Assembly: GCF_000702885.1 (NCBI RefSeq)
Contig: NZ_JNKO01000006.1
Coordinates: 1-64,000 of the forward strand
Origin: Oribacterium sp. P6A1
GTDB taxonomy: Bacteria > Bacillota > Clostridia > Lachnospirales > Lachnospiraceae
Length of the DNA stretch: 64,000 nt
Reading direction: 5' to 3'
The notes beneath the pieces were generated by a model. The model had not been told where the DNA came from, made no database searches, and saw only the letters and a list, made by a program, of their open reading frames with translations. Each line of letters begins with the position of its first letter. Position 1 is the first letter of the stretch. The translations under genes were made by a program, and so were the position numbers. Shown piece after piece: positions 1 to 64,000 of the stretch.

Positions 1-119
1 GGATCTCCAAAGTTTAGTGGGGTTTCCCAAAGTTATTTAGGGTCAGACAGTGGGGTCTGACCCTTTTATCATGCCTTTTTATTGGGGTTTAACTTTGGGG
101 TCTGACTGTGGGGTCTGAG
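1..119. repeat. IS left end with subterminal GGGGTCTGA repeats
   Basis: After the terminal repeat (from base 1) there are GGGGTCTGAC at 52-61 and 97-106 and GGGGTCTGAG at 110-119. Bases 40-48 and 55-63 form a 9-bp inverted repeat (GGGTCAGAC / GTCTGACCC). These are candidate transposase binding sites; the pattern is mirrored at the right end. Confidence 0.7.
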
Positions 120-137
120 ATTGGGGGCTGCTATTGA

Positions 138-491
138 TCAGAACCAAGTCTCTCCATCACCTCGGCTTGCTTTTTCAACCTCACGTATCCATTTCCTTGA
201 AGCCATAGGATCATGACCTCTGTAAAGTAGATTTTTATACAGCTCATAAGCCGATTCTCCGTCATAACGATCCCCCAGAGCGGAAAGGATATCTTCTTTT
301 AGAAATTCGCCATGCTCGGGACTGAGATATTTACTTAACTCATAGCGAAGACCTATGCACTGAAGTTCGAGGTATTGCTGATTCTTTACCAGTTTATCAA
401 TCAGTAAGCATAAGCTATTTATTGTTCCACAATTTTCGAAACAATCGTAGTCATCGGGCTCGATAACACTATACTTTTCATTTTTATCCAT
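138..491 (-). CDS. Small IS accessory protein of unknown function
   Basis: This 117-residue, acidic, probably soluble protein starts 24 bp downstream of the transposase stop codon, with a clear GGAGG ribosome binding site (minus strand, bases 502-506), so it is probably co-transcribed and translated with the transposase. No signal peptide, membrane segment or recognisable motif is seen. It lies inside the IS boundaries, which makes it passenger or helper DNA of the element rather than a host gene. Most ISL3-family elements are described with a single ORF, so a second well-initiated ORF is noteworthy. I do not recognise the family; whether it regulates transposition is only inference. Confidence 0.65.
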   Translation of the reverse strand: MDKNEKYSVIEPDDYDCFENCGTINSLCLLIDKLVKNQQYLELQCIGLRYELSKYLSPEHGEFLKEDILSALGDRYDGESAYELYKNLLYRGHDPMASRKWIREVEKASRGDGETWF

Positions 492-515
492 GTCTGATTA
501 TCCTCCAAAGCTGTT

Positions 516-1943
516 TTAATCAATGTATTCATCATCATCTTCATAGTTGTGTATCTGTATGGATGAATCTGTTCCATTAAGTACAGGACGGTTCCTCGTT
601 GCATAGAGAAATCTGTTCCTGAAATGCTCGAAGTTTTTGTATCCTCTGCCCGCGCGTTTTAAGTCCTTTACCTTTCTGTTAAGGGATTCTATAGGTCCAT
701 TGGATAATCTTGAATCATAAAGACCGCAAGGGCCATTTTTCTGAGCCATGACAAAGGAATTAAGTATAGGATCCCGAAAGTTTTTAAGAGTATGAGAGAA
801 ATCCCGAAAGATCTTTTCTTCGCAGGATCCGTACAGCTTAATGAGCTTATCAAGCTCGGTTCCGGCATTAAGGACATCTCCTGCATAATGGGTGTTAAAC
901 TGAATGTAGAGTTCTTTTAAATCACGAAGCGATCGCAGATGTGGATCGATCTTAAAAAGAGCATCTTCATAGTCATAAGTATTCATAAGGCGATGAAAGT
1001 GCTTATCGTACCTGGTATCGGAATGGTAGGTTATGTTTGCCTGGTTGGATAAAACGAGAAAACGGTATTTGGAAAGCAGATATACTTCATCGGATAAAGG
1101 CGGATAAATTCTGTCAGGGATAACGGTATCCGACTGAAGAGAGCTTAAGAAGCGCTCCCTATCCCGATCTCGATACTTCTTCAGGAGTTGTCTAAAGTAT
1201 TTATCAATGCCATTGTTCATCCATTGGATTACATGAAAAGAATCCACAACGGAGACAGCATTAGGAAAATACTTATCAACAAATCTAATGTAGGGGTTGT
1301 ACATGTCTGATATCAGGTACTTTACTCTCTTACGTTCTTCGATAGGGATGTTGGAAAAGTAAGGCTCGGTAATAGATGATTTGCGGCTTTTTAAGATATC
1401 TATGGGATCCCCGGTATGGAAGTCCTGAATTACAAGAGCGTATTTACAATCACTTTCTATTTCTGTGTGAACTTCATCTATAGAAATGATGTCAGTCAAT
1501 TCAAGTCGATCCAGCTTTACGTAACGATCAAATATTTCGTTAACGTGAGTATCTGAAGTGTTGAAACGCTTTGCGATGGATGCAGATGTTTCGTTCAGAT
1601 CACGAAAAGCGTGAACAATGAGCATGTCAGTAGCGTTGCTTTGACGGCGGTTTTTATCAACAAATTTAAAATTTTCATTTGTTTCAAACCGACAGTCATT
1701 ATTGATGCATCTCCAGCGGCGCTGCTTTAATAGTAAGATAAGGGAATAACCGTCCTGGAGAATAGGGTGAAGTACCTTACGAGTCCTGATACCTCGCGAG
1801 TGCATACGGAAACCGCACAAAGGACAGAAAGACTGCTTTGCAGAAGTTTCCAAGGTGATTAATTTAGTGGCTCCTTCGACAGTGATATCAGTAATGGTGA
1901 CATCATTATCTTCAAGATCCAGTAAGTCTGTTATACTGTTCAT
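516..1943 (-). CDS. ISL3-family transposase
   Basis: The 475-residue DDE-type transposase of the insertion sequence is of normal length for the family. The N-terminus carries a zinc-binding segment (CPLCG near residue 38, then CINNDC near residue 78), as in the zf-ISL3 domain. The catalytic DDE_Tnp_ISL3 region follows: SIDEVH near residue 154, VVDSFHVIQW near 233, and the C-terminal SNGPIESLNRKVKDLKR segment that supplies the last acidic residue. The reading frame is intact, so the element may be active. A GGAGGT site lies just upstream of the ATG on the minus strand. A stem-loop terminator on the same strand sits 75 bp before the start and should block read-through from outside. Confidence 0.93.
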   Translation of the reverse strand: MNSITDLLDLEDNDVTITDITVEGATKLITLETSAKQSFCPLCGFRMHSRGIRTRKVLHPILQDGYSLILLLKQRRWRCINNDCRFETNENFKFVDKNRRQSNATDMLIVHAFRDLNETSASIAKRFNTSDTHVNEIFDRYVKLDRLELTDIISIDEVHTEIESDCKYALVIQDFHTGDPIDILKSRKSSITEPYFSNIPIEERKRVKYLISDMYNPYIRFVDKYFPNAVSVVDSFHVIQWMNNGIDKYFRQLLKKYRDRDRERFLSSLQSDTVIPDRIYPPLSDEVYLLSKYRFLVLSNQANITYHSDTRYDKHFHRLMNTYDYEDALFKIDPHLRSLRDLKELYIQFNTHYAGDVLNAGTELDKLIKLYGSCEEKIFRDFSHTLKNFRDPILNSFVMAQKNGPCGLYDSRLSNGPIESLNRKVKDLKRAGRGYKNFEHFRNRFLYATRNRPVLNGTDSSIQIHNYEDDDEYID

Positions 1944-2017
1944 GTAACCTCCTGTTTATTGAATTTTTGAGCAAATCCAATGATAGATCCGGGAGGTAGT
2001 GGGCGCAAGACGCCAAA

Positions 2018-2057
2018 AAGAAGAGGAGGTCTCTAAAAACAGAGATCTTCTCTTCTT
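2018..2057 (-). terminator. Terminator upstream of the transposase (anti-read-through)
   Basis: Bases 2018-2034 and 2041-2057 form a 17-bp stem with a few wobble pairs around a 6-base loop. On the minus strand the stem is followed by a T-run (complement of 2015-2019). It lies between the IS right end and the transposase start and points towards the transposase, so it would stop transcripts entering from flanking DNA. Confidence 0.7.
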
Positions 2058-2080
2058 ATAAATTTAATTAAAAAACGTAT

Positions 2081-2176
2081 TTCAGACCCCAATCTCAGAC
2101 CCCAAAGTTAGACCCTAAACATTGACCCCAATGTTAGCCCCCATTGAAGTCAGACCCCAAACAACTTTGGAGACCC
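2081..2176. repeat. IS right end with subterminal CAGACCCC repeats
   Basis: Copies of the inverted motif lie at 2081-2090, 2094-2103 and 2149-2158, followed by the terminal repeat to 2176. The two inner copies are 13 bp apart, exactly as at the left end, which supports a shared binding architecture. Confidence 0.7.
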
Positions 2177-2183
2177 TTTTTAG

Positions 2184-2348
2184 TGTATAAGACCAGTATC
2201 AGGCGTCTATGTATACTGCGAGATAACTTGCAAGTATGCATAGACATCTGATACGACAACAGAAATCGAGAAGTAGAGCAATAGCGCTGATTCAAGATTT
2301 CTGTAGCATTGCGAGAGTGATAGCGGAGCAATGAGCAGGACTTATACA
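2184..2348. other. Multi-branched palindromic element next to the IS
   Basis: An outer 8-bp stem (2184-2191 / 2341-2348) encloses three hairpins: a 22-bp imperfect stem (2196-2217 / 2233-2254), a 9-bp stem ACAGAAATC/GATTTCTGT (2259-2267 / 2296-2304) and CATTGC/GCAATG (2307-2312 / 2328-2333). The last hairpin reads GCGAG...GGAGC inside and resembles elements after rpoC and before tuf. No ORF explains it. It could be a structured RNA, a 3' UTR or a dispersed palindromic repeat. Confidence 0.5.
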
Positions 2349-2360
2349 GATCATATACCA

Positions 2361-2398
2361 AAAAACTTCCGTCCCATTGCAGTGAGACGGAAGTTTTT
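2361..2398. terminator. Bidirectional terminator upstream of rpoB
   Basis: A 13-bp perfect stem AAAAACTTCCGTC / GACGGAAGTTTTT (2361-2373 / 2386-2398), with an A-tract and a T-tract on either arm, works as an intrinsic terminator in either direction. It isolates the rpoB promoter region from the IS side. Confidence 0.75.
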
Positions 2399-2585
2399 GA
2401 AAGGAAGTAATTATGAGATTTGTTTATTTAAATGCCGAAGCACTTAATGGGCTTGTCTGAAAAACTAAGAATTTTTATGTTCTTTTGTTTTATGTACATA
2501 GATTAACATTGATAGTGTCACAATAGTGTCACAGAATTTAAGGGATTTTATTACAAAATTTATTTTTAAAAATGCATACAGACTA

Positions 2586-2614
2586 TTGACTGGGGATATG
2601 TTATGAGCTAGAAT
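2586..2614 (+). promoter_or_regulatory. Sigma-A promoter of rpoBC
   Basis: TTGACT (2586-2591), a 17-bp spacer, then TAGAAT (2609-2614). It gives a leader of about 200 bases before rpoB. Confidence 0.75.
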
Positions 2615-2637
2615 AGCTTTTACTTATTTTGGAGTCG

Positions 2638-2660
2638 TGGGCTCAGTGCGCCCATTTTTT
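2638..2660 (+). promoter_or_regulatory. Terminator-like hairpin in the rpoB leader
   Basis: TGGGC (2638-2642) pairs with GCCCA (2650-2654), immediately followed by six T residues. It starts only about 17 bases after the predicted transcription start, so it could act as an early attenuator of the rpoBC transcript. The stem is short, so termination may be weak. Confidence 0.5.
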
Positions 2661-2820
2661 GGCTTGCAAAATATTAGCAACATATAACCAGATTCATTGA
2701 AATGTTGATACATCGAAATACAATGCTCGTAACGATGAATGCACATTTTGAGAAAATCCACATCTTTCTATGAATCACAACGATCAAGCGGGTGTCAACC
2801 CGCAATGGGGTGAACGGTCA

Positions 2821-5800
2821 ATGGAAAAAAGCAAGATGCGTGTCGTTAAAAACGGCAAGAACGTCAGAATGACATTTGCGCAGCACGAAGAAGTGCTTGA
2901 GATGCCAAACCTGATTGAAGTCCAGAAGGATTCCTACAAGTGGTTCCTTTCAGACGGCCTCCGCGAGGCATTTGATGACATCTCTCCGATCCAGGATTTT
3001 GCTGGACACCTTTCCCTTGAATTCGTAGGCTACAAGCTCTGCGAGGGTGAGAAGAAGTATTCTATTGAGGAGTGCAAGGAGCGAGATGCTACATATGCTG
3101 CCCCTCTTAAGGTGAAGGTTCGTCTTATCAATAAGGATAAGGATGAGGTCAATGAACATGAGATATTTATGGGCGATCTGCCTCTGATGACAGATACAGG
3201 CTCATTTGTTATTAACGGTGCAGAGCGAGTTATCGTTTCACAGCTCGTTCGTTCTCCGGGTATCTACTATGGTTTAGACCATGATAAGATCGGTAAGGAG
3301 CTTTATTCATGTACGGTTATTCCTAACCGTGGTGCATGGATCGAGTACGAGACCGATTCCAATGATGTATTTTTCGTACGTGTAGACAGAACCCGTAAGG
3401 TTCCTGTTTCCGTATTTATTCGTGCCCTTGGTATCGGTAACAATGCTGATATCATTGAACTTTTCGGTGAAGAGCCAAAGCTCATCGCATCCTTCGAAAA
3501 GGAACAGCCTGAGGCACAGAACTATGAGGGCGGTCTTCTTGAACTTTACAGAAAGATAAGACCGGGTGAGCCTCTTTCGGTAGATTCCGCAAGTTCTCTT
3601 CTTAATGGTATGTTCTTCGACCCGCGCCGTTACGATCTTGCTAAGGTTGGACGTTATAAGTTCAACAAGAAGCTTCACTTCAAGAACCGAATCAAGGGAC
3701 ACACCCTTGCTGAGGATGTTGTTGATAATGAGACAGGCGAGGTTATCGCAGTTGCCGGCGAGCAGATCTCTTATGCAAAGGCAGTTGAGATTCAGGACGC
3801 AGCAGTACCATACGTTTGGATCGATGGTCCTACACGTAAGGTAAAGGTTCTTTCAGCTCTGGAAGTAAATCTTGACAAGTACGTTACATTCGATGCTGCG
3901 GATATTGATTACGATGAGGCCAAGGAGTACGAGCATGTAAGAGAGTATTTCCAGAAGCAGGCTGACCGTACAAACTCACTGCTCAGTGCGGATGCAGAGA
4001 AGAAGCTTTGGGATGGCCTTTCCGTTTCTGAGAAGCAGGCTATCGTTGATCAGGACAAGCCTGATGAGTTGGTTTATTATCCTGAGCTCAAGAGACTCAT
4101 GGATGAGCATGCTGACGATCAGAGAGCTCTTCGTATCGCTATCATGAGAAACATGCATGAGCTTGTTCCGAAGCACATCACTAAGGAAGACATTTTTGCT
4201 TCCATAAACTACTGCATGCACCTCGAGGAGGAGATCGGTACAAAGGATGATATCGACCATCTCGGAAACCGTCGTATACGTGCTGTCGGAGAACTTCTCC
4301 AGAATCAGTACCGTATCGGTCTTTCACGTATGGAAAGAGTTGTTCGTGAGCGTATGGCAACTCAGGATATCGATCAGATCACACCTCAGAGCCTTATAAA
4401 CATTAAGCCTGTTACAGCTTCTGTTAAGGAGTTCTTCGGTTCATCACAGCTTTCACAGTTCATGGATCAGAACAACCCTCTGTCAGAACTTACTCACAAG
4501 CGTAGACTTTCAGCCCTTGGACCTGGTGGTCTTTCAAGAGACCGTGCCGGATTCGAGGTTCGAGACGTACACTATACACACTATGGACGTATGTGCCCTA
4601 TCGAGACACCTGAGGGACCTAACATCGGTCTTATCAACTCTCTTGCATCATACGCTCGTATCAATGAGTACGGATTTATTGAGTCTCCTTACCGTAAGGT
4701 AAACAAGGAAGATCCTAAGAATCCAAAGGTTACAAAGGAAGTTGAGTACCTTGCGGCAGACGAAGAGGATAACTATGTAGTTGCTCAGGCGAATGAGCCC
4801 CTTGACGCAGAAGGACACTTTGTTCATGACAATGTTTCCGGCCGTTTCAGAGAGGCTACACAGGCATTCCCTAAGGCTTCAATTGATCTTATGGACGTAT
4901 CACCTAAGATGGTATTCTCAGTTGCTACATCCATGATTCCGTTCCTTCAGAACGATGACGCGAACCGTGCCCTCATGGGATCAAACATGCAGCGCCAGGC
5001 CGTGCCTCTTATGGTTACCGAGAGAGCAGCAGTCGATACAGGTATCTCTGCAAAGGCAGCTGTAGACTCAGGTGTATGCTGCGTTGCAAAGTACGATGGT
5101 GTTGTTGAGATTTCAGCTTCCAACAGGATCGTTGTCCGTCGTGATTCGGACGGAACTGTGGATGAGTACAAGCTCACCAAGTTCATGAGATCCAACCAGT
5201 CAAACTGCTACAACCAGAAGCCTATCGTTTTTGCAGGCGATCATGTTAAGGCCGGCGATGTTATCGCTGACGGTCCTTCAACATGTCAGGGTGAGATTGC
5301 ACTGGGAAAGAATCCTCTCATCGGTTTCATGACCTGGGAAGGTTACAATTACGAGGATGCGGTTCTCCTTTCAGAGAAGCTGGTTCAGAATGATGTTTAT
5401 ACATCTATTCATATTGAAGAGTACGAGTGCGAGGCTCGTGATACAAAGCTTGGACCTGAAGAGATCACTGCAGACGTTCCGGGCGTAGGTGAGGATGCTC
5501 TCAAGAATCTTGATGAGCGCGGAATCATCCGTATCGGTGCCGAGGTTCGTGCCGGTGATATCCTTGTAGGTAAGGTTACTCCTAAGGGAGAGACAGAGCT
5601 TACTGCAGAGGAAAGACTTCTTCGTGCCATCTTCGGTGAGAAGGCACGTGAGGTTCGTGATACATCACTTAAGCTTCCTCACGGTGCTTATGGTGTGGTT
5701 GTAGATGCCAAGGTATTTACAAGAGAAAATTCAGACGAGCTTGCTCCGGGAGTTTCAGAGTCAGTTCGTATTTATATAGCACAGAAGAGAAAGATCGGTG

Positions 5801-6942
5801 TCGGTGATAAGATGGCCGGTCGTCACGGTAACAAGGGTGTATGCTCAAGAGTTCTTCCTGTAGAAGATCTTCCGTATCTTCCAAACGGTCGTCCTCTTGA
5901 CATCGTACTTAACCCTCTCGGCGTTCCTTCCCGAATGAATATCGGTCAGGTCCTGGAGTTACACCTTTCTCTTGCTGCAAAGGTTCTGGGTATCGATGTT
6001 TCAACACCTATCTTTGATGGTGCTACTGAGCCTGATATCCGTCAGACCCTTATTCTTGCAAACGATTACGTAAATAAGTCATGGGAAGAGTTCTCTGAGT
6101 TGCACAAGGATGAGCTTGACCCTGAAGTATATGAGTACCTGGGCGCTCATCTCGATCACAGAGCTGAGTGGAAGGGCGTTCCTATCGGAACAGATGGTAA
6201 GGTTCAGCTTCGTGACGGCCGTACAGGTCTTCCGTTTGATGGCAAGACATCTATCGGATTCATGCACTACCTGAAACTTCACCACCTTGTAGATGATAAG
6301 ATCCATGCCCGTTCAACAGGACCGTACTCACTGGTTACACAGCAGCCTCTCGGTGGTAAGGCGCAGTTCGGTGGACAGCGTTTCGGAGAGATGGAGGTTT
6401 GGGCCCTCGAGGCGTATGGCGCAGCTTATACTCTTCAGGAGATCCTGACCATGAAGTCCGATGACGTTACAGGACGTGTTAAGACCTACGAGGCTATTAT
6501 CAAGGGACAGAATATCCCTGCTCCGGGTGTTCCTGAGTCCTTTAAGGTTATGCTGAAGGAGCTTGAGGCCCTTTGTCTTGATGTACGTGTTCTTGATGAA
6601 AATCAGAACGAGATCGAGATCAAGGAAGAGCTCTATGATGCAAATCAGGATATGCACCGTCTGCTTTCCGGCGGAGACAGCCGCTACGAGAAGAATGAGA
6701 ATTATGGCCAGTATGGTTATGAGACTCAGGAATTCAAGAACGGTGAGCTTGTTAATGCTGACGATGCTGTGGCAGCTGCACAGGGCGTTGAGCTTTTTAG
6801 TGAAGATGATGAGCTTGAGAATGCCATCGCAGCTGACCTTGTAGATGATGATTATGATGAAGAGCCTTCATCTGATGATTATTTTGCAGAGAGTGACGCC
6901 GTTTCCGAGTCTGATGATTTCTCGGACGGTGATGATGAATAA
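2821..6942 (+). CDS. rpoB: RNA polymerase beta subunit
   Basis: This is the catalytic beta subunit of the core RNA polymerase. From the start chosen here it is 1373 residues, with the usual beta-domain order. The rifampicin region (about residues 539-573) contains [12 protein letters not shown] and [14 protein letters not shown] and looks wild type. The [11 protein letters not shown] active-site segment is near residue 996. The C-terminus ends in a long Asp/Glu-rich tail, a common trait of Lachnospiraceae RpoB. An in-frame ATG at 2770 would add 17 residues but has no ribosome binding site; the ATG at 2821 follows GGGGTGA and begins MEKSKMRVV, as in relatives, so I prefer it. rpoC follows after 13 bp. 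No ribosomal stalk genes (rplJ, rplL) lie upstream in this window; the IS lies there instead. Confidence 0.98.
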
Positions 6943-6955
6943 TTAGGAGGAATAC

Positions 6956-9900
6956 ATGGCACAGCTTGATAAAATAAATGAGCCTGTTCAGTTTGATTCA
7001 ATCAAGATCGGCCTTGCCTCTCCGGAGAAGATTCTGGAGTGGTCTCACGGCGAAGTTAAAAAGCCTGAGACTATCAACTACAGAACTCTGAAGCCTGAGA
7101 AGGACGGACTTTTCTGTGAGCGTATTTTTGGACCGGTTAAAGACTGGGAGTGCCACTGCGGAAAGTACAAGAAGATCCGTTATAAGGGTGTTGTATGTGA
7201 CCGCTGCGGTGTTGAGGTAACAAAGTCCTCCGTAAGACGTGAGAGAATGGGACATATCGCTCTTGCAGCTCCTGTTTCTCATATCTGGTACTTCAAGGGT
7301 ATTCCTTCAAGAATGGGTCTGATACTTGATATCAGCCCACGTATCCTTGAGAGAGTTCTCTACTTCGCAAGCTATATCGTACTTGACAAGGGCGAGACTC
7401 AGCTTGAGTACAAGCAGGTCCTCTCCGAGAAGGAGTACAGAGATGCTGTTGAGCAGTACGGCTACGGCTCATTCCGTGCAGGAATGGGCGCCGAGGCTGT
7501 TCTTGAGCTTCTTCGAGGTATCGACCTTGAGAAGGAATACGCAGAACTCCGTCAGGAGCTTGACAATGCTTCCGGTCAGAAGAGAACAAGAATCGTTAAG
7601 AGACTTGAGGTTGTAGAGGCATTCCGTTCATCAGGAAACCTTCCTGAGTGGATGATCCTTACACAGCTTCCTGTTATCCCGCCTGATCTTCGCCCTATGG
7701 TACAGCTTGACGGTGGAAGATTTGCTACATCCGATCTTAACGATCTTTACAGAAGAATCATTAACAGAAACAATCGTCTTGCCCGTCTTCTCGAGCTTGG
7801 CGCGCCTGAGATCATCGTTCGTAACGAGAAGCGTATGCTTCAGGAGGCTGTTGATGCTCTTATCGATAACGGCCGTCGCGGACGCCCTGTAACAGGTCCC
7901 GGAAACAGAGCTCTGAAGTCACTTTCAGATATGTTAAAGGGTAAGCAGGGACGTTTCAGACAGAACCTTCTCGGTAAGCGTGTTGACTACTCAGGACGTT
8001 CTGTTATCGTCGTAGGACCTGACCTTAAGATCTACCAGTGCGGTGTTCCTAAGGAAATGGCTCTCGAGCTTTTCAAGCCTTTCGTAATGAAGGAGCTTGT
8101 AAACACAGGTAAGGCTCATAACATTAAAAATGCCAAGAAGATGGTTGAGAGACTTGATCCTCAGGTTTGGGACATCCTTGAGGGTGTCATCAAGGGCCAC
8201 CCGGTTATGCTGAACCGTGCCCCGACCCTTCACAGACTTGGTATTCAGGCTTTCGAGCCTACACTTGTAGAAGGTAAGGCTATCAGACTTCACCCACTCG
8301 TATGTGCTGCGTTTAACGCGGACTTCGATGGAGACCAGATGGCTATTCACCTTCCGCTTACACAGGAGGCTCAGGCAGAGTGCAGATTCATGCTTCTTGC
8401 TCCTAACAACCTCCTTAAGCCTTCAGATGGTGGTGTTGTTGCCGTTCCTTCACAGGATATGGTACTCGGTATCTACTACATTACACAGGAGAGACCGGGC
8501 GAGCCTAACGAGGGTATGTTCTTCAAGAGCATTAACGAGGCTATCCTTGCAAAGGAGAATGGTTATATAACCATGCACACAAGGATCAGGTGTCGTATCA
8601 AGAAGGCTCTTAAGAATGAGGATGGCACAGAGAGACTCGTTGAAGGTGTCATCAATACTACAGTAGGTCGTCTTATCTTTAATGAGATCATTCCTCAGGA
8701 TCTTGGATTTGTAGATCGTTCCATCCCTGGAAACGAGATTCTTCCTGAGATCGATGAGATCGTAAAGAAGAAGAACCTTAAGAAGATTCTTGAAAAGATC
8801 ATGGATGTACATGGTGCAACCCAGACAGCACTCAGCCTCGATGATATCAAGGCAATGGGTTACCGTCAGTCAACCATCGCAGCTATGACCGTTTCAATTT
8901 CAGATATGACAGTGCCTGCTTCCAAACAGCAGCTCCTTGATGAAGCTCAGAAGACAGTTGATAAGATCGCACGTAACTACAGACGTGGTCTCGTAACTGA
9001 GGAAGAGAGATATCAGGAAGTTATCGATACATGGAAGAAGACCGATGATCAGCTTACACATGATCTTTTGTCCGGTCTTGATAAGTACAACAACATCTTC
9101 ATGATGGCGGATTCCGGAGCCCGTGGATCTGATAAGCAGATCAAGCAGCTCGCAGGTATGCGTGGACTCATGGCAGATACAACAGGACGTACCATCGAGC
9201 TCCCTATCAAGTCAAACTTCCGTGAAGGTCTTGACGTACTGGAGTACTTCATTTCCGCACACGGTGCTCGTAAGGGACTTTCAGATACAGCTCTTCGTAC
9301 AGCCGATTCCGGTTACCTTACACGTCGAATGGTTGACGTTACACAGGATCTCATTATCCGCGAACTTGACTGTGCAGCTGATAAGGACAAGATTCCTTTC
9401 CTTGAGATTTCAGAGCTTTCTGATGGTCAGGAGAAGATCGAGTCCCTTCAGGATCGTATCACAGGCCGTTACATCGCTGAGGATATAACTGATCCTGAGA
9501 CAGGAAAGGTTATCGTTAAGGCTGATCACATGGTTACACCTAAGCGTGCACCACGTGTTATCAATGCTCTTAACAAGATGGGACGCAAGACAGTCAAGAT
9601 CAGAACAGTCCTTACATGTCGTTCAAAGAACGGTGTATGTGCTAAGTGTTACGGTTCTAACCTTGCAACCGGACAGCCTGTTCAGATCGGTGAGGCAGTT
9701 GGTATCATCGCTGCTCAGTCAATCGGTGAGCCTGGTACACAGCTTACCATGAGAACCTTCCATACCGGTGGTGTAGCCGGTGGAGATATCACACAGGGTC
9801 TTCCCAGAGTCGAGGAGCTTTTCGAAGCTCGTAAGCCAAAGGGTCTTGCAATCCTTACAGAGATCCCCGGTGTGGTTGAAATCAAGGAAACAGCCAAGAA

Positions 9901-10636
9901 GAGAGAGGTTGTTGTTACAGACGCACAGAGTGCACAGTCAAAGACATACCTTATTCCTTACGGTTCAAGACTTAAGGTACAGAACGGTCAGGCTCTTGAG
10001 GCCGGTGATGTACTTACAGAGGGTTCAATCAATCCTCATGATCTCCTGAAGATCAAGGGCACAAAGGCAGTACAGGATTACATGATCTCTGAAGTTCAGA
10101 GAGTATACCGTCTGCAGGGTGTTGAGATCCAGGATAGACATATCGAGATGATCGTTCATCAGATGATGAAGAAGGAACGTATCAACGAGTCCGGTGATTC
10201 AAACTTTATCCCGGGCACAACTGTTGACCGTCTTGACTTCGAGGATGAGAACGAGAGACTTATAGCAGAGGGTAAGAAGCCTGCAGATGGAACAAGAATC
10301 ATGCTTGGTATCACCAAGGCATCTCTTGCAACAGATTCCTTCCTGTCAGCTGCTTCCTTCCAGGAGACAACCAAGGTTCTTACCGAGGCTGCCATCAACG
10401 GAAAGAGAGATAACCTCGTTGGACTTAAGGAGAACGTTATTATCGGTAAGCTCATTCCTGCAGGTACAGGTATGAAGCGTTACAGAAACGTTGAACTTTC
10501 ACAGGATATGGAAGATATCGAGGATGAGACAGAGCAGCTCTTCACACCTGATGAGGCATTCGACATCGATGCTGAAGGCGTAGAGAGAATCGCAGCCCGT
10601 CACAGAATCGAAAACCAGAAGAATAATGTACTGTAA
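6956..10636 (+). CDS. rpoC: RNA polymerase beta' subunit
   Basis: This is the largest core RNA polymerase subunit, 1226 residues. The N-terminal zinc finger is visible (C66, C68, C81, C84), as is the universal NADFDGDQM metal-binding loop at residues 454-462. The second zinc site ([13 protein letters not shown]) precedes the trigger-loop/bridge segment that contains [14 protein letters not shown] perfect AGGAGG lies 7 bp before the ATG and only 13 bp separate it from rpoB, so the two are one operon. The gene ends at a strong intrinsic terminator (10702-10770) surrounded by palindromic elements. Confidence 0.98.
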
Positions 10637-10640
10637 AAGT

Positions 10641-10700
10641 GTTTCGCTGCGACCACCGAGCGGCAAGCTTGCTTGCCTGCTCGTGTGGGCATAGCGAAAC
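10641..10700. repeat. Palindromic element after rpoC
   Basis: An outer stem GTTTCGCT/AGCGAAAC (10641-10648 / 10693-10700) encloses an inner GC-rich inverted repeat around GGCAAGCTTGCTTGCC. It starts 4 bp after the rpoC stop codon. It may belong to the same palindrome family as the elements at 10702-10800 and 14357-14398. Confidence 0.5.
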
Positions 10701-10701
10701 C

Positions 10702-10770
10702 AAAGCAGGTATGAGGAAAAAAGCTACGCGAGCAAAGCGAGTGGAGCGATTTCCGAATACCTGCTTTTTT
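10702..10770 (+). terminator. rpoBC terminator
   Basis: AAAGCAGGTAT (10702-10712) pairs with ATACCTGCTTT (10757-10767), followed by further T residues. The apical part contains GCGAG...GGAGC, the same words as the adjacent palindrome. Confidence 0.8.
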
Positions 10771-10800
10771 GATTGCGAGAGTGCGAAGCACGGAGCAATC
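10771..10800. repeat. GCGAG/GGAGC palindromic element
   Basis: GATTGC/GCAATC (10771-10776 / 10795-10800) closes an internal loop (GAGA/GGA) and a second stem GTGC/GCAC (10781-10784 / 10788-10791). The sequence is close to the hairpin at 2307-2333 and shares GCACGGAGCA with the tuf leader. Confidence 0.55.
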
Positions 10801-10901
10801 AATACTTTTATATATAGAAAAGGAAAAGATCGCGAGTACACATAGCAATGCAAAACTGTCCATGCAGTCCCAGCAGCTCTGTAAAAAATATATAAATTCG
10901 A

Positions 10902-10930
10902 TTGACAACAAAAACCGCTTGAAGTATAGT
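10902..10930 (+). promoter_or_regulatory. Sigma-A promoter of rpsL
   Basis: TTGACA (10902-10907), a 17-bp spacer and TATAGT (10925-10930), about 80 bp upstream of rpsL. Confidence 0.8.
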
Positions 10931-11016
10931 ATCAAAGCATGCGTAAAAGCGTGTCCTGTTTCGATATTTCAGGGTCAAAAATATACATCATATAAACCTA
11001 ACGAAAGGAGAACCAA

Positions 11017-11436
11017 ATGCCTACATTTAACCAGTTAGTAAGAAAGGGCAGAACTTCTCAGAAGAAGAAGTCTACCGCACCTGCACTTCAGAAAGGATTC
11101 AACTCTTTAAAGAAGGTGGCAACTAACATTTCCGCTCCTCAGAAGCGTGGTGTATGTACAGCTGTTAAGACAGCTACACCTAAGAAGCCTAACTCAGCTC
11201 TTCGTAAGATCGCCAGAGTAAGACTTTCAAACGGTTTCGAAGTTACATCATACATTCCAGGAGAGGGACACAACCTGCAGGAGCACTCTGTTGTTATGAT
11301 TCGTGGCGGCCGTGTTAAGGATCTTCCTGGTACAAGATACCATATCATCCGTGGAACACTGGATACAGCCGGCGTAGCAAACAGAATGCAGGCTCGTTCA
11401 AAGTACGGTGCAAAGAGACCTAAGGCTAAGAAGTAA
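11017..11436 (+). CDS. rpsL: 30S ribosomal protein S12
   Basis: S12 sits at the decoding centre of the small subunit. The 139-residue protein has the conserved [19 protein letters not shown] segment with the streptomycin-region lysine unchanged, and the [13 protein letters not shown] loop. AAAGGAG lies 6 bp before the ATG. It is the first gene of the str cluster (rpsL-rpsG-fusA-tuf) and has its own promoter, separated from rpoC by a terminator. A 170-bp spacer follows before rpsG; it contains a TATAAT-like box at 11500-11505 without a convincing -35. Confidence 0.98.
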
Positions 11437-11606
11437 TTTCTTACCACATTAAGTAACAAAGACATGGTTAAAATGACGGATAATGGAACTCATTATTTAT
11501 ATAATAGATGTGTCCTTGTCCGCATGAACTCGCAAAACACTACATTAGGTAGCAGTTGCGTAGAGTACCGATGATCTAAAAACAAATTTTTAAGGAGGGA
11601 AGTAAC

Positions 11607-12077
11607 GTGCCACGTAAAGGACATACTCTGCACAGAGACGTTCTCGCAGACCCAATGTACAATTCAAAGATTGTAACAAAGCTTGTTAACTCCATCATGC
11701 TTGATGGTAAGAAGGGTGTTGCACAGAAGATCGTTTATGGTGCATTCGAAATTGTCGCAGAGAAGAGCGGCAAGGAAGCTACAGAAGTATTTGAAGAGGC
11801 TATGAACAACATCATGCCTGTTCTTGAAGTTAAGGCTAAGCGTATCGGTGGTGCCACATATCAGGTACCTATGGAGGTTAAGCCTGAGAGACGTCAGACA
11901 CTTGGCCTTCGTTGGCTTACAGAGTTCTCACGTAAGAGATCTGAGAAGACTCAGGCTGAGAGACTCGCTAACGAGATCATGGATGCTGCAAACAACACCG
12001 GTGCAGCTGTAAAGCGTAAGGAAGAGATGCATAGAATGGCTGAGGCTAACAAGGCATTCGCGCACTACAGATTCTAA
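11607..12077 (+). CDS. rpsG: 30S ribosomal protein S7
   Basis: S7 is a primary 16S rRNA-binding protein that organises the head of the small subunit. It is 156 residues, the standard length, beginning PRKGHT and ending HYRF. It starts with GTG, preceded by AAGGAGGGA; no in-frame ATG nearby fits. fusA follows after 15 bp, so the two are translated from the same message. Confidence 0.97.
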
Positions 12078-12092
12078 TAGGAGGGAAACACT

Positions 12093-14213
12093 TTGGCTAC
12101 CAGAGAATATTCACTTGATCATACAAGAAATATTGGTATTATGGCACATATCGATGCCGGTAAGACTACACTGACAGAGCGTATCCTCTTCTATACAGGT
12201 GTTAATCACAAGATCGGTGATACACATGAAGGTACAGCAACAATGGACTGGATGGAGCAGGAGCAGGAGCGTGGTATCACTATCACATCCGCTGCTACAA
12301 CCTGTCACTGGACACAGGAATTTGAGCATAAGAAGATTCCTGGTGCTCCAGAGTACAGAATCAACATTATCGATACTCCGGGTCACGTAGACTTCACTGT
12401 TGAGGTTGAGCGTTCACTTAGAGTTCTTGATGGTGCTGTAGGTGTATTTGATGCTAAATCAGGTGTAGAGCCACAGTCAGAGAACGTTTGGAGACAGGCT
12501 GATACATATCACGTACCTAGAATGGCATTCATCAACAAGATGGATATCGTAGGTGCAGATTTCTTCCATTCTGTTCAGACAATCGTTGATCGTCTTGGTA
12601 AGAACTGCGTTATGGTTCAGATTCCTATCGGACGTGAAGACACATACGTAGGTCTCATCGACCTTATGGAGATGAAGGCTTACTACTATAAGGATGATAA
12701 GGGCGAGGACATCGAGATTACTGATGTTCCTGCTGATATGGCTGATCAGGCTGAAGAGTACCACACAAAGATGGTAGAGCAGATCGCTGAGCTTGATGAG
12801 GAGCTTATGGAGAAGTATCTCGAGGGTGAAGAGCTCACTATCGAGGAAATGAAGAAGGCTCTTCGTAAGGCTACTATTGCAGGTGACGCTATTCCATGTC
12901 TCTGCGGTACAGCTTACAGAAACAAGGGCGTTCAGAAGCTTCTTGATGCTGTTATCGATTATCTTCCTGCTCCTACAGATGTTCCTGATGTTACAGGTAC
13001 AGATCTGGACGGCAATGAGGATTCAAGACCTTCATCTGATGAGGCTCCATTCTCAGCTCTTGCATTCAAGATCATGACTGATCCATTCGTAGGAAAGCTT
13101 GCATACTTCCGTGTATATTCAGGTACACTTAAGACAGGTTCTTACTGCCTGAACTCTACAAAGGATAAGAAGGAGAGAGTTGGACGTCTTCTCCAGATGC
13201 ACGCTAACAAGAGACAGGAGCTTGATGAGGTATTCTCAGGTGATATCGCAGCTGCTGTAGGTTTCAAGACTACAACAACAGGTGATACTATCTGTGATGA
13301 TCAGCATCCTATCATTCTTGAGTCTATGGAATTCCCTGAGCCTGTTATCTCTGTTGCTATCGAGCCTAAGACCAAGGCTTCACAGGGTAAGATGACAGAC
13401 GCTCTTGCAAAGCTTGCTGAAGAGGATCCTACATTCCGTGTAAGAACTGATGAAGAGACAGGTCAGACAATTATCTCAGGTATGGGTGAGCTTCACCTTG
13501 AGATCATCGTTGATCGTCTTCTCCGTGAGTTCCATGTAGAAGCAAACGTAGGTGCTCCTCAGGTTGCTTATAAGGAGACATTTACTAAGGCTGTTGATGT
13601 ACAGGGCCGTTATGTTCACCAGTCCGGTGGTTCAGGTATGTACGGTGACTGTAAGGTTAAGTTCGAGCCTATGGACGCAAACGCTGAAGAGACCTTCAAG
13701 TTTGAGTCAACTGTTGTCGGCGGATCTATCCCTAAGGAGTACATCCCTGCTATCGAAAAGGGTATCAGAAACGCTGCTCAGTCAGGTATCCTCGCAGGAT
13801 ATCCGGTTCTTGGTATTCACGCTAATGTTTACGACGGTTCATACCATGATGTCGATTCTAACGAGCGTGCATTCGAGTTCGCAGGTTCTATCGCATTCAA
13901 GACAGCTATGGAGAAGGCAGATCCAGTTCTTCTTGAGCCTATCATGAAGGTTGAGATCGTAACTCCTGAGGAGTACATGGGTAACGTTATCGGCGATGTA
14001 AACTCTCGTCGTGGACGTATCGAGAGCATGGAGGACATCCCATCAGGTAAGCAGGTTAACGGTTTCGTTCCTCTTGCTGAGATGTTCGGATACGCAACAG
14101 ACCTTCGTTCAAAGACACAGGGTCGTGCAAACTACTCAATGTTCTTTGATCACTATGAGAAGTGCCCTAAGAGCGTTCAGGACGCTGTTCTCAAGGAGAG
14201 AAACGGTAAGTAA
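12093..14213 (+). CDS. fusA: Elongation factor G
   Basis: This GTPase drives ribosomal translocation and ribosome recycling. The protein is 706 residues with the G1 motif AHIDAGKTT at residues 18-26, the switch [11 protein letters not shown] and the NKMD guanine-specificity motif, followed by the standard domains II-V. It starts with TTG, 15 bp after rpsG, behind AGGAGGG. Together with the GTG of rpsG and the TTG of ftsW, it shows that strong ribosome binding sites are paired with non-ATG starts here. A hairpin and a separate tuf promoter follow. Confidence 0.97.
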
Positions 14214-14245
14214 TTACCACTTCTTCTAAAAAATCAAAAAAAGTC

Positions 14246-14288
14246 AGTATTTTTGGGCTCAGAAACCAATCTGATGCCCAAAAATACT
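14246..14288. terminator. fusA-tuf intergenic terminator hairpin
   Basis: A 13-bp perfect stem AGTATTTTTGGGC / GCCCAAAAATACT (14246-14258 / 14276-14288). On the plus strand it is preceded by A-runs but not followed by a clear T-run; on the minus strand the T-run is good. Termination or mRNA protection after fusA are both possible. Confidence 0.55.
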
Positions 14289-14316
14289 TGATAAAATAAT
14301 ATTTCAATGTTAAAAT
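14288..14316 (+). promoter_or_regulatory. Predicted tuf promoter
   Basis: TTGATA (14288-14293), a 17-bp spacer and TAAAAT (14311-14316). The -35 touches the 3' arm of the preceding hairpin. A leader of about 120 bases with hairpins follows. Confidence 0.6.
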
Positions 14317-14356
14317 CATGTTTGCTGATTGCTTAGAGGATACTCTGAGCAGTTTT

Positions 14357-14398
14357 GCAGTATGTACTGCACGGAGCATGCGAGCGCATGCATGGTGC
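14357..14398. repeat. Hairpins in the tuf leader
   Basis: GCAGTA/TACTGC (14357-14362 / 14365-14370) is followed by GCATGC-gagc-GCATGC (14376-14391), flanked by GCAC/GTGC (14369-14372 / 14395-14398). The string GCACGGAGCA is shared with the palindrome at 10771-10800. Confidence 0.5.
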
Positions 14399-14445
14399 TT
14401 GACATGATTTTCGTTGTATTACATTTTCCAGGAGGGATTTAAAAA

Positions 14446-15639
14446 ATGGCAAAGGCACATTTCGAAAGAACTAAGCCACATGTTAACATCGGTACTATCG
14501 GTCACGTTGACCATGGTAAAACAACTCTTACAGCTGCTATCACAGCAGTTCTCGCTGACAGACTTGGACTTGATCCAGCTGTTCCTTTCGATCAGATCGA
14601 TAAGGCACCAGAGGAGAGAGAAAGAGGAATCACTATCAACTCTGCACACGTTGAGTACGAGACAGAGAACCGTCACTATGCTCACGTTGACTGTCCTGGC
14701 CACGCTGACTATGTAAAGAACATGATCACTGGTGCTGCACAGATGGATGGTGCTATCCTCGTTGTTGCTGCTACTGATGGTGTTATGGCTCAGACAAGAG
14801 AGCACATCCTTCTTGCTCGTCAGGTAGGTGTTCCTGCTATCGTTGTATTCCTTAACAAGTGCGATATGGTTGATGATGATGAGCTTCTTGAGCTCGTTGA
14901 GATGGAGGTTAGAGACCTTCTTAACGAGTACGAGTTCCCAGGCGATGAAATTCCAGTTATCCGTGGTTCAGCTCTTAAGGCACTTGAGGATCCTAAGTCT
15001 GAGTGGGGCGACAAGATTCTTGAGCTCATGGCTCAGGTTGATTCTTATATCCCAGCTCCTGCTCGTGAGACAGATAAGCCTTTCCTTATGCCAGTTGAGG
15101 ACGTATTCACAATCACAGGTCGTGGTACAGTTGCTACAGGCCGTGTAGAGCGTGGTGTTCTTCACCTTAACGATGAAGTAGAAATAGTAGGTATCTCTGA
15201 GGAGACTCAGAAGACAGTCGTAACAGGTATCGAGATGTTCCGTAAGACTCTTGATGATGCTGAGGCTGGTGATAACGTAGGTCTTCTCCTTCGTGGTATC
15301 AACCGTGACCAGATCGAGAGAGGTCAGGTTCTTTGTAAGCCAGGTTCTGTAAAGTGCCACAGCAAGTTCCAGGCTCAGGTTTACGTTCTTACAAAGGATG
15401 AAGGTGGACGTCATACTCCTTTCTTCACAAACTACAGACCTCAGTTCTATTTCAGAACAACTGACGTTACAGGTGTTTGCCACCTTCCAGAGGGTACAGA
15501 GATGTGCATGCCTGGTGATAACACAGAGATGAGCGTTGAGCTTATTCACCCTGTAGCTATGGAAGAGGGTCTTCGTTTCGCTATCCGTGAGGGTGGTAGA
15601 ACTGTAGGATCAGGAAGAGTTGTTTCTATCACAGAGTAA
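14446..15639 (+). CDS. tuf: Elongation factor Tu
   Basis: EF-Tu delivers aminoacyl-tRNA to the ribosome. The protein is 397 residues with the P-loop GHVDHGKTT at residues 19-27, [12 protein letters not shown] and the three-domain organisation. CAGGAGGG precedes the ATG. A hairpin and its own promoter separate it from fusA, so it can be expressed beyond the str operon. A strong terminator with a TTCG loop ends it at 15675-15709. Codon choice is restricted, as expected for a very highly expressed gene. Confidence 0.98.
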
Positions 15640-15674
15640 TTCTTACTATTCCGTATTAATATGATATAGTTAAA

Positions 15675-15709
15675 AGAAGCACTGAGATTCGTCTCGGTGC
15701 TTCTTTTTT
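15675..15709 (+). terminator. tuf terminator
   Basis: A 13-bp stem AGAAGCACTGAGA / TCTCGGTGCTTCT with a TTCG tetraloop, followed by T residues to 15709. Confidence 0.9.
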
Positions 15710-15772
15710 AAAAATTATAATCTTCATTAAAATGATATAAAATGCTAAGCTTATGTTAAAAATCAACGCCCT

Positions 15773-15801
15773 TTGACACTTTTTTCTTCAAGAGCCATAT
15801 T
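15773..15801 (+). promoter_or_regulatory. Promoter of the FN3/repeat protein operon
   Basis: TTGACA (15773-15778), a 17-bp spacer and CATATT (15796-15801). Confidence 0.55.
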
Positions 15802-15893
15802 GTAAAATATAGATGTATGATTATGCCTTTATTACGGCGGCATAGAATCTTAAATACTTTATTTTGATGATATATATTAAAAAGGGGGATCAA

Positions 15894-16898
15894 ATGAAGA
15901 TCTTTAGCAGAGCAATCATAATGGCGGCTGTTATGTCTATGACCTTAACTTTGTCAGCATTTGCCGGTGATGCACCTTCAGGTGTAAGCATTGAAAGCAG
16001 CGGAGCGGATATCACGGTTTCATGGTCAGAACCGGACTTTGACGGAGTTGATAAGTATCAGGTCCAGATTTTAAAGAAGAGCAGTTCCAGTACTGGAAAT
16101 GATACTACTTATAAGACCATAACCACCGATTCTGATGAAACTTCGGTTGATGTCACGGTTACTCAGAAAGGATATTTCCGTGCAAGAGTAAGAGCAAGAG
16201 ATGTAAACAATAAGTGGCATGACTGGTCAGAAAAAACTGACACAGTAACAGTAAAGTCTGAGGATGTAGGAAAAGGAACCGGATCAGGCGGAACATCTAC
16301 GGTTGTATATACACAAAACTATACCGGCGGTAATGCTTCCTACAACTTAAACGGCACAACATACAATACCATGACATGGGGGCCTACAGCAGGAAATCTT
16401 GCAAACACAGGTTTGACAACATTGTCAGATCCTACTGCCATGAATCCGACTACTAACGGTGTGTACAGCTCTTCATCAAGTGTTGTGAACAGTATGAAAG
16501 TAGTTGCCAATACCTATGCCCATGACGGATGGCAGTTTGAGAACAACGGTATGTGGTATCTGAATCCTGACGGAACATATCCTGTCAGCACATGGAAGGA
16601 AATTGACGGAGAATTTTATCATTTCAATCCTTCAGGTTACCTTGAAGTGAATACATGGGTTCTTGAGTCAAATCAGAAATGGAGATATGTAGGGGCCGAT
16701 GCAAAGATGTCTAAGGGCTGGAAGCAGATACTTGGCAAGTGGTATTACTTTAGTCTTGCAAGCGGAGAGCTTCAGGGACCGGGACTTATCACAGTTGATG
16801 GCAAGTACTATTACATCGACAGAGATGGAGCCAGAGTTGAGAACAGCATAGTCGGTGGATACTATTACGGAGCGGATGGAGCATTAACTAATGGATAA
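15894..16898 (+). CDS. Secreted FN3-domain protein with cell-wall-binding-like repeats
   Basis: The 334-residue product starts with a Sec signal peptide (MKIFSRAI... hydrophobic, cleavage near AFA-GD at about residue 24). Next comes a fibronectin type III-like domain (about 28-125) with the core pattern ITVSWSEPDFDGVDKYQVQI. A Gly/Thr/Asn-rich linker follows, then a C-terminal set of aromatic repeats (about 215-334: GMWYLNPDG, GEFYHFNPSG, GKWYYFSLASG, GKYYYIDRDG, GYYYGADG) like choline-binding or glucan-binding cell-wall repeats. I infer a surface-associated protein; no enzymatic domain is seen. An in-frame ATG at 15864 would add ten residues, but AAGGGGGA fits the ATG at 15894. The stop overlaps the next gene by 8 bases, which suggests translational coupling. 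Confidence 0.85.
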   Translation: MKIFSRAIIMAAVMSMTLTLSAFAGDAPSGVSIESSGADITVSWSEPDFDGVDKYQVQILKKSSSSTGNDTTYKTITTDSDETSVDVTVTQKGYFRARVRARDVNNKWHDWSEKTDTVTVKSEDVGKGTGSGGTSTVVYTQNYTGGNASYNLNGTTYNTMTWGPTAGNLANTGLTTLSDPTAMNPTTNGVYSSSSSVVNSMKVVANTYAHDGWQFENNGMWYLNPDGTYPVSTWKEIDGEFYHFNPSGYLEVNTWVLESNQKWRYVGADAKMSKGWKQILGKWYYFSLASGELQGPGLITVDGKYYYIDRDGARVENSIVGGYYYGADGALTNG

Positions 16899-17910
16899 AA
16901 AGCTTAAAGACCTTGATGACGTAAACAAGGCACTGAAAGAAAATCCCGTCGAAGAGGTCGCGGAGCGTAGAAGAGTTGGACGTCGCCAGACAGCGATGCA
17001 CAGAGCTGGGGCCCTGAATATGGAAGAGCTCAGAGGGCTCATCACCATACCGGTTATTGTTGTCATACTAATGATCATAATTGTCGCGGTAGATAAGGAT
17101 CCTGCGGAAGCCGTAGAAACAGCAGCGGTTAAAGAAACGGTTGTTGCGGAAACAGTAGCTGTTCAGGAGACCGAAACCGAGAAGGAAACAGAAGACCCTA
17201 CAATAGTAAGAGAGTACTATGATGAGTATCTTACTTCTTTCTTCCAGCAGTATTTTGATGCGAGACTGCAGGCAGATGTGGACAAGCTCTATGAACTTAC
17301 CGGAGTCACAAATCAGACTGAAGAGCAGAAAGCACTTCTTCAGTCACAGCTGCAGACTCAGTCCGGATATATAGAGGGATATACGAACATAAAACAGTTT
17401 GCGGTAAAGGCTCTTGAAGAAAATTCAAAGCTTGTATTTGTTACCTATGATGTTAAGTTCAGGAGAGTAGAGACAGCAGCTCCCGGAATCATGTACTGCT
17501 ATGTAAAGGTAAATGATCAGAACCAGTTTGAAATCATTGAGAATCTTACTTCTGACCAGACGAAGTTTGTCAATGAATATGTGAGAGGCCATGAAGAGGT
17601 TCAGGAGCTTATTAACAGCAGCAATTCAAAGCTTCTTCAGGCAATCTCAAGTGATGAACGTCTTGCGGTAATATATGATGCATTCCAGAGCGGACGTATC
17701 TACACTGACAGTCAGGAAAAAATAGACAGTCAGGTGTCACTTATAGAAGTGGCGGGAACTGAGGTTGTTACAACCACCGAGACGGATACCGCTGCTGAAA
17801 GTGAAACTGCTGCTGAGAGCGAAACCTCCACTGAAAGTGAAACTGCCGCAGAAAGCGGAACTGCCGCTGCCGCAGAGTCCACTGAAGCCGTGGCGGAGTC
17901 GGTAAACTAA
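16891..17910 (+). CDS. Membrane-anchored protein with Ser/Thr/Glu-rich tail
   Basis: This 339-residue protein has a charged, basic N-terminal cytoplasmic segment (about 1-45), one transmembrane helix (about residues 50-70, GLITIPVIVVILMIIIVAV) and an extracellular part. A Glu/Thr-rich stalk leads to a helical domain (about 108-235; YDEYLTSFFQQYFDARLQADVDKLYELTG) that looks like a putative ligand-interaction domain. The last 50 residues are near-repeats of ESETAAESET type. It starts inside the stop region of the preceding secreted protein, so the pair is probably made in fixed ratio and may act together at the cell wall. I do not recognise a family with confidence. A strong terminator follows. 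Confidence 0.8.
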   Translation: MDKKLKDLDDVNKALKENPVEEVAERRRVGRRQTAMHRAGALNMEELRGLITIPVIVVILMIIIVAVDKDPAEAVETAAVKETVVAETVAVQETETEKETEDPTIVREYYDEYLTSFFQQYFDARLQADVDKLYELTGVTNQTEEQKALLQSQLQTQSGYIEGYTNIKQFAVKALEENSKLVFVTYDVKFRRVETAAPGIMYCYVKVNDQNQFEIIENLTSDQTKFVNEYVRGHEEVQELINSSNSKLLQAISSDERLAVIYDAFQSGRIYTDSQEKIDSQVSLIEVAGTEVVTTTETDTAAESETAAESETSTESETAAESGTAAAAESTEAVAESVN

Positions 17911-17939
17911 AACTGAATAATCGCACTCTTGTGAGACCT

Positions 17940-17978
17940 AATAACAGGCGGATGTTTTCTGCCTGTTATTTTTTTTTT
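17940..17978 (+). terminator. Terminator of the FN3 operon
   Basis: A 10-bp stem AATAACAGGC / GCCTGTTATT (17940-17949 / 17961-17970) with T residues to 17978. Confidence 0.9.
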
Positions 17979-18025
17979 GATCTCTAAAGTTTAGAGGGTG
18001 TCCATAAAGTGTACACCCTGCAAAG
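17979..18025. repeat. Possible solitary IS end or palindromic relic
   Basis: GATCTCTAAAGTTTAGAGGG (17979-17998) differs little from the left end of the IS at base 1 (GATCTCCAAAGTTTAGTGGG) and is itself a palindrome (CTCTAAA-G-TTTAGAG). It continues into GGGTGT...ACACCC (17996-18001 / 18019-18024). No transposase is nearby. It may be a leftover terminal repeat; chance similarity is possible. The rest of 18025-18230 holds a CATGGAGT/ACTCCATG hairpin (near 18144-18181) but no gene. Confidence 0.3.
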
Positions 18026-18230
18026 GACATAAATAGAGGAATTTAACTCGCGGAAATACTTGAAATGGCTATTTATATATAAGATAATTAAATAAGTTTA
18101 GATTATAGTGGGGGGAAATGGGATGACAACCTTGCCGTAGGGGCATGGAGTCTGGTTTTATGAAAATATCGGAACTCCATGTGGCATTGGTAAAACTTTA
18201 TTGGTTTTAAGTTATTCCGGAGTAGATTAA

Positions 18231-19142
18231 ATGAAAAGAAATGATATACCGAAAAACATTGCATTGAGGTTTGCAGTGACATTTGCCATTGCAATGGTGG
18301 TTTTGCTTGGAAGTATTATAAAGACAGATTCCTATAATTCCAGAAAACATGATTTATCTATATCAGGCACGGAATTGTTTACAAAGAAAGAGCCTCTTGA
18401 AAACGGAGTAGGTATATCTGCTTCTACCCGTGAAAGCACCTGGTCGAAAGCATTTGATCTGAACAATGAAGGAATAGATGAACACAATTTTCAGGCATAT
18501 ACAGTTGATTTTACTGTTTCGAATGAAACAAAGGATCAGGTGTCGGATTATTACTTCAGATTAAATTTCAATAGTCAGGCGTTTTTGCTGTCAGCATGGA
18601 ACGGACATGTGGAGTTTCATCAGAATACTGATAAGGGTGAGATTGTAGATACTGTTTACGACACCCGGCATAATCATGTATTTCCGGATCGGGGAAGACC
18701 TGGCTGAAGCTGTTTCTATGGATCTTGAGTATTCTTTTCACAGACATTTGACGGCGGAACCCTTATTCTAGGTAAACCCGACAGGCTGACGGATGATGAG
18801 TTTAAGGTCATTAAATCTCATACCGAGCGGGGCGGAGCCATACTTAAGCACTTTAAGAGCCTGAAAAATGTGGAAGAAGGTGCATTGTACCATCATGAAA
18901 GATATGATGGAAGAGGTTATCCTGAGGGAAGGGCAGGAGAGGACATACCCCTTATTGCAAGGATCATATGTGTGGCAGATTCCTATGATGCCATGAATTC
19001 CGACAGAGTATACAGAAAGAGGCTTTCAAGGGAGCGGGTTATCGAAGAAATAGAAAACGGAAAAGGCAAGCAGTTCGATCCGAATATTGCGGATATCATG
19101 CTTCGGCTTATAAAAAACAACAAACTGGAATTTGATGACTGA
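18231..19142 (+). pseudogene. Decayed HD-GYP sensor protein
   Basis: Three fragments of one gene remain in different frames. The first (18231-18707) has a start behind GGAG, a transmembrane helix and the beginning of an extracellular sensor domain. A second piece in the +1 frame ends at TAEPLF before a stop near 18770. The third (to 19142) is the C-terminal half of an HD-GYP phosphodiesterase, with LGKPDRLTDDEF, HHERYDGRGYP (the GYP signature) and the DSYDAMNSDRVYRK motif. The central part of the sensor, the second membrane helix and the HD metal-binding residues are missing. HD-GYP proteins usually degrade cyclic di-GMP; this copy cannot be a functional enzyme as it stands. A sequencing error could explain one frame change but not the deletions. 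Confidence 0.8.
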
Positions 19143-19161
19143 GATGTCGAAATATTCATGG

Positions 19162-19192
19162 ATCCCCATTTGCAGATGCAGATGGGGATTTT
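19162..19192 (+). terminator. Terminator after the HD-GYP pseudogene
   Basis: ATCCCCAT / ATGGGGAT (19162-19169 / 19182-19189), extended inward by TGCA/TGCA, with a short T-run. Confidence 0.6.
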
Positions 19193-19343
19193 AGTTATGG
19201 AAAGAAAGTAATATGTGTTATATAATAAACGGTATTTGCTAAATGGCAAATAAACTGTCAGAAAGGGTAATTTCATTATTCTGATGGTTAAGAACAGAGT
19301 TTAAATTGTAATATAGATAGAAAGTAGAGATTTATAAGATAAA

Positions 19344-20396
19344 ATGGAAACAAAAGACTTTTATTATGATTTACCGGAAGAGCTTATAGCACAGGATCCG
19401 CTGGAGAAGCGCTCGGATTCAAGACTTCTTCTTGTGGATAAGAACACAGGAAATATAGAGCATAAGCATTTTTATGATATCATCAACTATCTTCACAAGG
19501 GGGACTGTCTTGTTATCAATGACACAAAAGTTATTCCGGCAAGACTTCACGGGGTAAAGGAAGAGACAGGAGCCCATATTGAGGTTCTTCTTTTACAGAG
19601 AAAGTCTGCAACTGACTGGGAGTGTCTCGTTAAGCCCGGAAAGAAGATGAGAAACGGCGCAAGAGTCAGCTTTGGTGAAGGACTCCTGAAGGGAGAGGTC
19701 ATCGATACAATAGATGACGGAAACCGTATCATCCGTTTCGAGTTTGAAGGTATCTGGGAAGAGGTTCTGGATAAGCTTGGAGAAATGCCTATTCCGCCTT
19801 ACATCCATCATCAGTTAAAGGAGAGGGAGCGATACAATACGGTATATGCTAAAAATGACGGTTCAGCCGCCGCGCCTACCGCAGGTCTGCATTGGACAAA
19901 AGAGCTTCTTCAGGCGGTAAAGGATAAGGGAGTTGAGATTGCTCATGTTACTCTGCATGTTGGTCTCGGAACTTTCAGACCTGTAAAGGCTGACAAGATC
20001 GAGGAGCATCACATGCACAGTGAGTTCTATATCATTGAGCAGTCTGAGGCTGACAAGATAAACAGGACACATGCGGAGGGAGGAAGAGTTATCTGTACAG
20101 GTACAACTTCCTGCAGAACCATTGAATCTGCGGCCCTTCCTGACGGTACCATCCCGGCCACATCCGGCTGGACAAGCATCTTTATCTATCCGGGATATAA
20201 GTTCAAGTGCATGGATGCTCTCATCACCAACTTCCATCTTCCGGAGTCTACCCTTGTCATGCTGGTGTCGGCATTTGCCGGAAGGGAGCATGTGCTCAAT
20301 GCCTATAACGAAGCAGTAAGGGAGAAGTACCGTTTCTTCAGCTTCGGAGATGCATGTTTCTTCGCGGATTTCAGAAATAGTTCCATGGAGGAATAG
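19344..20396 (+). CDS. queA: tRNA queuosine synthesis: SAM tRNA ribosyltransferase-isomerase
   Basis: QueA transfers and isomerises the ribosyl group of S-adenosylmethionine onto preQ1 in tRNA to make epoxyqueuosine. The product is 350 residues, the full family length. Family landmarks are visible: [14 protein letters not shown] at the N-terminus, [16 protein letters not shown], the central [10 protein letters not shown] and [14 protein letters not shown] segments, and [15 protein letters not shown]. Its stop codon is immediately followed by the rluF start, so the two RNA-modification genes are co-transcribed, with ligA overlapping next. Ribosome binding upstream of the ATG is weak (AAAGTAGAGA). 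Confidence 0.96.
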
Positions 20397-21239
20397 ATGA
20401 GAATTAACAAGAGATTATCGGAACTTGGGGTTTGTTCCCGCAGAGAGGCTGACCGCCTGGTGGAGGCCGGACGCATCACCGTAAACGGAAAACCCGTGGA
20501 AATGGGACAACAGGTTACAGAAGCTGATTCCATAGAGCTTGACGGAACCTGTGTAAATCCCCATGCCCTAAAGGCCAATGCAAAGAATCCGGAGGAAATG
20601 TACCTTCTGGAGACTGAGTCAAGAAAGATGAGTCAAAGATACGGTGAGCAGATTTCAAAGGACGGCAGGGATTATGACAAGCCGGAACCTGTGCTGCTTG
20701 CTTACTACAAGCCCCGTGGAATTGTCTGCACAACTTCGGACAAGGACAGGGCGCCGAATATAATAGATGCCATAAAGTATCATTGCAGAATTTATCCTAT
20801 CGGAAGACTGGATAAGGAGTCTGAGGGACTCATACTTCTCACCAATCAGGGAGATCTGGTAAACCGTATAAACCGTGCCAGAAATTATCATGAGAAGGAA
20901 TATGTGGTAACCACTGACAAGGTTCTCACCAGGGAGTTCCTTGATAAGCTGGCTGACGGAGTGTATCTCAGGGAGCTTGACGTAACTACACGTCCCTGTG
21001 AAGTATGGCAGGATATGACATTGGCACCAAACAGAAGACAGCATGAGTTCCACATAGTCATCACTCAGGGACTTAACCGTCAGATAAGAAGGATGTGCGC
21101 GGCTTTCGGATACAACGTAAAAAAGCTTAAACGCATAAGGATCATGAATCTGACTCTTCACGGTCTTAAACCGGGACAGTACAGAGAGATAGAATTAAGT
21201 GAACTTACATATGAGGAAGGTGAAGCATGGCTGAAGTGA
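20397..21239 (+). CDS. rluF: 23S rRNA pseudouridine synthase, RluF-like
   Basis: The 280-residue enzyme belongs to the RsuA/RluB/RluF branch of pseudouridine synthases. An S4 RNA-binding domain occupies the N-terminus (about residues 1-50, RLSELGVCSRREADRLVEAG). The catalytic aspartate lies in PIGRLDKESEGLI, and NYHEKEYVV plus GLNRQIRRMCAAFGY are typical of RluF, which modifies U2604 of 23S rRNA. A linker of about 40 residues between the S4 and catalytic domains is longer than usual. The ATG directly abuts the queA stop codon behind GGAGG and the 3' end overlaps ligA by 13 bases, indicating coupled translation. The subfamily assignment rests on motifs only. Confidence 0.85.
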   Translation: MRINKRLSELGVCSRREADRLVEAGRITVNGKPVEMGQQVTEADSIELDGTCVNPHALKANAKNPEEMYLLETESRKMSQRYGEQISKDGRDYDKPEPVLLAYYKPRGIVCTTSDKDRAPNIIDAIKYHCRIYPIGRLDKESEGLILLTNQGDLVNRINRARNYHEKEYVVTTDKVLTREFLDKLADGVYLRELDVTTRPCEVWQDMTLAPNRRQHEFHIVITQGLNRQIRRMCAAFGYNVKKLKRIRIMNLTLHGLKPGQYREIELSELTYEEGEAWLK

Positions 21240-23242
21240 AGCCTCAGAATAATAATCAGAATAGTGATACAACACGCATGAAGGAACTGGTAAAGACTCT
21301 TAATGAGGCTGCCAGAGTCTATTATCAAGAGGGCAATGAGATCATGTCCAATTTCGAGTATGACCGTCTCTATGATGAACTTGAGACTCTTGAAAAGGAA
21401 ACAGGTGTTGTGCTCAGCGGTTCACCTACACAGAGAGTCGGCTTTGAGGTTCTTTCAGAGCTTCCCAAGGAGCGTCACAACAGCCCCATGCTATCTCTTG
21501 ATAAGACCAAGTCAGTGGATGATCTTGCTGCATGGCTCGGGGACAAGGAAGGTCTTCTCAGCTGGAAGATGGATGGTCTCACGGTAGTGCTCACATATAG
21601 TGACGGTGAGCTTAAGAAGGCGGTTACAAGAGGAAACGGGGAGATAGGAGAGGTCATCACTCAGAATGCCATGGCTTTTGATAACGTTCCCACAAGGATA
21701 GGTTTCAAGGGTGAGATGGTGCTGAGAGGCGAGGCTATCATTACCTATTCAGAGTTTGAGAAGATCAATGACTCCATCTCCGATGCGGATGCGAAATACA
21801 AGAATCCGAGAAATCTCTGTTCCGGCTCCGTGCGTCAGCTGGATGCCAATGTTACCAGATCCCGACATGTAAATCTCATGGCCTTTGCCCTTGTGAGTGC
21901 TGTGGATGAAAATGGGGAGTCTGTGGATTTCTCAAATTCAATTGAAGCCCAGTACCTCTTCATGAAGGCCCAGGGCTTTGATACTGTTGACTATAAGCGT
22001 GTTGATAAAGATAATATCGGTGAAACTGTCAAGTGGTTTTCCGAGGAGATAAAGACTAACGATTTCCCGTCAGACGGACTGGTGCTTATTTATGATGACA
22101 TAGCTTACGGAATCAGTCTCGGACGTACTGCCAAGTTCCCGAGAAATGCCATTGCCTTCAAGTGGAGCGACGAGCAGGCTGAAACCACGCTCCGTGAGGT
22201 GGAGTGGTCACCAAGCCGAACAGGACTTATTAATCCTGTGGCCATCTTCGATGCTGTGGAACTGGAGGGAACTACAGTCACCAGGGCAAGCCTTCACAAT
22301 ATTTCCTATTGTGAGGATATGGATCTTGGCATCGGAGACAGAATCACGGTTTATAAAGCCAATATGATCATTCCCCAGATAGCAGACAATCTCACAAGGT
22401 CGGGAAATCTTAGGCCTGCAAAGATGTGTCCAGCCTGCGGACATGAGACTGAGATAAAGTCGGAGAATGAGACGAAATTCCTGTACTGTCCGAATCCCGA
22501 GTGTCCTGCTAAAAAGCTCAAGAACTTCTCTCTGTTCGTAAGCCGTGATGCTCTTAATGTTGACGGACTCAGTGAGCAGACATTGGAAAAATTCATAGGA
22601 CATGGATTCATACATAAGTACAGTGATATCTTCCATCTTGACAGATTCAGAAGTGAGATCATTGCCATGGAGGGATTCGGCGAAAAGAGCTATGAAAATC
22701 TCATTCAGGCAGCCGAAAAGTCAAGTCACACCGAGCTTTACAGAGTGGTCTACGGTCTCGGAATCGCGGGAATAGGTCTTGCCAATGCCAGGATGCTGTG
22801 CCGTTACTTTGGGGATGATATAGAAAAGCTTAAAACTGCGGATGTTGAGACCCTTCTTGAAATAGATGGAATAGGTCAGGTTCTGGCAGAGAATATAGTC
22901 AGATACTTTAAGGATTCGGAGAAGATGTCTGAACTTACAGAACTTCTCAGGGAGCTTGACATAAAACTGCAGGAGTCCCCGGAGGACACACCGAAGACCC
23001 TGGAAGGAATGTCGGTTGTAATCACCGGAAGCCTAACTCACTTCTCGAATCGTAAGGAGCTGCAGGAGCTCATAGAGCGTGCGGGAGGAAGAGCTGCAGG
23101 ATCTGTTTCCGCAAAGACGGCGTATCTTGTGAACAATGATATCACATCCACCTCCGGCAAGAATAAAAAAGCAAAGGAACTGGGGGTTCCTATAGTGACT
23201 GAAGAGGATTTCATAAAGATTCTGGAAGGAAAAATCGAGTAA
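21227..23242 (+). CDS. ligA: NAD-dependent DNA ligase
   Basis: LigA seals nicks in replication and repair using NAD. The protein is 671 residues with all domains in order: the Ia NAD-binding domain, the adenylation domain with catalytic Lys114 in WKMDGLT, the OB fold, a four-cysteine zinc finger (CPACGHE...CPNPECPAK), helix-hairpin-helix repeats and a C-terminal BRCT domain (about residues 590-671). It overlaps rluF by 13 bases and probably closes this operon; an intergenic gap of about 100 bp precedes the MBOAT gene. Confidence 0.97.
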   Translation: MAEVKPQNNNQNSDTTRMKELVKTLNEAARVYYQEGNEIMSNFEYDRLYDELETLEKETGVVLSGSPTQRVGFEVLSELPKERHNSPMLSLDKTKSVDDLAAWLGDKEGLLSWKMDGLTVVLTYSDGELKKAVTRGNGEIGEVITQNAMAFDNVPTRIGFKGEMVLRGEAIITYSEFEKINDSISDADAKYKNPRNLCSGSVRQLDANVTRSRHVNLMAFALVSAVDENGESVDFSNSIEAQYLFMKAQGFDTVDYKRVDKDNIGETVKWFSEEIKTNDFPSDGLVLIYDDIAYGISLGRTAKFPRNAIAFKWSDEQAETTLREVEWSPSRTGLINPVAIFDAVELEGTTVTRASLHNISYCEDMDLGIGDRITVYKANMIIPQIADNLTRSGNLRPAKMCPACGHETEIKSENETKFLYCPNPECPAKKLKNFSLFVSRDALNVDGLSEQTLEKFIGHGFIHKYSDIFHLDRFRSEIIAMEGFGEKSYENLIQAAEKSSHTELYRVVYGLGIAGIGLANARMLCRYFGDDIEKLKTADVETLLEIDGIGQVLAENIVRYFKDSEKMSELTELLRELDIKLQESPEDTPKTLEGMSVVITGSLTHFSNRKELQELIERAGGRAAGSVSAKTAYLVNNDITSTSGKNKKAKELGVPIVTEEDFIKILEGKIE

Positions 23243-23339
23243 TCATCGGAGCAGATAAAACAGAAATGTTTCTGATGAGTATGCTCTTTTAGAAACTTTG
23301 CGGGTTTGAAAACAATCCGGCAAACAATTAGGAGTATTT

Positions 23340-25211
23340 ATGATTTTTAATTCGTTGGGATTTCTTTTGTTCTTCCCCATCGTGCTCATCGCTTATTATG
23401 CGGTTCCGAAGGGGTTTCAAAATTTATGGCTTCTTTTTTCAAGCTACTGGTTCTATATGAGCTGGAATCCGAAATACGGGCTGCTTCTGCTGGGCGTCAC
23501 CATTCTCACCTATATAGCGGGTCTCCTGATCGGAAAGGATTCCCATGCCTCATGGGGAGACCCCGATGAGTATGGCAGAATTTCCGCTGACTTTGATTCT
23601 AAGGTAAGTAAGAGACGCAGAAATATCAAAACCGGTGTGGTTTCGGGCAAGGAAAAAAAGAAAAGGGCGATTCTCGGACTGGTGCTGTTTATAGTTTTCG
23701 GATTGCTTTGTTTTTATAAGTACACGGATTTTCTTGCGGTAAATGCAGCAAAGCTTTTAAGCCGGATAGGAATTTTGGCAGAGTTCGATCATTTCGATGT
23801 AGTGATGCCGGTGGGTATCTCATTTTTTACATTTCAGGCAGCAGGGTATCTCATAGATGTTTACAGAGAAGAGATTCCTTCTGAGAAGAACTTCCTGAGA
23901 TATGCACTGTTCGTCAGCTTCTTTCCTTCCATTCTGGCAGGCCCCATAGGGCGGGCTCCTGCGCTTATCCCTCAGTATTCGAGACCGAGGGAATTTGACT
24001 GGAACAGGGTGTGCTCGGGCTTTATGCTGATGCTTTGGGGCTTTTTCCTTAAGCTCGTCATCGCGGACAGAGCAGCGATACTTGTGAACTTTGTCTATCA
24101 GAACTATCATGAGCTTTACGGATGGACCATTGTCCTTGCGACGGTGATCTATGCCTTCGAGATATACTGTGATTTCTGCGGCTATTCCATCATAGCCGCC
24201 GGCACTGCCAATATGCTGGGCATCCGGTTTATGAAGAATTTTGACTGCCCTTATTTCAGTGTTTCTGTTCAGGATTTCTGGAGACGCTGGCACATTTCAT
24301 TGTCGGGATGGTTCAGAGATTACCTTTATTTTCCATTAGGCGGAAGCCGCTGCAATTTCCTGAGACGGTACTTTAATGTTATGGTGGTGTTCATGGTAAG
24401 CGGACTATGGCACGGCAGTCAGTGGAGCTATGTGGCATGGGGCGGACTGAACGGCCTTTACCAGATAATCGGCGGTATCCTGACACCTGTAAGAACGCTT
24501 ATTCTCAGGATATTCGGCTTCGATAAGGATGTTCTCAGTCTGAAGAAGAATCCGGCCATGGGAGGCAGTATGAAGATATATTCATCCATTGCGCCTATCA
24601 CCGATGTGGTTACTCCCTGGGAAAAGAGTGTCGCAGGGAAAAAGCAGGAGGATTTTGAAGAGGACAGGGATGGAGAGTACTCGGATGAGGATATAAGGTC
24701 ATCCCTCAGACTTTCTTCCGGCCGGGCCAGCTGGCAGACAGAGGAGGCCAGAAGAGGACATCTCAGGACCGGACTTTTCGGAATCAGGATTGGAGAAGAT
24801 GAACTCAGTTTCAATGCTGTGAAGATGAGCATTCTTAAGCTTATAAGGATACTTATCACCTTTGTTCTCATTGATTTTGCCTGGCTGTTTTTCAGGGCGG
24901 CAGGTTTAAAGGATGCCTTTATGATGATTGAAAAGGTGAAGTCGGACTTTGGACTTATGGAGTTCAGCCTGTCAAAGGTATATGAGCTTGGACTTAATGA
25001 GAAAAACTTCTGGCTTCTCATAATCTGTATAGTCATTCTGATTTTCAGCGATTATGTCAAGTATCACGGGGGGGACATTCGCAAATGGATACTTGAGAGG
25101 CCGATTGTTTTCAGAGAGATCATCATCGCGGCTTCCATCCTTATAATCCTTGTATTCGGAATCTGGGGCAACTCATACGATGCTTCAAGCTTTATATATT
25201 TTCAGTATTAG
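23340..25211 (+). CDS. MBOAT-family O-acyltransferase (AlgI/DltB-like)
   Basis: This polytopic membrane protein of 623 residues matches the membrane-bound O-acyltransferase family that moves acyl groups across the membrane onto surface polymers. The core shows FFPSILAGPIGRAP, the segment VSVQDFWRRWHISLSGW and the invariant active-site histidine in SGLWHGSQW. A hydrophilic cytoplasmic insert of about 110 residues (around 405-500, rich in Glu, Arg and Ser) lies between the conserved core and the last three helices and makes the protein longer than typical AlgI or DltB. The next gene encodes an SGNH-like partner, as in alginate or peptidoglycan acetylation systems. The substrate (exopolysaccharide, teichoic acid or glycan) cannot be told from sequence. 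Confidence 0.88.
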   Translation: MIFNSLGFLLFFPIVLIAYYAVPKGFQNLWLLFSSYWFYMSWNPKYGLLLLGVTILTYIAGLLIGKDSHASWGDPDEYGRISADFDSKVSKRRRNIKTGVVSGKEKKKRAILGLVLFIVFGLLCFYKYTDFLAVNAAKLLSRIGILAEFDHFDVVMPVGISFFTFQAAGYLIDVYREEIPSEKNFLRYALFVSFFPSILAGPIGRAPALIPQYSRPREFDWNRVCSGFMLMLWGFFLKLVIADRAAILVNFVYQNYHELYGWTIVLATVIYAFEIYCDFCGYSIIAAGTANMLGIRFMKNFDCPYFSVSVQDFWRRWHISLSGWFRDYLYFPLGGSRCNFLRRYFNVMVVFMVSGLWHGSQWSYVAWGGLNGLYQIIGGILTPVRTLILRIFGFDKDVLSLKKNPAMGGSMKIYSSIAPITDVVTPWEKSVAGKKQEDFEEDRDGEYSDEDIRSSLRLSSGRASWQTEEARRGHLRTGLFGIRIGEDELSFNAVKMSILKLIRILITFVLIDFAWLFFRAAGLKDAFMMIEKVKSDFGLMEFSLSKVYELGLNEKNFWLLIICIVILIFSDYVKYHGGDIRKWILERPIVFREIIIAASILIILVFGIWGNSYDASSFIYFQY

Positions 25212-25223
25212 TGAGAAAAATCA

Positions 25224-26585
25224 ATGAAAATCTGGAAACGAACAGTCTCCGTGCTTTTGATCCTTATTCTGGTGGCAGGGGGGGTCTATGTCGGAGATAA
25301 ACTTACCACTCGCGGAGTGAGTCAAAAAAAATATGTTAAGTTCTTTGCCGAGAAGAAGGACTATGATGTGGTTTTCTACGGTTCCAGCCATGTACTGAGC
25401 GGTATTCAGCCTATGGAGCTTTGGAACAATTACGGAATAACCGGCTATAATCTGGGAGGGCATGCGGCATCTCTGGGAATGTCCTACTGGGTTCTGAGAC
25501 AGTCCCTGAGATATCACAAGCCAAAGCTTGCCATGTTTGATATATATGACATGTATGCCCACGATCAGCCGTATATGGACATAAGTTTCATGCACTACTC
25601 CATGGACGCTTATCCTATGGGGGTTACCAAGTTCATGGCGGTGCAGGATCTTTTGAAGGGGCAGAGCACAGCGGCGAAGGCGGAGCTGTTTTTTCCGTTT
25701 TCCGTGTATCACAGCAGATGGGATGAGGTGACTAAAGAGTCTGCCAAAGCGTCATTTGACAAGGGACTCTTCAATTCATACTGCGGTTCCGAGATAAGAT
25801 ATGGTGTTGCGGTTCCCAATGATATCGAAAGGGTGGATCCTGAGATCACTATGGAGGGTTCCTCCGGGGCTGACAGCTATATAAGAGATTTTGTGAGTAC
25901 CTGTCGGGATGCCGGAGTGGAGGTCTGCTTCATGAGGGTTCCATATCCGGCGTGTGTTGAGAATCAGATGGCGGAAAACAGAGTGATGAAGCTTGCGGAA
26001 GAGCTTGGGGTCAGAGTCATTGACATAATGCAGGACGACAGGCAGGACGGACTTCTGAGTTCAAGAGTCGTGAATTTCGATACGGATTTGGTGGATGCCA
26101 ATGCTCATCTCAATGCGGTTGGCGCTTTCAAGGTCACCATGTATCTCGGAAAGCTTTTGAAACAGTACTACGGTTTCACCGACAAACGGCAGGATCCGGA
26201 TTACAGTAACTGGAACGAGGATTATGCCAATGTCTATATCCCTGCGCTTACGGCGGACCTGTCACTGCAGACAGATTTCAAGACCTGCCTTATGTTTGCC
26301 TCCTATCCTGAGTTTGAAACTGAAATGACAGTCACAAAGCAGTATGAACCGGATGAGGTATGTGAGAAGCTGTATAAGCTTCACGGGAGCAGACTGAAGA
26401 TAACAGAGGTTCAAAGTATAGATTCCTCCTCGGTTCAGGACAGAGCAAATTTCGATCTTGATGGTGAGGCCATGGCTCCAGGTTTCCTCATTTCCGAACA
26501 GGATGAGCCTGTTGTCAGGATGACGGTTAAGCTTAGGGACAGCGGTGCGGTGGTGGCTGATAAGCTGTTTTGCGTCAATACATGA
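25224..26585 (+). CDS. Extracytoplasmic SGNH-hydrolase-like protein, MBOAT partner
   Basis: The 453-residue protein has an N-terminal signal anchor (about residues 5-25) and a predicted outside domain. FYGSSHVLSGIQP near residue 52 carries the block I serine (GSSH) and DANAHLNAVGAF near residue 293 carries the Asp-x-x-His pair, the pattern seen in AlgJ/AlgX and DltD-like acyl transfer partners. It begins 13 bp after the MBOAT gene. I infer that the MBOAT protein exports the acyl group and this protein places it on the polymer. The C-terminal 120 residues form a domain I do not recognise. Ribosome binding is weak (GTGAGAAA). Confidence 0.75.
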   Translation: MKIWKRTVSVLLILILVAGGVYVGDKLTTRGVSQKKYVKFFAEKKDYDVVFYGSSHVLSGIQPMELWNNYGITGYNLGGHAASLGMSYWVLRQSLRYHKPKLAMFDIYDMYAHDQPYMDISFMHYSMDAYPMGVTKFMAVQDLLKGQSTAAKAELFFPFSVYHSRWDEVTKESAKASFDKGLFNSYCGSEIRYGVAVPNDIERVDPEITMEGSSGADSYIRDFVSTCRDAGVEVCFMRVPYPACVENQMAENRVMKLAEELGVRVIDIMQDDRQDGLLSSRVVNFDTDLVDANAHLNAVGAFKVTMYLGKLLKQYYGFTDKRQDPDYSNWNEDYANVYIPALTADLSLQTDFKTCLMFASYPEFETEMTVTKQYEPDEVCEKLYKLHGSRLKITEVQSIDSSSVQDRANFDLDGEAMAPGFLISEQDEPVVRMTVKLRDSGAVVADKLFCVNT

Positions 26586-26731
26586 TGGCCTTCGGCTGCG
26601 ACTGACTTAATGACCCGGGAGGGAAAGAACCTCATGTAATCCGTGAGGAAAACGATAAAGCAGTAGGATAAGAATCCGTACAGAGAAAATGACATTAAAT
26701 ATTACACCGGAAGAGAAAGGACAGCTTTTGG

Positions 26732-27694
26732 ATGAATACTGATAATTTTGACATTTATTTTCCCTATCTTGGTGTGGGGGTAGAGCATCTGAATAACAGC
26801 ATTTCCGTCTTTGGTTTCAGGATTGCGTACTATGGAATCATCATCGGAATAGGTATGATGCTTGGCTTTTTGATAGCCAGCATGGACTATAAAAGAAGAG
26901 GCCTGAAGGTGGATGACATTCAGGATATGGGCCTTTATACCGTAATCTTTGCCATTCTTGGGGCAAGAGCCTATTACGTGATCTTTGAGTGGGATTACTA
27001 CTCACAGCATATTGATGAGATACTTAATATACGTCAGGGAGGTCTTGCGATTTACGGAGGAATCATAGTCAGCATCATAGGCTGTACCATCTTCTGCCGG
27101 GTGCGTAAGATCAATGTGCTTTCCATGATGGACTCTGCCATCCTGGGACTTCTTATAGGTCAGAGTGTGGGGAGATGGGGCAATTTCTTCAACACGGAAG
27201 CCTTCGGAGGACCTACGGATTCTTTCCTTGCAATGCGTATAAAGGAAGCACTGGTAAATCCCAATATGCTTAATGATGAAGTGCTTCTTAATTCCTTTAA
27301 GATCGGTGAGAATCTGTTCATTCAGGTTCATCCTACCTTCTTCTATGAGTCCATGTGGAATCTCTGTACGCTGGTGATCTTTTATCTTATGGCGCCTAAA
27401 AAGAAGTTCACAGGACAGATTTTCTTCCAGTATCTTCTGTGTTATGGAGTCGGACGTTTCTGGATAGAGGGTCTTCGAACAGATTCTCTGTATCTCTGGG
27501 GAACTAATATAGCTGTTTCCCAGGCACTGTCGGGACTGCTTGCAGTGCTCGGTGCAGGTCTTATCATTTATAATCTTAACAAGGTGAAGAAAAACGGACC
27601 GGATGCGGCACTCAGTGCAGAACTTAATGCGCTTAAGGCAAAGAGCGCTGATGAAAACACTGAGAAAGGCAGTGAGGAAGCAGCAGAATCATAA
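26732..27694 (+). CDS. lgt: Prolipoprotein diacylglyceryl transferase
   Basis: Lgt attaches diacylglycerol to the lipobox cysteine of lipoproteins such as MetQ in this window. The product is 320 residues with about seven membrane helices. The Lgt signature GRWGNFFNTEAFG is present near residue 150, and Y/R residues in ARAYYVIFEW, HPTFFYES and GVGRFWIEGLR match conserved positions. A hydrophilic Lys/Ala/Glu-rich C-terminal tail of about 35 residues is added. It is followed by a strong terminator. Confidence 0.96.
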   Translation: MNTDNFDIYFPYLGVGVEHLNNSISVFGFRIAYYGIIIGIGMMLGFLIASMDYKRRGLKVDDIQDMGLYTVIFAILGARAYYVIFEWDYYSQHIDEILNIRQGGLAIYGGIIVSIIGCTIFCRVRKINVLSMMDSAILGLLIGQSVGRWGNFFNTEAFGGPTDSFLAMRIKEALVNPNMLNDEVLLNSFKIGENLFIQVHPTFFYESMWNLCTLVIFYLMAPKKKFTGQIFFQYLLCYGVGRFWIEGLRTDSLYLWGTNIAVSQALSGLLAVLGAGLIIYNLNKVKKNGPDAALSAELNALKAKSADENTEKGSEEAAES

Positions 27695-27779
27695 TAGTTG
27701 TAATGCGCGGGATCAGTAATTTTGATTGAAATCAGAAATCCAATATTTACGTGTATAACTGAATAGTATTTGTGGAAAA

Positions 27780-27827
27780 CCCGGGAGCCGGATAATGATA
27801 TGATCATAATGGCTCCCGGGCTTTTTT
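27780..27827 (+). terminator. lgt terminator
   Basis: A 10-bp GC-rich stem CCCGGGAGCC / GGCTCCCGGG (27780-27789 / 27811-27820), then C and six T residues. Confidence 0.9.
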
Positions 27828-27840
27828 ATACTTTTTTCAT

Positions 27841-27869
27841 TTGTTGAAACATAAATAATTACGTATAAT
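27841..27869 (+). promoter_or_regulatory. Promoter of candidate small RNA / DUF5688 leader
   Basis: TTGTTG (27841-27846), a 17-bp spacer and a perfect TATAAT (27864-27869). Confidence 0.65.
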
Positions 27870-27875
27870 GCATTT

Positions 27876-27947
27876 ACGAGTCGGGGGGATCCGAAGGAAC
27901 GGATCCGATCTCAGGGAGATATTTCTATTATCCCCCACCATCTTTTT
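27876..27947 (+). ncRNA. Candidate small structured RNA (unnamed)
   Basis: From the predicted start, GGGGGAT (27884-27890) pairs with ATCCCCC (27930-27936). Inside are CCG/CGG around AAGGAA (27891-27902) and ATCTC-AGG-GAGAT (27908-27920), forming a three-way junction. A T-run (27943-27947) follows ten bases later. It is either a ~70-nt RNA or a leader switch for the gene 330 bp downstream. 27948-28281 is AT-rich, with one hairpin GGCAATAA/TTATTGCC (28164-28171 / 28191-28198). Confidence 0.45.
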
Positions 27948-28281
27948 CGAAGAATTAACTTCATATATTTTCACAGGTTTCTGACCGGATTTTCCACCAT
28001 GAATTTATTTTAATTAGCGACAATCAACGTCGGAAAGTATATCTGTTCGTAGACATAATTTGATGTCTATTCTTTATAATTTCAATTTTTCAAACCTTCA
28101 TTTTTAAATTCCGGATTTTTTTACTATTTGATTTTTTAAAATTTTTTAGACCGTAAAGAGGAAGGCAATAAAATACTCTGCTATAAACCCTTATTGCCGG
28201 AACTTTTCAATATGGTTTTGGAAAACAGTCATAGACCTGTCAGCGGATGGAGCTCGAAGTATTTTCAAAAGGAGAAATAAC

Positions 28282-29136
28282 ATGACAACTGAAGAAAGGT
28301 TACTTAATGAAATCTCAGAAAGAGGCTACGATGCGAGACTGAATGAGGTTATCAAAAACGGTGTTACCAGGAAGGCCATAGCCATAACAGGAAAGGGTAA
28401 CTGTTTTCCCAATATCTATCTGGATAAGTTCCTGGAAGATGCGGAGAATGGTGTAGAGCTAAGTCTCATTGCGGATAAGATACTGAACATCGCGGCGGAG
28501 CATGAGGGGATAAGCATTGACATCGAAAATATCCTGAACCGTGATTATATACTTTCTCATGTGTGTATAGCGGTTCAAAAAGAAAGCACGGAAGAGCTTA
28601 TAAAGCGAAGACTGGATTTTGAAGGACTCGAGAGCTATCTTTATCTCAGGGTCAGGCTGGAAGGTACTGAGGGAAGCATCAAGCTTAAGGATATCATACT
28701 GAAGCATGCGGAATTATCCGAAGAAGAGGTCTGGGAGCAGGCAGAAAAGAACCTGAAAAAAGATACAGTTATAGAACCGATAGTTGATGTGGTATTTGAT
28801 ATGATGAAATCCTGCGGCAGGGAGCCGGGCTTTAGCCATGAGCAAAGACGGGAAATGATGGCAGATAGTGACAAGGAGATTTATGTCATCACGAACAAGG
28901 CAAAGTACTACGGGGCAAGCGCCATACTGGATAGAGAGAATATTAAGGCTTTTGCCGAAAAGTGTGGTGTAAGAGACTTTATAGTTATCCCATCATCGAA
29001 GCATGAGATGATACTGGTGCCGGGCAGAATGGAACTTGATTTTTCCGTCATCTGCGACATGGTGAAGGAAATCAATGAAACCATGGTTTCACCGGAGGAC
29101 CGTCTCACCGACAGGGCATACAGGTTGACGGCATGA
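28282..29136 (+). CDS. DUF5688 family protein
   Basis: The 284-residue cytoplasmic protein matches, from recognition of its overall pattern, the DUF5688 proteins common in Lachnospiraceae. It begins MTTEERLLNEISERGYDARL and contains the middle segment YLYLRVRLEGTEGSIKLKD and a C-terminal part (AKYYGASAILDRENIKAFAEKCG... FIVIPSSKHEMILVP) that recalls bacterial 'build-up' domains acting on cellular conditions. Neither enzyme motif nor membrane segment is visible. The function is unknown. AAGGAG precedes the ATG. It has a long leader with its own promoter and structured elements, and is flanked by terminators, so it is a single-gene unit. Confidence 0.75.
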   Translation: MTTEERLLNEISERGYDARLNEVIKNGVTRKAIAITGKGNCFPNIYLDKFLEDAENGVELSLIADKILNIAAEHEGISIDIENILNRDYILSHVCIAVQKESTEELIKRRLDFEGLESYLYLRVRLEGTEGSIKLKDIILKHAELSEEEVWEQAEKNLKKDTVIEPIVDVVFDMMKSCGREPGFSHEQRREMMADSDKEIYVITNKAKYYGASAILDRENIKAFAEKCGVRDFIVIPSSKHEMILVPGRMELDFSVICDMVKEINETMVSPEDRLTDRAYRLTA

Positions 29137-29235
29137 TTTATACATCATGAGAGTGACATGCGAAGGGATTTATAGAAGCTCATTTCCGTGAACCTGAAGC
29201 AGGATTTTTTTCGACAGAATAAGAGTTATTTATGG

Positions 29236-29266
29236 AAAAAAACCGGACAGCTTTATCGCTGTCCGG
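29236..29266 (-). terminator. amt terminator
   Basis: CCGGACAGC / GCTGTCCGG (29243-29251 / 29258-29266); on the minus strand it is followed by seven T residues (complement of 29236-29242). On the plus strand, the DUF5688 gene may end at CCTG-aag-CAGG with a T-run near 29192-29210. Confidence 0.85.
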
Positions 29267-29313
29267 CATGTCGGTTACGTTGTTTCTACAGGTCGTTTTC
29301 TGATGCGAGTTCA

Positions 29314-31068
29314 TCACTCCACATCCTGTAATGCGGCAAGGTCCTCTTCGCCTGTTCTTATCTTTACCACCTTCTCAACAGGATATACGAAGATCTTTCC
29401 GTCTCCGATGTGGCCTGTGTAAAGAGCTTTCTTAGCGGCCTCTATAACTGACTCTACAGGGATATTGCCCACAACGACTTCGACCTTTACCTTGGGAAGA
29501 AGAGTAGCATCCACTTCAACGCCTCGATACTTCTCGCCTGCGCCCTTCTGGATGCCGCAGCCCATTACCTGGGTAACAGTCATGCCTGTAACACCGAGGT
29601 CGTTCATAGCCTTACGGAGAGTGTCGTAACGTGAAAGTCTTGCTATGATGACAACCTTGCTGATGCCTGTATCGGGGAAAGCATTAACAACCTTAACGGC
29701 TGCATCCTTAAGAGTGTCACTGGCTTCTTCGTAATCATCAGAGCCCAGGCTTGTGTTCTCGTTTACCTCCATGGTCATGGTGTTTGAAATATCCATGATG
29801 GAGAAGCCTGCATAAGCACTTGTGAGACCGTGCTCCTTTCTGTCAAGACCTACGATCTCTTCCTCTTCGGAAACTCTGAGACCGTTGAATTTTTTAATAA
29901 GTGAATAAGTGATGATGATAGTAACTACAGTCCAGGCTATGGTCACTGCCATTCCGCCAAGCTGCTTTCCGAGCTGGTAGAATCCGCCGCCATAGAAAAG
30001 ACCTTCCCTGATGCCTGCAAGTTCAAAACCCGGAGCAGAAGCAGTAGCGAAAAGACCTACGGCAAGTGTTCCCCAGATACCGTTGAACATATGAACCGCA
30101 ACGGCACCGACAGGATCGTCAACGTGGATGACATTGTCACAGAACCATACACCGAATACTACAAGTACTCCGGAAACAACACCGATAACAGCTGCACCTG
30201 CACAGTCTGTTACGTCACAAGGTGCTGTGATGGCCACAAGACCTGCGAGAGAAGCATTGAGACACATCGATACATCGGGCTTTCCGTACTTTACCCATGT
30301 AAAAATCATGCACACAACTGTAGCAACTGCAGGAGCCACTGTTGTTGTAAGGAAAACAGAACCAAGTGTGCTTACATCTGTAGCGGCAGCGCCGTTAAAT
30401 CCGTACCAGCCGAGCCAGAGGATAAACACGCCGAGAGCGGCGATGACGAGGTTATGTCCGGGAAAAGCATTGACTTTTGTGATCTTTCCTTCCTTGTCCT
30501 TAACGAACTTGCCGATACGTGGTCCAAGCATCCATGCACCGATGAGGGCGCATATACCGCCTACCATGTGAATACAGTTGGAACCTGCATAATCGTGGAA
30601 GCCCCACTGTGCCAGAAATCCGCCGCCCCATGTCCAGTGAGCTTCTATAGGATAGATGATTGCGGAGATAACTGCCGAGTAGATACAGTAGGATGAAAAC
30701 TTTGTTCTCTCTGCCATGGAACCGGAAACGATGGTTGCGGTGGTGGCACAGAATACAAGGTTGAAGACGAAGCCTGAGTAGTCAAAACTACCGTAATTGC
30801 TGAATACATCAAATGAGAACTTTCCGGCAAAGCCTCCAAGCATGTTCTCACCCAGCATCAGTGAAGCGCCGCAGATGAACCACATTACGGTTCCTATACA
30901 GAAATCCATAAGGTTCTTCATGATGATGTTTCCTGAGTTCTTTGCTCTGGTGAAACCTGCCTCGCACATGGCAAAGCCTGCCTGCATCCAGAATACCAGC
31001 GCAGCTCCGATAAGGAACCAGACACCATACACTTCACTGTGGATGGCTTCCAAAATTTCAGTTGTCAT
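29314..31068 (-). CDS. amt: Ammonium transporter fused to a PII (GlnK-like) domain
   Basis: The first 410 or so residues are a complete Amt/AmtB ammonium channel with eleven membrane helices (SYCIYSAVISAIIYPIEAHW, GFHDYAGSNCIHMVGG). After a linker (about 410-465), residues 468-575 form a PII signal-transduction domain (VVIIARLSRYDTLRKAMNDLGV...GDGKIFVYPVEKVVKIRTGE). PII proteins normally plug the channel from the cytoplasm when nitrogen is plentiful; here the regulator is covalently attached. The T-loop reads YRGVEVDATLLPKVKVE and lacks the uridylylated tyrosine of enteric GlnK, so control is presumably by direct ligand binding. Amt-PII fusions are known in clostridia. The leader holds a strong promoter, two attenuator-like units and upstream 25-bp repeats. 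Confidence 0.95.
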   Translation of the reverse strand: MTTEILEAIHSEVYGVWFLIGAALVFWMQAGFAMCEAGFTRAKNSGNIIMKNLMDFCIGTVMWFICGASLMLGENMLGGFAGKFSFDVFSNYGSFDYSGFVFNLVFCATTATIVSGSMAERTKFSSYCIYSAVISAIIYPIEAHWTWGGGFLAQWGFHDYAGSNCIHMVGGICALIGAWMLGPRIGKFVKDKEGKITKVNAFPGHNLVIAALGVFILWLGWYGFNGAAATDVSTLGSVFLTTTVAPAVATVVCMIFTWVKYGKPDVSMCLNASLAGLVAITAPCDVTDCAGAAVIGVVSGVLVVFGVWFCDNVIHVDDPVGAVAVHMFNGIWGTLAVGLFATASAPGFELAGIREGLFYGGGFYQLGKQLGGMAVTIAWTVVTIIITYSLIKKFNGLRVSEEEEIVGLDRKEHGLTSAYAGFSIMDISNTMTMEVNENTSLGSDDYEEASDTLKDAAVKVVNAFPDTGISKVVIIARLSRYDTLRKAMNDLGVTGMTVTQVMGCGIQKGAGEKYRGVEVDATLLPKVKVEVVVGNIPVESVIEAAKKALYTGHIGDGKIFVYPVEKVVKIRTGEEDLAALQDVE

Positions 31069-31127
31069 ATTTTACCCCCTTGTTTTTACGGACTTCCTGT
31101 CCGATTTGATTTTCTTGCGCCAGGAAC

Positions 31128-31168
31128 AAAAAAAGAGCGCGTCTCCCGAAAGAAACGCACCCTTGCGC
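31128..31168 (-). promoter_or_regulatory. Second hexaloop/terminator unit of the amt leader
   Basis: On the minus strand GCGC (31168-31165) and GCGT (31158-31155) form a short stem closing the hexaloop AAGGGU. The overlapping alternative is an 11-bp terminator stem (31162-31152 with 31145-31135), followed by seven T residues to 31128. The two folds share bases and are mutually exclusive. It lies 60 bp before the amt start codon. Confidence 0.6.
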
Positions 31169-31181
31169 AGAAGTATTGGTA

Positions 31182-31224
31182 AAGAAAAAGGGCGCTTCGG
31201 TTTTGACCGAAGCACCCTTGCCTC
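31182..31224 (-). promoter_or_regulatory. First hexaloop/terminator unit of the amt leader
   Basis: On the minus strand GAGGC (31224-31220) and GCUUC (31213-31209) form a 5-bp stem around hexaloop AAGGGU, with A at loop position 1 and G at position 4. The competing terminator GGGTGCTTCGGT / ACCGAAGCGCCC (31217-31206 / 31201-31190), with a CAAA loop, is followed by TTTTTCTTT. It starts about six bases after the predicted transcription start. Confidence 0.65.
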
Positions 31225-31236
31225 TTATGGTTCGAA

Positions 31237-31265
31237 AATATATACCCTTTCAAAAGCTTTGTCAA
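31237..31265 (-). promoter_or_regulatory. Sigma-A promoter of amt
   Basis: On the minus strand TTGACA (31265-31260), a 17-bp spacer and TATATT (31242-31237). Confidence 0.8.
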
Positions 31266-31285
31266 TTTCGATTTTGGAAAAACTC

Positions 31286-31335
31286 ATATAACCGGAAAGA
31301 ATATACATACATATAACCGGTTAGAATATACGTAC
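31286..31335. repeat. Tandem 25-bp direct repeat between amt and ychF promoters
   Basis: 31286-31310 and 31311-31335 match at 22 of 25 positions (ATATAACCGG, then AGAATATAC). Each is nearly palindromic around ACCGG(T). The repeats lie just upstream of the amt -35 and abut the ychF promoter, the position of an activator or dual operator site. Confidence 0.7.
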
Positions 31336-31364
31336 TTTTATCTTCGTAAAATATATGCTATAGT
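31336..31364 (+). promoter_or_regulatory. Extended -10 promoter of ychF
   Basis: TGC-TATAGT (31356-31364) is an extended -10; the -35 (TTTTAT, 31336-31341) is poor and touches the 25-bp repeats. Confidence 0.55.
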
Positions 31365-31467
31365 AGCAACGATTTCTGTATCGTGGTGCTCATTATGGTG
31401 CCCGTCAAGAATTAAAGGTCGAACAAAGCACGTAAGATCAAGCTTTTTAAAAGGAGATATATAGATT

Positions 31468-32565
31468 ATGAAACTAGGCATCGTAGGTTTGCCCAATGTC
31501 GGCAAGTCAACTCTTTTCAATGCAATAACCAAGGCCGGCGCAGAGTCAGCCAACTATCCATTCTGTACCATCGAGCCTAATGTAGGTGTGGTTGCGGTAC
31601 CAGATGAGCGTCTCGACAAGCTTGCAGCTCTTTACAGCTCACAGAAGATCACTCCTGCAGTCATTCAGTTTGTTGATATCGCAGGTCTCGTTAAGGGAGC
31701 TTCAAAGGGTGAGGGTCTCGGAAACCAGTTCCTTTCAAACATTAGAGAGACTGACGCCATCGTACACGTGGTTCGCTGCTTTGATGACAGCAATATCGTA
31801 CACGTAGATGGTTCTGTTGACCCTATCAGAGATATAGAGACCATCAATCTGGAGCTTATCTTCTCTGATCTTGATCTTCTTGACAGACGTATGGCAAAGA
31901 CAAAGAAGCTCGCAAATAACGATAAGGATGCGAAGGCGGAGTATGCGATTCTTTCAGAGCTTCATGATCACCTTGAGTCAGACAAGCTTGCCATTTCCTT
32001 TGATGCAGGGGATGATGATAAGAATGCTTTCGTTGATTCTCTTGATCTCCTCACAAGAAAGCCTGTTATCTATGCTGCCAATGTTGATGAGGATTCCGTT
32101 GCGGATGACGGAGAGTCCAATGAATACGTTCAGAAGGTTCGTGAGTATGCCAAGACCAACAACTCCGGAGTATTCGTTATCAGTGCTCAGATCGAGGAAG
32201 AAATCGCTGAACTTGAGGATGATGAAAAAGCAGAGTATCTTGAGAGTCTGGGCATGACAGAGTCAGGTCTCGATAAGATCGTTCGTGCATCTTACAGTCT
32301 CCTTGGTCTCATGTCTTTCCTTACTGCAGGTGAGAAGGAAACAAGAGCATGGACCATCAAGGTGGGAACAAAGGCTCCTCAGGCAGCCGGAAAGATTCAC
32401 TCTGATTTTGAGAGAGGTTTCATCAAGGCTGAGGTCATAAATTACCAGGATCTCCTTGATTGCGGCTCCACATCAGCAGCCCGTGAGAAAGGTCTCATGC
32501 GTATGGAAGGCAAGGAGTACGTTATGCAGGACGGAGATGTAGTAGAGTTCAGATTCAATGTCTGA
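31468..32565 (+). CDS. ychF: Redox-regulated ATPase YchF (Obg family)
   Basis: YchF/OLA1 is a universally conserved P-loop NTPase that binds ribosomes and prefers ATP. The 365-residue protein has GLPNVGKST at residues 7-15, [20 protein letters not shown] (switch II) and a C-terminal TGS domain beginning near [25 protein letters not shown] precedes the ATG. It is transcribed divergently from amt and ends before a strong terminator (32713-32741) with about 150 bp of featureless sequence between. Confidence 0.96.
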
Positions 32566-32712
32566 TTTTCGGAGCGATATGACGAGAGTGTCAAAAGTCT
32601 GTATAAATCTTTTGGCTTGGAGCGCACGATTCTTCCATATTCCCCACTCTCAGGCCGCAAAAGCGTACTTACGTGCTTCATGATACTTATGTAAAAAATA
32701 TGAATTATACAG

Positions 32713-32741
32713 AGCTGTGCCCATTGGGTGCAGCTTTTTTT
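32713..32741 (+). terminator. ychF terminator
   Basis: AGCTGTGCCC / GGGTGCAGCT (32713-32722 / 32726-32735, two wobble pairs) followed by T residues to 32741. Confidence 0.85.
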
Positions 32742-32792
32742 AATGGAGTAAAAACTTAAATTTTAACGATATTGTATGATTTATAATTATTC

Positions 32793-32842
32793 GGTGGTGG
32801 GGATTCCCAAAATGTGGTTAAAAAGTGGGAATTCCTACCACC
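32793..32842. other. Long inverted repeat upstream of mraZ
   Basis: GGTGGTGGGGATTCCCA (32793-32809) pairs with TGGGAATTCCTACCACC (32826-32842), 15 of 17 plus wobble. A TATAAT (32782-32787) lies just upstream without a good -35. No gene lies between 32566 and 33159; the rest is AT-rich. Confidence 0.45.
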
Positions 32843-33085
32843 ACTTTTCTCTATCGGTATTCTGCTTTTAAAGAGAATACTATTCTTACATGGATCCCTC
32901 TGCACAGTGATGGAACCATCATTCCCAAATCATTAAATACAGGGATTAGCCCGCAGAAAATAAGGATATTTTTTATAAAATACAGAGAAAATCATTAAAA
33001 ATAAAATATAAAAATGTATAAAAATAATGTAAAAAATACCCTGATTTTTTTACCCGAACAAAGCTCATTATTACGGTATCTTATC

Positions 33086-33117
33086 TTGACACTCATTATA
33101 AAAAAAGGCATTATAAT
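33086..33117 (+). promoter_or_regulatory. Promoter of the dcw cluster (mraZ)
   Basis: TTGACA (33086-33091). A -10 could be CATTAT at 33109-33114 (17-bp spacing) or the better TATAAT at 33112-33117 (20-bp spacing). The MraZ boxes follow directly. Confidence 0.6.
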
Positions 33118-33124
33118 TATAGAA

Positions 33125-33154
33125 GTGGTAGAAAGTGGTAGAAAGTGGTAGAAA
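33125..33154 (+). promoter_or_regulatory. MraZ operator: three 10-bp direct repeats
   Basis: GTGGTAGAAA occurs three times without gaps (33125-33134, 33135-33144, 33145-33154). MraZ is known to bind three or four GTG-containing direct repeats at 10-bp spacing in front of its own gene; this set fits exactly. The last repeat reaches the ribosome binding region, so MraZ should repress the cluster. Confidence 0.85.
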
Positions 33155-33159
33155 AGGGT

Positions 33160-33588
33160 ATGTCGTTTACAGGGGAATATCACCACAACTTAGATGCTAA
33201 GGGCAGATTGATAATCCCGGCCAAGTTCAGGGACCAGCTCGGAATGGAGTTTACGGTAACCAGAAGTCTGGACGGCTGCCTCGCAATGTATGCATCCAAA
33301 GAGTGGGAAGCTCTTGAAGACAAGCTTAATGCTCTGCCAATGACAAACGAGAAAGCAAGATCATTAAAGAGATTTTTGCTTGGTTCTGCCAACACCTGCG
33401 AGCTTGATAAGCAGGGAAGAATACTTATTCCTCAGGTTCTCCGTGAAAAAGCGGGACTTGACAGGGATATCACTTTACTGGGTGTGGGTGATCACATCGA
33501 GATCTGGAACGCAGATCTTTACAACGAAAAGTACAATTTTGACGATGAAGAAGCTCTTGAAGCTGATTGGGAAGGCCTTGGTATCTGA
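33160..33588 (+). CDS. mraZ: Transcriptional regulator MraZ
   Basis: MraZ is an AbrB-like DNA-binding protein that forms a ring and controls the division and cell wall cluster. The product is 142 residues with two SpoVT/AbrB halves, each with a D-x-K/Q-G-R-x-x-I-P signature: [14 protein letters not shown] and [18 protein letters not shown] at 33145 in the same frame would add five residues and would start inside the operator; the ATG at 33160 gives the normal N-terminus MSFTGEYHH, although AAAGGG lies unusually close to it. The stop overlaps the rsmH start (TGATG). Confidence 0.94.
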
Positions 33589-34529
33589 TGTTTAAGCATT
33601 ATTCCGTTCTTTTAAATGAAACAGTAGATGGACTCAATATAAAACCGGACGGCATCTATGTGGACGGAACTCTTGGAGGCGGCGGACATGCATCTCTTGT
33701 GTGCAGCAGGCTTTCGGAAAATGGCAGATTCATAGGTATCGATCAGGATAAGGATGCGATTGCGGCAGCCACAGAAAGACTTAAGGAGCATCAGCAGAAG
33801 ATCACCATCGTTCGAAGCAATTACGAACAGATAGACAAGGTTCTCGGTGATCTCGGTATAGATAAGGTTGACGGAATCTACCTTGATCTCGGAGTTTCAA
33901 GTTATCAGCTTGATACTGCTGAGAGGGGCTTCAGCTACAGGGCAGACGCACCCCTTGATATGAGAATGGATGACAGGAATCCGGTGACCGCTGCGGATAT
34001 CGTTAATGACTACACCGAGTCACAGCTTTTCCATATGATAAAGAACTATGGAGAAGACAGATTCGCCCAGAACATTGCTAAACATATATGCAAGTATCGT
34101 GAGAATAAACGCATCGAGACTACTCTTGAGCTGTCGGATATCATTTCAGGTGCCATACCTGCAAGAGTCCGCGCAACATCAGGACATCCCGCAAAGAGAA
34201 CATTTCAGGCTATACGTATCGAGCTTAACAGAGAGCTGGATGTTCTTGAAGAATCAATAGATAAGATGATAGATTCGCTTTCGGATGGCGGAAGACTTTG
34301 CATCATCACTTTCCACTCACTGGAGGACAGGATAGTGAAGAACAAATTCCGTACAGCCGAAAAGCCATGTATCTGCCCTCCGGAATTTCCTATCTGCACC
34401 TGCGGAAGGAAGTCAAAGGGTAAGGTCATAACAAGGAAGCCCATACTTCCGAGCGATCAGGAGCTTGCGGAGAACTCCAGATCCAAGAGCGCAAAGCTCC
34501 GTATTTTCGAAAGACATTTGGAGTCGTAA
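33588..34529 (+). CDS. rsmH: 16S rRNA m4C1402 methyltransferase
   Basis: RsmH (MraW) methylates N4 of C1402 in 16S rRNA near the P site. The 313-residue protein carries the SAM-binding [22 protein letters not shown], the family segments [14 protein letters not shown] and [17 protein letters not shown], and the C-terminal [13 protein letters not shown] cluster. I choose the ATG that overlaps the mraZ stop codon (TGATG) rather than the upstream in-frame ATG at 33567. Unlike in most dcw clusters, the next gene does not follow directly: a 311-base non-coding stretch intervenes. Confidence 0.96.
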
Positions 34530-34774
34530 ATCAAATACCCTGAGGGCAAGGTCGAGGAGACTTGATGGAAGGGTTAGGTATTTGACTCTGAAACATAAAA
34601 GACAACTTGGGAAACATCACGTTTACAGCGTTGGTTGACACAGAAGCATTTGCTCCGATGGGGACATACAGGTCCGGTACATTGGATTGGTCATACCTGG
34701 GAAACCTGTATAGGATAGGAGCAAGCCTTAAAATGAGAAATGGCCGAGGGGCAACCTGAGGCCATGATTTCATT
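34521..34774 (+). ncRNA. Candidate structured RNA in the rsmH-ftsL gap
   Basis: Hairpin 1 pairs TCAAATACC (34531-34539) with GGTATTTGA (34577-34585), with an inner CAAGGTC/GACTTG helix; GAG/CTC (34521-34523 / 34586-34588) may extend it. A central arm nests TTGCTCC/GGAGCAA (34650-34656 / 34718-34724), ATACAGGT/ACCTGTAT (34666-34673 / 34704-34711) and GGTA/TACC (34676-34679 / 34694-34697). A last hairpin pairs ATGGCC/GGCCAT (34740-34745 / 34760-34765). No T-run terminator is present. CAGGT could alternatively pair with ACCTG at 34695-34699, so a switch is conceivable. No known riboswitch class was recognised. Confidence 0.5.
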
Positions 34775-34840
34775 ATTGAAAACACATTTATTCGTAGACG
34801 CATCGTGATATTACCGTTCATATACAGGGGAGGACAAGTG

Positions 34841-35371
34841 ATGGCAAGAAGACGAGCGGATGCTATGTCGGCATCAAGAACAGCCGGAACTTATGTAGAT
34901 GGTAATGTGGTTCGTAAAACACTGACCAGAGAACAGATAGAGAGACATAATCAGCGCAGAAGGAGAAAAGAAGAGGAAAGAAATAAGATACTTAAGGAGA
35001 GCGAGAAACAGTACAGGGCTCAGCAGGAAAGATTAAGAAACAAGTCTGATACCATGGATGCCACAGCTCTTGTTATGATGTGTGCGGCACTTGCATGCAC
35101 CCTGATGTTCTGCTTTTCTTATATTCGCTTACAGACACAGATCAATACCAGTATTTCTTCGATAGAAAGCATGAAGCAGCAGCTTGACAAGCTTAAGTCC
35201 AGCAATGATGCTCTTCAGAACAGCATTGATACTTCGCTGGATCTTGATAATATCTATCGTGTTGCTACACAGGAGTTAGGTATGGTTTATGCCGGTGACA
35301 GTCAGACCATTACTTTTGACAAGACTGAAAGCGAGTATGTAAGACAATATGAGGACATCCCAAAGTACTGA
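34841..35371 (+). CDS. ftsL: Cell division protein FtsL-like
   Basis: The 176-residue bitopic protein has a long, basic cytoplasmic N-terminus (about residues 1-75, many Arg/Lys/Glu), one membrane helix (about 80-100, TALVMMCAALACTLMFCFSYI) and a short outside coiled coil (QTQINTSISSIESMKQQLDKLKS broken here into heptads), ending with an FtsL-like RVATQELGMVYAGD segment. FtsL links the divisome regulator complex to the PBP. GGGGAGG lies 8 bp before the ATG at 34841; an in-frame ATG at 34805 lacks a site. Its 3' end overlaps the start assigned to the PBP gene. Confidence 0.88.
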   Translation: MARRRADAMSASRTAGTYVDGNVVRKTLTREQIERHNQRRRRKEEERNKILKESEKQYRAQQERLRNKSDTMDATALVMMCAALACTLMFCFSYIRLQTQINTSISSIESMKQQLDKLKSSNDALQNSIDTSLDLDNIYRVATQELGMVYAGDSQTITFDKTESEYVRQYEDIPKY

Positions 35372-37592
35372 TGACAATAACAAAAAAAGAAAGATGGGAA
35401 AGATACTTTCCACTTATATGCAGACAAAGCTAGCCATCACATTCGGTGTGATAATGCTAGCTTTAATTGCCCTTATCGTGGTGATTTATCAGCTGGTACG
35501 CAACAACAGTGAGGAGTACAACAAGATAGTTCTTTCTCAGAGACAGGCTTCCTACTCAAGCCGTACCATTCCTTTCCGCCGCGGCGATATCATGGACAGA
35601 AACGGAACGGTACTTGCCACCAGCCAGAAGGTCTACAACCTGATCATAGATCCGAGAGTCATACATTCCGGAGACGGGGACAGGTATGTGGAACCTACCG
35701 TAAAGGCTCTTTCGGAGTATTTCGGATATGATGAAAGTGAGATTAGAGCACTTCTCAGTGAAAAGGCTGACAAGTCCTATGTCAAGTATGCCAAGGATCT
35801 TTCCTATGATGAGAAGTCAGGCTTTGAGGAGTATATGAAGCAGCAGAACTCCGCATATCTCAAAAGCGGAGTGAAGAGCCGAATCCGCGGAATATGGTTC
35901 GAGGATGAGTATAAGAGAACCTATCCTTACGGATCCCTTGCCTGCAACGTTATAGGCTTTGCCAATGCTGACGGCAGTAACGGTACCGGCGGAGTTGAGC
36001 AGTATTACAACGATACGCTGGTGGGTGTAAACGGCAGAGAGTACGGATACATGGACAGCGACACAAAGCTTCAGTCTGTACTTAAGCAGCCGACGGATGG
36101 TGAGACCATCGTTACAACCATTAATACCAACATACAGCTGGCTCTTGAGAAGTATCTCAATGAATGGCAGACACAGGATGTGGGTTCAAAGGTGGCAGCA
36201 GCCATCGTTATGGATCCCAATACCGGTGAGGTTCTGGCTATGGGCTCCACCAACCAGTATGACCTTAACAATCCTAGAGCTCTTGACGAAAGTGAGTATA
36301 CAGATTCACGGCTTATGGAGCTGGGACGTAAGGAAGCGGTAGGTGTTTACAAGAGAGAGCATCCGGACGATCCTCCCATCACTGAGGAGGAAGTCGGTAA
36401 GTACTATTCTCAGGACGAGATACTTTCCTATGGAAAACAGGTGGCGTGGAATCAGATATGGAGAAATGTTGTGGTATCCGATACCTACGAGCCCGGTTCA
36501 ACAGCCAAGTCCATAACATTGGCAGGAGCCCTCGAAGAAAGAGCCATCACTCCAAATACGGAATTCAACTGTGAAGGATATATCGAACTGAGTGACGGCG
36601 TGCACACCTGGAGGATCCGATGCCACAACCATGACGGTGACGGAATCATAGATGCACAGACCGGACTTATGAGATCCTGCAATGTTTATCTCATGAACAC
36701 AGCCTTTGCCCTGGGGGGCGAAAAGTTCGTAAAGTATCAGCATCTTTTCGGATTCGGAGAGAAGACGGGAATAGATCTTCCGGCTGAGGCGGATACATCG
36801 AAACTTGTATATGCTCCGGAAAAACTGGGAAGAACAACATTGGCAACAAACTCTTTCGGACAGAACTATAATGTTACCATGATCCAGATGGCTGCGGCAT
36901 ACTGCAGTATCATTAACGGAGGAAGCTACTATAAGCCTCATGTGGTAAAACAGATACTGAATTCCAACGGAACTGTAGTTGAGAATATAAAACCTGAGGT
37001 TACCAGGATTACATGTTCGAAGAGTACAAGCGATTTCCTGAGAGAGGCTCTTTACCAGACCGTAGAAGCCGGAACCGGTACAAAAGCGAAGATTCAGGGA
37101 TACCGTGTCGGAGGAAAAACAGGAACAGCGGAGAAGATACCCCGTTCGGCAAAGAACTATCTTGTATCCTTTGTGGGATTTGCTCCCGTGGAGGATCCGC
37201 AGCTTCTTGTTTATGTTATAGTAGATACACCTAATCTTGAAGGCGAGGCACAGGCCACTGCATCTTTTGCTATCAACATCGAAAGAAAGATAATGAATGA
37301 TGCACTGCAGTTCATGAACATAGCACCTTCAAGTGAAACAGATCCTGCCAACGATCTCAATGCAAAGTTCGCAAAGAATCAGGAAGGTATTTCAAATGAT
37401 CCTATGGGAGAACAGACAACAACGGCTTCCGGTGAAACGGAAGAAGGAGATACTGAATCTCAGAGCGCTGAAGAAGTGACAGAGACTAAGCCTCCTGTGA
37501 CTGATGAATATATAGATCCCGCAGATGAAGAGGATGGATTTGAACTTCCGGATGAGGTGCCGGATGAAGAGGAAGTTTCCGATAATAATTAA
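35349..37592 (+). CDS. ftsI: Class B penicillin-binding protein (FtsI/SpoVD family)
   Basis: This monofunctional transpeptidase crosslinks septal peptidoglycan. It is 747 residues: a short cytoplasmic N-terminus, one membrane helix (about 25-50), a pedestal domain with the RGDIMDRNGTVLATS dimerisation motif, and a transpeptidase domain with all three active-site motifs, S384-T-A-K, S443-C-N and K590-T-G. No PASTA domains follow; instead there is a long acidic Glu/Asp/Thr tail (about 660-747), which is unusual. The start is uncertain: the ATG at 35349 overlaps ftsL, and an in-frame ATG at 35394 is the alternative; neither has a strong site. mraY follows after 14 bp. Confidence 0.94.
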   Translation: MRTSQSTDDNNKKRKMGKILSTYMQTKLAITFGVIMLALIALIVVIYQLVRNNSEEYNKIVLSQRQASYSSRTIPFRRGDIMDRNGTVLATSQKVYNLIIDPRVIHSGDGDRYVEPTVKALSEYFGYDESEIRALLSEKADKSYVKYAKDLSYDEKSGFEEYMKQQNSAYLKSGVKSRIRGIWFEDEYKRTYPYGSLACNVIGFANADGSNGTGGVEQYYNDTLVGVNGREYGYMDSDTKLQSVLKQPTDGETIVTTINTNIQLALEKYLNEWQTQDVGSKVAAAIVMDPNTGEVLAMGSTNQYDLNNPRALDESEYTDSRLMELGRKEAVGVYKREHPDDPPITEEEVGKYYSQDEILSYGKQVAWNQIWRNVVVSDTYEPGSTAKSITLAGALEERAITPNTEFNCEGYIELSDGVHTWRIRCHNHDGDGIIDAQTGLMRSCNVYLMNTAFALGGEKFVKYQHLFGFGEKTGIDLPAEADTSKLVYAPEKLGRTTLATNSFGQNYNVTMIQMAAAYCSIINGGSYYKPHVVKQILNSNGTVVENIKPEVTRITCSKSTSDFLREALYQTVEAGTGTKAKIQGYRVGGKTGTAEKIPRSAKNYLVSFVGFAPVEDPQLLVYVIVDTPNLEGEAQATASFAINIERKIMNDALQFMNIAPSSETDPANDLNAKFAKNQEGISNDPMGEQTTTASGETEEGDTESQSAEEVTETKPPVTDEYIDPADEEDGFELPDEVPDEEEVSDNN

Positions 37593-37606
37593 AGCTGGAG
37601 TTTAAT

Positions 37607-38563
37607 ATGTATATAGATTTGGTGATTTCGATTTTACTTGGATTCGCTATTGTGGCAGCTATAATGCCCTTTGCGATTCCGGAGCTTCATAAGCTTAAAT
37701 TCGGGCAGGAGGTTCGTGACGACGGACCTCAGTCCCATCTTAAAAAGCAGGGAACACCTACCATGGGTGGTATAGTTTTGATCATAGCATTCATAGCTGT
37801 AGGACTCATCTACTTTGGACGATATCCAAAAATCATTCCCGTACTGCTTCTTACTGTAGGCTTCGGAATTGTGGGTTTCGTTGATGATTACCTTAAGGTG
37901 GTAAAACATCAGTCTGAGGGATTCAATCCAAAACAGAAGTTTGCCTGTCAGTTTGTGTTCACATTAATTTTTGCCGTATATCTCTACATGTCACCGGTTT
38001 ATTCCAATGCCATGAGGATACCATTCACAAATATAGATCTTGATTTAGGATGGTTTTATGTGCCGGCACTCATTTTTATAGTGCTGGGAACAGATAACGG
38101 CGCCAACTTTACGGACGGCATCGACGGACTTGCAAGCTCAGTGACTGCTGTAATAGCATTTTTCATAGCCTTTGCAAGTATGAAGACAGGTGAAGGGGCC
38201 CTCACTCCGATTGCAGGAGCTGTTTTTGGAAGCCTGCTTGGCTTTCTTGTTTACAACTGTCATCCGGCAAAGATATTTATGGGAGATACAGGTTCCCTTG
38301 CTCTCGGCGGATTTGTGGCTGCGGCGGCATTTGAAATGGGTATACCTCTGTTTATACCGATTTTTGCACTGATATATCTTGTGGAAGTACTGTCAGTCAT
38401 CATACAGGTGACTTATTTTAAAGCAACTCATGGTAAAAGAGTTTTCAGAATGGCCCCGATACATCATCATTTTGAACTTGGCGGCTGGTCTGAGACCAAG
38501 GTTGTGACAGTATTTACAATTATTACTATCCTGCTTTGTCTTGTTTCTGCGTTGGGGATGTGA
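37607..38563 (+). CDS. mraY: Phospho-MurNAc-pentapeptide transferase
   Basis: MraY makes lipid I from UDP-MurNAc-pentapeptide and undecaprenyl phosphate at the inner membrane face. The protein is 318 residues with about ten membrane helices. Conserved catalytic segments are present: GFVDDYLKV, NFTDGIDGLAS and MGDTGSLALGG, and the C-terminal APIHHHFELGG histidines. It lies between the PBP gene and murD in the usual dcw order. GGAG precedes the ATG. Confidence 0.97.
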   Translation: MYIDLVISILLGFAIVAAIMPFAIPELHKLKFGQEVRDDGPQSHLKKQGTPTMGGIVLIIAFIAVGLIYFGRYPKIIPVLLLTVGFGIVGFVDDYLKVVKHQSEGFNPKQKFACQFVFTLIFAVYLYMSPVYSNAMRIPFTNIDLDLGWFYVPALIFIVLGTDNGANFTDGIDGLASSVTAVIAFFIAFASMKTGEGALTPIAGAVFGSLLGFLVYNCHPAKIFMGDTGSLALGGFVAAAAFEMGIPLFIPIFALIYLVEVLSVIIQVTYFKATHGKRVFRMAPIHHHFELGGWSETKVVTVFTIITILLCLVSALGM

Positions 38564-38600
38564 CAGGTGAAGCAGTAGGGGATTTGATGAGGTGAAGTTC

Positions 38601-39956
38601 ATGCAAAGTCGGAAGGTGCTCGTACTTGGTACGGGAAAGAGCGGTATCTGTGCTGCGAGGCAGATACTGAGTCTTGGAGGTCATGTTGTACTGTATGACT
38701 CCAATAAGGAACTTGATAAGCTTAAGGTCCTTAAAAATTTTAATAAGAAAGATAAAATAACAGTTATAGTGGGAGACCTTGGTATGTCGGATCTTATTCA
38801 GGTGGATCTGGCAGTCATCAGTCCGGGTATTCCACTGGACAAGCCATTTGTTAAACTGATTCAGGCAGCCAATATACCTATATGGGGCGAGATTGAACTG
38901 GCATACCAGTCAAGCAAGGGTAAGCTTGCGGCGGTTACGGGAACAAACGGAAAGACAACAACAGTATCTCTTATAGGTGAGATACTTAAGACTACATATG
39001 ATGATACACATGTCTGCGGTAACATCGGTAATCCTTATACTGCAGACGCCCTTGATACAAGAGATGATTCTGCGACTATTCTTGAAGTAAGTTCATTCCA
39101 GCTTGAGACTGTGATGGATTTTCATCCACATGTGTCATGCATAACAAACATTACTCCGGATCATCTTGACCGGCATAAGACAATGAAAAATTATGCCAAA
39201 GCAAAAGAGACCATAGCAGTTAATCAGACTGAAGAGGATTTTGTGGTTCTGAACTACGACGACCCTGAATTAAAGAAGTTCGGTAAGAGAAAAACATTAA
39301 AACCGAAAGTAATATGGTTCAGCTCCTCACATGTTCTGAAGGATGGTTTTTATTATACTGAGCCGGAGATACATTATGTGCATGATGGTGAGGATGAGGT
39401 TCTTCTGAATGTGCATGACACAAATCTTCTGGGAGCACATAATTACGAAAATATCATGTGTGCCATAGCGGTTTGTATGAATATGGATGTTCCTATGGAG
39501 AATATCATCAAGGCGATAAAGAAGTTCAAACCCGTTGAACATCGTATAGAGTTCGTACGTGAGAGAAACGGTGTAAGATATTATAACGATTCAAAGGGAA
39601 CAAATCCTGATGCGGCCATTAAGGCTCTGCTGGCCATGCCGGGTCCTACTATATTAATAGGCGGCGGATACGACAAGAAGATTCCATTTGATGAATGGTG
39701 CAAGCTTTTTAAAGGAAGAGTGAAATATCTGGTTCTTATAGGACAGACCAGAAATCTCATAGCAGACTGTGCAAAGAAGTATGGATTTACCAATGTTATG
39801 TTCGCGGAGGATATGGATGAGGCTGTAAAGGACTGCGCGGCTTATGCCGATGCGGGAGATTATGTTCTTTTGAGTCCGGCCTGTGCTTCATGGGGAATGT
39901 TTCCGAATTATGAGGAAAGAGGACGTATTTTTAAAGAGTGCGTAATGGCTCTTTAA
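38601..39956 (+). CDS. murD: UDP-MurNAc-L-Ala:D-Glu ligase
   Basis: MurD adds D-glutamate to UDP-MurNAc-L-alanine in the cytoplasm. It is 451 residues with the N-terminal Rossmann motif VLGTGKSGICAA, the ATP loop TGTNGKTTT near residue 114, the central NITPDHLDRH and the C-terminal NDSKGTNPDAA, which binds the nucleotide in the ligase fold. A GTG at 38592 in frame would add three residues; GAGGTG suits the ATG at 38601. A separate promoter for ftsW lies just downstream. Confidence 0.96.
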   Translation: MQSRKVLVLGTGKSGICAARQILSLGGHVVLYDSNKELDKLKVLKNFNKKDKITVIVGDLGMSDLIQVDLAVISPGIPLDKPFVKLIQAANIPIWGEIELAYQSSKGKLAAVTGTNGKTTTVSLIGEILKTTYDDTHVCGNIGNPYTADALDTRDDSATILEVSSFQLETVMDFHPHVSCITNITPDHLDRHKTMKNYAKAKETIAVNQTEEDFVVLNYDDPELKKFGKRKTLKPKVIWFSSSHVLKDGFYYTEPEIHYVHDGEDEVLLNVHDTNLLGAHNYENIMCAIAVCMNMDVPMENIIKAIKKFKPVEHRIEFVRERNGVRYYNDSKGTNPDAAIKALLAMPGPTILIGGGYDKKIPFDEWCKLFKGRVKYLVLIGQTRNLIADCAKKYGFTNVMFAEDMDEAVKDCAAYADAGDYVLLSPACASWGMFPNYEERGRIFKECVMAL

Positions 39957-39976
39957 TGAAACAGGCAGGGTTAAGG

Positions 39977-40004
39977 TTGACACTTCACTCATTAGTAATA
40001 TAAA
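39977..40004 (+). promoter_or_regulatory. Internal promoter before ftsW
   Basis: TTGACA (39977-39982), a 16-bp spacer and TATAAA (39999-40004). Confidence 0.6.
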
Positions 40005-40083
40005 GTAACAATCTGAGTTTTCATACATTAACTTATAGAGTCACGTATGAAAGCAAATTTAGAATTAAAGGGAGAGGAAATAC

Positions 40084-41211
40084 TTGGCGAAAAAAAAGAA
40101 AATTAAACATTTCTTTGATTACAGCCTTTTGTTCACTGTAATTTTTATAACCGGATTCGGACTGATAGTCATGTATTCCGCCTCCGGCTATTCTGCACAG
40201 ACTACCATGTCGGATGCTATGTATTTCCTGAAGAGACAGGCGATATTTGCGGCTGCGGGAATAGTGGTGATGCTGGTGGTATCGAGATTTGACTATCACC
40301 TTTGTGCGAGGTTCGGTTTAATATTTTATCTGTTTTCCTTCGGCCTGCAGATTGTGACGGCGGCCCTGGGGATCGCATCCCATGGTTCCGCAAGATGGCT
40401 GAGGGTAGGAGGTGTATCCTTCCAGCCTTCGGAGTTTATGAAGGTTGCGGTCATTATTCAGCTCTCCATATTGATAACCCACAACGGTTACAAGATGAAT
40501 GAGTGGAAAAAGATGCTGACCACCGCCGCATGGGGAGTGTTCCCGGCGATACTCATCGCAAAGACCAACCTGTCAACGGCCATGATCATTATGGGAATCA
40601 CATTCTTTATGCTCTGGATATCCTGCAAAAGAGTGGCACCCTTTGCGGCAGCCGGTGGTTTGATTTCAGTAATATATGTATTTGCATATCCTTTTGCAAA
40701 GCTGCTTCAGAAGCTGAATATACTTCAGGAATATCAGCTGGTCAGAATCTTTGCATGGAAAGATCCATCAAGTTATGCGGATGAAACCTTCCAGACACTG
40801 CAGGGACTTTATGCTATAGGATCCGGAGGTATTTTCGGAAAGGGTCTTGGAGAATCCGTTCAGAAGTTTCTGATGCCGGAAGCGCAAAATGATATGATAT
40901 TCACCATCATATGTGAGGAGCTTGGTCTTTTTGGCGCCGTGTCCATTATTCTTGTATATGCCTTTATCATTTACAGACTTTATGATAATACGAGAAATGC
41001 CAGGGATCTGTTCGGCTCCATGCTGACAATCGGAATCATGTGTCATGTAGCGCTGCAGATCATTTTAAATATTGCGGTTGCAACAAATACCATTCCAAAC
41101 ACCGGAGTCACCCTTCCTTTTATAAGTTACGGAGGAACTTCACTGTTTATCCTTATGGCTGAGATGGGGCTTGCATTGTCGGTTTCACGACAGATCAGAC
41201 TGGAAACATAA
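40084..41211 (+). CDS. ftsW: Septal peptidoglycan glycosyltransferase FtsW (SEDS family)
   Basis: FtsW polymerises lipid II at the septum together with the class B PBP. The protein is 375 residues with about ten membrane helices; the SEDS features QPSEFMKVA, AQNDMIFTIICEELG and NTGVTLPFISYGGTSL are all present. It starts with TTG behind GGGAGAGG. A clear terminator (41230-41259) lies between this gene and divIB. Confidence 0.95.
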   Translation: MAKKKKIKHFFDYSLLFTVIFITGFGLIVMYSASGYSAQTTMSDAMYFLKRQAIFAAAGIVVMLVVSRFDYHLCARFGLIFYLFSFGLQIVTAALGIASHGSARWLRVGGVSFQPSEFMKVAVIIQLSILITHNGYKMNEWKKMLTTAAWGVFPAILIAKTNLSTAMIIMGITFFMLWISCKRVAPFAAAGGLISVIYVFAYPFAKLLQKLNILQEYQLVRIFAWKDPSSYADETFQTLQGLYAIGSGGIFGKGLGESVQKFLMPEAQNDMIFTIICEELGLFGAVSIILVYAFIIYRLYDNTRNARDLFGSMLTIGIMCHVALQIILNIAVATNTIPNTGVTLPFISYGGTSLFILMAEMGLALSVSRQIRLET

Positions 41212-41229
41212 ACGAATATACTGTTCTTT

Positions 41230-41259
41230 AAAGCGATGTTGAAAAAACATCGCTTTTTT
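41230..41259 (+). terminator. Terminator between ftsW and divIB
   Basis: An 11-bp stem AAAGCGATGTT / AACATCGCTTT (41230-41240 / 41247-41257) runs into a T-tract ending at 41259, only 14 bases before the divIB start codon. Confidence 0.85.
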
Positions 41260-41273
41260 GTAAAATAGGCAAT

Positions 41274-42080
41274 ATGAAAAGAAATATAAAAAACTTCAAC
41301 AGAGACCGGGATTATTTTGACTCTGATGATATGGACGATTATGACGACCGGTACTACAAAAAAAAGAAAGAGAGACATCTGATGCTTTGGGGCATGGTGA
41401 TGGTGGTTCTTCTCACCGCTATTGTTCTTGCAAGTGCCAGGATAAAAAACTTTAAGGTAATCGGAAACACCAGATACAGCAGTGAGGAGGTTGTTGATCT
41501 GATATTTTCTGACAGATGGGACACTAACTCGTTTTATTGTTTTGTTAAGGACAGTACACAGGAACATAAGCAGGTTCCCTTCATTCAGAGATATGATATA
41601 GACTGGGAAAGTCCGCTTTCCGTAGTGATAACCGTATATGAGAAAAACATAGTAGGCTATGTGGACTATATGTCCAGCCATATGTATTTTGACAAGGACG
41701 GTATAGTGGTGGAATCCACCGGGGACAAACTGGAGGGCATCCCCATGATAACGGGCTTAAGTTTCGGCTCAATAGTTCTTTACAAGGAACTGCCGGTTCA
41801 AAACCCGCTCATTTTCAGGGATATACTGAATTTAACGGGTGCTTTAAGCGATAATGGTATAAAATGTAACGAGATAGCATACGACAATCTTTTGAATGCC
41901 AGGCTCTATATTGATGATATAGAAGTGTATCTTGGCGGCAATGAGAATATGGAGATGAAGATATTCACTCTGAAGGATATTCTTCCGAAGCTTAACGGCC
42001 TGAAAGGAGAACTGAATCTTTCTGTATACAGTGAAAGTTCTGACCATGAAAGTTATATTTTTAAGACAAAAAAACAATAA
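41274..42080 (+). CDS. divIB: Cell division protein FtsQ/DivIB
   Basis: DivIB/FtsQ is a bitopic divisome protein. The 268-residue product has a very charged cytoplasmic N-terminus (Asp/Tyr/Lys-rich, residues 1-38), a membrane helix (about 40-58) and a POTRA domain with the typical IKNFKVIGNTRYSSEEVV start. The second domain follows (YVDYMSSHMYFDKDGIVVES split here for brevity: the FDKDG motif is near residue 142). The ribosome binding site is weak (ATAGG). The start lies just past an intrinsic terminator, with no room for a promoter between, so expression must come from read-through. Confidence 0.9.
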   Translation: MKRNIKNFNRDRDYFDSDDMDDYDDRYYKKKKERHLMLWGMVMVVLLTAIVLASARIKNFKVIGNTRYSSEEVVDLIFSDRWDTNSFYCFVKDSTQEHKQVPFIQRYDIDWESPLSVVITVYEKNIVGYVDYMSSHMYFDKDGIVVESTGDKLEGIPMITGLSFGSIVLYKELPVQNPLIFRDILNLTGALSDNGIKCNEIAYDNLLNARLYIDDIEVYLGGNENMEMKIFTLKDILPKLNGLKGELNLSVYSESSDHESYIFKTKKQ

Positions 42081-42168
42081 TATTCATAAACGTTATAAAA
42101 ACGTAAGAATTAATTGAAAAAAACTTAGTAATGTATAACGAATACGCGTGCTAAAATCTGTTAAGCTA

Positions 42169-42197
42169 TTGAAATTAATAATATTTCCATGTATAGT
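42169..42197 (+). promoter_or_regulatory. Promoter of ftsZ
   Basis: TTGAAA (42169-42174), a 17-bp spacer and TATAGT (42192-42197). The leader of about 105 bases has a stem GTGTGACCA / TGGTCATAC (near 42208-42216 / 42247-42255). Confidence 0.7.
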
Positions 42198-42310
42198 AGA
42201 CGGGCGTGTGACCACATCTGATTATTTATAGATAGCAAGCGTATTTGGTCATACGGAATTCAGGCTACTATTATGATAATGAAAACATATAGTGTTGAAG
42301 GAGGAAGATT

Positions 42311-43594
42311 ATGCTTGAGATTAAACTTCCTGAGTCAGAGGCAGCTGCAAGAATTATAGTTGTTGGTGTTGGTGGCGCAGGTAATAACGCTGTGAATCGC
42401 ATGGTGACTGACGGTATCGTTGGTGTTGAGTTCATAGGCGTTAATACAGATAAGCAGGCATTACAGTTTAGCCAGGCGCCAAATACGATGCAGATCGGTG
42501 AGAAGCTTACTAAAGGACTTGGCTGTGGCGGCAGACCTGAGGTTGGTGCCAAGGCAGCTGAGGAGAGTGCGGAAGATATAAAGGCGCAGTTACAGGGCGC
42601 AGATATGGTATTTGTAACATGTGGTATGGGAGGCGGAACCGGTACAGGTGCAGCTCCTATCATTGCAAAGATCGCAAAGGATATGGGTATCCTTACAGTC
42701 GGTGTTGTAACAAAGCCGTTCCGTTTTGAAGCTAAGCAGCGTATGATTAACGCTCTTAAGGGTATCGACCAGCTTAAGGAATCTGTTGATACACTTATCG
42801 TTATTCCGAATGACAGACTTCTTGAAATCGTAGACCGCAGAACAACTATGCCGGATGCTCTCAGAAAGGCAGACGAGGTCCTTCAGCAGGCAGTTCAGGG
42901 AATCACTGATCTTATCAATGTTCCCGGTCTTATCAATCTTGACTTTGCCGATGTTTCTTCAGTAATGAAGGATAAGGGAATCGCTCATGTTGGTATCGGT
43001 AAAGCAAAGGGTGACGAGAAGGCAACAGAGGCAGTTAAGATGGCTATTTCTTCTCCTCTTCTTGAGACAACCATTCAGGGCGCTACAGATGTTATCATCA
43101 ACATCTCCGGTGATATTTCTCTCGTTGAAGCAAACGAGGCAGCTTCATTTGTTGAGGAGCTTGCAGGCGATAATGCCAATATCATTTTCGGTGCCATGTA
43201 TGACGAGAATGCTCAGGATGAGTGCAAGATCACTGTTATCGCTACAGGTATTCAGGATATTTCAGCAGCATCTTCTTTTGAGACAGCAGAGAAGAAGCCT
43301 GCAGCTCAGCAGCGTGTTCAGGCACAGCAGCCGGCAGCTCCTGCATCAAGACCTACACTCAGCTTCCTTAATCCACAGGGCGCAAATATAGCATATCAGG
43401 TTCAGAATACAGCTCCTGCAACACATGTTGCACCTGCTGCACCTGCAGCGCCTTCTATTCAGACTACACCTGTTCAGCAGCCTGTACAGCCTGCAGCACC
43501 AAGTGTTGCTCCTGCACCTGCTCCACAGCCTTATCGTCCGCAGCAGAGCGGTGGTGAGATCAGAGTACCTGAGTTCTTAAAGTCCAGAAGATAA
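42311..43594 (+). CDS. ftsZ: Cell division protein FtsZ
   Basis: FtsZ is the tubulin-like GTPase that forms the Z ring. The product is 427 residues: [13 protein letters not shown] near the N-terminus, the tubulin signature [10 protein letters not shown], the T7-loop region [11 protein letters not shown], then a flexible Ala/Pro/Gln-rich linker (about 320-410) and the conserved C-terminal peptide [11 protein letters not shown] that binds partner proteins. AGGAGGAAG precedes the ATG. It has its own promoter and terminator, so it can be made independently of the rest of the cluster. ftsA is absent upstream, as in many Lachnospiraceae. Confidence 0.98.
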
Positions 43595-43635
43595 TTTGCG
43601 GCTGCTTATAGTTGATAACTATTTGAATGTTAATT

Positions 43636-43673
43636 GAGACTATGTCTTCTGACATAGTCTCTTTGGTTTTTTT
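43636..43673 (+). terminator. ftsZ terminator
   Basis: GAGACTATGTC / GACATAGTCTC (43636-43646 / 43651-43661) with a TTCT loop and T-rich tail. Confidence 0.9.
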
Positions 43674-43686
43674 ATATGGAGAAAAT

Positions 43687-45279
43687 ATGGCAAGTTTAAA
43701 AGAAGAAATAGAGAAGAGACGAACATTCGCGATCATTTCTCACCCGGATGCCGGTAAGACCACATTGACAGAGAAGTTCCTTCTTTATGGAGGAGCTATA
43801 AATCTTGCGGGAACCGTAAAGGGACGTAAGGCAACAAAGCATGCGGTTTCCGACTGGATGGAGATAGAAAAGCAGAGAGGTATCTCGGTTACTTCCTCTG
43901 TACTCCAGTTCAATTACGGCGATAAGTGCATCAACATTCTTGATACACCCGGACATCAGGATTTCTCCGAGGATACATACCGTACACTTATGGCTGCGGA
44001 CAGTGCTGTCATGGTTATCGACGGTGCAAAGGGTGTAGAGCCACAGACTATTAAGCTCTTTAAGGTATGTGTCATGAGACATATTCCTATATTCACCTTT
44101 ATTAACAAGTTTGACCGTGAAGCCCGTGATCCCTACGAGCTTCTTGATGAGATAGAAAACGTTCTCGGAATCCGTACATGCCCCATCAACTGGCCTATCG
44201 GCTGCGGAAGAAACTTTAAGGGTGTGTTTGACCGTGAGACAGAGACAGTTGAGCTGTTCACTGCCAATGCCGGCGGAACCAAGGCCGTTGAGGAAAAAGA
44301 CGTGGCTCTTTCTGATCCCGGATTAAAGGATCTTGTGGGATTTGAATATTTTGACAAGCTTCAGGAGGATCTGGAGCTTCTTGACGGAGCTTCCGATGAG
44401 TACGATGAGGAGAGAATCAACAGAGGTGATCTTACTCCGGTGTTCTTTGGATCTGCACTTACAAACTTTGGTGTAAGAACTTTCCTGGAGCACTTCCTTA
44501 AGATGACTCAGCCACCTATGCCAAGAACAAGCGATAAGGGCGTAGTTGATACTGTTGAAGAGCCGTTCTCCGCATTTGTTTTTAAGATTCAGGCTAATAT
44601 GGATCCAAAGCACAGAGACAGAGTTGCCTTCATGCGTATATGTTCAGGTGAATTTGATGCCGGCATGGAAGTAAACCATGTACAGACAGGCCGTAAGGTA
44701 AAGCTCAGCCAGCCGACACAGATGATGGCGGATGAACGTAAGATAGTTGACAAGGCCTACGCCGGAGACATTATCGGAATCTTTGATCCGGGTATCTTCT
44801 CAATCGGTGATACACTTGAGCTTTCTTCAAAGAAGTTTGCTTATGAGGGTATCCCTACCTTCGCTCCGGAGCATTTTGCAAGAGTCCGTCAGGTGGACAC
44901 CATGAAGCGTAAGCAATTCCTGAAGGGAGTTTCCCAGATCGCTCAGGAGGGTGCTATCCAGATCTTCCAGGAGTACAACACCGGAATGGAGGAGATCATC
45001 GTCGGAGTAGTAGGTGCCCTTCAGTTTGAGGTACTTACTTTCAGACTTAAGAATGAGTATAATGTTGAAGTTAAGCTGGATACACTTCCTTATGAGTATA
45101 TCCGCTGGGTGGAGAACTACACCGAGATAGACATTGACAAGATACAGGGTACTTCCGATATGAAGATAGTTAAGGATTTGAAGGACCGCCCGCTGCTTCT
45201 TTTTGCACATGAGTGGTCTGTTGGCATGGTGCTTGACAGAAACAAGGATTTGAAGCTTACTGAGTTCGGTAAGAACTGA
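43687..45279 (+). CDS. prfC: Peptide chain release factor 3
   Basis: RF3 is a translational GTPase that recycles class I release factors after termination. From the ATG at 43687 (GGAGAAA site) it is 530 residues; the longer ORF from 43627 would run through the ftsZ terminator and is rejected. G1 is SHPDAGKTT at residues 18-26; KQRGISVTSSV, DTPGHQDFSEDTYRTL and NKFDREARDP are RF3-specific forms of the G2-G4 motifs. It is followed by its own terminator. Confidence 0.96.
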   Translation: MASLKEEIEKRRTFAIISHPDAGKTTLTEKFLLYGGAINLAGTVKGRKATKHAVSDWMEIEKQRGISVTSSVLQFNYGDKCINILDTPGHQDFSEDTYRTLMAADSAVMVIDGAKGVEPQTIKLFKVCVMRHIPIFTFINKFDREARDPYELLDEIENVLGIRTCPINWPIGCGRNFKGVFDRETETVELFTANAGGTKAVEEKDVALSDPGLKDLVGFEYFDKLQEDLELLDGASDEYDEERINRGDLTPVFFGSALTNFGVRTFLEHFLKMTQPPMPRTSDKGVVDTVEEPFSAFVFKIQANMDPKHRDRVAFMRICSGEFDAGMEVNHVQTGRKVKLSQPTQMMADERKIVDKAYAGDIIGIFDPGIFSIGDTLELSSKKFAYEGIPTFAPEHFARVRQVDTMKRKQFLKGVSQIAQEGAIQIFQEYNTGMEEIIVGVVGALQFEVLTFRLKNEYNVEVKLDTLPYEYIRWVENYTEIDIDKIQGTSDMKIVKDLKDRPLLLFAHEWSVGMVLDRNKDLKLTEFGKN

Positions 45280-45326
45280 TTTAATCCGGTTGCCTATTTA
45301 AGCTTCGGCACATATAATAACAAAGG

Positions 45327-45359
45327 ACAGGCGCGTCGATCCGGCGTCGCCTGTTTTTT
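45327..45359 (+). terminator. prfC terminator
   Basis: ACAGGCG / CGCCTGT (45327-45333 / 45348-45354) with an inner CG-rich stem and a T-run. Confidence 0.85.
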
Positions 45360-45397
45360 ACATAAATAAGTTAATGACCTGGATGGAGGCATAATAA

Positions 45398-46792
45398 ATG
45401 AATGAGAAAGTAAATAAGTGGATTGACGAACATTTGGATCAGTATATCGAGGATCTCAAGGATTTCGTTTCTATAAATTCTGTACAGGGATCCTATGAGC
45501 AGGGAAAACCTTTCGGGGACGGTCCTTTTGATGCTCTCAATTTTGCCATAGATCTTGCTGCAAAGTATGGTTTTTCTGTAAATAATTATAACGGTTATGT
45601 AGGTACTGCGGATTTTGACGCTTCCCTTCCAAGAAGCCTTGACATGCTTGCCCACTGTGACGTTGTTCCTGCAGGAGAGGGCTGGACTGTGACTGAACCT
45701 TTCAAGCCTGTAGTTAAGGATGGAAGAATTTACGGCCGCGGAACTTCCGACGATAAGGGACCTCTTCTTTGCGCATTGTATGCTATGCGTGCGCTTAAGG
45801 AGTGCGGTGTTTCTCTTAAGAAGGGCGTTCGTCTCATTATGGGTTCTGATGAAGAGACAGGTTCAACAGATATAGCAAAGTACTATGCCGTTGAGCCGGA
45901 GGCTGAGATGACATTTTCACCTGATGCGGAGTTCCCTCTTATTAATATAGAGAAGGGACGTTTTCATGGTGAGATTTCCAAAGAGTTTGAGGCTTCAAAG
46001 AATCTTCCGGCGCTTGTTTCAATGGAAGCAGGAGTTGCTGTTAATGCTGTTCCCCAGAAGGCTGTACTCAAGTTCAGAGGTCTCGATATGAATCTTTGTG
46101 AAGCACCGATGAATGAGGTGGCAAAGGAGTGCGGCGTAGAATGTGTACAGACCGGAGTGGATGAGATAACCGTTACAGGTGTTTCTGCTCATGCATCAAC
46201 TCCCGAGACAGGAAAGAATGCGGGTATTGCAGCGCTTCTTCTTGTTGCAAAGCTTCCTCTTCCGGAGTGTGAGCAGATTTCTGCTATAAAGAATGTGCTT
46301 AAGCTTTTCCCTTATGGAGTTACAGATGGTTCAGGTCTCGGCATAAAGATGTGCGATGAGGAGTCACATGATCTGACATGCACCCTTGATATGTTCCACA
46401 TAACAGAGACTGAGCTTAATGTTCAGTTTGACAGCCGTACACCGATTATGGCTACAAAGGAGAACTGTGAGGATGTGGCAGCAAAGGCTGTAACAGATCT
46501 TTCACTTGACTGGACAAGCCATGGTATGGTTCCTCCGCATGTGGTTCCTTCTGATTCTGAGTTTGTTAAGAAGCTTCTCGGAGCTTATGAGGCTGTTACA
46601 GGTCTTAAGGGTGAAGCTATGGCCATCGGCGGCGGAACCTACGTACACGAATTAAAGAACGGTGTTGCTTTCGGTGCGGTTCTTCCGGGTATCGACACAC
46701 GCATGCACGGAGCTGACGAGTTCTTTGATCTCGATAACATCGTTCTCGCTACGAAGGTGTATGCAGAGGCTATCATTGAGCTTTGCGGCTGA
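45398..46792 (+). CDS. pepV: M20-family dipeptidase (PepV/Sapep-like)
   Basis: The 464-residue zinc metallopeptidase cleaves dipeptides, possibly with D-residue tolerance as in Sapep. Metal-binding positions are visible in MLAHCDVVPAGEGW (His and the following Asp), GRGTSDDKGPLLCALYA (bridging Asp), MGSDEETGSTD (catalytic Glu-Glu) and the C-terminal GIDTRMHGADEFF (His). The lid domain (about residues 180-380) separates the two halves of the catalytic domain. It is a single-gene unit between terminators. A better GGAGG site lies upstream of the ATG. The symbol reflects family similarity, not proven specificity. Confidence 0.88.
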   Translation: MNEKVNKWIDEHLDQYIEDLKDFVSINSVQGSYEQGKPFGDGPFDALNFAIDLAAKYGFSVNNYNGYVGTADFDASLPRSLDMLAHCDVVPAGEGWTVTEPFKPVVKDGRIYGRGTSDDKGPLLCALYAMRALKECGVSLKKGVRLIMGSDEETGSTDIAKYYAVEPEAEMTFSPDAEFPLINIEKGRFHGEISKEFEASKNLPALVSMEAGVAVNAVPQKAVLKFRGLDMNLCEAPMNEVAKECGVECVQTGVDEITVTGVSAHASTPETGKNAGIAALLLVAKLPLPECEQISAIKNVLKLFPYGVTDGSGLGIKMCDEESHDLTCTLDMFHITETELNVQFDSRTPIMATKENCEDVAAKAVTDLSLDWTSHGMVPPHVVPSDSEFVKKLLGAYEAVTGLKGEAMAIGGGTYVHELKNGVAFGAVLPGIDTRMHGADEFFDLDNIVLATKVYAEAIIELCG

Positions 46793-46836
46793 TATAAAAA
46801 ACCACAGATGTTGATAAAAATCTTTAGTGTGATGTC

Positions 46837-46868
46837 TAAGGGGAACCTGATTTTTAGGTTCCCTTTAG
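46837..46868. terminator. Hairpin after the M20 peptidase
   Basis: A 13-bp perfect stem CTAAGGGGAACCT / AGGTTCCCTTTAG (46837-46849 / 46856-46868). Almost no T-run follows, so efficiency is uncertain. Confidence 0.6.
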
Positions 46869-46950
46869 CTGTATGCTTATTTAACACTATAATTAAAGCC
46901 GTTAAAAAATATGTTATTACGGTGGCTGAAAAAGATTTTGGAATTTGTTG

Positions 46951-46979
46951 TTGACAAATGAAAGTAAATCCTGTATCTT
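46951..46979 (+). promoter_or_regulatory. Promoter of tRNA-Leu copy 1
   Basis: TTGACA (46951-46956), 17 bp, TATCTT (46974-46979). Confidence 0.8.
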
Positions 46980-46990
46980 AAACAGGTCGA

Positions 46991-47074
46991 GCGGAGGTGC
47001 TGAAATTGGCAGACAGGCAAGACTAAGGATCTTGTGTCCGGTAGGACGTGTGGGTTCAAGTCCCATCCTCCGCA
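46991..47074 (+). tRNA. tRNA-Leu (anticodon AAG), copy 1
   Basis: The acceptor arm GCGGAGG/CCTCCGC, a long variable arm (GTCC/GGAC) and GGTTCAAGTCC in the T arm identify a class II tRNA with leucine features. The anticodon loop CTAAGGA reads AAG. The CCA end is not encoded. A34 in a bacterial leucine tRNA is uncommon and would need deamination to inosine to read CUC and CUA-type codons. Confidence 0.93.
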
Positions 47075-47084
47075 TAGGTTAAAA

Positions 47085-47122
47085 GAGAGGGTTCTCATGC
47101 AGGGCATGAGGGCTCTTTTTTT
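47085..47122 (+). terminator. Terminator of tRNA-Leu copy 1
   Basis: CTCATGC/GCATGAG (47094-47100 / 47104-47110), extended outward, then seven T residues. Confidence 0.8.
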
Positions 47123-47225
47123 GACATTTTTCGGAGGCGTAAATTGAACACAATGGGATCACTCTCCGCTATGCTGCGTGACCGAAGGTGCAGACTCCTT
47201 CTTGGATATTTTTTTAAATTTATTG

Positions 47226-47254
47226 TTGACAAATGAAGGTAAATCCTGTATCTT
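47226..47254 (+). promoter_or_regulatory. Promoter of tRNA-Leu copy 2
   Basis: TTGACA (47226-47231), 17 bp, TATCTT (47249-47254); the spacer differs from copy 1 by one base. Confidence 0.8.
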
Positions 47255-47265
47255 AAACAGGTCGA

Positions 47266-47349
47266 GCGGAGGTGCTGAAATTGGCAGACAGGCAAGACTA
47301 AGGATCTTGTGTCCGGTAGGACGTGTGGGTTCAAGTCCCATCCTCCGCA
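47266..47349 (+). tRNA. tRNA-Leu (anticodon AAG), copy 2
   Basis: The 84-base gene is identical to copy 1, with the anticodon loop CTAAGGA. The identity of both copies, with slight divergence in the flanks, points to a recent duplication or gene conversion. Confidence 0.93.
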
Positions 47350-47362
47350 TAGGTTAAAAAGA

Positions 47363-47397
47363 GGGTTCTCATGCAAAGCATGAGAGCCCTTTTTTTG
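47363..47397 (+). terminator. Terminator of tRNA-Leu copy 2
   Basis: GGGTTCTCATGC / GCATGAGAGCCC (47363-47374 / 47378-47389) and eight T residues. Confidence 0.9.
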
Positions 47398-47589
47398 ATC
47401 TTCGCGAAGGCGTAAATTGAACCAGTGGGTTCAATCTCCTCTCCGGTCGGCGCTAAGCAGGCGCCCCATCCTCCGCATAGGTAAGAAAGATGGTTCATTT
47501 AAGTTGATGTCAAATATATGACATGGTAGTTTTATATGAAAGTGCACTAACTTAATAATTGGAACAAGAATGTTCTAACGGGGAATAAA

Positions 47590-48996
47590 ATGGATAAGAG
47601 TAAAAGTTATGCCATTCAGTATGTTGTGATCCTGATTCTTGGTGCGGCTGTAGCAGGGATACTCTTCAATATGCTGTATCCTTCGGGTCTTGATTTTGAT
47701 GTTACATATTCACCGGACTATACTGTTACTGACAATCCTCTCATGGGATTTGCACCGGATGCATCGAACCTTGAGCTTTGTGAGAAAGCAAATATGGTCT
47801 ATATTCCTCTTACCTGGGCGGAATGGGAGCCGGAAGAAGGAAAGTTTGACATAGAGGGACTGGAAAAAAACTTCCATATAAAAAAGTGGAAGGATAAGCA
47901 TAAGCACGGAATCATAAGGTTTATCTGCGATATCCCGGGAAAAGAGGCGCACATGGATATTCCGGGCTGGCTCTATGAAAAGACCAAAAAAGGAACTTTC
48001 TATGATACAGAGATAGGCATGGGATATTCACCGGATTACGGGGATACAGTGTTCAGGAAATACCACGATATCGCGTTAAAGGCATTGGCAGAATACTGTG
48101 ACAGGGATTTCTTTATTTCCTTTGTGCAGCTAGGAAGTATAGGACACTGGGGAGAGTGGCATGCATCGGACAACAGAGATGAATCCCTCATGCCGGACGC
48201 CTCTGTATGCAGTGAATATGCTGAGGTATATTCGGATAGCTTTGAAAATCCGAGGCTCATGACCAGAAGAAACTATGACTTTTCAGTGGAAGGTGAAATG
48301 GGTGTCTTCAATGATATGGTGGGAGACAGAGATGACACTGAGGAGTGGCTGACATGGCTGAAAACCGGCGGTACGCAGGAAACCTCAGGGAGACCCCTAA
48401 GTCTTAAGGCAGTTAGTGACATCGGTTTAAAGAGCCCTGTTGGGGGTGAGTTTACCAGTGATATCCCTATGGACAAAATGCTGGGTGAGGATTTCGGAAA
48501 TGTACTTCAGGATATTACGGATTCACAGATGACTTTTATAGGTCCTATGGTGCCGGACCTTACGGATAAAAAATATGCTCTTAAGGAAGATTCAATACTG
48601 AGGAGAATGGGATACAGAATATATCCATCAAAACTTGCGGCAAGGTATGATTTTGTCCGGGATGAGATAAATCTGGAACTGTCCTTCCGAAACGCCGGGA
48701 ATGCGGGATTTTTCTTTGACTGGCCGGTGACTGTGTATGTATTCGATAAGGATAAGAAGAGGGTGTTCCGGCAGGGGCTGGATATAGATATCAGGAAGCT
48801 TAGGTCCGATGAGGATACAAGGGTAGAGGCAACTTTCCCTTATATAGATGAGATAAAAGATGAATTCTACATAGGGGCTGCCATAGCAGATTACAGCGGA
48901 GAAGAGATACTTAAGCTTTCGGTGGATACCGGTGAGGAAGTGGAGTATGCGGGAAATGTCAGGTTACTGTATCATTATAAGAGAAATAAGAATTGA
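47590..48996 (+). CDS. Membrane-anchored DUF4832-type, glycosidase-like protein
   Basis: The 468-residue protein has an N-terminal signal anchor (about residues 8-30, YAIQYVVILILGAAVAGILF) and is otherwise extracellular. The first 300 residues look like a TIM-barrel of the glycoside hydrolase type (YIPLTWAEWEPEEGKFD, RFICDIPGKEAHMDIPGWL, FVQLGSIGHWGEWH), a pattern found in DUF4832 proteins. The last 100 residues form a beta-sandwich (LELSFRNAGNAGFFFDWPV). A catalytic acid pair is not certain, so enzymatic activity is only possible. GGGG precedes the ATG at a usable distance. A terminator at 49014 ends the unit. 47491-47589 has an ATGTCA/TGACAT inverted repeat upstream. Confidence 0.75.
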   Translation: MDKSKSYAIQYVVILILGAAVAGILFNMLYPSGLDFDVTYSPDYTVTDNPLMGFAPDASNLELCEKANMVYIPLTWAEWEPEEGKFDIEGLEKNFHIKKWKDKHKHGIIRFICDIPGKEAHMDIPGWLYEKTKKGTFYDTEIGMGYSPDYGDTVFRKYHDIALKALAEYCDRDFFISFVQLGSIGHWGEWHASDNRDESLMPDASVCSEYAEVYSDSFENPRLMTRRNYDFSVEGEMGVFNDMVGDRDDTEEWLTWLKTGGTQETSGRPLSLKAVSDIGLKSPVGGEFTSDIPMDKMLGEDFGNVLQDITDSQMTFIGPMVPDLTDKKYALKEDSILRRMGYRIYPSKLAARYDFVRDEINLELSFRNAGNAGFFFDWPVTVYVFDKDKKRVFRQGLDIDIRKLRSDEDTRVEATFPYIDEIKDEFYIGAAIADYSGEEILKLSVDTGEEVEYAGNVRLLYHYKRNKN

Positions 48997-49013
48997 AAAT
49001 ATATAAGAGTAAG

Positions 49014-49047
49014 AAGCATTGCCATTTAAAAGAGGCAATGCTTTTTT
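49014..49047 (+). terminator. Terminator after the DUF4832-type gene
   Basis: AAGCATTGCC / GGCAATGCTT (49014-49023 / 49034-49043) with a T-run to 49047. Confidence 0.9.
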
Positions 49048-49123
49048 CGATAAGACCAATGGGGCACTTGATGACCAACGCGGAGTCGAATAGGGAGTTT
49101 TTTCTGCTCGATGGTAATCTCTG
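49048..49123 (+). repeat. Dispersed hairpin element, copy upstream of metN
   Basis: It begins CGATAAGACC, continues CCAACGCG (49074-49081) and ends in a hairpin formed by 49085-49096 and 49101-49112 (GTCGAATAGGGA with CTGCTCGAT), with several wobble pairs. The order of blocks matches copies before nrdD and nrdG. Confidence 0.5.
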
Positions 49124-49181
49124 TTATAGCCATATTTTATAACTCATTATCATTTATCCCTATTTGAATTAAGCTTTTACA

Positions 49182-49187
49182 TATAAT
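49182..49187 (+). promoter_or_regulatory. -10 box of the metNIQ operon
   Basis: A perfect TATAAT lies 52 bp before metN. The -35 is unclear (CTATTT at 17 bp). No SAM riboswitch or T-box sequence was found in the leader. Confidence 0.45.
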
Positions 49188-49238
49188 AAAATCTGTGTTA
49201 CGAATCATACAGTATATCTTAAGGATATTGGAGGTTTA

Positions 49239-50264
49239 ATGGCTAAGGGTGATAATATCATCCGGTTGGTAAACATGGGCAAGACATTCCATACAAGTTC
49301 GGGGGATGTGATTGCACTTGATGATATCAATCTGGATATCAAGGGGGGTTCCATTCAGGGAATCATCGGACTTTCAGGCGCAGGAAAGTCAACATTGGTA
49401 AGATGTATAAACTATCTTGAGATACCTACAAGCGGTAAGGTCATTTTCGAAGGAAAATCTCTTGGTGATCTTTCTGATAAAGAAGTCAGGGAAGCAAGAA
49501 GAAACATGGGGATGATCTTCCAGCAGTTTAATCTTCTGGATCAGAGAAATCTTCTTTCCAATGTAACATTCCCGTTGGAGATAGCCGGTGAGGATAAGAA
49601 AAAGGCGAAAGAAAGAGCCATGGAGCTTCTTAGGCTTGTAGGGCTTGAGGACAGATACAGGAACTATCCGGCCCAGCTTTCCGGAGGACAGAAGCAGAGG
49701 GTGGCCATTGCAAGAGCTCTTGCCACAAATCCGAAGGTGCTTCTGTGTGATGAGGCCACATCGGCACTTGATCCCAAGACAACGGCACAGATACTTGATC
49801 TTCTTAAACAGATTAATCAGGATCTGGGAGTTACTGTTATAGTTATCACCCATCAGATGTCGGTCATTGAAGCAATATGTGACAATGTTGCCATCATTGA
49901 TCACAGTCATATCGCCGAAAGCGGTCCGGTTTCAGAAGTCTTTAACAATCCGAAGACTGAGATAGGAAAGAGGCTCATACTCGGAGACGGTGATGCGGAT
50001 TCCGTCAAGCCTGTGATTTTCGGGGAAAGCGGCAACAATAAGATACGTATAGTCTTTGACGGTCATTCAGCTCATCAGCCTATACTTTCGGATATGATAC
50101 TTAACTGTAAGGTTCCCGTGAACATCCTTTTTGCCAATACAAAGGAAGTTGAGGGACAGGCAGTGGGGCAGATGATAGTGGAGCTTCCGGAAGATCTTCA
50201 GGATGCGGAGAAGATCAGACAGTATCTGAGAAACAACAATATAATATTTGAGGAGGTGGACTAA
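49239..50264 (+). CDS. metN: Methionine ABC transporter, ATP-binding protein
   Basis: MetN powers uptake of methionine through MetI. The 341-residue protein has Walker [10 protein letters not shown] near residue 47, the ABC signature [15 protein letters not shown], Walker [13 protein letters not shown] and the switch histidine in [11 protein letters not shown]. Its C-terminal NIL/ACT-like domain (about 260-341) is the regulatory domain by which internal methionine inhibits the transporter. TTGGAGG precedes the ATG. The stop codon overlaps the metI start (TAATG). Confidence 0.96.
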
Positions 50265-50926
50265 TGGATGCATCATCAATTTCCATGTATATAGAGGAGA
50301 CCTGGTCAACTATTTACATGACACTTATCTCCAGTGCCATTTCCTATCTTATAGGCATTCCACTGGGAGTTGTTCTGGTGGTGACAGATAAGGACGGTAT
50401 AGCTCCCTGCGGACCAGTTCATACGATACTTGGTTTTATCATTAACATATTCCGTTCCATTCCGTTTCTGATTCTGCTTGTTATGGTACTGCCTCTTACT
50501 AAATTCCTGGTGGGAACAACACTTGGACCAAAGGCCATTATTCCGCCGCTTATCATCGCTTCTGCTCCGTATATCGGAAGAATGGTGGAGTCTTCTCTTA
50601 AGGAAGTAAGTGCAGGTGTCATCGAGGCGGCCAAGTCCATGGGGGCAAGCAACTGGCAGATCATATACAAGGTACTGCTTCCTGAAGCCAAGCCCAGTCT
50701 TCTGGTAGGCGCGGCTATCTGTATCACTACCATCCTCAGCTATTCGGCAATGGCAGGCTTCGTCGGAGGAGGGGGCCTCGGTGCCATCGCTCTGAATTAC
50801 GGATATTACCGTTATAAGACAGATATCATGATGGTAGCTGTAGTCATACTTGTTTTACTTGTTCAGATCATTCAGGAGCTTTGGATGAGACTTTCAAAGG
50901 CTACTGACAAGAGAGCAAGAAACTGA
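50264..50926 (+). CDS. metI: Methionine ABC transporter, permease
   Basis: MetI forms the membrane channel of the importer. The 220-residue protein has five membrane helices and the EAA loop EAAKSMGASNWQIIYKVLLP that contacts MetN. It overlaps metN by one base, with GAGGTGG upstream, so translation is coupled. A hairpin-rich interval of 180 bp separates it from metQ. Confidence 0.96.
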   Translation: MDASSISMYIEETWSTIYMTLISSAISYLIGIPLGVVLVVTDKDGIAPCGPVHTILGFIINIFRSIPFLILLVMVLPLTKFLVGTTLGPKAIIPPLIIASAPYIGRMVESSLKEVSAGVIEAAKSMGASNWQIIYKVLLPEAKPSLLVGAAICITTILSYSAMAGFVGGGGLGAIALNYGYYRYKTDIMMVAVVILVLLVQIIQELWMRLSKATDKRARN

Positions 50927-50943
50927 TAAATATATGTATTTTA

Positions 50944-51090
50944 GCCGGGCTTTATTGGTTTTAATCCCATAAAGAGCCGGCATAAAATAAAAGTTGCAGG
51001 CCGGAACACGGGTCCGGCAGGGAAAGGATATGGAGATATCCTGACAGCAGAGAAAAGTCACTGCTTTATAAAGCCAGGCAGACTTTTCGA
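50944..51090 (+). other. Hairpin-rich metI-metQ interval
   Basis: Successive hairpins are visible: AGCCGG...CCGGC (about 50944-50981), CCGG/CCGG around 51001-51018, AGGATAT/ATATCCT (51026-51043) and AAAAGTC/GACTTTT (51054-51060 / 51081-51087). No T-run terminator follows. The structure may stabilise the metQ message so that the binding protein is made in excess over MetNI. Confidence 0.45.
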
Positions 51091-51105
51091 AAAGGAGGAG
51101 AGATT

Positions 51106-52035
51106 ATGAAGAAAAAGATCACATTGGCACTTGCTTTAGTTCTTGCGACAGCATCTCTTGCAGCCTGCGGTTCATCAAACACAGCAACAACAGCAGCAGC
51201 GACAGAGGCAGCAAAGACAGAGGCTTCTCAGGGGACAGAGGCAGCAAAGACAGAGGCAGCAGCTGAGACAAAGGCTGAGGAGAGCGCTGCAGAGACAGCT
51301 TCGGAGCCTGTAACCATAAAGATCGGTGCAACACCAAGCCCTCACGCTGAGATTCTTGAGCAGGCTAAGGACGCACTTCAGGCAGCAGGCATTAACATTG
51401 AAATAGTTGTTTACAATGATTACGTTCAGCCAAATCTCGCTGTAGACCAGGGAGAGCTTCAGGCCAACTATTTCCAGCATCAGCCATATCTTGATGACTT
51501 CAACAAGGAGAACAACACTCATGTTACATCAGTTGGAGCTGTTCACTATGAGCCTTTCGGAATCTATGCAGGAAAGTCAAATGATCTTTCAAATATCCAG
51601 GATGGAGCACAGATCGCTGTTCCCAATGACACAACAAATGAGGCACGTGCACTCCAGCTTCTTCAGGCAAACGGAATCATTACACTTAAGGATGGTGTAG
51701 GTCTTACTGCCACAAAGCAGGATATCACCGAGAATCCGCATAATGTTGAGATTCTTGAGGTTGAGGCTGCTCAGATCCCAAGATCCATCGAGTCTGTTGA
51801 TTTCGCATGTATGAACGGAAACTATGCTATTGATGCAGGTTTCAAGCCTTCAGATGCACTTAAGCAGGAGGATGCTTCTTCAGAGGCAGCCCAGACCTTT
51901 GCAAATGTTGTCGCAGTAGCTGATAGTGATGCGGATTCGGATTGGGCAAAGAAGCTTGTAGAAGTTCTTCAGTCTGATGAGATTGCAAATTACATCAATA
52001 GCACATACGAGGGCGGAGTTATCCCTATTAAGTGA
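51106..52035 (+). CDS. metQ: Methionine-binding lipoprotein
   Basis: MetQ is the substrate-binding component of the importer. The 309-residue protein has a lipoprotein signal peptide with lipobox LAAC near residue 21, then a low-complexity Ala/Glu/Thr/Lys linker (about 25-65) that lifts the binding domain off the membrane. The NlpA/MetQ domain follows (IKIGATPSPHAEILEQA, DQGELQANYFQHQPYLD, GIYAGKSN, VAVPNDTTNEARAL-like). AAAGGAGGAG precedes the ATG. It should be modified by Lgt, encoded in this window. A terminator lies at 52092. Confidence 0.95.
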   Translation: MKKKITLALALVLATASLAACGSSNTATTAAATEAAKTEASQGTEAAKTEAAAETKAEESAAETASEPVTIKIGATPSPHAEILEQAKDALQAAGINIEIVVYNDYVQPNLAVDQGELQANYFQHQPYLDDFNKENNTHVTSVGAVHYEPFGIYAGKSNDLSNIQDGAQIAVPNDTTNEARALQLLQANGIITLKDGVGLTATKQDITENPHNVEILEVEAAQIPRSIESVDFACMNGNYAIDAGFKPSDALKQEDASSEAAQTFANVVAVADSDADSDWAKKLVEVLQSDEIANYINSTYEGGVIPIK

Positions 52036-52050
52036 TGAAGCTATGTTTCG

Positions 52051-52066
52051 GCACTAGATATTGTGT
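52051..52066. promoter_or_regulatory. NrdR box, distal
   Basis: GCACTAGATATTGTGT; its reverse complement ACACAATATCTAGTGC fits the NrdR consensus ACACWATATCTWGTGT at 15 of 16 positions. It lies 15 bp after metQ, 343 bp from the second box. Confidence 0.6.
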
Positions 52067-52091
52067 ATAGACATCTGAATATAAATGTTTT

Positions 52092-52128
52092 AAACTCTCC
52101 GGGTGGCAGAACCATTCGGAGAGTTTTT
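52092..52128 (+). terminator. metQ terminator
   Basis: AAACTCTCCG / CGGAGAGTTT (52092-52101 / 52117-52126) with a T-run. Confidence 0.9.
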
Positions 52129-52189
52129 CTATATATGGTGTTTTTCTGCCTTGAATAATTAGTTGAACACTTAATGTAGTGAAATCAAT

Positions 52190-52218
52190 ATGGCATTTTT
52201 CACAAAACAGGTTATAAT
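52190..52218 (+). promoter_or_regulatory. Candidate promoter upstream of nrdD
   Basis: ATGGCA (52190-52195), 17 bp, TATAAT (52213-52218). The leader to nrdD would be about 460 bases and contains the proximal NrdR box and hairpins; no ORF of note lies in it. Confidence 0.5.
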
Positions 52219-52393
52219 CGGCAGATACTGCGGTAATCCGCTAAAATACTGGGGTTAGGCTGTGTTAGTGCCTGGAAAAACGTACATCTCCGGTATTGTG
52301 GAAATATGCTGAAATTCTCTGTTTTCTACAAAAAAGTGACTTTTTGGATTTAGATATTTCATTTCGGTGAGAATAGTAGTATAGTTAATTCAT

Positions 52394-52409
52394 GCACAAG
52401 ATATAGTGT
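52394..52409. promoter_or_regulatory. NrdR box, proximal to nrdD
   Basis: GCACAAGATATAGTGT; its reverse complement ACACTATATCTTGTGC fits the consensus at 15 of 16 positions. It contains a TATAGT that could overlap a -10. NrdR is encoded at 61466 in this window. Confidence 0.7.
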
Positions 52410-52560
52410 ACATAACAAAATAGAAATCAATATTTGGTAAAGAAAAGATTTCGGAAATAAATATTTTTTGTTAGATGATTTGATCTAAATTTCATTATTA
52501 TCAGATTACATAACAAACAGATATCAGATCGTCGTTAGTTTACTTCGATTTGTTTTTTTT

Positions 52561-52651
52561 CGCGATAAGGTCGTCATGCGGCAGCCGGGCTTGTTCCAGC
52601 GGGCATATGACGGCCAACGCGAAATCGGGCAGGGTGTTTTCCCTGCTCGAT
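52561..52651 (+). repeat. Dispersed hairpin element, copy in the nrdD leader
   Basis: CGATAAGGTC is followed by a hairpin (GTCGTCATGC with GCATATGACGGC, about 52570-52613), CCAACGCG and the hairpin ATCGGGCAGGG / CCCTGCTCGAT (52624-52634 / 52641-52651) around a TGTTTT loop. Confidence 0.55.
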
Positions 52652-52683
52652 TTGTGGGGTTATTAAAAAGGGGAGATGCAAAG

Positions 52684-54924
52684 ATGGTAGAAGTAAAAGA
52701 AGCTGTAAAGCAGAACGTAATCAAGCGTAACGGAAAGGAAGTACAGTTCGATCTTACAAAGATTGCAAATGCTATACGAAAGGCAAACAACGAGGTAGAG
52801 CCTATCTATCAGATGAACGAGTACCAGATCATGGGTGTTGCGGACAACGTTGCCGACAAGTGCGCAAAGCTCAACCGTGCGGTATCGGTTGAAGAGATTC
52901 AGGACATGGTAGAAACCGGCATCATGGAGATGCGCGGATATGAGGTTGCCCAAAAGTATGTCCGTTATCGTTACAAGAGAGAAATCGCACGTAAGTCCAA
53001 CACGACGGATGATGATATTCTTTCACTTATCGATCAGTCAAACGAGGAGCTTAAGCAGGAGAATTCAAACAAGAATCCTGTTATCAATTCAACACAGCGT
53101 GATTATATGGCAGGAGAAGTGTCAAAGGATCTTACAAAGAGACTTCTTCTTCCTGAGGATATCGTAAAGGCACATGAGGAAGGTATCATACATTTCCATG
53201 ATTCCGATTATTTTGCTCAGAAGGAGCATAACTGTGACCTCATCAATCTTGAGGATATGCTTCAGAACGGAACGGTTATTTCTCAGACCATGATCGAGAA
53301 GCCTCACAGCTTTTACACAGCCTGCAACATTACAACACAGATTATCGCGCAGGTTGCGTCAAACCAGTACGGCGGACAATCATTCACACTTTCACACCTT
53401 GCACCTTTTGTAGACATTTCCCGTCAGAAGATAAGGAGTCAGGTTATAGAGGAAAACTCAGAGGCCGGTGTTGAGATGACTTCGGATCAGATCGGAAAGA
53501 TCGTTGAGAAGCGTCTCCATGAGGAGGTTACACGTGGTGTACAGACCATCCAGTATCAGCTCATCACGCTTATGACCTGTAACGGTCAGGCTCCTTTTGT
53601 AACCATGTTCATGTACCTTGATGAGGTTCCCGAGGGTCAGACAAGAGACGACCTTGCCATGGTGATAGAGGAAGTTCTGAAGCAGAGAATGAAGGGCGTC
53701 AAGAATGAAAAGGGCGTATGGATCACACCTGCATTCCCTAAGATTATTTATACACTTGATGAGGACAATATCTATCCTCAGTCAAGATACTATTATCTTA
53801 CAGAGCTTGCTGCTAAGTGCACAGCCAAGAGAATGGTTCCGGACTACATCTCAGCCAAGAAGATGATCGAGTACAAGGGCGATGTATATCCATGCATGGG
53901 CTGCAGATCCTTCCTTACACCGGACAATGAGCAGAACGACGAAGGTCTCTGCGATGCCGGAAACAAGTCAAACAGCAAGACATTTGAAGAAGGAAAGCAC
54001 AAGTATTATGGAAGATTCAATCAGGGCGTTGTTACCATAAACCTCGTTGATGTGGCATGTTCTTCACACGGTGACATGGAGCTCTTCTGGAACATCTTTG
54101 ATGAGAGACTTGAGCTCTGCCACAGAGCACTGAGACTCCGCCATGAGAGACTTAAGGGAACAACATCCGATGTTGCACCGATCCTCTGGCAGTACGGAGC
54201 TCTTGCGAGACTTAAGAAGGGTGAGAAGATAGACAGACTTCTTTACGGAAACTACTCCACCATTTCACTCGGCTATTCAGGTCTCTATGAGATGTGCGTG
54301 CGCATGACAGGAAAGTCACACACAGATCCTGAGGCAAAGCCATTTGCACTTAAGGTAATGCAGCACATGAACGACAAGTGCGCAGAGTGGAGAAAGGCTG
54401 AGAACATAAGCTATTCACTTTACGGAACACCGATGGAGTCCACAACCTACAAGTTCTCCAAGGCCCTTCAGAAGAGATTCGGAATCATCAAGGGTGTTAC
54501 AGATCACAACTATGTAACAAACTCTTACCATGTAAATGTACGTGAGAAGATTGATGCTTTCACAAAGCTTAAGTTTGAGGCTGATTTCCAGAAGCTTTCA
54601 CCGGGAGGAGCTATTTCCTACGTTGAGGTTCCAAACATGCAGAACAACATTCCTGCGGTACTCAGCGTTATGAAGTTCATCTATGACAACATCATGTATG
54701 CTGAGCTTAACACAAAGTCAGATTACTGTGAGTGCTGCGGATATGACGGCGAGATTAAGATCGTTGAGGATGATATGGGTAAGCTTGTATGGGAGTGCCC
54801 TAACTGCGGAAACCGTGACGAGAGCAAGATGTCTGTTGCCAGAAGAACCTGCGGTTACATCGGTACCCAGTACTGGAATCAGGGAAGAACCCAGGAGATA
54901 AAGGACAGAGTGCTTCATCTGTGA
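52684..54924 (+). CDS. nrdD: Anaerobic (class III) ribonucleoside triphosphate reductase
   Basis: NrdD reduces ribonucleotides to deoxyribonucleotides without oxygen, using a glycyl radical. The protein is 746 residues from the ATG at 52684 (GGGGAG site). It has an N-terminal ATP-cone allosteric domain (about residues 10-100, IKRNGKEVQFDLTKIANAIR), the large barrel with active-site cysteines, a C-terminal zinc site (CECCGYDGE...CPNCGN) and the radical glycine about residue 724 in RTCGYIG. An in-frame ATG at 52576 would translate the leader hairpins and lacks a site. The activase NrdG is not adjacent but 2.2 kb downstream, after the tat genes. Confidence 0.96.
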   Translation: MVEVKEAVKQNVIKRNGKEVQFDLTKIANAIRKANNEVEPIYQMNEYQIMGVADNVADKCAKLNRAVSVEEIQDMVETGIMEMRGYEVAQKYVRYRYKREIARKSNTTDDDILSLIDQSNEELKQENSNKNPVINSTQRDYMAGEVSKDLTKRLLLPEDIVKAHEEGIIHFHDSDYFAQKEHNCDLINLEDMLQNGTVISQTMIEKPHSFYTACNITTQIIAQVASNQYGGQSFTLSHLAPFVDISRQKIRSQVIEENSEAGVEMTSDQIGKIVEKRLHEEVTRGVQTIQYQLITLMTCNGQAPFVTMFMYLDEVPEGQTRDDLAMVIEEVLKQRMKGVKNEKGVWITPAFPKIIYTLDEDNIYPQSRYYYLTELAAKCTAKRMVPDYISAKKMIEYKGDVYPCMGCRSFLTPDNEQNDEGLCDAGNKSNSKTFEEGKHKYYGRFNQGVVTINLVDVACSSHGDMELFWNIFDERLELCHRALRLRHERLKGTTSDVAPILWQYGALARLKKGEKIDRLLYGNYSTISLGYSGLYEMCVRMTGKSHTDPEAKPFALKVMQHMNDKCAEWRKAENISYSLYGTPMESTTYKFSKALQKRFGIIKGVTDHNYVTNSYHVNVREKIDAFTKLKFEADFQKLSPGGAISYVEVPNMQNNIPAVLSVMKFIYDNIMYAELNTKSDYCECCGYDGEIKIVEDDMGKLVWECPNCGNRDESKMSVARRTCGYIGTQYWNQGRTQEIKDRVLHL

Positions 54925-55010
54925 TAAGGAACCGGTTATTATGTCCCCGGAAAAAAAGTAAAATCAAATTTTCCCGCTAACGGGCGGACAGATTCTTACT
55001 ACATATGAAA

Positions 55011-55060
55011 AAAACCGGTCAGGAGGATTACATCATGTGATTCTATGACCGGTTTTGTTT
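55011..55060 (+). terminator. nrdD terminator
   Basis: AAAACCGGTCA / TGACCGGTTTT (55011-55021 / 55046-55056) with T-rich tail. Confidence 0.85.
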
Positions 55061-55112
55061 TGCGGTCCTTGCAATGAGTGGATGAAAAATTACCAAAAAA
55101 ACACTAAAATGA

Positions 55113-55142
55113 TTGCATAGTGTTATATTAAACCGATATAAT
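55113..55142 (+). promoter_or_regulatory. Promoter of the tat operon
   Basis: TTGCAT (55113-55118), 18 bp, TATAAT (55137-55142). Confidence 0.65.
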
Positions 55143-55186
55143 GTATTGGTTATATTTAATAAATTTTTTATATTTAAGGAATTGAT

Positions 55187-55759
55187 ATGAAGATTGGTTT
55201 TTCTGAAATAGTAATCATTTTCATCGTGGCGCTGATTGTTATCGGACCCGAAAAACTTCCGGAGTATGCAAAGAAGCTCGGAGAGGCATTGCGCCAGTTT
55301 CGTAATGTATCCAGTGATCTGACAAAGGATATCAAGGAAACTGTTATAGAGCCTCTGGAGGAAGCGCAAAAGCCTATAAAAGAAGCACTGCAACCGATGA
55401 CTGACGCGGCAGACGATATCAAAAAGAACATAACAGAAGTCAAAACATCGGTGAACAACATCGGGAAGTCAACTCCAAAGAAGGCTGAGCCTGTAAAGGA
55501 AGAGAGCAAGTCAGAGGAGTCTTCGAATGTGAAGGAAGAAGAGGCTGAAGTTAAGGCTCAGGCAGAAGCAACTGAGGAAGCAGCTGAAAAGAACGATGGG
55601 CAGGCAGTAAGCGATGTACAGGCCGGGACTCCGGCTCAGGCTGAAGAAGCTGCAGCAGGCGATGGGCAGGCAGTAAATGATGTACATGCTGAGGCTCCGG
55701 CGCAGGCCGAAGAAGTTATAGAGGCGTCAGAAGATGGGGCTGCTCCGGCGCAGGCTTAA
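55187..55759 (+). CDS. TatA/TatB-like translocase subunit with long repeat tail
   Basis: The protein is 190 residues with an N-terminal membrane helix and the Tat hinge FIVALIVIGPEKLPEYAKKLG, then an amphipathic helix, a TatB-like helical stretch (to about residue 90) and an unusually long acidic, Ala/Glu/Gln-rich tail. The tail includes two copies of a DGQAV-x-DV-x-A-x-x-PAQAEE unit (about 138-178). Its length and helical middle part suggest the TatB role; a second, short TatA follows. TatB-type proteins in Firmicutes are often absent, so the assignment is tentative. AAGGAATTG precedes the ATG. Confidence 0.8.
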   Translation: MKIGFSEIVIIFIVALIVIGPEKLPEYAKKLGEALRQFRNVSSDLTKDIKETVIEPLEEAQKPIKEALQPMTDAADDIKKNITEVKTSVNNIGKSTPKKAEPVKEESKSEESSNVKEEEAEVKAQAEATEEAAEKNDGQAVSDVQAGTPAQAEEAAAGDGQAVNDVHAEAPAQAEEVIEASEDGAAPAQA

Positions 55760-55908
55760 GATGAATTTTCAGAAAAGGTTAAAGCCACTGAAAACACTGA
55801 GGCTTAAACCGTCGATACCTCAGAGTAAAATAAAAGGAAATGTGACGCCGTCACTTTCTGATAGATAAGTAAAATTTGCAGGCAATCTGCATTTAAAAGG
55901 AGATAATC

Positions 55909-56115
55909 ATGAGAATCGGAACACAGGAATTAATAATCATACTCGCAATCGTAGTAATCGTTTTTGGACCTACACAGATTCCAAAGCTTACAAAGATGTT
56001 CGGTAAGTCAGTAAAGAGTTTCCGTGACGGTGTCAGCGAGGAAGATGCAGAAGAGAAGAAGGACGAGACCAAGGTAAGCGAGACAAAGGCAGCAGAGGAT
56101 GAAAAGAAGGACTGA
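55909..56115 (+). CDS. tatA: Sec-independent translocase protein TatA
   Basis: TatA forms the oligomer that lets folded twin-arginine proteins cross the membrane. The 68-residue product has one membrane helix (IGTQELIIILAIVVIVFGPT), the FGP hinge, a short amphipathic helix (KLTKMFGKSVKSFRDGV) and a charged Lys/Glu tail, the standard TatA plan. AAAAGGAGA precedes the ATG. The 3' end overlaps the start assigned to tatC by 17 bases. Confidence 0.93.
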   Translation: MRIGTQELIIILAIVVIVFGPTQIPKLTKMFGKSVKSFRDGVSEEDAEEKKDETKVSETKAAEDEKKD

Positions 56116-56908
56116 AAACAGTGAAAACGGCGGAGAGATGACCCTTTCAGGTCATCTCACTGAATTAAGGAACCGTATCATAGTCATCATCGTTGTGCTG
56201 ATCGCGGCTATGCTGGTGGGACTTCACTTTGCAGAGGCCATCATAACAGCTCTTTTGGATATAGGACGGGCCAGAGGCTATCAGTTCGTATACCTGGCAC
56301 CCCAGGAGATGCTTATACAGTACTTCTCACTATCCCTTATCTTTGCGGCTCTCATAGGGCTTCCCATCATTTTCTATGAAGCCTATGCCTTTATGAGCCC
56401 GGGACTCAGGCACAGAGAGAAGATCTTCATGATGCTGGCCATCATTTTCGGAATGATCTTCGGATTTTTGGGCATACTTTTTGCCTATAAAATCCTGATT
56501 CCCTTTATGCTCTATTTCCTTCTGGATATGAGCAAGGGTGTCAATGTCTCTGCCGCTATAAGTGTCGGAAACTATGTTTCGTTTTTGATGACTATTTTCA
56601 TCATATTTGCGGTACTGTTCGAGTTCCCGGTGGTATCGGTTCTGCTCTCCCAGCTGGGCATCATAAAGGTTGAGTGGATGAGAAAGGCCCGTAAGGTGAT
56701 GATAGTACTTATCTTCCTTATGGCTGCTATAGTGACACCGCCGGATATCGTATCACAGGTAATGGTAGCATTGCCTATGCTGCTCTTATACGAGTTTAGT
56801 ATCATACTTTGTACTATTTTCGGGGTATTCAAAAAAAAGAATGCTGATGAAGAGGAAGAAGATGATACGGAGGGTGATGAGCCTGCCCCTGAGGAAACGA
56901 CAATTTAA
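56099..56908 (+). CDS. tatC: Sec-independent translocase protein TatC
   Basis: TatC recognises twin-arginine signal peptides. The 269-residue protein has six membrane helices and the family features HLTELRNRII at the N-terminus, FMSPGLRHREKIF and FEFPVV. The start is uncertain: the ATG at 56099 overlaps tatA, and an in-frame ATG at 56138 behind GGCGGAGAG gives the canonical MTLSGHLTELRNR. It closes the tat operon; a terminator follows at 56923. Confidence 0.95.
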   Translation: MKRRTENSENGGEMTLSGHLTELRNRIIVIIVVLIAAMLVGLHFAEAIITALLDIGRARGYQFVYLAPQEMLIQYFSLSLIFAALIGLPIIFYEAYAFMSPGLRHREKIFMMLAIIFGMIFGFLGILFAYKILIPFMLYFLLDMSKGVNVSAAISVGNYVSFLMTIFIIFAVLFEFPVVSVLLSQLGIIKVEWMRKARKVMIVLIFLMAAIVTPPDIVSQVMVALPMLLLYEFSIILCTIFGVFKKKNADEEEEDDTEGDEPAPEETTI

Positions 56909-56922
56909 AGATGTATTATGAG

Positions 56923-56954
56923 GTCGCAGGGTAGAAATAATCCTGCGGCTTTTT
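56923..56954 (+). terminator. tatC terminator
   Basis: GTCGCAGG / CCTGCGGC (56923-56930 / 56942-56949) and five T residues. Confidence 0.8.
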
Positions 56955-56960
56955 GTTTAC

Positions 56961-57071
56961 GCCATAAGCCCGTCAAACGTCCATTGGGGCGATTTGCTCC
57001 CGCAAAATAAGGGAAGGAGATTTGGCGGGTAAGGCAAAATCTTGCAGGGAGCTTTTTCCCTGCAGGATCGG
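56961..57071 (+). repeat. Dispersed hairpin element, copy in the nrdG leader
   Basis: It opens with CCATAAGCCC, includes CCCGC/GCGGG and ends with ATCTTGCAGGG / CCCTGCAGGAT (57039-57049 / 57058-57068) around AGCTTTTT. The layout matches the copies before metN and nrdD. Confidence 0.5.
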
Positions 57072-57092
57072 AAAGAGAGAAGGGAGACGAAT

Positions 57093-57650
57093 ATGCATTA
57101 CGCAGAAATAAAGCATTTTGATATAGCCAACGGCCCTGGCGTGAGACTCAGTCTGTTTGTTTCGGGCTGCACTCATAAATGTCCGGGATGCTTCAATGAG
57201 GTTGCCTGGCCCTTTGACTATGGTATGGAGTTTACAAAGGAAGTTGAAGATCAGATACTTGAAGATCTTTCGGATCCGGCCTATCAGGGTATGACGCTCC
57301 TTGGAGGTGAGCCCTTTGAACCGGCTAATCAGAAGGGACTTATATCACTTATCACCCGCTTTAAAGAAAGATATCCGGAAAAGGATCTCTGGATCTTCTC
57401 AGGATATCTTTTTGATGAGGATATGCTGGGGTGGATGTCGGAAAAGCTTCCTGAGACCAGAGAAATACTCAAACGTGCCGATGTCATAGTTGACGGGGAA
57501 TTCAAACTGGCTCTTAAGGACATTACTTTACTGTATAAGGGGTCTTCTAACCAGAGAACCATAGATGTGCAGAAATCTCTTGCCTCGGGAGAAATAGTGC
57601 AGTGGGATCCCGGTGAAGGCACCACAGTTTCGAAAACAACACATCTATAA
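57093..57650 (+). CDS. nrdG: Anaerobic ribonucleotide reductase activating protein
   Basis: NrdG is a radical SAM enzyme that installs the glycyl radical on NrdD. From the ATG at 57093 (AGGGAGA site) it is 185 residues, with the iron-sulfur motif CTHKCPGC (CxxxCxxC) near residue 26, the TLLGGEPFEP glycine-rich SAM-binding segment and DVIVDGEFK. An in-frame ATG at 57042 lies inside a leader hairpin and is rejected. It is separated from nrdD by tat genes and terminators, so it has its own transcription, possibly starting within the leader element. Confidence 0.95.
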   Translation: MHYAEIKHFDIANGPGVRLSLFVSGCTHKCPGCFNEVAWPFDYGMEFTKEVEDQILEDLSDPAYQGMTLLGGEPFEPANQKGLISLITRFKERYPEKDLWIFSGYLFDEDMLGWMSEKLPETREILKRADVIVDGEFKLALKDITLLYKGSSNQRTIDVQKSLASGEIVQWDPGEGTTVSKTTHL

Positions 57651-57701
57651 AAAAAGAGACTTACTTTGGATGATATTTTCATCCGGGGCAGGTCTCTTTT
57701 T
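57651..57701 (+). terminator. nrdG terminator
   Basis: AAAAAGAGAC / GTCTCTTTTT (57651-57660 / 57692-57701), with an inner GGATGA/TCATCC stem. Confidence 0.85.
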
Positions 57702-57847
57702 CTTTATTACTTTCATGAGTAAGGTACATATCAATGGAGTACATAAGGATATTTTGCGACCCGGGAGCGCGGAATGATCGAAGCGCGGATTTTTGACACT
57801 CATGATATAAAATTTGATTGTATTAGTGGAAATCAAGGGAAATTAAT

Positions 57848-57874
57848 TAATTAAAGTCTGTTATATGTCGATAA
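57848..57874 (+). promoter_or_regulatory. Sigma-28 (flagellar) type promoter of the chemoreceptor
   Basis: TAAT (57848-57851), 15 bp, GTCGATAA (57867-57874); the consensus is TAAA-15-GCCGATAA (10 of 12 matched). Confidence 0.65.
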
Positions 57875-57952
57875 AGACTATAGAAAAACTGTAGTTTTAT
57901 GGAATTAATTATTAATTCCGTGGATAGTTTAGACATACAATCAGGAGGCAGT

Positions 57953-60031
57953 ATGAGTAAGTCTAAAGAGAATATCAGAAAGGGTGGCAGCAAGCCGTAT
58001 GTTAGTCTTGCTGTGCGTATTCCTGCCATCGTTGCGGCAGCTGTACTTGTAGTTGTAGCAATCATATGTGTTGTATTCGGTTTTATGACTTTCCGGAATG
58101 TGGATAATATGGCGAAGGACCAGTTCAGGAATATAGCAGGACAGAATGTGCTCACAGTTCAGAAATATATGAACGGAATGAATATCTATGCGGATGCCCT
58201 GGGCAGCAGTGTTCTGAATTATGAGAAGCTCGGGCGTGAGGCAGGAGAAGATGCCATAGTTTCAGCCTTAAAGGAAGCTGTTAATTCGGGAAAGATATTC
58301 TCGGCATATTTTGCCTTTGAACCAAACGGACTATTTGCAGATACACCGGATGGCCTTTCCTACTATGTATATCCAAGCGGAAGTGATATCAATACGGACA
58401 TACTGTTTGATTATGATACCTACAGCGGGGAGGATTATTACGCGCCTACAAAGGAAACACTTAAGACACATATAACAGCCCCCTATGCATACGAGCTTAC
58501 AGACGGAACGAAGGTATTTCTCATCACATTAAGCACACCCATAATAAAAAACGGTCAGTTCATCGGAGTTGCCAATTGCGATATGCTTGTTGACACTCTT
58601 GAGAAGCTTCAGTATGCAAACGGAGGATTTGACAGTACCTATCTTACCCTTTCCGATTCCGAAAATACCTACATCGCACATACGGCTGATCCTAAATCCG
58701 TAGGTGAGAAGGCAGGATTCTCAATGGAAAAGACTGAGAAGACATTGAGCGGAGAGACATTTATAAACTCGGTTCATGATTTCATAGGAGATGCCTCTTC
58801 CTTCGCCATCTTTACACCAGTCACTCTGGAGGGCTCAGATCTCGGATGGGTACTTACAAATATAGTACATAAGAGTGAATTATACGCAGATCTTTACCGG
58901 TCACTTGCCATAGTGGGATTTATCGGAGTACTGGGAATCGTATTTCTGGCACTTATTTCAGCATTCATCGTAAGGCGGGCTTTAGCTCCCATTAAGCCTC
59001 TTATGGGCATAGCCGAAGACGTAGGAGCATTCAATCTGAGAAACGATCACTCCGGCTATGATTATCCGAATGACGAGCTTGGCACACTGGCAAAGATATT
59101 CCTTAAAATGGCAGATAATCTGAAACTCATCATTCATGATATGGATCAGGTGCTTGCTTACATGGCCCAGGGTGATTTCACAAAGAGCAGCTCCTGCCCG
59201 GACAGATATGTGGGAGATATGAGGAATACTCTCGAGTCTATCAACAAGATAAAATCCATACTTGGAAATTCTCTGAAGGAGATCAATGCTTCTGCAGCCA
59301 AGGTTGCCAACAACTCTTCACAGATCTCAGACGGAGCACAGGCCCTTGCCCAGGGTGCTACGGAGCAGGCAGGTTCCGTTCAGGAGCTGAGCGCTACCAT
59401 CAGTTCTGTCAACGAAGAGGTTAAGGGCAATGCCGACAACGCTGAGAGAGCAAGAGAGATTGCTCTGAAGACCCAGGACGCAATCAAGGTAAGTAATGAT
59501 GAGATGCATAAGCTTACGGATTCCATGGATGCCATAGAGGAAGCATCAAATAAGATTCAGGATGTCATCAGCATAATTGACAATATAGCATTCCAGACCA
59601 ATATCCTGTCTCTGAATGCCGCGATTGAGGCAGCCCGTGCCGGTCAGGCAGGAAAGGGCTTTGCGGTTGTTGCGGATGAGGTAGGAAATCTTGCTAAGCG
59701 AAGTCAGGAGGCAGCACAGAGTACCAGTGATCTTATCCAGATGGTGACTGAGGCAGTCAATAACGGTAAGGTTATAACCGATGACACGGCAGAAGCATTG
59801 AGAACGGTATCAGGTTATGCTGAAGAAACAAACAAGATGATAAAAGAGATTTCTAAAGCATCTGTGAAGCAGGCGGATTCCCTCAACCAGATCAGTATAG
59901 GAATCAATCAGATTTCGGAGGTCGTACAGAACAACTCTTCAACATCGGAGGAGAGTGCAGCTGCCAGTATCGAGCTTGCCAATGAAGCAAACAGACTCAA
60001 TGAACTGGTAGAGCCTTTCAAACTGCCATAG
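57953..60031 (+). CDS. Methyl-accepting chemotaxis protein
   Basis: The 692-residue receptor has a membrane helix (about 20-45), a periplasmic-type extracellular dCache ligand domain (about 50-315, with YYAPTKETLKTHITAPY and the second PAS-like lobe), a second helix (about 322-345) and a HAMP domain. The signalling domain contains the conserved hairpin tip near VISIIDNIAFQTNILSLNAA and AARAGQAGKGFAVVADEV. The ligand is not predictable, although dCache receptors often bind amino acids or organic acids. AGGAGG precedes the ATG at 57953. The sigma-28-like promoter implies that the organism is flagellated. A long terminator hairpin follows. Confidence 0.94.
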   Translation: MSKSKENIRKGGSKPYVSLAVRIPAIVAAAVLVVVAIICVVFGFMTFRNVDNMAKDQFRNIAGQNVLTVQKYMNGMNIYADALGSSVLNYEKLGREAGEDAIVSALKEAVNSGKIFSAYFAFEPNGLFADTPDGLSYYVYPSGSDINTDILFDYDTYSGEDYYAPTKETLKTHITAPYAYELTDGTKVFLITLSTPIIKNGQFIGVANCDMLVDTLEKLQYANGGFDSTYLTLSDSENTYIAHTADPKSVGEKAGFSMEKTEKTLSGETFINSVHDFIGDASSFAIFTPVTLEGSDLGWVLTNIVHKSELYADLYRSLAIVGFIGVLGIVFLALISAFIVRRALAPIKPLMGIAEDVGAFNLRNDHSGYDYPNDELGTLAKIFLKMADNLKLIIHDMDQVLAYMAQGDFTKSSSCPDRYVGDMRNTLESINKIKSILGNSLKEINASAAKVANNSSQISDGAQALAQGATEQAGSVQELSATISSVNEEVKGNADNAERAREIALKTQDAIKVSNDEMHKLTDSMDAIEEASNKIQDVISIIDNIAFQTNILSLNAAIEAARAGQAGKGFAVVADEVGNLAKRSQEAAQSTSDLIQMVTEAVNNGKVITDDTAEALRTVSGYAEETNKMIKEISKASVKQADSLNQISIGINQISEVVQNNSSTSEESAAASIELANEANRLNELVEPFKLP

Positions 60032-60084
60032 GTAAAAGGATAAATTTCAGATATAATCAGTGTAATAATTAAAAAAGCTCAGAA

Positions 60085-60163
60085 AAAGGACTTCAGGTTG
60101 AGACACATATTCATGGAATAACTCTCATGAATATAAGTATGATACCTTGAAGCCCTTTTTTAT
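60085..60163 (+). terminator. Terminator after the chemoreceptor
   Basis: A long imperfect hairpin with outer arms AAGGACTTCAGG and CCTTGAAGCCCTT, an inner ATTCATG/CATGAAT stem, and a T-run. Confidence 0.75.
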
Positions 60164-60247
60164 GTACTAAGCTATAGGAATAACACAAGATGTGGTATAA
60201 TTACATGGTTCAAGAACTTCATTTTATGAGGAGGTTTTTCCGGTATT

Positions 60248-61381
60248 ATGATGACGATTTCTCAGATAAAGAGCTTTGCAAAGCGTCAGTTAAAGGGCAA
60301 TCTTTTGTCAGCCATAGGCGCGATGCTGCTTTCTTCTATTTGCTTTTCTCTTTGGGCATCGGTGTTTTTTACCGTGATTCTGGTGGGTATCATAGGTCCC
60401 GTAACAGGAAGATTACAGCTTATAAACATTGGCAGTAATCCTGAAACGAGACTTTTATTCTTTGCGATTCTTGGAATCGTTATTGCAGCGCTGCTGTTCC
60501 TGGGAGTGTATATATGTGTGGGACTTATGCTGGGAACCCAGATGTTCTATCTTGATATGGTCAAGGGAAAGAGGGTAGGAGCATTTTATATTTTCAGGGG
60601 ATTTTCAGATAATGCACACCTTAGGCACTATCTGGGAGTGGTTCTTATCCTCTATCTTGTGGAGTTTATCCTTATGATACCCATGAGTTTAGTGGGATTG
60701 AATTCGGGATATAAATCTATGGATTATGAACTTACAAAGCTTATCACCAGTTTTGTGAGTTTTATAATCACACTGTTCCTGGGATTTTCGACTTATGCTT
60801 CTGCAGACAATAAGGATATGAAAGCCCTTGATGCTTTAAAGGTGTCCTTTCACCTCATGCGTGCACGTAAGTTCAAGCTGATTTTATTTGAGCTCAGTTT
60901 CTTTTTATGGTTCCTGCTGGTGATGATCACCTGCGGCATTGCGGCTTTTTGGGTCATACCGTATTTCTACGCGGCTTATTCCGTTTTCTACCTGAGCGCA
61001 TACAGTCAGGATTTTAAGAGAAAAGAGGAGTCAGAGGAACCGGAGGAAACAGAGGAACCAAAGGACACTTACGTAAGAGGCGATGCGGTGCCTGAAAAGG
61101 AAGAGCCTGAGCGGAGCTTTGAGGAAGTCAGAAGACAGTACACAGAGGTGGATAGTGATGCAGAAAAGGATATTGACAGTTCTGCAGTAACCTCCGGCAG
61201 CGATAATATCAAGGCGGATACAGAAAAAAACAATTATAAGTCTGAAGAAGATGGATTTGCAGCATACGAGAAGTGGAAAAAGGATCATGGAATAAGCATA
61301 GATAATCCGGATCCGTTCCATGGGAAGTATTCCGGTTCAAATGTGAAATCACAGGATTCAGACAACAGTACAAAAGAATAA
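60248..61381 (+). CDS. DUF975 family membrane protein
   Basis: The 377-residue protein begins with the DUF975 pattern ISQIKSFAKRQLKGNLLSAIG and has five or six membrane helices within the first 260 residues, in the arrangement common to this Firmicutes family. The last 120 residues form a hydrophilic, Glu/Ser/Asp-rich cytoplasmic tail that is longer than in typical members and ends with a KWKKDHGISIDNPDPFHGKY-like patch. The function is unknown. Two adjacent ATG codons (60248, 60251) follow GGAGG. nrdR lies 84 bp downstream, perhaps in the same transcript. Confidence 0.8.
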   Translation: MMTISQIKSFAKRQLKGNLLSAIGAMLLSSICFSLWASVFFTVILVGIIGPVTGRLQLINIGSNPETRLLFFAILGIVIAALLFLGVYICVGLMLGTQMFYLDMVKGKRVGAFYIFRGFSDNAHLRHYLGVVLILYLVEFILMIPMSLVGLNSGYKSMDYELTKLITSFVSFIITLFLGFSTYASADNKDMKALDALKVSFHLMRARKFKLILFELSFFLWFLLVMITCGIAAFWVIPYFYAAYSVFYLSAYSQDFKRKEESEEPEETEEPKDTYVRGDAVPEKEEPERSFEEVRRQYTEVDSDAEKDIDSSAVTSGSDNIKADTEKNNYKSEEDGFAAYEKWKKDHGISIDNPDPFHGKYSGSNVKSQDSDNSTKE

Positions 61382-61465
61382 AACTAACATATGTCCTTAA
61401 GCCACAGAGCGGCGGCAGGAAATCGGGAGCACAGGCATGAAATGCCTGACAGAGGGAGGAAGAAT

Positions 61466-61951
61466 ATGAAATGTCCGTTTTGCAATGCAGAAGATACGAG
61501 AGTTATCGACTCACGACCGGCAGATGACAATACAGCCATCAGAAGACGCCGTCAGTGTGAAGTCTGCGGTAAAAGATTTACAACCTATGAGAAGCTTGAG
61601 ACCATGCCTATGATGGTCATCAAAAAGGATCAGAGCCGGGTTCCCTACGACCGGTCCAAGATAGAGGCCGGCATAGTCAGAAGCTGTCACAAGAGACCGG
61701 TTTCAACAGCTCAGATAAATCTCGTGGTGGATGAAATAGAAAATGAGATTTTTTCAACAGGAGAGCGTGAAATCACTACATCCGCAATAGGAGAACTGGT
61801 CATGGATAAGCTGAAGGCTCTTGATCAGGTAGCTTATGTAAGATTTGCATCTGTTTACAGAGAGTTCAAAGATGTAAATACTTTTGTGGATGAAATAGGA
61901 AAGCTGTTAAAAAATCAGAAAACGGAGACGGACACAGATGCCAATGCATAA
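61466..61951 (+). CDS. nrdR: Transcriptional repressor NrdR
   Basis: NrdR represses ribonucleotide reductase genes when dATP is high. From the ATG at 61466 (GGGAGGAAG site) it is 161 residues: an N-terminal zinc ribbon (MKCPFCNAEDTRVIDSR with CEVCGKRF) and an ATP-cone (about residues 45-140). The ORF could be read from 61391, but that start has no site and lies outside the conserved protein. Two NrdR boxes near nrdD in this window are the predicted targets. It overlaps aroD-aroK by 14 bases. Confidence 0.95.
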   Translation: MKCPFCNAEDTRVIDSRPADDNTAIRRRRQCEVCGKRFTTYEKLETMPMMVIKKDQSRVPYDRSKIEAGIVRSCHKRPVSTAQINLVVDEIENEIFSTGEREITTSAIGELVMDKLKALDQVAYVRFASVYREFKDVNTFVDEIGKLLKNQKTETDTDANA

Positions 61952-63227
61952 GGTTAAGGTGATAGTTCCAATTACAGGGGCTGATGAAGACGCGATAATG
62001 AAGGAAGCCGCAGCTATAGCTGAGACAGATGCGGACGCAGTGGAGTGGAGATTTGATCTTGCAAAAAAACTCTACGATTTTAAATCATGGAATACAGCAG
62101 GCGATGCAGAGCTTTACGGTACCGCAGAGACTATACAGGATATACTAAGGCAGCTTTCGGAACGTCTCAGGGGGAAGGAAATACTGTTCACTATCAGGAC
62201 CGGCTGTCAGGGCGGTGCTTTTCCGGATATTCAGGAGGTGTATGAGAAGCTTCTGTGTGAAGCTGCGAAGAGCGGATGCATTGACCTTATAGATATAGAG
62301 GATACAACTGCGGATTTCAGGATGTCTAAAATCATGGAGATCTCCGGGAAATATAAGGTGAAGACCATAGTGTCCTATCATGATTTTGAAAAGACTCCGG
62401 ATTTTGAGGATATCCTTTCAAAGTTTGAATCCATAAGGAAGACGGGAGCAGACATAATAAAGACTGCATATATGCCGGTAACTGCAAGTGACGTAGCAAG
62501 GGTTCTAAGCGCAACTGCTTACTATAAGGAGCATGAGGGCAGGAACAGCAGTATGATCACCATGTCCATGGGGGACCTTGGGAAGATTAGTCGTGTCAGC
62601 GGTGCCGTCTTTGGCTCCGACTATACCTTTGCGGCGGTGGGAGAGACCAGCGCACCGGGCCAGCTGCCTATAAAAACAGCACGCTATATTATGGATGCAC
62701 TGAGAGGCCATGAAGAACAAAATCTATACCTTATAGGCTTTATGGCTTCTGGAAAGTCTACAGTGGCGGCAAAGCTTAAAGAGCTTACGGGAAAGCCTGT
62801 TTTTGAGATGGATCAGTGTATAGTCGATAAGATGGGTATGAGCATAGCGGATATCTTCGACAAATTCGGGGAGGAGAGATTCAGAGAGATAGAGACTGAG
62901 ACCCTGAAGGGAGTCGGGGATATGAAGGGAGCCATAATTTCAACAGGCGGCGGTGCCCCCATGAGGCCTGAGAACCGGGACATCATGGCTAGAAAGGGAA
63001 AGGTAGTGTATCTTTCCGTGAAACCCGAGACAGTTGTTAAAAGACTTTCGGTGAATCAGACAGAGCGTCCACTTCTGGCAGGTCACGTGGATATAGATTA
63101 TGTAAAGGAACTTCTCGGTAAGAGAGATCCTGTCTATCGTGAAGCGGCGGATGAGGTGATAGAGACTGATGCCATGAGTGCTGAGGAAATAGGCAGGGCG
63201 ATAGCTGATATGATGACCGGGGCTTAA
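61938..63227 (+). CDS. aroDK: Bifunctional 3-dehydroquinate dehydratase (type I) / shikimate kinase
   Basis: The 429-residue protein joins two shikimate-pathway enzymes. Residues 1-255 are a type I dehydroquinase (AVEWRFDLAKK, catalytic His in YHDFEK near residue 137, Schiff-base Lys in IIKTAYMP near residue 175, SMGDLGKISR). Residues 262-429 are shikimate kinase with Walker A GFMASGKST, the EMDQCIVDKMG shikimate-binding Asp and STGGGAPMRPENR. The two steps are not adjacent in the pathway (shikimate dehydrogenase lies between). The start may be the ATG at 61938 or 61944; both overlap the nrdR 3' end. Confidence 0.93.
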   Translation: MPMHKVKVIVPITGADEDAIMKEAAAIAETDADAVEWRFDLAKKLYDFKSWNTAGDAELYGTAETIQDILRQLSERLRGKEILFTIRTGCQGGAFPDIQEVYEKLLCEAAKSGCIDLIDIEDTTADFRMSKIMEISGKYKVKTIVSYHDFEKTPDFEDILSKFESIRKTGADIIKTAYMPVTASDVARVLSATAYYKEHEGRNSSMITMSMGDLGKISRVSGAVFGSDYTFAAVGETSAPGQLPIKTARYIMDALRGHEEQNLYLIGFMASGKSTVAAKLKELTGKPVFEMDQCIVDKMGMSIADIFDKFGEERFREIETETLKGVGDMKGAIISTGGGAPMRPENRDIMARKGKVVYLSVKPETVVKRLSVNQTERPLLAGHVDIDYVKELLGKRDPVYREAADEVIETDAMSAEEIGRAIADMMTGA

Positions 63228-63325
63228 TACCTCAGGAAAGTGAGTCTATTGTGACATTGAACTTCACATAAGGATATGAGGTTAAAAGCAGACAGCAGAA
63301 CCCTTTAGGTGCATCGAGCAGAATT

Positions 63326-63371
63326 AAAAAGCGTTATTCAGATGTTTTTTTCATCTGAATAACGCTTTTTT
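63326..63371 (+). terminator. aroDK terminator
   Basis: A 19-bp stem AAAAAGCGTTATTCAGATG / CATCTGAATAACGCTTTTT (63326-63344 / 63352-63370), the longest perfect terminator stem in the window. Confidence 0.92.
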
Positions 63372-63515
63372 GCTTATTTGAAATTTTCAGAAGCCGAAAT
63401 AAATCTTATAGATAAGGGTCCTGATTCCGGTTGGGGGAGAAGACATATTTTATTCAGGTAAAGTATGGGAGAATGATCCTTGTCCTGATAATCCGAAGGT
63501 ACATTCTTATTAGGG

Positions 63516-63540
63516 AACGGTCGGAAAATTCCGGACCGTT
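63516..63540 (+). other. Hairpin just upstream of the NlpC/P60 gene
   Basis: AACGGTC-GGAA / TTCC-GGACCGTT (63516-63526 / 63529-63540), one bulged base, ends 14 bases before the start codon. It has no T-run. The 180-base leader did not match a c-di-AMP riboswitch by eye. Confidence 0.45.
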
Positions 63541-63553
63541 TAGGGTGTATAGA

Positions 63554-64000
63554 GTGAAAAAAGATAGTAGAAATATGAGAAGATATGGCAGAATAAAACA
63601 TTTTTCGACCGCTTTTATGTCTGTATTTACCGCTTTGTCTGTTTTTATGGCAACACCTGCTTTTTCGGCAGGCAGATATGGCCTCAGAACAGAGTATGGC
63701 AGCAGCGGAAGCAGCGGCAGCACCGGAAGTACAGGGAATCTCAATGAAGGAACGGTGGTTTACGATCCGGAAGAGGTACTGACGAAAGAGCAGGAGGAAG
63801 AGGTTCTCAGCACTGCCGAGATAGAAAAGTATGTTAAGGCGAACTATTCTGTTCTTCAGCAGTTTACAAATGAAAGCGAATATACCACAAGATCCCGTCA
63901 GGCCTTGATCAGTTATGCCATGCAGTTTATAGGGAATCCCTACGTCTGGGGCGGAACGTCCCTTACAAACGGAGCGGACTGCTCGGGATTCGTACAGGAG
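63554..64000 (+). CDS. NlpC/P60 family cell wall hydrolase (5' part)
   Basis: The gene runs off the window after 149 codons. It starts with GTG at 63554, with AGGGTG 7 bp upstream; the ATG at 63575 lacks a site. A Sec signal peptide (about residues 14-42, FSTAFMSVFTALSVFMATPAFSA with cleavage near FSA-GR) is followed by a Gly/Ser linker and an acidic helical region. The NlpC/P60 catalytic start is then visible: FIGNPYVWGGTSLTNGADCSGF, whose Cys is the nucleophile of these gamma-D-Glu-diamino-acid endopeptidases. A role in peptidoglycan turnover is expected. Confidence 0.9.
   Translation, partial: MKKDSRNMRRYGRIKHFSTAFMSVFTALSVFMATPAFSAGRYGLRTEYGSSGSSGSTGSTGNLNEGTVVYDPEEVLTKEQEEEVLSTAEIEKYVKANYSVLQQFTNESEYTTRSRQALISYAMQFIGNPYVWGGTSLTNGADCSGFVQE

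Follow-up and report, generated by a model that had tools for sequence, protein, structure and literature searches.

The stretch of DNA analysed here (the window, 64,000 nucleotides of Oribacterium sp. P6A1) carries a gene for an ammonium transporter on its minus strand, preceded by a promoter and by two hairpin-terminator units. The features of the locus are as follows.

31260..31265, minus strand: -35 box TTGACA of the amt promoter (direct reading and promoter scan of leaders)
31237..31242, minus strand: -10 box TATATT, after a 17-nt spacer (direct reading and promoter scan of leaders)
about 31230, minus strand: predicted amt transcription start (from the promoter boxes)
31209..31224, minus strand: unit 1 hexaloop hairpin GAGGC-AAGGGU-GCUUC, candidate ANTAR site and antiterminator (direct reading; covariation in relatives)
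31181..31219, minus strand: unit 1 intrinsic terminator, 14 bp and a U-rich run (folding; match to covariance model R1, described below)
31155..31168, minus strand: unit 2 hexaloop hairpin GCGC-AAGGGU-GCGU, 4 bp, candidate ANTAR site (direct reading)
31128..31164, minus strand: unit 2 intrinsic terminator, 14 bp and a U-run (folding; R1 match)
29314..31068, minus strand: amt, ammonium transporter fused to a P-II domain, 584 aa (Pfam PF00909 and PF00543)

Direct reading of the minus strand confirmed the promoter that an earlier note on this DNA had placed ahead of the leader, TTGACA and TATATT at a spacing of 17, and reading together with folding confirmed its description of two units, each with an AAGGGU stem that shares bases with the 5' arm of a terminator followed by a T-run. 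The 5-bp stem claimed in that note holds for unit 1, where GAGGC (31224-31220) pairs with GCUUC (31213-31209), one of the five pairs being G-U, around the loop at 31219-31214. It does not hold for unit 2, which has 4 bp, again with one G-U, between GCGC (31168-31165) and GCGU (31158-31155) around the loop AAGGGU at 31164-31159. The terminator arms lie at 31219-31206 and 31201-31188 in unit 1, where the 5' arm takes in the hexaloop along with the 3' half of the small stem, and at 31164-31151 and 31146-31133 in unit 2. In both units, the small hairpin and the intrinsic terminator share bases and are therefore mutually exclusive. The two hexaloop hairpins are separated by 40 nt, the stem of unit 1 begins about 6 nt past the predicted start, and amt is presumably the gene that the two units control.

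About 45 nt separate the predicted start from the end of terminator 1, too short a stretch to accommodate leader-peptide attenuation or a riboswitch, and both were rejected on this ground. No Rfam family reached its gathering score in the amt leader, all matches at E-values up to 5 being below that score, and a tight DNA pattern gave no match across the organism's own genome, although this pattern was so strict that the window units themselves escaped it. Two exact TATATTCTNNCCGGTTATATG matches (31285-31305 and 31310-31330, minus strand), 25 bp apart, lie about 19 bp upstream of the amt -35 box. They are the sole matches in the genome to a core of TATATTCTNNCCGGTTATATG at one mismatch or fewer; the pair is a possible activator site. 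Elsewhere on the plus strand, the window has two copies of the Clostridiales-1 RNA (Rfam RF01699; 2188-2344 and 10634-10810) and two tRNA genes of equal score (46991-47074 and 47266-47349), whose starts are 275 bp apart and which are possibly a duplication.

The amt leader folds considerably better than its shuffled versions (z -6.1, with none of 200 shuffles as good). The small hairpins are weak (-5.3 and -4.8 kcal/mol in ViennaRNA, folded with A1 paired to U6), and the terminators are strong (-24.3 and -19.0 kcal/mol). When 5' fragments of growing length were folded, the minimum-energy structure had the small hairpin at 24, 28, 32, and 36 nt, and the terminator, its top first, displaced it at 40 to 44 nt. 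A caution attaches to the loop AAGGGU in that A1-U6 pairing could close the window loops to tetraloops.

The hexaloop and its stem are maintained in related amt leaders, which had been set beforehand as a test of the earlier reading. Our sample consisted of 80 loci from named genomes (the best 80 of 590), each with up to 400 nt of upstream sequence, and the window, in total 81 regions. The Amt of one relative, Lachnospiraceae bacterium JC7, is 98% identical to that of the window. The pattern CAANGGNG, which demands no stem, was found at 93 sites in 68 of the 81 regions (67 of the 80 relatives' loci and the window), a few of which resemble chance matches far upstream. On the other strand it gave 5 matches, and the reversed pattern gave 6, an enrichment which excludes chance as the source of the hexaloop units. 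Stem positions 2, 3, and 4 were paired at 87, 87, and 72 of the 93 sites, compared to means of 72.5, 40.3, and 48.1 and maxima of 79, 56, and 62 when the 3' arms were re-dealt in 2,000 rounds. Stems such as AACGC/GCGUU, UAAGC/GCUUA, GAGAC/GUCUU, and CCAC/GUGG take one another's place among the leaders. Thirteen regions lacked strict CAANGGNG: variant loops were seen in six (L020, L031, L037, L047, L059, and L063), one region (L013) ends 101 nt upstream, and inspection of the upstream amt regions of L019, L026, L033, L036, L055, and L083 found no acceptable unit.

How many regions bear units depends on the criterion, with 53 of 81 for a stem of at least 4 bp, 64 for the automated units, and 68 for CAANGGNG. 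The automated scan gave 1 unit on the reverse strand and 2 in the reversed sequence. At a stem of at least 4 bp, 16 regions had two units (including a probable chance match in two of them, L011 and L058), 37 had one, and 28 had none. The duplication emphasized in the earlier note is thus real in the window and recurs in some relatives without being general, and the recurring feature is a single hexaloop near the predicted transcript start. Among 109 hexaloop hairpins located on the 5' arms of terminators in the relatives, 69 have A1 and G4. The 67 units used further, for which A or G was demanded at position 2, all have A1, A2, and G4, and G5 is present in 62. The terminator starts at the loop or the closing base in 45 of the 69 hairpins and further upstream in the other 24, in 18 of them by at least 7 nt, so that the 5' arm of the small stem is included. 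The small stem and the terminator exclude each other in both arrangements.

We built a covariance model, R1, on 37 units; it encodes only the terminator pairs and leaves out the hexaloop stem. It models one terminator arrangement, and its E-values are rough after a short calibration. Both window units, themselves in the seed, were matched (unit 1 at 31182-31225, E = 2.1e-7; unit 2 at 31127-31170, E = 8.9e-4). We examined 65 matches from 61 relatives, comprising 25 of 29 listed loci (4 that were cut being left out) and 40 further stretches picked by E-value down to 0.0022; the count excludes one antisense duplicate and 10 listed matches that fell within other fetched stretches. After removal of 4 matches resembling seed sequences, a small stem of at least 3 bp was present in 49 of the remaining 61, compared to a re-dealt mean of 28.3 and maximum of 38 (5,000 rounds), and one of at least 4 bp was present in 41, compared to a mean of 14.2 and a maximum of 25. 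Since the hexaloop stem is absent from the model, the pairing was found without being asked for. Across the class, a stem of at least 4 bp was present at 21 of the 24 R1 loci examined (29 were listed, of which 5 were cut).

The earlier note had remarked that one hexaloop per terminator differs from the published dual layout, and this is borne out across the relatives both by the distance to the start and by scans for a first hairpin (P1). A strong promoter lies within 60 nt in 31 of the 53 unit-bearing leaders, and in 28 of these 31 the first base of the stem falls at -1 to +6 nt relative to the predicted start, compared to a mean of 1.1 and a maximum of 4 in 200 rounds of mononucleotide shuffling. 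With the stem within about 6 nt of the predicted start, there is no room for a P1 hairpin and a linker. The P1 scan, which took in A1/G4 hexaloops only, found none ahead of unit 1 in the window. Among the 67 units, an upstream A1/G4 hexaloop ending 0 to 30 nt away was seen for 1 (stem of at least 4 bp) or 5 (stem of at least 3 bp), and the same scan at random positions, which may themselves lie near units, gave 11.3 and 16.8. The sole case with a stem of at least 4 bp (L004) is the loop of terminator 1 itself.

Dual forms were looked for in eut regions, amt units, and class wide with scripts that were similar but not identical. At 30 eutB loci with flanks of up to 1,500 nt, the scan returned one match, which was implausible, and of four longer eut regions, one (L184) had a clear dual hairpin, with P1 and P2 8 to 9 nt apart. 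The eut-type gene run of L184 encodes a histidine kinase and an ANTAR protein with a Response_reg domain and the phospho-acceptor Asp. An amt leader from another family of the same class (L256) has dual hexaloops directly behind TATAAT (reverse complement, about 1477-1520), GATGC-AACGAG-GCATC followed by AAAGC-AAAGGC-GCTTT. Of the features of a published ANTAR target, the window leader has the A1/G4 hexaloop (AAGGGU twice, with the A1-U6 caution) and a stem of at least 3 bp, and it lacks two hairpins joined by a short linker (5 to 12 or 2 to 25 nt). The units therefore depart from the dual definition in one feature, and we treat them as a variant of the class rather than as members of it.

It is unlikely that the leader is a dual element in disguise, in which hexaloops 1 and 2 would act as P1 and P2 across a long linker and terminator 1 would be a leaky pause or be handled otherwise. 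Two A1/G4 hexaloop hairpins do stand 40 nt apart in this one leader, and 16 of the 81 regions have two units, but 37 regions have a single unit and terminator 1 lies between the two hexaloops. The published linkers are also shorter (5 to 12 nt in PMC3369931 and 2 to 25 nt in PMC8164766), and an extension by 20 nt is described as abolishing EutV function (PMC8934654).

The presence of an ANTAR protein in the genome was the second test set beforehand. One protein scores over the cut-off (PF03861, 60.8 bits compared to a cut-off of 27.3; E = 8.3e-17), and its gene sits between glnA and a gene for a type III glutamine synthetase, a NitR-like context. This order fits the glnA-ANTAR order that we take to be that of NitR in Clostridium saccharobutylicum. 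In phmmer, the protein matched Rv1626 (6e-12), EutV (8e-7), and AmiR (5e-5). Among 20 ANTAR loci of other genomes (20 of 28 matches), GlnA is encoded directly upstream on the same strand in 19, and the twentieth lies near a contig end. With residue numbers fitted to the alignment, the protein retains the EutV RNA contacts K149, E160, M172, and N173, differs at four others (R142 to E, R168 to E, R175 to S, and R177 to T), and has, like AmiR, H in place of Y164. The phospho-acceptor Asp of the receiver is absent from all 21 aligned ANTAR proteins (L084-L103 and L001); the column holds Cys in the Oribacterium protein and Gly (11), Asn (3), Thr (2), Ser (2), Tyr (1), or Val (1) in the other 20. 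The input to the NitR-like protein is therefore likely to be a signal other than the usual phosphorylation, as for AmiR. With the hexaloop and stem kept in relatives and an ANTAR protein in the genome, the ANTAR-target-like reading of the amt leader in the earlier note is supported.

ANTAR genes are present in 72 of the 80 amt-locus genomes and were not found in 8, four of which (L014, L022, L066, and L070, all titled MAG) have a unit by the strict pattern. A further ANTAR-less genome (G121, 80% complete) has a hexaloop hairpin at its amt locus as judged by eye. Automated units were found in 60 of 71 genomes with an ANTAR gene and in 3 of 8 without (p = 0.007), L013, with its contig end 101 nt upstream, and the window not being counted. 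Among the relatives, an R1 match at E ≤ 1e-3 was present in 32 of 42 with an ANTAR gene and in 1 of 19 without, a comparison that is confounded because 18 of the 19 ANTAR-less relatives have no match to the window Amt at E ≤ 1e-20; the ANTAR gene, Amt, and the units may have been lost together. The class-wide counts weigh more for this reason. In 245 sampled Clostridia genomes, with an ANTAR match below the cut-off scored as absence and kinship ignored, R1 matches at E ≤ 1e-5 occurred in 40 of 123 genomes with an ANTAR gene and in 2 of 122 without (p = 8e-12), the counts rising to 77 and 32 at E ≤ 1e-3. At the stricter threshold, 83 of the 123 ANTAR-bearing genomes had no match. Of the two strong matches in ANTAR-less genomes, one (L254, ahead of an AnfO gene) closes its loop with just 2 bp, and the locus of the other was cut. 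Three matches at E ≤ 1e-3 in the ANTAR-less relative G132, with stems of 0, 0, and 2 bp, are probably plain terminators.

We regard it as quite unlikely that a factor other than an ANTAR protein, such as P-II, glutamine synthetase, another RNA-binding protein, or a small molecule, stabilizes the hexaloop stem. P-II and glutamine synthetase are natural nitrogen sensors, ANTAR binding is itself a deduction, several EutV contact residues are changed in the Oribacterium protein, and some unit-bearing genomes show no ANTAR gene. Against such a factor, the loop letters A1 and G4 fit the ANTAR rule, strong R1 matches track ANTAR genes, and the ANTAR gene lies inside a gln gene run that itself bears units. 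We also know of no aptamer that would fit into a 5-bp stem and a 6-nt loop.

That gene run (C15; Pfam labels) has the order aminotransferase, glnA, ANTAR, type III glutamine synthetase, and gltB, with one unit ahead of the first gene and another between the ANTAR and type III glutamine synthetase genes, and a divergent asnB is preceded by a unit with a weak U-run. Another unit in the same genome (C8:112006, R1 E = 1.3e-5) stands ahead of a periplasmic binding protein gene and further transporter-like genes. A gene cluster in the relative L179 has one unit ahead of each of asnB, amt-P-II, a PurF-like gene, and gltB, and a type III glutamine synthetase gene lies among them. A script picked the nearest gene behind 58 of the 65 R1 matches. 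Fifteen of these genes encode Amt, 4 of them seed-like, as expected of a model trained on amt leaders. The same 58 also include 6 with the type III glutamine synthetase N-terminal domain, 4 with the glutamine synthetase catalytic domain, 2 for CTP synthase, 2 with a GATase_2 domain, several ABC transporter parts, and one AnfO, as well as some genes without an evident link to nitrogen, e.g., for a sporulation protein, a chemotaxis protein, and a transposase.

Three further loci are recorded here as observations. A unit with a 5-bp stem in the Oribacterium genome (G000:C5:111795-111841, L177; R1 E = 0.009) stands ahead of a gene with a PPDK_N ATP-binding domain, and in a distant clostridial genome (L259), a gene with PPDK_N and a similar start is likewise preceded by a 5-bp unit (R1 E = 2.9e-6). 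A KaiC-like label given by eye to one unit-preceded gene was replaced when the PPDK_N domain was found. At G467:C5:49296-49506 (L237), three tandem R1 matches about 83 nt apart precede an ABC transporter ATPase gene and may form a triple gate.

That the small stem is a by-product of plain terminators with an A/G-rich foot, the hexaloop having no role, is very improbable, for while A-tracts and G-rich terminator feet alone might by our reasoning favour A1 and G4, the terminator begins at the loop in 45 of 69 hairpins and leaves the 5' arm of the small stem outside it, the arms covary at the CAANGGNG sites and the R1 matches, terminators right behind the promoters of nitrogen genes need a release mechanism, and AsnB, glutamine synthetase, GltB, and Amt genes have the element in common.

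The layout of the units, their covariation, their closeness to predicted promoters, the lack of an A1/G4 P1, the gene context, and the association with ANTAR genes are all read from the sequence. We consider it probable, with good confidence, that the amt leader holds two consecutive ANTAR-type attenuators with one hexaloop each, subject to NitR-like antitermination and belonging to a wider nitrogen regulon in Clostridia. By default, each nascent small hairpin (4 to 5 bp, with a loop mostly of the form A-A-N-G-G-N) would be displaced by the terminator with which it shares bases, and transcription would stop ahead of amt. When nitrogen is limiting, the hexaloop hairpin would be bound, soon after it leaves the polymerase, by the NitR-like ANTAR protein whose gene follows glnA, and would be held past the U-run, such that transcription continues into amt; protein binding, antitermination, and the nitrogen-limitation signal are what we infer from the ANTAR literature. 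No recruiting hairpin (P1) is predicted ahead of unit 1, and with two units in series, full read-through would take two capture events, which should give sharper control. The same device would govern a nitrogen regulon in many Clostridia that includes Amt, GlnA, type III glutamine synthetase, GltB, AsnB, CTP synthase, P-II, and ABC transporters. We lean, less firmly, towards a fuller picture in which a NitR-type protein with a dead receiver uses one-hexaloop sites at the first transcribed nucleotides throughout the Clostridia, with no need of P1, where tandem units act as a multi-step gate and the form has arisen from the dual one by the loss of P1.

Ramesh et al. (2012; PMC3369931) define the ANTAR-target RNA as dual, describe dual-hexaloop RNAs in eut of Enterococcus, nasF, amiE, and nitrogen genes of Desulfotomaculum, with ammonium transporters among the targets, and give a distance of 5 to 12 nt between the hexaloops in the eut genes of E. 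faecalis. The units described here resemble those RNAs, as portrayed there, in their small A1/G4 stems, their overlap with an intrinsic terminator, the nitrogen genes behind them, including ammonium transporters, their occurrence together with ANTAR genes, and the presence of several units per genome. Unlike them, the amt units have one hexaloop per terminator, lie near the predicted start, and are sometimes tandem. An actinobacterial survey (PMC8164766) required two hexaloops, with linkers of 2 to 25 nt. Walshe et al. (2022; PMC8934654) report that EutV needs no more than one hexaloop for binding in the crystal, where it contacts G4; that both hexaloops are needed for antitermination by EutV, which is abolished when the linker is lengthened by 20 nt; that single sites are expected where the timing of a moving polymerase is no constraint; and that some mycobacterial targets depart from the dual form. 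The units agree with EutV, on that account, in having one hexaloop as the putative site, but the single sites here sit on attenuators.

The nearest functional precedent is NitR of C. saccharobutylicum, an ANTAR-family protein that, according to the review PMC6316151 citing Stutz et al. (2007), responds to nitrogen limitation by switching on GS/GOGAT genes through antitermination. The gene order around glnA and ANTAR fits this precedent, while the organism is a different one and the proposed regulon is wider. We found no description of single-hexaloop ANTAR attenuators in the literature searched, although one may exist in subscription papers or supplementary tables. What is new, on the sequence evidence, is the single-hexaloop, near-5'-terminal, and sometimes tandem ANTAR-type attenuator as a variant of the dual element. 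The authors of PMC8934654 ask why antitermination should need two hexaloops when EutV binds to one, and natural one-hexaloop attenuators, with the dual L256 amt leader as a control, would make the two-hexaloop requirement directly testable. If our reading is true, searches that demand the dual motif would miss single-hexaloop sites, and nitrogen control in many Clostridia would be assigned to one RNA-binding protein.
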